Part shown: in pieces, positions 1 to 20,258 of the stretch
Position numbering within the stretch: the first letter of the stretch is position 1
Layout of the letters: each line of letters opens with the position of its first letter
IMG/VR virus record: IMGVR_UViG_3300020411_000617
Span: 1 to 20,258 of that record
Length of the DNA stretch: 20,258 bases
Origin: a virus
Strand: one strand, 5' to 3'
Notes under the pieces: generated by a model
The model's database searches: none
The model's input: only the letters and a program-made list of their open reading frames with translations
Told to the model about the DNA's origin: nothing
Made by a program: the position numbers and the translations under genes

Positions 1-158
1 TCTATAAGAGGTTGACTGCCTTCGTAGATATATTCATCTTCGTTAAAGCAGTTTTGATTGTTAGTGCAATTAGTATTGAAGCTGTCGCCCATTGCCTTTC
101 CTGCAAACAGCGCAAGAAGCAATGTTGTTGCTAATATTAGCTTTGTAAAGTGTTCCAT
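1..158 (-). CDS. Exported small protein, N-terminal part only (runs off the left edge)
   Basis: Reading leftward from ATG at 158, 52 codons stay open to the window edge, so the gene is partial. The start MEHFTKLILATTLLLALFAG, followed by KAMG-DS, is a typical signal peptide, with predicted cleavage near residue 24 after an A-M-G motif. The mature start is Asn-rich and has two cysteines (NCTNNQNC), much like the mature start of the adjacent 403-residue repeat protein (GNCTQGTQYC), so the two may be related. The first 22 bases overlap the end of that upstream gene. No clear Shine-Dalgarno is visible, which suggests translational coupling. The function is unknown. The protein is probably exported to the periplasm or envelope. 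Confidence 0.6.
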   Translation of the reverse strand, partial: MEHFTKLILATTLLLALFAGKAMGDSFNTNCTNNQNCFNEDEYIYEGSQPLI

Positions 159-1348
159 TCTTTAGCACACGTAGCACCTGACTTATTAACGCCTTTGTGC
201 TTTCCTTCTGTATGTTTAGTTCTCTTACAAGATTTAATCCAAGCTTTTCTTTCTGCTTTCTTTTGATTGACTATTGCCTGTTCCGCTTGTTGAGCTCTAG
301 ACACTCTTTCGTCTAGTTTTGCTTGGTGTTCCTCATAATCAGGTCTCTCCCATACATTTTCGGTCCATGCTACTTTGGCTTCTTCGCCTATTTTACCTTC
401 ATACGGACAAGGTGTTCCTGCCATCTCCATTGCCTGGAATACTCTTTCATCTTGACACATTAAAGATACTGCTGCAACTTTCATACCCATATCATATACA
501 GTTTTAGAAAGTTTTATCCTTTCACAGTTTTCATCTCTAATGCTTCTACCTCCTGCAATACCAAATACTTGTGTTTGTACTGCACCACTAATTCCTGTTG
601 TACATAAGTCTTGAGAAAAACTAGCTCCAATACTAGGTGCTATAGCACTAGGTGGAGGACTTTTAATTTCTTGTTTAATAGTCTGTTCTGTTTTATTCTC
701 GTTCTTATTAATGTTTTCGTTCCTATTGTTATTAGTGTTATTCGTTGTTACATTACTATCTGATGTTGATTCACTCTTATTAATATTTGTATTATTAGAG
801 GTTGTGTTATTAGTATTATTTGAAGTACTGTTAACAGTTTGATCAACAGTTGAATTATTTGTATTCGTATTATTACTTGTACTGTTCACCGTTGTATTAT
901 TGGTGTTGGTATTATTGTTGGTATTCGTTGAAGTACCAGTATATGTTGTATTATTCGTATTGTTATTGGTATTTGTTGAAGTACCTGTGTAATTTGTAGT
1001 ATTATTATTGTTATTTGTATTCGTCGAAGTACCAGTATAAGTCGTCGTGTTGACATTGGTATTATTATTGGTATTCGTGTTCGTTGAAGTACTTGTGTTC
1101 GTATTCGTGTTTGTATTCGTATTCGTTGAAGTACTTGTATTCGTGTTCGTGTTCGTATTGGTGTTCGTATTGGTATTCGTGTTCGTGTTCGTATTGGTAT
1201 TAGTTGCAGTCGTTGTAGTGTTGGTCTCTACAGACTCACAATATTGAGTACCTTGCGTACAGTTACCTGTTTGATCAGCATGTGCTGTTCCTATACTGCC
1301 CAAAAGAATTACCCCCATTATGTAAGGAAGTATCTTTAATTTTTTCAT
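137..1348 (-). CDS. Exported Asn/Thr-repeat protein with conserved C-terminal domain
   Basis: This 403-residue protein starts at ATG 1348 with an AGGGGA ribosome binding site. Residues 1-24 form a signal peptide ending in AHA, and mature residues begin DQ. From about residue 43 to 220 it is almost entirely Asn and Thr. This includes a long run of alternating T-N, TSTST interruptions, three copies of a YTGTSTNTNNN unit and several NSTSNN units. A PPPS linker near 231 leads to a globular C-terminal part with cysteines (DLCTTGISGAVQ, DENCERIKLSK, AVSLMCQDERVFQAMEMAGTPCPYEGK). From memory, similar C-terminal domains occur in other marine phage hypothetical proteins. A charged, probably helical tail follows. 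The repeat could form a solenoid or flexible stalk. Expression is probably late, from the minus-strand TATAAATA box at 1422-1429. A virion or cell-surface role is inference only. Confidence 0.85.
   Translation of the reverse strand: MKKLKILPYIMGVILLGSIGTAHADQTGNCTQGTQYCESVETNTTTTATNTNTNTNTNTNTNTNTNTNTNTSTSTNTNTNTNTNTSTSTNTNTNNNTNVNTTTYTGTSTNTNNNNNTTNYTGTSTNTNNNTNNTTYTGTSTNTNNNTNTNNTTVNSTSNNTNTNNSTVDQTVNSTSNNTNNTTSNNTNINKSESTSDSNVTTNNTNNNRNENINKNENKTEQTIKQEIKSPPPSAIAPSIGASFSQDLCTTGISGAVQTQVFGIAGGRSIRDENCERIKLSKTVYDMGMKVAAVSLMCQDERVFQAMEMAGTPCPYEGKIGEEAKVAWTENVWERPDYEEHQAKLDERVSRAQQAEQAIVNQKKAERKAWIKSCKRTKHTEGKHKGVNKSGATCAKEWNTLQS
690..1222 (-). repeat. Low-complexity Asn/Thr-coding repeat tract
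   Basis: The coding strand consists of short imperfect repeats, mainly the hexamer pattern AAY-ACN (Asn-Thr). Its densest part lies about 1057-1215. Two longer units recur: one encoding TSTST between T-N runs, near 1080-1140, and three copies encoding YTGTSTNTN near 920-1050. Thr codons here are often ACG or ACC, whereas the AT-rich neighbouring genes mostly use ACA or ACT. This tract is therefore compositionally unlike its surroundings. Copy number could change by slippage or recombination. Boundaries are approximate. Confidence 0.85.
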
Positions 1349-1421
1349 TTGTTTGTCCCCTGAAAAACATCACTTCTCCCATAACGAAAGTTAAACTCTT
1401 AATCTATATGATTAACAACAC

Positions 1422-1429
1422 TATTTATA
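1422..1429 (-). promoter_or_regulatory. T4-type late promoter for the leftward exported-protein genes
   Basis: TATTTATA on the plus strand is TATAAATA read leftward, the exact T4 late-promoter core. With the usual spacing, transcription would start near 1416, giving a leader of about 68 bases before ATG 1348. It lies in the 222-base intergenic gap that also holds the divergent late box at 1540-1547. Confidence 0.6.
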
Positions 1430-1539
1430 ATTCTTTGGTAAAGAATACCAAAATATTCTTATTAACTGCAATTCTATTATAAATCTCTATGAGAGAGGAT
1501 TTAAGGGCTTCTATATTAACTGTATTCGTTCTGAATACT

Positions 1540-1547
1540 TATAAATA
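1540..1547 (+). promoter_or_regulatory. T4-type late promoter opening the long rightward gene block
   Basis: This is a perfect TATAAATA in the intergenic region. The expected start near 1553 leaves an 18-base leader that still contains the AGGA ribosome binding site (1560-1563) for the GTG start at 1571. No other promoter is obvious before 13414, so it may drive the whole modification block. Confidence 0.65.
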
Positions 1548-1570
1548 ACTTACATAAACAGGAACAATGT

Positions 1571-1879
1571 GTGCAGATAGTAAGAGTAATATTTACTTTC
1601 TTCCTAATGGCAGTCTTTTTCTGGTCATGGCCTGTTAGGTTATTTACAGATAAAAATAACTGTTACTTTTGGACGCTGGAGCGTCTGATTGTTGAGGGAG
1701 GAAGCGCTAAGTGGTATAACAGCAAACGCTGGTTTGGTTATCATGTAATATGGGTTGATCAAGATGGCATTGCTTGGGAATATACCCGTCCACGTATGCT
1801 CAGAAACACCCCGTGGTGGAAGATGATCTTTTATAATGGCACAGTTCGTAAATTTAGAACATTTAGAAGAGATCAATGA
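1571..1879 (+). CDS. Small hypothetical protein with N-terminal membrane anchor
   Basis: This 102-residue protein starts at GTG 1571, placed by AGGA seven bases upstream. The ATG at 1567 is in another frame and closes after 23 codons. Residues 3-22 (IVRVIFTFFLMAVFFWSW) form one hydrophobic segment followed by RLFTDKNN, so it is probably an N-terminally anchored inner-membrane protein. The rest is a compact, tryptophan- and arginine-rich domain (KWYNSKRWFGYHVIWVDQDG, WEYTRPRMLR) with a basic end. I do not recognise its function. Its stop overlaps the desaturase start (ATGA), so the two are probably coupled. It may be a membrane partner of the lipid enzyme, but nothing in the sequence proves that. 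Confidence 0.7.
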   Translation: MQIVRVIFTFFLMAVFFWSWPVRLFTDKNNCYFWTLERLIVEGGSAKWYNSKRWFGYHVIWVDQDGIAWEYTRPRMLRNTPWWKMIFYNGTVRKFRTFRRDQ

Positions 1880-2613
1880 GAAAGGCAATATATAAACAGA
1901 ACAAATCTTGGGCGCCTGTTACATTATTGGTTGGCCAAATTATTGCTCAAATTACAGCACTAAGTTCCTTATTTCTATTTTCATGGACCCCTGCTACAAT
2001 AGCAATTTCAGTCATAACATATTGTGGTATCATGCTTGGTATTACAATGGGGTACCATAGACTATACTCCCACAATGCTTATAAATGTCCCAAACCTATA
2101 GAGTATCTACTATTATTCTTTGCACACATTATGATGGTAGGTCCTGCAATTACTTGGGCAGCAAATCACAGGGAACACCACAAGTACGCTGACACTCCTC
2201 AAGACCCACATAGTCCTTATTATCGTGGTGTTATGTTAGCGTACTTTGGTCAAGTATTAATTGATATAGACTTTAAATTTGTTAGAGATTTACTAAGACG
2301 TAAAATACACAGATTACAAGTTAAATATTATTGGCATGTAATACTAATATGGGCTGCACTATTATTTTCATATGATCCTTATGCACTTATATATGCTTGG
2401 TTAGTTCCAGCAGGATTTGCCAAAATGATTGGCTCGTTAGTATTTACATTTTCACATAGAAATAGAATGGCTCATAGTGATATGTGGGTTGGACTTATAA
2501 CATTAGGCGAAGGGTTTCACGATAAACATCATGAAAACGCTAGAACCGCTTTGTGGCATCCTTTAGATTTAGGTGGCCAACTTATACGAGTGATAGATAG
2601 AAATGTACAATAA
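1876..2613 (+). CDS. Fatty acid desaturase (acyl-CoA delta-9 type)
   Basis: This is a membrane di-iron desaturase. It carries the three histidine boxes of the stearoyl-CoA/delta-9 desaturase family: HRLYSH at residues 61-66, HREHH at 98-102 and HDKHH at 215-219. Hydrophobic pairs flank them at about 14-56, 76-96 and 153-190, as expected for this integral membrane family. It has 245 residues, somewhat short for the family, with no fused cytochrome b5 domain. Family members introduce a cis double bond into acyl chains using O2 and an electron donor. The donor would have to come from the host, because no ferredoxin is seen here. It begins by ATGA overlap with the previous gene. Likely roles are changing host membrane fluidity or making an unsaturated acyl group for the following enzymes, but both are inference. 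Confidence 0.93.
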   Translation: MRKAIYKQNKSWAPVTLLVGQIIAQITALSSLFLFSWTPATIAISVITYCGIMLGITMGYHRLYSHNAYKCPKPIEYLLLFFAHIMMVGPAITWAANHREHHKYADTPQDPHSPYYRGVMLAYFGQVLIDIDFKFVRDLLRRKIHRLQVKYYWHVILIWAALLFSYDPYALIYAWLVPAGFAKMIGSLVFTFSHRNRMAHSDMWVGLITLGEGFHDKHHENARTALWHPLDLGGQLIRVIDRNVQ

Positions 2614-3262
2614 AAGACATTATCCAGCGATTGCACAATTAGATATAGACTTAGACTACACATTAATAGAAGATTTTATGTGGGATAACTATAATCGTTG
2701 GCAAAATAACTTTGAAGCACATAAAGGTCTAGCAGTAGCAAGTAACAATATTGCCAATGATACATATAAGGCAGTTCAACACTTTCATTTAACAGAGTGT
2801 AGAAAAGAAGAACAATTAGGTGAAGCAAACGAATATTCAACTAAAGATAAATTAAGAAGAAATATTCCATTTACAATGGACGAACATAATTGGGATGATC
2901 CAGTGGATTTTTATAATGGTAGTGAACTACAAAAACATTTAAATTCAAAATTCCAAGACAAACTTATAAGAGTTCGTTATTCTAGAATGTTTCCAGGAGG
3001 CGAAGTGCCACCACATATTGATTATAATACAACTTATGCCATGAGGTTTATAATACCCATATCAGGCAATAAAGGAGTAGAAAATCATTTTTGGGTAAAT
3101 GGAGAACATTTAAAGGTTGAAATGGAGGAGAAAAAATGCTATTTTTTAAACATAGGATATCGTCATGCCGTGTACCATAAAGGTATGGGCATACGACATT
3201 ATTTGATTGGCTCTATAGCAGGCCAAAGGGATTTTGAATGTATAAGGTTATCGACAACGTAA
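2603..3262 (+). CDS. Aspartyl/asparaginyl beta-hydroxylase-like 2OG-Fe(II) oxygenase
   Basis: This 219-residue protein resembles the Asp/Asn beta-hydroxylase (cupin-fold, 2-oxoglutarate and iron dependent) family. The metal-binding triad is visible as H138-I-D140 in GGEVPPHIDYN and a distal His, probably H188, in NIGYRHAVYHKG. R198 in GIRHYLIG is a candidate 2-oxoglutarate ligand. The core strands around the motif (RMFPGGEVPPHID, MRFIIPISG) fit the family. The first 100 or so residues are not recognised. The start overlaps the desaturase by 11 bases. Family members hydroxylate Asp or Asn side chains of proteins or small-molecule precursors. The Asn-rich exported protein upstream is a possible substrate, but that is only a guess. 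Fold assignment is fairly sure and substrate is unknown. Confidence 0.78.
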   Translation: MYNKRHYPAIAQLDIDLDYTLIEDFMWDNYNRWQNNFEAHKGLAVASNNIANDTYKAVQHFHLTECRKEEQLGEANEYSTKDKLRRNIPFTMDEHNWDDPVDFYNGSELQKHLNSKFQDKLIRVRYSRMFPGGEVPPHIDYNTTYAMRFIIPISGNKGVENHFWVNGEHLKVEMEEKKCYFLNIGYRHAVYHKGMGIRHYLIGSIAGQRDFECIRLSTT

Positions 3263-3822
3263 TAGATCTTGGACTAGAATCAGCAGTATGGATGGTTCAA
3301 GAACAAGCACTAGAAGAGGGTAATACATCTATTACTCCAGACAAATATAATATAAGAACATCAGAAGGACTACCTTTAATAATTTTATGGAAAGGTAGAG
3401 TAGCAGGATTCTGTTTATACGAGCCTAGTCATTACACAGGTGACCCTGATGTTGCAGTAAGAATATGTCGTTTACATATATTAAAAAAATACAGACATAA
3501 TCAATTAGGATTTTACTTTTGGGATCATTGTCTTAAATTAGCAAAGAAAGATGGTTACAAAATACAATACATGACACATGATATTAATGCACATGCTATG
3601 AACTCGTTATATCAACATAGGAGAAGAGTACCTGGTCATAGTGATGTGCCATACGAATTAGATTCATTTAAATCTATTAAACTAGATAAAAGAATGTTAT
3701 TTGATGTAGATCCTGGTTCAGGGTTTTTACAGTATGTTTATTATGTGGATGTTCAAAACGAGGGTTACGATTGGCAACCCAAAACTAATATAATTTGGAG
3801 AGAACACGATGGCAAACTTTAA
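3238..3822 (+). CDS. GNAT-like N-acetyltransferase family protein
   Basis: This 194-residue protein has a middle part that reads like a GNAT fold: a strand with GRVAGFCLYEP, a strand with VAVRICRLHI, then KKYRHNQLGFYFWDHCLKLAKKDGYK in the place of the acetyl-CoA pyrophosphate loop and following helix. After that comes a strand with IQYMTHDINAHAMNSLYQHR, resembling the usual NxxA...Y segment. The classic Q/RxxGxG/A loop is degenerate (HNQLGF), so activity is not assured. It may transfer an acyl or acetyl group to an amine on whatever the surrounding enzymes modify. The start overlaps the oxygenase gene by 25 bases and the end overlaps the next gene by 14, indicating one translationally coupled unit. 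Confidence 0.55.
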   Translation: MYKVIDNVIDLGLESAVWMVQEQALEEGNTSITPDKYNIRTSEGLPLIILWKGRVAGFCLYEPSHYTGDPDVAVRICRLHILKKYRHNQLGFYFWDHCLKLAKKDGYKIQYMTHDINAHAMNSLYQHRRRVPGHSDVPYELDSFKSIKLDKRMLFDVDPGSGFLQYVYYVDVQNEGYDWQPKTNIIWREHDGKL

Positions 3823-4402
3823 TAAACACCAATTAGCACATTGGATGGAGTTAGTCAGAAACTATGATGATGGGATAGAGGCATTTTGGCCAAGTCAAAT
3901 AAATGCTAAAGCATGGATAGCAGACTCTTTAGAGTTTAACTTATACATGCCACAATGTCATTCAGTAGTAATATTTGGAGCATGGTATGGTGTATTAGCA
4001 GACATGTTACGAATACAAGATACAATTTGCGTAGATAAAGAAGCAAAGTATTTAGAGTGGTGTGCTAAAAAATATGATGTATGGCAAGGTTGTATGTCTA
4101 AATTTGAGTACGAATACGATCCTGATGTTGTAATAAATACAGTTACAGAACATATAAGTCAGGAAGTATATGAGGAGTGGTTTAGAAAAATTCCTAAAGA
4201 AACTTTTTATATATTACAAGGCAACAATGATACAACTGTGGAAGATCATGTAAGACCGTTTACAGACTTAGGTGACTTTATACAGAAAAATGCTTGTTCT
4301 AATTATGTGTATTCAGATTCAAGACCGTATGAAGGTTCTTGGAATGAGAAGGAAAACAAACCAAACTATTTTGATAGGTATATGATTATAGGTAAAAAAT
4401 GA
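3809..4402 (+). CDS. Class I SAM-dependent methyltransferase-like protein
   Basis: This 197-residue protein has a Rossmann-type arrangement. A first strand and glycine loop lie at about residues 52-67 (SVVIFGAWYGVLADML, motif I in a modified form). An acidic end of strand two follows at CVDKEAKYLEWC, and DPDVVINTVTEHIS at about 106-119 corresponds to the motif IV region. This order is typical of class I methyltransferases, but the glycine loop is GAWYG rather than GxGxG. The acceptor is not identifiable. Neighbours are the GNAT-like gene (14-base overlap) and the SGNH-like gene (ATGA overlap). A role in tailoring the same product is inferred from context. Another nucleotide-binding Rossmann protein is possible. 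Confidence 0.6.
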   Translation: MANFNKHQLAHWMELVRNYDDGIEAFWPSQINAKAWIADSLEFNLYMPQCHSVVIFGAWYGVLADMLRIQDTICVDKEAKYLEWCAKKYDVWQGCMSKFEYEYDPDVVINTVTEHISQEVYEEWFRKIPKETFYILQGNNDTTVEDHVRPFTDLGDFIQKNACSNYVYSDSRPYEGSWNEKENKPNYFDRYMIIGKK

Positions 4403-5241
4403 AAAATACATTATGGATATTCGGTGATTCATACGCCACAGATAGAGAAGGCCATTTAGCACATATATCTCCCAAACCAGAATGGGCATGGTATATGTCT
4501 CTTGCAAGAAAACTAAGAATGGAAGTCGAAAACCATGCACTAGGTGGTGGCCCAAATGAATACACTATAAAAAAGTTCCATGATAAATTACCTGAAATGC
4601 AACAGGGAGATCCTGTTGTTATTGTACTCACAGAAATAATGAGAAAGTGGGTTATAAAAGACAGACCAATATTATCATTCTTACGAGCTTTAGAAAGAGA
4701 AACTGTTTTAAAAGGAACCCCCGGTATTCCTGTTGATATGGATTTCTTTGAAACATATTGGTTAGATGTGTGGGACGAAGAAATTGAAACAAATCATACA
4801 AGAAATTTTCTAAATACTATTGCTTATATGAAGTATAAAAAGAAAATTAACCCTATTGTAATACCCTCATTTCCTTCTACTGTACATGCAATTAAATCAG
4901 TATGGCCAAGAGAGATACCTATGTGTCATGGCAATTTAAATAAAATATCTGTTTATGAAATATCAGAAACACCTAAACAATTACCTCCAGATATGGCAGA
5001 CTTTAGAAACAATCACATGGATCGATCAAACCATGAAATATTAGCAAATAAAGTTTATAATTCAATAGTTGATGGTAGTGATATAGATTTAAAAAGCAAT
5101 TTTAAAAGAAACTTATATAGTCAAAAACAAATAAAAGAAAAATACAATCCAGATGGAAAATTAGATTGGTTAAATGATAATTGGGGTGATGTTAACAAAT
5201 CTCATCTGACAGATGATGGCAATGCAAGAAGAAAACCATGA
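4399..5241 (+). CDS. SGNH/GDSL-like hydrolase
   Basis: This 280-residue protein starts LWIFGDSYA, which matches block I of SGNH hydrolases, with the nucleophile Ser at residue 11. HALGGGPNEY at about 47-56 fits block II, where the oxyanion Gly and Asn are expected. VVIVLTEIMRKW takes the block III position but lacks the usual GxND. SHLTDDGN near 268-275 resembles the C-terminal catalytic His block (H269). Such enzymes are esterases, lipases or O-acyl transferases acting on lipids or glycans. No signal peptide is present, so action is cytoplasmic. The gene is linked by 4-base overlaps on both sides. Deacylation or acyl transfer in the same pathway as the desaturase and GNAT-like genes is a reasonable inference. 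Confidence 0.68.
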   Translation: MKNTLWIFGDSYATDREGHLAHISPKPEWAWYMSLARKLRMEVENHALGGGPNEYTIKKFHDKLPEMQQGDPVVIVLTEIMRKWVIKDRPILSFLRALERETVLKGTPGIPVDMDFFETYWLDVWDEEIETNHTRNFLNTIAYMKYKKKINPIVIPSFPSTVHAIKSVWPREIPMCHGNLNKISVYEISETPKQLPPDMADFRNNHMDRSNHEILANKVYNSIVDGSDIDLKSNFKRNLYSQKQIKEKYNPDGKLDWLNDNWGDVNKSHLTDDGNARRKP

Positions 5242-6635
5242 GTAATAATCAGGAGAGAATGGATGAGCTTACGGATAAACGTCTCAAAGTTAATGAGATA
5301 AGTTCTTCCTTCTGTGCTGCTAAGTGGTTACAAACTACATTATATCTAAACAATGGATTTAATCATTCTTGTCACCACCCTTCACCTCACAAAATACCAT
5401 TAGAAGAATTAGAACAAAATATACACGCATTACATAATAGCAACTTTAAAAAAGAACAAAGAGCTAAAATGTTACGAGGCGAAAGACCTAAAGAGTGTGA
5501 ATACTGTTGGAAAATAGAAGACTTAGGAAAAGGATATTTCTCAGACAGGCACTTAAAGTCTACACAAACTTGGGCTTACGATAAAATAGATGAGATTGCA
5601 AGTAAAGATCCATATGACGATATATTCCCTACATATTTAGAAGTATCACTATCAAATGCTTGTAACTTTGCCTGTGCATATTGTTCTCCTGAAATTAGTA
5701 GTAAGTGGATGGAGGATATTAAAAAGAACGGAGAGTATCCTACAAAGTTTGGCTCTCATAATTTAGACTGGTTAAAATCTGAAGGTAGATTTCCATATGA
5801 CAATAAAGAACATAATCCTTATGTAGAAGCATTTTATAAATGGTTTCCATTAGCATTTCCTCATTTAAGAGTATTCCGTATTACAGGCGGAGAACCTACA
5901 ATGGCAAAAGAGTTTTGGAAAGTAATGGATATGCTTAAGGAAAATTTAGATAAAGAAAATAAACCTAGAATGAGATTTGCCGTTAGTACTAATTTATGTA
6001 CACCTGACAAACTTATAGATAGACTAATAGAAAAAATAAATGCTATACAAGATCAAGTTATAGAAATACAAGTGTTTACAAGTGCAGAAGCAACAGGTAA
6101 ACAGAATGATTATGTAAGAGATGGAATGGATTATGAACTGTGGTTAAAAAATTGTAATCGTATTTTAGATGAAACAAAAGCTCTGTTATGTCCAATGACT
6201 ACAATTAATTTATTGAGTTTACCTTCTTTTACAGGATTTATTGATGATGTTGTTAAGATGAGAGGTAGACATAATGTTACTGCATTTAATAGATTGCCAT
6301 TTAGTGTTAATTATTTACGATTCCCTCCCCACTTACAAACTGTTCTATTAGACAAATCAGAAAGACAAGAATATGCAGATGAAATACAGGAACATTGTGA
6401 GAAGTATTTAGAAGAACAAAGTAGTGCTAAATTATATTTAGATGACTTAGACCAAATTAAAAGATTCTGTGATTACTTAAGAACAGAAGAAACACAATGG
6501 AAGTATCGTGGAGACTTTGCAAAATTTGTAACTGCATACGATACTAGAAGAGGAAAAAACTTTAAAGAAACTTTTCCTGAATTTGCACATTTAGTAGATG
6601 AATGGAAATACATTCATGCGGAGATGAGAGATTGA
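5238..6635 (+). CDS. Radical SAM protein with N-terminal twitch-type cysteines (copy 1)
   Basis: This is a 465-residue radical SAM enzyme. The [4Fe-4S]/SAM site is C142-NFA-C146-AY-C149, and the SAM-binding GGEP is at 217-220. The N-terminal region has C26, C45 (NHSCHHP), C87 and C90 (PKECEYCW), a pattern expected to hold an auxiliary iron-sulfur cluster, as in the twitch-domain radical SAM group (cluster domain placed N-terminally instead of C-terminally). A C-terminal DTRRGKNFKETFPEF motif recurs in sister genes. It pairs most closely with copy 2: both share FC-AKW, NHSC, ALHNS, CWxIEDL and SDRHL. It starts by ATGA overlap. Twitch/SPASM relatives usually modify peptides or proteins, though others act on small molecules. 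The substrate here is unknown. Confidence 0.9.
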   Translation: MSNNQERMDELTDKRLKVNEISSSFCAAKWLQTTLYLNNGFNHSCHHPSPHKIPLEELEQNIHALHNSNFKKEQRAKMLRGERPKECEYCWKIEDLGKGYFSDRHLKSTQTWAYDKIDEIASKDPYDDIFPTYLEVSLSNACNFACAYCSPEISSKWMEDIKKNGEYPTKFGSHNLDWLKSEGRFPYDNKEHNPYVEAFYKWFPLAFPHLRVFRITGGEPTMAKEFWKVMDMLKENLDKENKPRMRFAVSTNLCTPDKLIDRLIEKINAIQDQVIEIQVFTSAEATGKQNDYVRDGMDYELWLKNCNRILDETKALLCPMTTINLLSLPSFTGFIDDVVKMRGRHNVTAFNRLPFSVNYLRFPPHLQTVLLDKSERQEYADEIQEHCEKYLEEQSSAKLYLDDLDQIKRFCDYLRTEETQWKYRGDFAKFVTAYDTRRGKNFKETFPEFAHLVDEWKYIHAEMRD

Positions 6636-7684
6636 ACACATTAAAAATGACATTAGCAAATCCTCGAAACGATAAGGATACATTAGAGTTAGATTTTGTT
6701 GCAGAGGATACAGTTATTGGTAGACGTTGGTTTGAAATGGCCACACAATGTTTAGAAGATAATTTACAATATGAAAAAAACTTTTGTTGGTTATCATGGC
6801 CTGATCCTGACAGAGATTTAGATTTCTTAAGAAAAAAATTAAATAGATGTGTAGACTTACTTAATAAACATGGACAAGAAAATCCTAAATGGAATGGTTA
6901 TACAATACATGAGAAATGGAATGATATATTAGAGTATGATGCATTAAATCAATTACATCATCATTTTGAAATACTAATGGGGCAAGTATGGGATATAAGT
7001 CCTTATATGATTACTGCTGATGATGAAACAAAATATCAAATAAGACAATTAAACAATTTAGTACACGAAACACAAAGTAGATTAGCAGTTAATGATTTAC
7101 CATTAGAAATACTTCCTGCCATGACTGTTGTTAGTTATTTAAACATACATAGAGAATTATTTGACGATAGTTACTATGACTCTTTTGATCTTAATAGAAA
7201 CTTTGGAGATATATTTCTACACTATTCACAAACAGGCAAAACACCAATGGAGGCATTTACAGATGATGATGACCATGTTGGTGATGAAAATATTAATGCA
7301 CTAAGATATATTTCAGGAGAATATAATCTTTGGTGGGGTAGAAGTTACACAGATGAACAAGTAGCAGAAAGAAAAAGTTCATTACGAAAGTGGTTAAACA
7401 AAAGAGACCTAATTAAATCTGAACACCCTGACTTCAATTATTATGTAGATGAGAGAGGAGATAAACAAGGTGTTGGTTGGGTAAGAGTAGGTAGATTAAC
7501 TACACCATACAATACAAGACAAGAGTTAATGAGTAAAATATTGACTAGACTTAATATTGTTAAATTACAAACTTTTACAGATGATGAATTACAAGCAGAA
7601 AATACATGGGATTATTCTTGGGCAGATAAAGACTATGAAGAAAAACAAATTGAATTATTGCGTCCACATTTTCCGAGAGAGTAA
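6632..7684 (+). CDS. Unrecognised protein between radical SAM genes
   Basis: I do not recognise this family. I favour TTG 6632 as the start (351 residues). It overlaps the previous stop as TTGA and has GGAG eight bases upstream, matching the coupling seen across the block. ATG 6602 (360 residues) is also in frame but has only a weak binding site and a larger overlap, and ATG 6647 is a third option. The protein is soluble, acidic and rich in Trp and Tyr (FCWLSWPDPDRDLDFL, NLWWGRSYTDEQVAERK). There is no signal peptide, no membrane segment and no CxxxCxxC motif. A DDDDH cluster lies near the middle. Lying between the two most similar radical SAM paralogues, it could be their partner, a peptide-recognition protein or the substrate. 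This is inference from position only. Confidence 0.75.
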   Translation: MNTLKMTLANPRNDKDTLELDFVAEDTVIGRRWFEMATQCLEDNLQYEKNFCWLSWPDPDRDLDFLRKKLNRCVDLLNKHGQENPKWNGYTIHEKWNDILEYDALNQLHHHFEILMGQVWDISPYMITADDETKYQIRQLNNLVHETQSRLAVNDLPLEILPAMTVVSYLNIHRELFDDSYYDSFDLNRNFGDIFLHYSQTGKTPMEAFTDDDDHVGDENINALRYISGEYNLWWGRSYTDEQVAERKSSLRKWLNKRDLIKSEHPDFNYYVDERGDKQGVGWVRVGRLTTPYNTRQELMSKILTRLNIVKLQTFTDDELQAENTWDYSWADKDYEEKQIELLRPHFPRE

Positions 7685-9087
7685 TGAATAAAAAAGGACA
7701 TCATAATCATGTTATAAAAGTCAGGGACGAGTTAAACAAACAAGGTCCTGGTTTTTGCTTGGCCAAATGGTATCAAGTTACTATGCACCTACATACAGGA
7801 GAAAATCATTCTTGTTATCACCCATTGGTTCATAAAGTTTCATTAGAAGAATTAAAAGAAAATCCACAAGCATTACATAATTCTAAATGGAAAAAACAAC
7901 AACGAAAAACAATGTTAGAAGGTGGCAGACCTAATGAATGTTCTTATTGTTGGGGTATTGAAGACTTGCCAGGAGATAATATATCTGACAGACATTTAAG
8001 ATCATCAGAACCATGGGCATTGCCGTTACTAGAACAAACTAAACAAAAAGATTGGAACGAAGATGTTTATCCTACAAACTTAGAGTTGAGCTTTACTAAT
8101 AAATGTCAATTTAGATGTAGTTACTGTGCACCAATGGCAAGTTCTAGTTGGTTTAAAGAAACAAAAAGACATGGTGATTGGCCATTGCTAGAAGATGTTA
8201 ACAGAAGCCAATATAATATTAGCAAAATGTCTGAGCCTGGAAATTATTATGAAGATGAGGAAAACAATCCTTACATCGAGGCATTTTGGAAATGGTTTCC
8301 AGATTGTTATCCACATTTAAAAGTTCTTAGGTTTACAGGTGGTGAACCTCTAATAAGTGAGAACGTTTTTAAAGTTATTGATTACATCAAAGAAAATCCT
8401 AAAAAAGATTTACAGTTCTCAGTTAATACAAACATGGGAATACCTAGAAGAAACTTAGATAGATTTGTTAAGTCTGTTACAGAACTTTTAGAAGATAAAA
8501 AGATACATGATGTTAAAGTTTATACAAGTGTTGACACATGGGGCAAACAAGCAGAATGGATTAGAAACGGATTGGACTTAGAAAAACATGAAGAAAATGT
8601 AAAGTATTTTATGGACAATACTTACAATTCTAAAATAGGATTTATGATTACATTTTGTTTATTAAGTATTCCTAGATTTAACTTACTTTTAGATCATATT
8701 TTAGAACTAAGAAACATATATAATAAAGGAGAACAAAGAGTAACATTTGATACTCCATATATGTTAGAACCTCCACACTTAACAGCATTAATAGGTGATG
8801 AATGGTTTATGGAAAAACTAGATGAACATTTAGCATACATGGAGTCCTTAGTTGACGATACAGACATTAATAAATTTTCAACTCTTGAATGGTTAAAATT
8901 CAAACGAGTAGTTGAATGGATAAAAGCAAATCGCTATAAAGGAGAAAAGTTATATAAAAATAGATTTGACTTTGCTTTATTTGTAGATGAACATGATAGA
9001 AGAAGAGGTACAGATTGGTTTGAAGCCTTTCCGGAAATTGAGAACTTCTATTGGGATTGCGGAAGGAAACCTGTAACATGGAAATAA
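7684..9087 (+). CDS. Radical SAM protein with N-terminal twitch-type cysteines (copy 2)
   Basis: This 467-residue protein is the closest paralogue of copy 1. The radical SAM site is C141-QFR-C145-SY-C148, with GGEP at 219-222. N-terminal cysteines C25, C44 (NHSCYHP), C86 and C89 (NECSYCW) likely bind an auxiliary cluster. Shared landmarks with copy 1 run the whole length, including NPYIEAFWKWFPDCYPHLKV before GGEP and the C-terminal DRRRGTDWFEAFPE motif. The start codon overlaps the previous stop by one base (TAATG). Tandem duplication of an ancestral gene with the orphan gene inserted between, or duplication of a two-gene unit, would explain the order. The substrate is unknown. Retention of all cluster cysteines argues that it is active rather than a relic. 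Confidence 0.9.
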   Translation: MNKKGHHNHVIKVRDELNKQGPGFCLAKWYQVTMHLHTGENHSCYHPLVHKVSLEELKENPQALHNSKWKKQQRKTMLEGGRPNECSYCWGIEDLPGDNISDRHLRSSEPWALPLLEQTKQKDWNEDVYPTNLELSFTNKCQFRCSYCAPMASSSWFKETKRHGDWPLLEDVNRSQYNISKMSEPGNYYEDEENNPYIEAFWKWFPDCYPHLKVLRFTGGEPLISENVFKVIDYIKENPKKDLQFSVNTNMGIPRRNLDRFVKSVTELLEDKKIHDVKVYTSVDTWGKQAEWIRNGLDLEKHEENVKYFMDNTYNSKIGFMITFCLLSIPRFNLLLDHILELRNIYNKGEQRVTFDTPYMLEPPHLTALIGDEWFMEKLDEHLAYMESLVDDTDINKFSTLEWLKFKRVVEWIKANRYKGEKLYKNRFDFALFVDEHDRRRGTDWFEAFPEIENFYWDCGRKPVTWK

Positions 9088-10343
9088 AAGACAAAGATTC
9101 ATTTTGTGTATATCCCTGGGTTCATACACATCTTAATACAGAAGGAGACGTTTATCCTTGCTGTGTTAGTTGGACACCTGAAAGACAATCCAGAATAGGT
9201 TGGTTAAAAAAAGATAGTTTAGAAGATCTTTTTAACAACGACAAAATGAAACAGTTACGATTGGATATGATGGAAGGTAAGAAACGACCTGACATTTGTG
9301 ATAACTGTTACAAGAGAGAAGATGCTGGATTCCATAGTGCAAGACAAGGAGCAAATATAGACTTTAAAGATGAGTTAGACACTTTAATTGCTTCTACACA
9401 TGAAGATGGATATGTTGAACCTGTAATTAAAAGCTGGGATATTAGATTTAGTAATTTATGTAATTTAAAATGCCGTTCATGTGGACCTATGTTTAGTAAT
9501 ACATGGGCACAAGAAGAAAAGAAAGCAGGCGCTCAAATAGATAGTATTCTTATACACCCAATAGAAAATGATACTGACCCAATGGAAAATCAATATGATA
9601 ATGTAGAAAAAATATATTTTGCAGGTGGTGAGCCTTTAATTATGCCTGAACATTATACAGTATTACGAGGTTTAATTGATAAGGGTGTTGCACACAAAGT
9701 TCATATAATTTACAATACTAATATGACAAAATTAGATTATAATAATAATGATATATTAGAATTGTGGAAACAATTTAAAAAGGTAGTGTTAGGTGTTAGT
9801 ATAGATGCAGTAGGACCTAGAGCAGAATATATTAGACATGGTATGAAGTGGAAAGTTATAGAAGATAATTTAAAGAAACTAAAACAGTATTGCCGAGATC
9901 AAGGTAACTTATTTTATTATTTTAGCCCTACAGTAAGTTTACAAAATATACATCACATGACAGATATGCATCGTTATTTAGTTGAAAATAATTGTATGAG
10001 TAATATAGATGCTGTGATGTTTAACATCTTATTACAACCCTTACATTATGATATGAGAGGGTTACCCGATATGATTAAAGATGAAATAACAGACAGAATA
10101 GACGAACATATAGAGTGGTGTACAGAAAACGGTAGTAAAGAAGTTCCTGGAATGGATATGAACGCAATAAAAGAATTTAATACTCTTAAAGACTACATAC
10201 AACAACCTATAGAGTTTGATAAAAATAGTTTTGTTAATTATACAGAAATGTTAGATAAAAGACGAAACGAATCATTCACAGATACTTTTCCAGAATATGC
10301 TGAGTGGTATAAAACTATAAGACAGGAATGGAATGACAGATAA
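9078..10343 (+). CDS. Radical SAM protein with N-terminal twitch-type cysteines (copy 3)
   Basis: The start at ATG 9078 (421 residues) is preferred over an upstream TTG at 9051. It has AAGGAAA about nine bases before it and gives an N-terminus, MEIKDKDSFCVYPW, aligned with copy 4 (MTDKVSKTFCILPW). The radical SAM site is C128-NLK-C132-RS-C135, with GGEP at 183-186. Auxiliary-cluster cysteines are C10, C28-C29, C74 and C77. The second subfamily (copies 3-5) shares the C-x17-CC and CxxC spacing, which differs from copies 1-2. The C-terminal motif is DKRRNESFTDTFPEYAEWY. It overlaps copy 2 by 10 bases and copy 4 by 11. The reaction and substrate are unknown. A peptide- or protein-modifying role is the common theme for relatives. 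Confidence 0.9.
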   Translation: MEIKDKDSFCVYPWVHTHLNTEGDVYPCCVSWTPERQSRIGWLKKDSLEDLFNNDKMKQLRLDMMEGKKRPDICDNCYKREDAGFHSARQGANIDFKDELDTLIASTHEDGYVEPVIKSWDIRFSNLCNLKCRSCGPMFSNTWAQEEKKAGAQIDSILIHPIENDTDPMENQYDNVEKIYFAGGEPLIMPEHYTVLRGLIDKGVAHKVHIIYNTNMTKLDYNNNDILELWKQFKKVVLGVSIDAVGPRAEYIRHGMKWKVIEDNLKKLKQYCRDQGNLFYYFSPTVSLQNIHHMTDMHRYLVENNCMSNIDAVMFNILLQPLHYDMRGLPDMIKDEITDRIDEHIEWCTENGSKEVPGMDMNAIKEFNTLKDYIQQPIEFDKNSFVNYTEMLDKRRNESFTDTFPEYAEWYKTIRQEWNDR

Positions 10344-11631
10344 AGTTTCAAAAACATTTTGTATTTTACCATGGATACATTTACATTCATGGCCCAATGG
10401 TACGGCTAAGTTATGTTGTCTATCAGACTTTTCTGGTGATGTAGGAGACTTAACACAAGAAACAATAACTGAAGTACAAAATAATGACACAATGAAAAGT
10501 ATTAGGAAGTCTCTTCTTAAAGGTGAGAGAGTTGACTTTTGTAAGTCATGTTATAAATTAGAAGATGCTGGTATTCAGAAAAGTTGGCGACGCGACTTTA
10601 ATACAAACTTTGACCATTTAATTGAAGATAGAATTAAAAACACATTAGAAGATGGCACACTCAAAGATCCTAAAATATATTATATGGATTTTAGATTTAG
10701 TAATTTATGTAATTTAGAATGCAGAACATGTGGAGGAGATTTAAGTAGTTCTATAGCTGCAAGAGGTTCCGATAGAGCTTTGACAAGAAACGTTAAAGAA
10801 GAATATAAAGCAAAAGGAATACTGTCTAAGTCTGAAAACATTATTGCTTATTCAGGTGCACCTAAATATAATAATTATTTTAATGAGGAAATAAAAGACC
10901 AACTACATACTGTTGAACAGTTTTATTTTGCAGGAGGAGAGCCGTTACTACAACCAGAACATGCACAAATATTAAAATATTTAGTAGATAATAAACTATT
11001 TAAAAAGACATTAATATATAGTACAAATGCTACTTCTTTTGTTTATAAGAAGCATGACTTTTTTGAGGATTGGAAAAAGTTTCAGGCAGTTAATGTTATT
11101 CACAGTATTGATGGTCATCATAAAGTTTTGGAATATATAAGGCAAAATGGAATACACGACAAAATATATCCTAACTTAGAAAAATGTATTGCACAACCTA
11201 ATATAAAAGCAGAAATATGTCATGTTTTAAGCATATACAATGCGTGGGAGTTTTTTGATTTCTTAGAATATATAGATGACTACATACCCCAACTTAATTC
11301 GTTTCATTTAAACTTTGCTTTTGGAGAACATAATGCAATAGGATTATTACCTGACTTTGCTAAAAAAGAATTATTTAAAAAGTATGAAGAACAATTTGAA
11401 ACTAATGAGTCATGTAAGAAGTTTTTATTATGGCATGGTGAACATACAGATAAGATAGCTAACTTTAAAGAAATGGTAGAGAATCAATATCCATCTGATA
11501 GAAAGCGGTTTATATGGGAAGAATTTATAGATAGAACTAATAGATGGGATAAATTATATAACAAGAAACTAGAGGACCACATACCTTGGTTGGCGGATGT
11601 AATAAGAAGATATGAGTCAGGACAGCGATAA
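10333..11631 (+). CDS. Radical SAM protein with N-terminal twitch-type cysteines (copy 4)
   Basis: This is a 432-residue protein. The radical SAM site is C126-NLE-C130-RT-C133, with GGEP at 201-204. N-terminal cysteines C10, C28-C29 (KLCCLSDF), C70 and C73 (DFCKSCYKLEDAG) match copy 3 position for position. A longer insertion (about residues 134-190) separates the cluster motif from GGEP. The C-terminal FPE motif of the sister proteins is degenerate here (DRTNRWDKLYNKKLEDHIPWL), suggesting a diverged substrate or partner. It starts at ATG 10333 inside the end of copy 3. Function is as for the other copies: a radical-generating modification enzyme of unknown target, cytoplasmic and oxygen-sensitive by family. 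Confidence 0.9.
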   Translation: MTDKVSKTFCILPWIHLHSWPNGTAKLCCLSDFSGDVGDLTQETITEVQNNDTMKSIRKSLLKGERVDFCKSCYKLEDAGIQKSWRRDFNTNFDHLIEDRIKNTLEDGTLKDPKIYYMDFRFSNLCNLECRTCGGDLSSSIAARGSDRALTRNVKEEYKAKGILSKSENIIAYSGAPKYNNYFNEEIKDQLHTVEQFYFAGGEPLLQPEHAQILKYLVDNKLFKKTLIYSTNATSFVYKKHDFFEDWKKFQAVNVIHSIDGHHKVLEYIRQNGIHDKIYPNLEKCIAQPNIKAEICHVLSIYNAWEFFDFLEYIDDYIPQLNSFHLNFAFGEHNAIGLLPDFAKKELFKKYEEQFETNESCKKFLLWHGEHTDKIANFKEMVENQYPSDRKRFIWEEFIDRTNRWDKLYNKKLEDHIPWLADVIRRYESGQR

Positions 11632-13159
11632 TGTAAAACTCGGGTTCAACCCGAATAACAAAAGATGTGTCCATGTGGATACAGGCATAAGGCTATTTAA
11701 CGATGGTACAACAATGTTCTGCTGTCAAAGTAATGAACAACTTACTACAAAAGATGGCACAATAGGAAACATACAAAAACATACCATACAAGAAATAAGA
11801 GAAGGTAAAAAAGCTAAAGAAATAAAACAAGCTTTAGAAGACGGTTTTGAACATCCTAACTGCTCTAAATGTTGGAATGAAGAAGCGTCTGGAATGAAAA
11901 GTAAAAGGTTAAGAGACAATCAAGAAAATCCGGATCTTATAGACTCTGTTGAATTAAAAAATATGGAGATTAATCTAGGTAATATATGTAATATGAGATG
12001 TAGAACTTGTGGGCCGTGGTCTAGTAGTTTATGGGGTCAAGAATATTATCAACAAATGCACACATTTAGAGGACCTAGAGATGAACTTATTCCTACCATG
12101 GAGAAAAAAGTCTACAACAAATGGTTGGGTCAATTTAGTAAATCATATAATGATGAATCTAAAGTATGGGAAGAACTAGACAAGTATTGGAGTGAACTAA
12201 AAAATATAGACATATATGGAGGCGAACCTTTCCTTGTAGATAAACAATGGCAAGCTCTTAAAAAGAATGTAGATAGTGGTGTAAGTAAAAAACAAAATCT
12301 ACACTTTAATACAAATGGCACAGTTTACGATCCATCTAAAATAGAAATTATGAAAGGATTTAAAACTTGTAAAATTAGTTTTTCTATAGACGGCAAAGAA
12401 GAACAATATGAATATATTCGTAACCCAGGCAAATGGGAACAAACAAAGGCAAACTTATTACAACATGTTAAGATAGCAAACCAAACACCTGGTTGGTCTG
12501 TCATTGTATGTATTACTATTAGTTTCTTAAATGTTTACTATTTACCAGAGTTATTAGAGGAGTTTATGGATATGAATGTTTATGCTTATGTAAACTTTGT
12601 CCATGAACCAGCATTTTATAAAATACAAAACTTAAGACCAGATCTAAAACTAGCTGTCAAAGAGAAATATCACAATAGTAAAATATGGAATCCTACATTT
12701 GATGATAAAAAAACACATGCAACAAAGTATGCAAATGGTGTAACGAGTTATGAAACATCAAAAGCACAATTAGAACAAGTTATTAACTTTATGGAAATAA
12801 AAAAATGGAACCCTAGTTCATATAAAGAGTTCGTTTATATGACAGCAAGAGGTGATGAATACAGAAAAGAATCATTTAAAGATACTTTCCCCGAATGGTG
12901 GGATTTAATATATAATGATCCTTATACAGAAGACTTAGATGATAAGTTTCGTACATACAGATCACACGATACAGATCACCCTGTACAAACTAAAAACATG
13001 GATATTGAAAACTTATATAATAAGATAGAAAATAAACTCTATAATAACTATAGGCCAGGTGACCCAACAGCGGCACCTGATTATTTTACAATCAAAAGAG
13101 ATAAGCATAAGTGGTTTGCCAATTCAGAAAGATTACTAAATGGAGATGAGGAAGTATAA
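11612..13159 (+). CDS. Radical SAM protein with N-terminal twitch-type cysteines (copy 5)
   Basis: At 515 residues this is the longest copy. The radical SAM site is C126-NMR-C130-RT-C133, with GGEP at 203-206. N-terminal cysteines are C19, C37-C38 (MFCCQSNEQ), C84 and C87 (NCSKCWNEEASG), the same pattern as copies 3 and 4 with a nine-residue N-terminal extension. RKESFKDTFPEWWDLI near 420-435 carries the shared FPE motif. An extra tail of about 80 residues, hydrophilic and rich in Asp, Lys and Asn, follows and is absent from the other copies. It may bind a partner. It overlaps copy 4 by 20 bases. It is the last enzyme of the block, followed three bases later by a small hypothetical gene. Confidence 0.9.
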   Translation: MSQDSDNVKLGFNPNNKRCVHVDTGIRLFNDGTTMFCCQSNEQLTTKDGTIGNIQKHTIQEIREGKKAKEIKQALEDGFEHPNCSKCWNEEASGMKSKRLRDNQENPDLIDSVELKNMEINLGNICNMRCRTCGPWSSSLWGQEYYQQMHTFRGPRDELIPTMEKKVYNKWLGQFSKSYNDESKVWEELDKYWSELKNIDIYGGEPFLVDKQWQALKKNVDSGVSKKQNLHFNTNGTVYDPSKIEIMKGFKTCKISFSIDGKEEQYEYIRNPGKWEQTKANLLQHVKIANQTPGWSVIVCITISFLNVYYLPELLEEFMDMNVYAYVNFVHEPAFYKIQNLRPDLKLAVKEKYHNSKIWNPTFDDKKTHATKYANGVTSYETSKAQLEQVINFMEIKKWNPSSYKEFVYMTARGDEYRKESFKDTFPEWWDLIYNDPYTEDLDDKFRTYRSHDTDHPVQTKNMDIENLYNKIENKLYNNYRPGDPTAAPDYFTIKRDKHKWFANSERLLNGDEEV

Positions 13160-13162
13160 AAT

Positions 13163-13465
13163 ATGACTATTATAAGTAATGTTATGGACAATGTAATACA
13201 ATTTAAACAGAAACCTAAAGTCATTAAAGGCTATAGAATGTCTTTCTATGAAGAAATTGAGATAGATATGGCCCTTATTTGCGTAAATACATTCGGTTTT
13301 GATGAAATTGGATACACTAGAAAAACACTAAAACAGTTAGACCCATTATATATAAAAAGGTGTTTAATACAAGGATATAACTCCGATTTAGTATCAAAAC
13401 ATGGACGAAACATTATAAATAGAATTATAGACGCAATGGAAGAAATATCCATAGCAGTACATTAA
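13163..13465 (+). CDS. Small hypothetical protein at the end of the radical SAM block
   Basis: This 100-residue protein starts at ATG 13163, three bases after the last radical SAM gene, with GAGG upstream. It is mostly helical by appearance, soluble and basic overall, with no signal peptide and two scattered cysteines. The C-terminal half (KTLKQLDPLYIKRCLIQGYN...GRNIINRIIDAMEEI) looks like a small helical DNA- or protein-binding unit, but I recognise no family. It is too long and lacks the core-like end expected of a classical short RiPP precursor, though it is the only small gene attached to the block and so the only candidate of that kind. Function unknown. Confidence 0.65.
   Translation: MTIISNVMDNVIQFKQKPKVIKGYRMSFYEEIEIDMALICVNTFGFDEIGYTRKTLKQLDPLYIKRCLIQGYNSDLVSKHGRNIINRIIDAMEEISIAVH
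13414..13421 (+). promoter_or_regulatory. Possible late promoter inside the preceding gene
   Basis: An exact TATAAATA lies 52 bases before ATG 13474. A start near 13427 would give a 47-base leader containing the AAGGAA binding site. It sits in coding sequence, where such boxes are expected by chance in AT-rich DNA, so support is weaker than for the intergenic boxes. Confidence 0.35.
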
Positions 13466-13473
13466 GGAATATA

Positions 13474-13797
13474 ATGCCAACATACGTTTTTGAAAATACA
13501 ATAACAGGTGAAGTATTTGAAAGCTTTATGGGTATCTCAGAGGCTGATAACTACCTGGAAGACAATCCACACATACGCAAACAAATAACTGCTCCGGCAA
13601 TAGTTAGCCATAGAGGTGGTGACCGAACAAAAACAGACGATGGTTTTAAATCAGTATTATCTAGAATTGCAGATGCTAATCCAACAAGTCCAATGGCAGA
13701 TGACTTTGGTAAGAAGGATGCAAAATCTGTAGCAATTAGGGACTCGTTAAAACGAGTAAAGAAAAAATTAGGCCCGATCATGGGCGACAAGGGTTAG
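13474..13797 (+). CDS. FmdB-like small phage protein lacking zinc cysteines
   Basis: This 107-residue protein begins PTYVFENTITGEVFESFMGISEADNYL, which resembles the start of the FmdB-type zinc-ribbon proteins and of a small protein common in marine T4-like phages. The ribbon cysteines are absent: there is not one Cys in the protein. Residues NPHIRKQITAPAIVS and a DDGFKSVLSRI helix follow, then a basic C-terminus (RDSLKRVKKKLG). Function is unknown, possibly nucleic-acid or protein binding. AAGGAATATA precedes ATG 13474. It is followed by a 60-base gap before phoH. Confidence 0.65.
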   Translation: MPTYVFENTITGEVFESFMGISEADNYLEDNPHIRKQITAPAIVSHRGGDRTKTDDGFKSVLSRIADANPTSPMADDFGKKDAKSVAIRDSLKRVKKKLGPIMGDKG

Positions 13798-13826
13798 GAG
13801 GTACTTACGAAAAATTATTTTTGTTA

Positions 13827-13835
13827 TGTTAAAAT
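13827..13835 (+). promoter_or_regulatory. Possible extended -10 promoter for phoH
   Basis: TGTTAAAAT fits an extended -10 (TGn plus a TATAAT-like hexamer). A weak TTACGA lies 19 bases upstream. The expected start is about 15-20 bases before the phoH ATG, with AGGAG retained in the leader. It lies in a 60-base AT-rich gap with no terminator visible. It is tentative. Confidence 0.3.
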
Positions 13836-13857
13836 CATTTAACAGGAGAAAATATAT

Positions 13858-14598
13858 ATGGCTAGGAAAAACTTAGCGTTAGTACAAGATAATAAAACAA
13901 GAAAATCAACCCCACTTAAAGTCAAATATACGGATTTAAAAAGAATAGATCCAATCACACAAACACAAAATGACTTTTTCCAATTATACAAAAGAAAGAA
14001 TGCTTTACTGTTACATGGCTCTGCCGGTACAGGAAAAACTTTTATTGCATTATATAAAGCATTAGACGATGCCTTAGGTAAAGGTGGTCCATATAATAAA
14101 GTTATAGTCATTCGTTCAGCAGTCCCTTCAAGAGAGATAGGACATTTGCCAGGAGATTATGACGAAAAGATAGATGTGTATTCTATACCATATCAAAATA
14201 TGTGTGATGAATTGTTGCCACAAAAACAGCAACCATTCCAAAGATTGTCTGAACAGAAGTATCTATATTTCATGTGTACTTCTTTTGTACGGGGTATTAC
14301 ATTAGATAACTCTGTTATAATTGTTGACGAATGTCAGAATATGAATGACATGGAAATTAACAGTATTATGACAAGAGTAGGACATAGTTCAAAAATCATA
14401 TTTTGTGGAGATTATAGGCAAACAGACTTATACAAGAGTAATGACAAATCAGGACTTAAAAAGTTCATACAAATAGCAGAGGATATGCCCTCATTTGGTA
14501 CAATAGAATTTGGACCAGAAGACATAGTTAGGTCAGATTTAGTCAAGGAATACATACTTGCAAGGGTAAAATACGAAGATAAATTTGAAAATACTTGA
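13858..14598 (+). CDS. phoH: PhoH-like ATPase
   Basis: This 246-residue protein carries a complete PhoH core. Walker A is GSAGTGKT at 54-61, a conserved VIRSAVPSREIGHLPGD segment lies at about 84-100, the Walker B-type VIIVDECQN is at 153-161, and the sensor-like IIFCGDYRQTD is at 180-190. Marine T4-like phages very often carry this gene, which has been linked to phosphate starvation, although its real function (RNA-related ATPase/helicase activity has been proposed) is unsettled. No extra RNA-binding (KH) or PIN domain is attached. ATG 13858 has AGGAGA upstream. It is followed by a sigma70-type promoter for the next gene, so it probably ends its own unit. Confidence 0.93.
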   Translation: MARKNLALVQDNKTRKSTPLKVKYTDLKRIDPITQTQNDFFQLYKRKNALLLHGSAGTGKTFIALYKALDDALGKGGPYNKVIVIRSAVPSREIGHLPGDYDEKIDVYSIPYQNMCDELLPQKQQPFQRLSEQKYLYFMCTSFVRGITLDNSVIIVDECQNMNDMEINSIMTRVGHSSKIIFCGDYRQTDLYKSNDKSGLKKFIQIAEDMPSFGTIEFGPEDIVRSDLVKEYILARVKYEDKFENT

Positions 14599-14606
14599 AA
14601 AAATGC

Positions 14607-14635
14607 TTGACATTTGGTCCTAAAGAGTGCATAAT
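14607..14635 (+). promoter_or_regulatory. Strong sigma70-type (early) promoter
   Basis: A perfect -35 TTGACA (14607-14612) is separated by exactly 17 bases from CATAAT (14630-14635), a five-of-six match to the -10. Transcription would start near 14642 and leave a 29-base leader with the GAGG binding site for ATG 14671. It lies in the 72-base gap after phoH. It suggests host-polymerase early transcription of the hypothetical, nuclease and oxygenase genes that follow. Confidence 0.75.
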
Positions 14636-14670
14636 ACATGTATATTAAATAAAAAAGTGAGGAAATTAAT

Positions 14671-15072
14671 ATGGAAAAAGAGCTAAATACACTACTAAAG
14701 GCAATAGCAGAAGACTACAGACGTTGGAATACAGCTTCTAAAAGAGCTAATGATTTTAGTTTTGACGTAGATGAAAAAGTTGCTGAATTTGAAGCAGGAC
14801 TTGAAATTAAAAAAGGCCGTAAATTCATTAAAATCTTATGTGAAAACAGAGTTTGGGGTTTCGTTAATTTAACTCATGAAAGGTTTAGAGAGGGTGATAT
14901 CCTAAAAGCAGCAGGTTACAATGCTCCAGCTCTTAATAGACCAAGAGGCAACATTTTTGAAAACTATAGCGTTGCTTGGACTGGACCACATTATATAGCT
15001 GGATATTCAGCAGGTGGTTCTAGAGAAGATGGTCTTAATAGAGGCAACTCTCAAATTGTGATAAATAAGTAA
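14671..15072 (+). CDS. Conserved marine-phage hypothetical protein
   Basis: This 133-residue soluble protein starts at ATG 14671 with GAGG eight bases before it. The N-terminal 50 residues are helical (LNTLLKAIAEDYRRWNTASKRANDF). The middle (KFIKILCENRVWGFVNLTHERFREGDILKAAGYNAPALNRPRGNIF) reads as a compact beta-rich domain that I recall in other marine phage genomes, including single-stranded-tail podophages and myophages, without known function. The end is Gly- and Ser-rich (IAGYSAGGSREDG). It is the first gene after the best sigma70-like promoter in the window, so it is probably made early. A host-takeover or DNA-metabolism role is possible but unsupported by any motif. Confidence 0.7.
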   Translation: MEKELNTLLKAIAEDYRRWNTASKRANDFSFDVDEKVAEFEAGLEIKKGRKFIKILCENRVWGFVNLTHERFREGDILKAAGYNAPALNRPRGNIFENYSVAWTGPHYIAGYSAGGSREDGLNRGNSQIVINK

Positions 15073-15086
15073 TAGGACTTTTTATT

Positions 15087-15749
15087 ATGTTTAATCATGT
15101 ATCGTTAGATATTGAAAAAATAAAAACGAAGAATACTCCTAACGGACGGAGATATGAGACACCAACAGGTGAGCTCTATCCGTCTGTTACGACAATTCTT
15201 TCACATAAGACGAAACCATTCATACAACAATGGAGGAAACGAGTGGGTGCAAAAACTGCAGATAAAATATCAAGGCAGGCATCTACACGAGGTACTTCAA
15301 TTCATAAATTGTGTGAAAGTGCATTAAAGAATTTACCTGAAGATACAGATAGGTTAAGTCTTTTAGATCAAGAAATGTACAAAGAATTTCGTCCCAAGTT
15401 GAATGATATAGATAACATTCATGCACTAGAAACAAAATTGTATTCTGACCATCTAAGACTTGCAGGGCAAGTGGATTGTATTGCAGAATATAATGGCAAA
15501 TTATCTGTAATAGATTTTAAGACATCTAAGAAAAGAAAAACAAGATCACAATGCTATAATTACTTTATACAATGTTCAGCTTATGCTATTATGTTTGAGG
15601 AAAGAACAGGAATACCTGTTGACCAAACTGTAATTTTAATGGCACAAGAAGATGATGGTCCTGCTATTTGGGTAGAAAAAAGAGATGAATGGGTGCCCAA
15701 ACTTATGGAAGCAAGAGACGCATACGAAGAACATTTGAGTAATGTATAG
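15087..15749 (+). CDS. PD-(D/E)XK exonuclease of the RecB/Cas4 type
   Basis: This 220-residue nuclease has the RecB-like core: RGTSIHKLCE at 68-77 (the early His-containing motif I region), LETKLYS near 114-120 supplying an acidic residue, GQVDCIAEYNG with D130, and VIDFKTSKKRK with D143 and K145 as the D-E/Dxk signature. Q155-Y-N-Y-F and QCSAYAIMF near 163-170 match the following helix motif. These residues coordinate Mg2+ for 5' or 3' DNA exonuclease action. There is no helicase domain and no four-cysteine iron-sulfur cluster of the Cas4 or AddB type. T4-like marine phages carry similar genes, probably for host DNA breakdown or recombination. AGGA precedes ATG 15087. The end overlaps the next gene by eight bases. 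Confidence 0.87.
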   Translation: MFNHVSLDIEKIKTKNTPNGRRYETPTGELYPSVTTILSHKTKPFIQQWRKRVGAKTADKISRQASTRGTSIHKLCESALKNLPEDTDRLSLLDQEMYKEFRPKLNDIDNIHALETKLYSDHLRLAGQVDCIAEYNGKLSVIDFKTSKKRKTRSQCYNYFIQCSAYAIMFEERTGIPVDQTVILMAQEDDGPAIWVEKRDEWVPKLMEARDAYEEHLSNV

Positions 15750-16311
15750 TTTCCAAAAAAATTTTTTAACTGAAAAAGAATGTTCTGAAACCATAACATG
15801 GTTTGAAAATAATGGTGAATACATAGATGCTGAAATTAGCAACTATGCCAACTCTGCTGGTGGTGGAGTAGATCCAAAACAACGCTCAGGCAAAGTTATA
15901 TTCATGAGGGATAAAACATTTCCTGCACAGAATAAAATTATAAAAGAAGCAGAAGAATACGCAAAAGAAAAAGGTATTAAATTAAATGCTGGAGAAGTAG
16001 ATTGGCAATTTGCCAAATACACTATTGGAGACCATTTCCAAATGCACCGAGATATGTATCCTTCATATCAAACACATATTACAACTCCTGTATGTAGAAA
16101 AATTTCGTTGTCTGTACAATTAAGTGATCCTGAAGATTATGAAGGAGGTGTATTTAGAATGGAAATTACACCTGGTACAGTTACACATGGACCTACAGAG
16201 TTAGGTTCTCTTTTAATATTTCCTAGTTTTTACAATCACAGTATATCAAAAATAACCAAAGGTACTCGTTATTCTTTAATAGGTTGGTATCGAGGACCCT
16301 TTTGGACATAA
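15742..16311 (+). CDS. 2OG-Fe(II) oxygenase, prolyl-4-hydroxylase type
   Basis: This 189-residue protein has the iron triad H102-R-D104 (FQMHRDMYPS) and H166 (FPSFYNHSISK). R176 (KGTRYSLIGW) is placed to bind 2-oxoglutarate. The segments RKISLSVQLSDPEDYEGGVF and LGSLLIFPSF are characteristic of the P4H-like superfamily seen in many cyanophages and other marine phages. Its substrate could be a protein, a nucleic acid base or a small molecule, and none is indicated. It starts within the end of the nuclease gene (8-base overlap) and belongs to that early unit. It is not closely related to the Asp/Asn-hydroxylase-like gene at 2603. Confidence 0.9.
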   Translation: MYSFQKNFLTEKECSETITWFENNGEYIDAEISNYANSAGGGVDPKQRSGKVIFMRDKTFPAQNKIIKEAEEYAKEKGIKLNAGEVDWQFAKYTIGDHFQMHRDMYPSYQTHITTPVCRKISLSVQLSDPEDYEGGVFRMEITPGTVTHGPTELGSLLIFPSFYNHSISKITKGTRYSLIGWYRGPFWT

Positions 16312-16335
16312 ATTTCTGACAAACCGTCAGATTTT

Positions 16336-16343
16336 TATAAATA
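16336..16343 (+). promoter_or_regulatory. T4-type late promoter for the 97-residue lipoprotein
   Basis: An exact TATAAATA lies in the 68-base gap. The expected start near 16349 leaves a 31-base leader with the AAGGAG binding site of ATG 16380. Confidence 0.65.
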
Positions 16344-16379
16344 AAACGATGCAATACTGACATTGTATCAAGGAGAAAA

Positions 16380-16673
16380 ATGAAGAAGATACTAGCTATT
16401 CTTCCATTCATTTTTATAGTAGGATGTGCTTCAGTAGCCACCGGTATAGACACAGCTAGAAATGTAGCAGCAACAACAATCTCAACAGCAACACAAGCTG
16501 GTGCAAATATGGTTGGAGCTGTGGCAAAAGATGTTTCTGATGTTGTTTCAACTACAGCAGAGGTTACAGCAGGTGTCGTTGATACTGTTGGTAAAGAAGT
16601 AAAAGATCAAGCTGCTGAACTTGAAGTTCCAGAGCCTGATTTTCCTACTGGTAAATTGAAAAACGAAGGATAA
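16380..16673 (+). CDS. Small lipoprotein with repetitive Ala/Thr/Val-rich body
   Basis: This 97-residue protein begins with a lipoprotein signal, MKKILAILPFIFIVGC-AS. The lipobox VGC makes Cys16 the lipidated residue, so it should sit in the inner or outer membrane facing the periplasm. The mature part is an amphipathic, alanine-, threonine- and valine-rich stretch (TATQAGANMVGAVAKDVSDVV and similar), probably helical. It ends PEPDFPTGKLKNEG. The DFPTG motif reappears in the frameshifted tail of the lipoprotein at 17199. Possible roles are o-spanin or superinfection exclusion, from location near the cell wall hydrolase, but this is not proven. It has an AAGGAG binding site, a late promoter upstream and a hairpin terminator 16 bases downstream. 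Confidence 0.75.
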   Translation: MKKILAILPFIFIVGCASVATGIDTARNVAATTISTATQAGANMVGAVAKDVSDVVSTTAEVTAGVVDTVGKEVKDQAAELEVPEPDFPTGKLKNEG

Positions 16674-16688
16674 TGTTTTCGACGGGAG

Positions 16689-16709
16689 AGCCCACTTAGG
16701 TGGGCTTTC
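16689..16709 (+). terminator. Hairpin terminator after the lipoprotein gene
   Basis: AGCCCAC (16689-16695) pairs perfectly with GTGGGCT (16700-16706) around a TTAG loop, followed by TTTCC. The T-tract is short. It sits 16 bases after the stop at 16673, correctly placed for the rightward gene. Confidence 0.7.
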
Positions 16710-16717
16710 CTGCATAT

Positions 16718-16740
16718 AAAAAGGGAGGCCGAAGCCTCCC
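16718..16740 (-). terminator. Terminator for the leftward membrane-protein cassette
   Basis: GGGAGGC (16723-16729) and GCCTCCC (16734-16740) form a perfect 7-bp stem with a CGAA/TTCG tetraloop. Read leftward it is followed by five T residues (16718-16722), a textbook intrinsic terminator. It faces the rightward terminator at 16689 with a gap of about 10 bases, closing off convergent transcription. Confidence 0.8.
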
Positions 16741-16766
16741 TAAACTGTATTACTCCCAGTTTTTCA

Positions 16767-16874
16767 TTAACTAGCCCATTGAACAAACAAAAACACACAA
16801 TAAAAAATGCTTAGTGGAATTGCTGTCAATACAACTTGATTCAAAACGGTCAGCCCTTTGCGTAGGTCGTTCAT
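16767..16874 (-). CDS. Very small single-span membrane protein
   Basis: This 35-residue protein starts at ATG 16874. The start overlaps the upstream stop as ATGA and has a near-perfect AAGGAGG about nine bases before it. The sequence MNDLRKGLTVLNQ is followed by a hydrophobic segment (VVLTAIPLSIFYCVFLFVQ) and a short end, WAS, so it is one transmembrane helix with a basic cytoplasmic N-terminus. An upstream extension of the frame to 16979 has no comparable ribosome binding site and is rejected. Position beside a secreted cell wall hydrolase makes holin or antiholin a possible function. This is inference from size, topology and location. Confidence 0.65.
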   Translation of the reverse strand: MNDLRKGLTVLNQVVLTAIPLSIFYCVFLFVQWAS

Positions 16875-17056
16875 GAGAACATACCTCCTTGAAGATCTGA
16901 TAATACTATTATTATTAAGGGCAAAAGTAACGGAGCGGACATAATCGCTACTAATTGAACCGCATCGCAGAAGATACAAAATGTTTTATCTTCTCTTAGT
17001 CTATCAATGTTGGTTTTCATGTGCTTCGCTACTTCGCCAAATGTAGCTGTGGTCAT
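16871..17056 (-). CDS. Small membrane protein, first gene of a reversed cassette
   Basis: This 61-residue protein starts at ATG 17056 with GGAGAGG four bases upstream. The first 28 residues are polar and charged (MTTATFGEVAKHMKTNIDRLREDKT). They are followed by a hydrophobic stretch from about 31 to 54 (AVQLVAIMSAPLLLPLIIIVLS), then LQGGMFS. It is therefore a one-span, or re-entrant, membrane protein. Two cysteines (CIFC) lie just before the membrane segment. It is coupled to the 35-residue gene and driven by the late box at 17128-17135. A holin or holin-regulator role fits but is not demonstrated. Confidence 0.68.
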   Translation of the reverse strand: MTTATFGEVAKHMKTNIDRLREDKTFCIFCDAVQLVAIMSAPLLLPLIIIVLSDLQGGMFS

Positions 17057-17127
17057 GAAACCTCTCCTATTTTTAATATTAATACTGCTTATATAAGGGT
17101 ATTTACGAAATAAATACCTTATATACC

Positions 17128-17135
17128 TATTTATA
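17128..17135 (-). promoter_or_regulatory. T4-type late promoter for the reversed membrane-protein cassette
   Basis: TATTTATA on the plus strand is an exact leftward TATAAATA. The expected start near 17122 gives a 66-base leader before ATG 17056, almost the same length as the leader of the other leftward late unit (about 68 bases). Divergent to the box at 17166, 30 bases away, across a very A/T-rich stretch. Confidence 0.6.
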
Positions 17136-17165
17136 AAAAAATTTTTTTTAATAATTTTTTAGGCA

Positions 17166-17173
17166 TATAAATA
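17166..17173 (+). promoter_or_regulatory. T4-type late promoter for the frameshift lipoprotein
   Basis: An exact TATAAATA has its expected start near 17179. The leader is 20 bases and includes GGAGAG before ATG 17199. It is the best-placed late box in the window. Confidence 0.7.
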
Positions 17174-17198
17174 ATTCTACAATTAATGGAGAGCAAGA

Positions 17199-17336
17199 AT
17201 GGCTAAAGGATTAGCATTATTGGTTGTACTTTCATTCTTATCAGGTTGTGGAGCAAATATTTCACTTACAGCTTCTGTACCAGAAGGAAAAGACTTAGAC
17301 GTTACAATCAAAACTTCTGAAACACCGGGAAAGTAG
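17199..17336 (+). CDS. Small lipoprotein; zero-frame product of a likely -1 frameshift gene
   Basis: This 45-residue zero-frame protein begins MAKGLALLVVLSFLSGC, with lipobox LSGC (Cys17 lipidated). The mature part is short and hydrophilic (GANISLTASVPEGKDLDVTI, then KTSETPGK). ATG 17199 has GGAGAG at the right distance and a late promoter upstream. The TAG stop directly follows a G GGA AAG heptamer. In the -1 frame translation would continue for 17 codons to TAA at 17384, giving a 62-residue protein. The extended C-terminus DFPTG matches that of the neighbouring 97-residue lipoprotein, which supports the shifted frame as coding. A one-base indel is the alternative. A role in lysis or the envelope is suggested only by location. 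Confidence 0.75.
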   Translation: MAKGLALLVVLSFLSGCGANISLTASVPEGKDLDVTIKTSETPGK

Positions 17337-17386
17337 TAAGCACCGGGAAACCACAAGTAGATTTCCCAACAGGTGCATTACAATAA
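17327..17386 (+). other. Candidate programmed -1 ribosomal frameshift site and -1 frame extension
   Basis: G GGA AAG at 17327-17333 fits X XXY YYZ in the zero frame and equals the heptamer used by phage lambda for gpG/gpGT. TAG follows at once. A possible stem-loop comes next: CACC (17341-17344) with GGTG (17372-17375), and GGGAAA (17345-17350) with TTTCCC (17362-17367), having an 11-base loop and a 4-base bulge. The spacer is 7 bases to the outer helix, or 11 to the inner one. Shifted reading from 17333 encodes VVSTGKPQVDFPTGALQ and stops at 17384-17386. The 10-base repeat CACCGGGAAA (17323-17332 and 17341-17350, 18 bases apart) offers an alternative pairing. Confidence 0.6.
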
Positions 17387-17428
17387 ATGGTCCTACAGGT
17401 GCTTGATTTATGCCCCTACAGAAGTTAA

Positions 17429-17436
17429 TATAAATA
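17429..17436 (+). promoter_or_regulatory. Possible late promoter firing at the start codon of the basic protein
   Basis: An exact TATAAATA ends six bases before ATG 17442. With the T4 geometry (box at about -13 to -6) transcription would begin on the A of that ATG, giving a leaderless message. No Shine-Dalgarno is visible here. Confidence 0.4.
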
Positions 17437-17441
17437 GTAAT

Positions 17442-17570
17442 ATGAAAAAGAAACTACCAAAGAGCAGGAATCCTGTCGCCAAGTATGCTAGAAAGTATAA
17501 CAAGGCCAAGGTCTTTTTGGATAGAACAAAGTACAACAGGAAGAAGAAAGTTGACATTGATCTAGAATAG
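17442..17570 (+). CDS. Very small, highly basic protein
   Basis: This 42-residue protein, MKKKLPKSRNPVAKYARKYN then KAKVFLDRTKYNRKKKVDID, has about a third of its residues Lys or Arg and an acidic end. Short basic proteins with an NPVAKYARKYNKA-like core occur, as I recall, in many marine T4-like phages, with unknown function. Nucleic-acid binding is plausible from charge alone. ATG 17442 is preferred because the family-like sequence begins there. The frame is open back to GTG 17373, but that stretch overlaps the lipoprotein's -1 tail and lacks a binding site. No Shine-Dalgarno precedes ATG 17442. See the overlapping late box. Confidence 0.6.
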   Translation: MKKKLPKSRNPVAKYARKYNKAKVFLDRTKYNRKKKVDIDLE

Positions 17571-17599
17571 TTTCTTTTAATAGTAAAGGGAGAATTTAC

Positions 17600-18082
17600 A
17601 TGAACATTAAATGGAAATTATTACCGATATTATTTTTTGGAATGTTAGGGTTTTCAAACCCTGTGGAAGCGGATGAAAATGAAATCAGATGCTTAGCAGA
17701 AAATATATATTTTGAAGCTAGGAGTGAATCTACAGCAGGAAGAATTGCAGTAGCACTTGTGGTATTAAACAGAGTAGAAGATAAAAGGTTTCCTGACTCT
17801 GTATGTGGTGTTGTTAAACAGACAAAGTATTATCCAAGCGGTAGAATAGATTTACACTCATGCCAATTTAGTTGGTATTGTGATGGGAAATCTGACACAC
17901 CAACAGAAGCATGTTGGGACGAGATATACTTGTTAGCAGAAGTAATGATGGGTTGGAGTGCAAGTGATTTTACAAATGGTTCATTATGGTACCATTCTAA
18001 AAAGGTTAACCCTAATTGGGCATCACATTATCAGAAAACAGTTAGTATAGATAACCATATTTTCTACAAACCAGTTGACTAA
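17600..18082 (+). CDS. Secreted SleB-type cell wall hydrolase, likely endolysin
   Basis: This 160-residue protein starts at ATG 17600 with AGGGAG upstream. A signal peptide (KLLPILFFGMLGFSNPVEA) ends at about residue 24, so export could be by the host Sec system. The mature protein is the SleB/Hydrolase_2 domain: CLAENIYFEARSES at 31-44 holds the conserved E-x-x-Y-x-E-A-R signature, ALVVLNRVEDKRFPDSVCGVV follows, then QFSWYCDGKS and LWYHSKKVNPNWA. Family members cleave peptidoglycan glycan strands as lytic transglycosylases or amidase-like enzymes. Several phages use this fold as an endolysin. Nearby small membrane proteins and lipoproteins fit a lysis cluster. Whether the signal is cleaved or acts as a signal-anchor cannot be told by eye. 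Confidence 0.88.
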   Translation: MNIKWKLLPILFFGMLGFSNPVEADENEIRCLAENIYFEARSESTAGRIAVALVVLNRVEDKRFPDSVCGVVKQTKYYPSGRIDLHSCQFSWYCDGKSDTPTEACWDEIYLLAEVMMGWSASDFTNGSLWYHSKKVNPNWASHYQKTVSIDNHIFYKPVD

Positions 18083-18103
18083 AGGTTATAAAGAATCTAT
18101 AAT
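18075..18103 (+). promoter_or_regulatory. Near-consensus sigma70 promoter with start at the epimerase ATG
   Basis: TTGACT (18075-18080) and a perfect TATAAT (18098-18103) are separated by exactly 17 bases. The -35 overlaps the last codons of the hydrolase gene. Seven bases after the -10 lies the A of ATG 18110, the expected transcription start, so the message would be leaderless or nearly so. Confidence 0.65.
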
Positions 18104-18109
18104 AGCACT

Positions 18110-19012
18110 ATGTTAACCGATTTACCTAACATAATGATTACAGGCGGTTGTGGGTTTATAGGGTCACACCTAACCCACCGTCTTTTGGATCAAGGATTTT
18201 TTGTCCATGTTATTGATGACCAAAGGCAAGGTAAACAGGTTTGGAATCATGATAATGTAGAATATCATATATGTGATGTTGCAGAATTTAATCCTCATGA
18301 TGCCTATATAGAACCGCCACAAGCGATATTTCATTTAGCTAATACACCTAGAGTAAGACGAGCTTTAGAATATCCAACTGAAACAATTAAAAACAATATA
18401 GGAACAACAGCAACAGTTGCTGATTGGGCTAGAACTTTTAATTGTAAATTATTTTTTGCTACTTCTTCTAGTACACAATACAAAGAAGCAGCATCAAATC
18501 CATATACATTTAGCAAGGCAATGTGTGAACACATGCTGATGTTATACAGAGACCTATATGGTTTAGATTTTGTATTAATGTATTTTTACAATGTATATGG
18601 GCCAGGAGAGGCAGACTATGGACCTTATAGTACTGTTATTAGAAAATTTAAAAAGGATTACTTACAAGGTAACCCTTTAACAATATATGGCAACGGAAAA
18701 AAGCAAAGAGACTTTACCCATGTTAATGATGTAATACAAGGTTTATTACAATTAATGGTAGATCAAGAAGCACCTTCTGTTGCACATTTTGGAAAAGGAA
18801 ATCCTCAGTCTATTCAATCTATAGCAGACAACTTTGATTGTCCTATGATATATGAATTTGATAGACCAAGTGAAGCACAGATAACCCATTGTGAAAATCC
18901 TTATATAGAATGTCCTAATGATGTACATTCTTATTTACAACATTGGGTAAAGGAGAACAAGACAAATTATGACCCCAAAGATCGTAGTGGACAACACAAT
19001 AGAAATGACTGA
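18110..19012 (+). CDS. NAD-dependent sugar-nucleotide epimerase/dehydratase
   Basis: This is a 300-residue extended short-chain dehydrogenase. The NAD-binding TGGCGFIGSH is at 11-20, an acidic residue sits at the end of strand two (VIDDQRQ), and a serine triplet at 119-121 precedes the catalytic Y132-TFS-K136. FYNVYGPGE lies near 160 and RDFTHVNDVI near 205, all standard for the UDP-glucose 4-epimerase/dTDP-glucose dehydratase group. It acts on a nucleotide-activated sugar in the cytoplasm. The exact sugar cannot be read from sequence. Phage versions may feed glycosylation of DNA, virion or host surface. There is no visible Shine-Dalgarno before ATG 18110, where a sigma70-like promoter ends seven bases upstream. 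It overlaps the next gene. Confidence 0.9.
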   Translation: MLTDLPNIMITGGCGFIGSHLTHRLLDQGFFVHVIDDQRQGKQVWNHDNVEYHICDVAEFNPHDAYIEPPQAIFHLANTPRVRRALEYPTETIKNNIGTTATVADWARTFNCKLFFATSSSTQYKEAASNPYTFSKAMCEHMLMLYRDLYGLDFVLMYFYNVYGPGEADYGPYSTVIRKFKKDYLQGNPLTIYGNGKKQRDFTHVNDVIQGLLQLMVDQEAPSVAHFGKGNPQSIQSIADNFDCPMIYEFDRPSEAQITHCENPYIECPNDVHSYLQHWVKENKTNYDPKDRSGQHNRND

Positions 19013-19268
19013 AAAGAAAGTCAGTGATGTATTTCTTATTACAAAGGAGTTTCATACTTCGACTGAATTTTCACAATACATTGAAAAAATGGCATACAAT
19101 ACAGGTTCGCCTTGTATGGATATGGTCGTTGATTATTGCATTAAAAAAGATATTGAAATAGAAAGTATGTCTAAATACTTAACAGCATCTTTAAAAGAAA
19201 AAATTAAAAACGAAGCATTAGATTTAAATTTGCTTAAAGAAAAAAGACAAACAGAAAAACTTTTATAG
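18969..19268 (+). CDS. 33: Late-transcription co-activator, T4 gp33-like
   Basis: This 99-residue acidic/basic helical protein has a pattern (TEFSQYIEKM...MDMVVDYCIKKDIEIESMSKYLTASLKEKIKNEALDLNLL) matching, from memory, the late promoter transcription accessory protein of marine T4-like phages. In T4, gp33 links RNA polymerase to the sliding clamp and, with gp55, activates TATAAATA promoters, which this window contains. Genomic order supports the call: gp59 follows one gene later, as 33 and 59 are near neighbours in T4. ATG 18969 has AGGAG thirteen bases before it. ATG 19005, giving an 8-base rather than 44-base overlap with the epimerase, is a reasonable alternative start. Confidence 0.65.
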   Translation: MTPKIVVDNTIEMTEKKVSDVFLITKEFHTSTEFSQYIEKMAYNTGSPCMDMVVDYCIKKDIEIESMSKYLTASLKEKIKNEALDLNLLKEKRQTEKLL

Positions 19269-19277
19269 GAGATTGTT

Positions 19278-19622
19278 ATGGGTATTATGAATATGGGTGG
19301 CTCATTGAGATATGACATGCACGGCAGGAAAAGAAAGAATTATAAAAAGAATAATCCTTCGAAAAGAATTAATACTACTAAGGCAGGAATACCTGCAGTT
19401 ACTAGACCCGTAACTAATGAAACATTAGAACAACATAAAGAACATTTAAGAAAATATCCTTCTATGCCTATGGGTAGTAGTTCAGCAGGTAAAGGCACAA
19501 AGAACCACACCTGGGATATGGAAAAGAAAGAGATTAGTTCTGGTTATACAGTTGCACCGGCATATAACAAAGGTGCTTACCAAGTTATAGGTAAAAACAA
19601 TATAAAAGATATTGGTAAGTAA
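19278..19622 (+). CDS. Conserved T4-like marine phage hypothetical protein
   Basis: This 114-residue protein starts at ATG 19278 with AGGAG about eight bases before it. The basic N-terminal part (GRKRKNYKKNNPSKRINTTK) is followed by a segment HLRKYPSMPMG and the C-terminal SSGYTVAPAYNKGAYQVIGKNNIKDIGK. From memory, this ending (TVA-AYNKGAYQVI---IKDIGK) is common in cyanophage and pelagiphage hypothetical proteins found near DNA replication genes. No enzyme motif, signal peptide or membrane segment is visible. Its last base is shared with the first base of gp59 (TAATG), so the two are coupled. Function unknown. The position matches the place of dsbA between 33 and 59 in T4, but I see no similarity to it. 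Confidence 0.7.
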   Translation: MGIMNMGGSLRYDMHGRKRKNYKKNNPSKRINTTKAGIPAVTRPVTNETLEQHKEHLRKYPSMPMGSSSAGKGTKNHTWDMEKKEISSGYTVAPAYNKGAYQVIGKNNIKDIGK

Positions 19623-20239
19623 TGGACCCATTTGACGTTTATAAGATATACTTAGCACTCAAATTACATTTTACAACAGAGTCTTATGATATAACTAAAC
19701 ATAAGTTTGCAGCTAAAGGTAAAAAAGAAACTTTCCTAAAGCGCAAAGACTTGATGGTTTTAAGGAAGTTAGCAAGAGACCATAGAAGACAAGAAATAAT
19801 AGATATACTTGTTTCTAATTTTGTAAGTGGAGATCGTTGGGGAGGTATGTTTGATGCTGAGGCATTGGAAACATATAAAGTATGGAAAAACAATAAAGAG
19901 AAAAGAGCTTACACATTTGAACAGGATTTACATGCAATTCAATTAAGAATGGAAAAGGACAATATAGAAGATGCTACAGTTGATGACCAGCATCCTCTAA
20001 TATTGAAAATGCTATTAGGAAAACAAATAGCACTTGAAACAGTCGTTATATTTAATAAGGCGATTAATTTTATTGATGATTATAGTGATGATCTTATACT
20101 GAAAGATACATGTTTATTGGTAAGGAAATATAGTCCTTTTGTAGTTAAAAATACCAAAACACTCATAGAAGAACACCTAGGTCTTATAAATAATATTGCT
20201 AGGACTAGAAATAGTTCTAATACAATTAATATAACGTAA
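19622..20239 (+). CDS. 59: T4 gp59-like helicase loader
   Basis: This 205-residue protein matches T4 gp59 (217 residues) along much of its length. Landmarks are FDVYKIYLALKLHF with YDITKHKF at the N-terminus, EIIDILVSNFVSGDRWGGMFDAEALETYK in the middle (T4 has a comparable ISNLVAN...DADALVFY stretch), and FEQDLHAI after it. gp59 loads the gp41 replicative helicase onto forked DNA covered by gp32 and gates leading-strand synthesis. The C-terminal half is all helical and more divergent, as in known homologues. The start codon overlaps the previous stop (TAATG). The next gene, by T4 order the gp32 single-strand binding protein, should begin just past the window. Confidence 0.9.
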   Translation: MDPFDVYKIYLALKLHFTTESYDITKHKFAAKGKKETFLKRKDLMVLRKLARDHRRQEIIDILVSNFVSGDRWGGMFDAEALETYKVWKNNKEKRAYTFEQDLHAIQLRMEKDNIEDATVDDQHPLILKMLLGKQIALETVVIFNKAINFIDDYSDDLILKDTCLLVRKYSPFVVKNTKTLIEEHLGLINNIARTRNSSNTINIT

Positions 20240-20252
20240 TACAACGCAATAC

Positions 20253-20258
20253 AAGGAG
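20253..20258 (+). promoter_or_regulatory. Ribosome binding site of the next, unseen gene
   Basis: AAGGAG ends the window, 14 bases after the gp59 stop. It is a strong Shine-Dalgarno for a gene starting just outside, probably the gp32-like protein by T4 order. A TATAAATA box at 20185-20192 inside gp59 could serve it, but it lies in coding sequence and may be chance. Confidence 0.55.

Follow-up and report, generated by a model that had tools for sequence, protein, structure and literature searches.

The lipoprotein locus and its phage

A small lipoprotein gene, a 97-residue lipoprotein gene and a gene for a cell-wall hydrolase lie on one strand of the window, the IMG/VR virus record of 20,258 bases analysed here (Table 1). 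Judged by its genes, the source is a T4-like marine phage: the best named matches of the exonuclease at 15087 are Pelagibacter phage Mosig, phage C48C1 and cyanomyoviruses, and the window also has genes for PhoH and a gp59-type helicase loader. Elsewhere in the window, large ORFs follow in succession at 5238–13159, several with CxxxCxxC-like motifs by eye and possibly tandem radical-SAM paralogues, and the minus strand carries at 137–1348 an ORF of 403 residues of low complexity with long Asn-Thr repeats (NTNTNT).

Table 1. Features of the lipoprotein locus, in window positions except for the last row
Feature	Position	Strand	Basis
97-residue lipoprotein, C-terminal peptide PDFPTGKLK	16380..16673	+	DFPTGxLK invariant, nine aligned family members
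GGAG ribosome-binding site of the lipoprotein gene	17188..17191	+	Sequence reading; 7 bases 5' of ATG
Zero-frame short lipoprotein gene	17199..17336	+	45 residues: signal peptide, lipobox LSGC, 29-residue mature part
Slippery heptamer G GGA AAG	17327..17333	+	GGGAAAN in phase, 18/18 distinct frameshift-group sequences
Zero-frame stop TAG	17334..17336	+	Abuts heptamer; TAA or TAG in all relatives
-1 extension VVSTGKPQVDFPTGALQ and stop TAA	17333..17386	+	Conserved PxV(D/E)FPTG tail, dN/dS by frame, no start codon
Putative stimulatory hairpin	17340..17376	+	Arms 17340–17350 / 17362–17367 and 17372–17376; folding, covariation
SleB/CwlJ-type cell-wall hydrolase (endolysin)	17600..18082	+	PHROG 938 endolysin, E 4e-23
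L118/L119 lipoprotein tail	L118:3126–3222		Zero frame: TTEND TGA, AGG AGA ... VDPYVDFMTGKLIIN TAA

The zero-frame product, MAKGLALLVVLSFLSGCGANISLTASVPEGKDLDVTIKTSETPGK, has a short N-terminal signal peptide, a lipobox of the bacterial form L-x-G-C and a residue other than Asp at position +2, and is predicted to be a lipoprotein, of outer-membrane type as judged by the +2 residue. The lipobox varies among the sequences (LSGCG, LAGCG, VSGCG or LIGCG) and Cys17 is invariant. Relatives carry a purine-rich stretch upstream, in the same position as the GGAG of the window. When the short form was modelled with AlphaFold2, the mean pLDDT was 66 and the signal helix alone was modelled. The small lipoprotein falls in no PHROGs or Pfam family, and zero relatives of it were found in the cellular genome contigs searched. 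Among the named phages of INPHARED, the 97-residue lipoprotein and a short-form homologue had no match, and the single match to the fused protein was at chance level (E 4). The gene family appears to be new. Cor superinfection exclusion (E 0.014) and Rz-like spanins (E 0.06–0.14) gave weak matches that start in the signal peptide and were set aside.

Searching IMG/VR with the fused protein described below returned 23 loci, and a profile search added 5 further frameshift-type loci (L105–L109). The frameshift group comprises 29 loci, the window and 28 IMG/VR relatives, of which 27 are complete and give 18 distinct sequences; related loci of the small lipoprotein, all kinds included, number 75. 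Among these are 45 loci of other phages (L120–L164; for example L135:2998–3135) with the short form only, GCAASQISLTASAPKGKDLDITIKT..., and no tail, which indicates that the short form is a complete protein in its own right. Neither the 97-residue lipoprotein nor a SleB gene was found in the contig DNA of these 45 loci.

The SleB-type hydrolase lies downstream in 31/31 extended-gene loci, and the 97-residue lipoprotein adjoins 23 of the 25 extended genes that have sufficient upstream sequence. The latter is present also in loci where the small lipoprotein was not found; in L025 and L028 the small gene is absent although the neighbourhood is the same, and the small gene is thus accessory. The most conserved part of the 97-residue family, aligned members of which are as little as 44% identical to that of the window, is its C-terminus, PDFPTG(K/E)LK; in the L011 member FPTS replaces FPTG. 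Its strand differs among phages, and it matches no known family. Two tiny membrane-protein-like ORFs (MTTATFGEVAK... and MNDLRKGL...) occupy 16767–17056 on the strand opposite to the lipoprotein, and the former recurs on the minus strand in L025 and L028 and on the strand of the lipoprotein in L118 and L193.

Heptamer, tail and hairpin in the relatives

The zero frame of the window terminates CCG GGA AAG TAG with GGGAAAG in phase for a -1 shift, as the original prediction had read it. The -1 frame, read from 17333, has 17 sense codons (17333–17383) before TAA at 17384–17386, and the predicted fused product has 62 residues and the C-terminus PQVDFPTGALQ. The reported echo between this ending, VDFPTGALQ, and the PDFPTGKLK terminus of the lipoprotein at 16380 is plain from the end of the latter, PDFPTGKLKNEG. 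Junction peptides predicted for the fused product include TSETPGKVVSTGKPQ and TSETPGNLITQR. GGGAAA occurs three times in the 20,258 bases, at 17327, 17345 and 17885.

All 29 loci of the frameshift group carry G GGA AA(G/C/A) in phase, and in each the -1 frame runs on without a stop into a conserved tail, PxV(D/E)FPTG; the zero-frame stop follows the heptamer directly or, in one lineage, after one codon. The 18 distinct sequences share ancestry and do not count as independent trials; in all of them the G of codon 43 and GGA AA are unchanged, whereas most nearby codons vary at their third base. Codon 43 is CCG in 16 of the 18 and CAG (Gln) in two, the L105 group; because Gln is encoded here by CAG, the heptamer outlives the change from Pro to Gln. 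Where codon 43 specifies proline it is CCG in 16 of 16 sequences, a codon that accounts for 15 of 235 proline codons (6%) window-wide, and the other conserved proline is CCA throughout the aligned sequences. A pattern search of IMG/VR DNA for heptamer, stop and V(D/E)FPTG codons only, the upstream gene being ignored, matched 24 contigs, every one already a family contig. The final base of the heptamer is C or A in 11 of the 18 distinct sequences; in E. coli, AAC is regarded as a weaker A-site codon. G_GGA_AAG is highly shift-prone in E. coli, and haloarchaeal viruses express g-t through G_GGA_AAC and G_GGA_AAG, HCTV-1 having the former (PMC5009743).

The tail looks to be under protein-level constraint in the -1 frame. 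When differences were counted pairwise in the first 16 codons of the tail, the group of the window had 15 synonymous and 4 non-synonymous differences in this frame (dN/dS 0.09), and raw dN/dS in the PYV group was 0.46 for the -1 frame as against 2.19 and 1.04 for the other two readings; because the sequences are related and selection on tail and stem overlaps in the same bases, which confounds dN/dS, the values are indications rather than clean estimates. In the 170-kb relative, FPTG codons elsewhere lie in other frames or in larger proteins, never at the C-terminus of a lipoprotein. The longest tail seen is that at L004:2807–3045, where the -1 extension continues beyond FPTGEL (SFNTFDTDIPTYDYPFD).

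The stem-loop of the original prediction, placed at 17341–17375 and 7 bases beyond the heptamer, proved to be real, its limits being one base wider on each side by pairing and its start only 6 bases past the heptamer; it has 11 pairs and a 4-base bulge. In each of the frameshift-group loci a hairpin lies about 5–6 bases 3' of the heptamer. The fold of the window had a z-score of -2.17 against dinucleotide shuffles and of -3.75 against recoded sequences with an unchanged -1 protein, 0.3% of which fold as well (p 0.003). The natural sequence was likewise more stable than recoded ones in L007, L008, L009 and L012 (p about 0.01–0.02), and had only a modest, not clear-cut edge in L004, L014 and L105 (p 0.08–0.13); the L017 sequence in this test stopped before its 3' arm. 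In the PYV alignment (A3), which has no gaps, 98.6% of the cells of an 8-pair stem are standard pairs and two pairs are changed on both sides (C-G/A-U/G-C at one, A-U/C-G at the other), whereas an offset of 1 to 3 columns in the partner reduced pairing to 28–38% with zero both-side changes. The alignment of the window's group with L017 and L019 (A4) has 100% standard pairs and again two pairs changed on both sides, making four such compensatory pairs across A3 and A4. The choice of D or E in V(D/E)FPTG tracks the pairing partner (GAC-G, GAT-A, GAG-C), L105 (GAA) being the one mismatch to this rule. A pseudoknot is possible in the PYV group, where the loop CCC could pair with a downstream GGG that sits within the Gly codon region of FPTG; its three pairs are without covariation.

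Probable frameshifting and alternative readings

No relative that has the tail in another frame has lost any part of the arrangement, which argues for more than chance, and the gene at 17199 is very probably a programmed -1 ribosomal frameshift gene; against this stand the final C or A of the heptamer in 11 of the 18 distinct sequences, the stem of only about 8 pairs in one group (PYV) and the modest stability margins in L004, L014 and L105. The comparison across genomes proposed with the original prediction, of heptamer, adjacent stop, stem and purifying selection in the -1 frame, came out in its favour on all four counts, and signal, phase, conservation, covariation and tail selection in the relatives together lend the predicted frameshift strong support. 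We infer slippage itself and its efficiency. Most ribosomes would stop after GGGAAAG and yield the 45-residue lipoprotein (29 residues when mature), whereas a minority, held back by the hairpin that starts 6 bases past the heptamer, would shift from GGA-AAG to GGG-AAA, and 17 further residues, DFPTG among them, would bring the protein to 62 residues. If the terminal peptide binds one partner, the slip rate would set the share of the small lipoprotein that joins it.

As the tail resembles the end of the 97-residue lipoprotein, the frameshift would probably set the fraction of molecules that carry a shared docking peptide. That the tail does dock with one envelope or lysis partner, a role based on synteny and the shared peptide, is given slightly less than even credence, and we infer involvement in lysis or the envelope solely from the adjacent SleB-type endolysin. 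Alternatively, a genuine frameshift could balance two forms of a lysis lipoprotein, active and inhibitory, in the manner of bacteriocin release, rather than supply a docking peptide. The product does resemble the small phage and plasmid lipoproteins found near lysis genes, such as Rz1-like outer-membrane spanins and colicin release lipoproteins: its mature short form of 29 residues, with a lipobox, is encoded beside an endolysin, and the short-form gene of L120 adjoins that of a holin-like protein (PHROG 3427, E 2e-5). However, searches of spanin and lysis families gave no significant match to it, the best spanin match being weak (E 0.06) and aligned from within the signal peptide, and other short-only loci sit near terminase-like genes, within a few kb in the six read by eye. 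No inner-membrane spanin partner was recognised nearby by eye, and the gene does not qualify as Rz1-like. We therefore regard a balance of lysis forms as unlikely, though worth keeping in mind.

Readings that dispense with ribosomal slippage fare worse. The short lipoprotein could be the sole product, with the -1 reading a fossil and the conserved bases an RNA element such as a terminator or processing hairpin; the hairpin does come directly past the stop, and short-only homologues are found at 45 loci. A tail constrained like protein in the -1 frame only, a tail motif common to another lipoprotein and a GGGAAA kept in phase all argue against such an element, and the hairpin is not followed by a T run in the sequences read, so that this explanation is very improbable. 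Still less credible is access to the -1 frame by independent initiation or transcriptional slippage. The frames overlap and intragenic starts are common in phages, but ATG, GTG and TTG are absent from the -1 open frame in 15 of the 16 sequences checked, the exception, L004, having an ATG upstream in the -1 frame without a recognisable ribosome-binding site, and without its signal peptide the product would no longer be a lipoprotein. Slippage of the polymerase is disfavoured by GGGAAAG, which contains no long homopolymer. Finally, a one-base deletion or assembly error splitting a former 62-codon gene, which the original prediction had named as the main alternative to a programmed shift, would look identical if confined to the window, but 18 distinct sequences, drawn from many metagenomes, have this break at one and the same position, tail and hairpin are both maintained and a continuous gene is found in 0 of 75 related loci, so that it is effectively excluded.

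A zero-frame tail and known recoding systems

Two further relatives, L118 and L119, have a T4-like neighbourhood and lack the heptamer. Their tail lies in the zero frame past a UGA, which is followed by a GGACC/GGTCC hairpin; this position of the tail hints at recoding by another route and not at an error, and readthrough of the UGA stop may be an alternative way to reach the tail. The two are 99.5% identical over 3.4 kb and effectively one lineage, and a recent nonsense mutation is therefore possible instead. Loss of the heptamer with both parts conserved, which the original prediction had counted as evidence against frameshifting, occurs in this lineage only, with the tail behind the UGA. 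That one C-terminal peptide is reached by two routes, GGGAAAN frameshifting in most lineages and UGA readthrough in L118/L119, is a tentative reading that we consider rather more doubtful than not. In retroviruses (Gag-Pol) and Q-beta (coat readthrough), a C-terminal extension is gained in some relatives through frameshifting and in others through readthrough of a stop. The putative readthrough in L118/L119 may resemble this variation of route, although those are RNA viruses and the proteins are others. A tRNA-Arg(UCU) gene, which would read the AGG and AGA after the UGA, lies upstream of the lipoprotein genes at L118:1965–2041.

Phage lambda makes gpGT by a -1 shift at GGGAAAG, the heptamer of the window, as noted with the original prediction. 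The lambda G/GT pair is similar in that a -1 shift gives a minority long product whose extra C-terminal segment binds another partner (PMC5009743). In contrast, the gene described here encodes an unrelated lipoprotein beside an endolysin, with an extension of 17 residues instead of the T domain, and no PHROG or Pfam match to a tail chaperone was found for it. Long-tailed phages commonly have the lambda-type G-T shift, but T4 has been reported to be without it (PMC5009743). In gene 10 of T7 and T3, Lactobacillus phage A2 and the Listeria phages PSA, A118 and A500, one gene likewise gives a short and a C-terminally extended protein, and the direction of recoding in extensions of this type can vary among relatives (PMC5009743). 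Those systems extend virion proteins, several by Ig-like domains, whereas here an exported lipoprotein would gain a short peptide similar to the C-terminus of the lipoprotein encoded nearby.

The conserved programmed frameshifts of tailed phages that we found described concern mostly tail chaperones and virion proteins; a search of the open-access literature for a frameshifted phage lipoprotein found no paper, which is limited evidence of absence. The mechanism is canonical and the setting, a very small exported lipoprotein in marine phages of the T4 type, is new. Standard gene finding would call the 45-residue half alone and lose the conserved peptide. The FPTG tail shared by the two lipoproteins offers a concrete handle for finding the partner. 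If the UGA variant is real and there are indeed two routes, selection would act to hold the tailed lipoproteins at a fixed minority, keeping the ratio of the forms rather than a particular mechanism. Together with the second, always-tailed lipoprotein, this would amount to a dosage-controlled envelope or lysis module.
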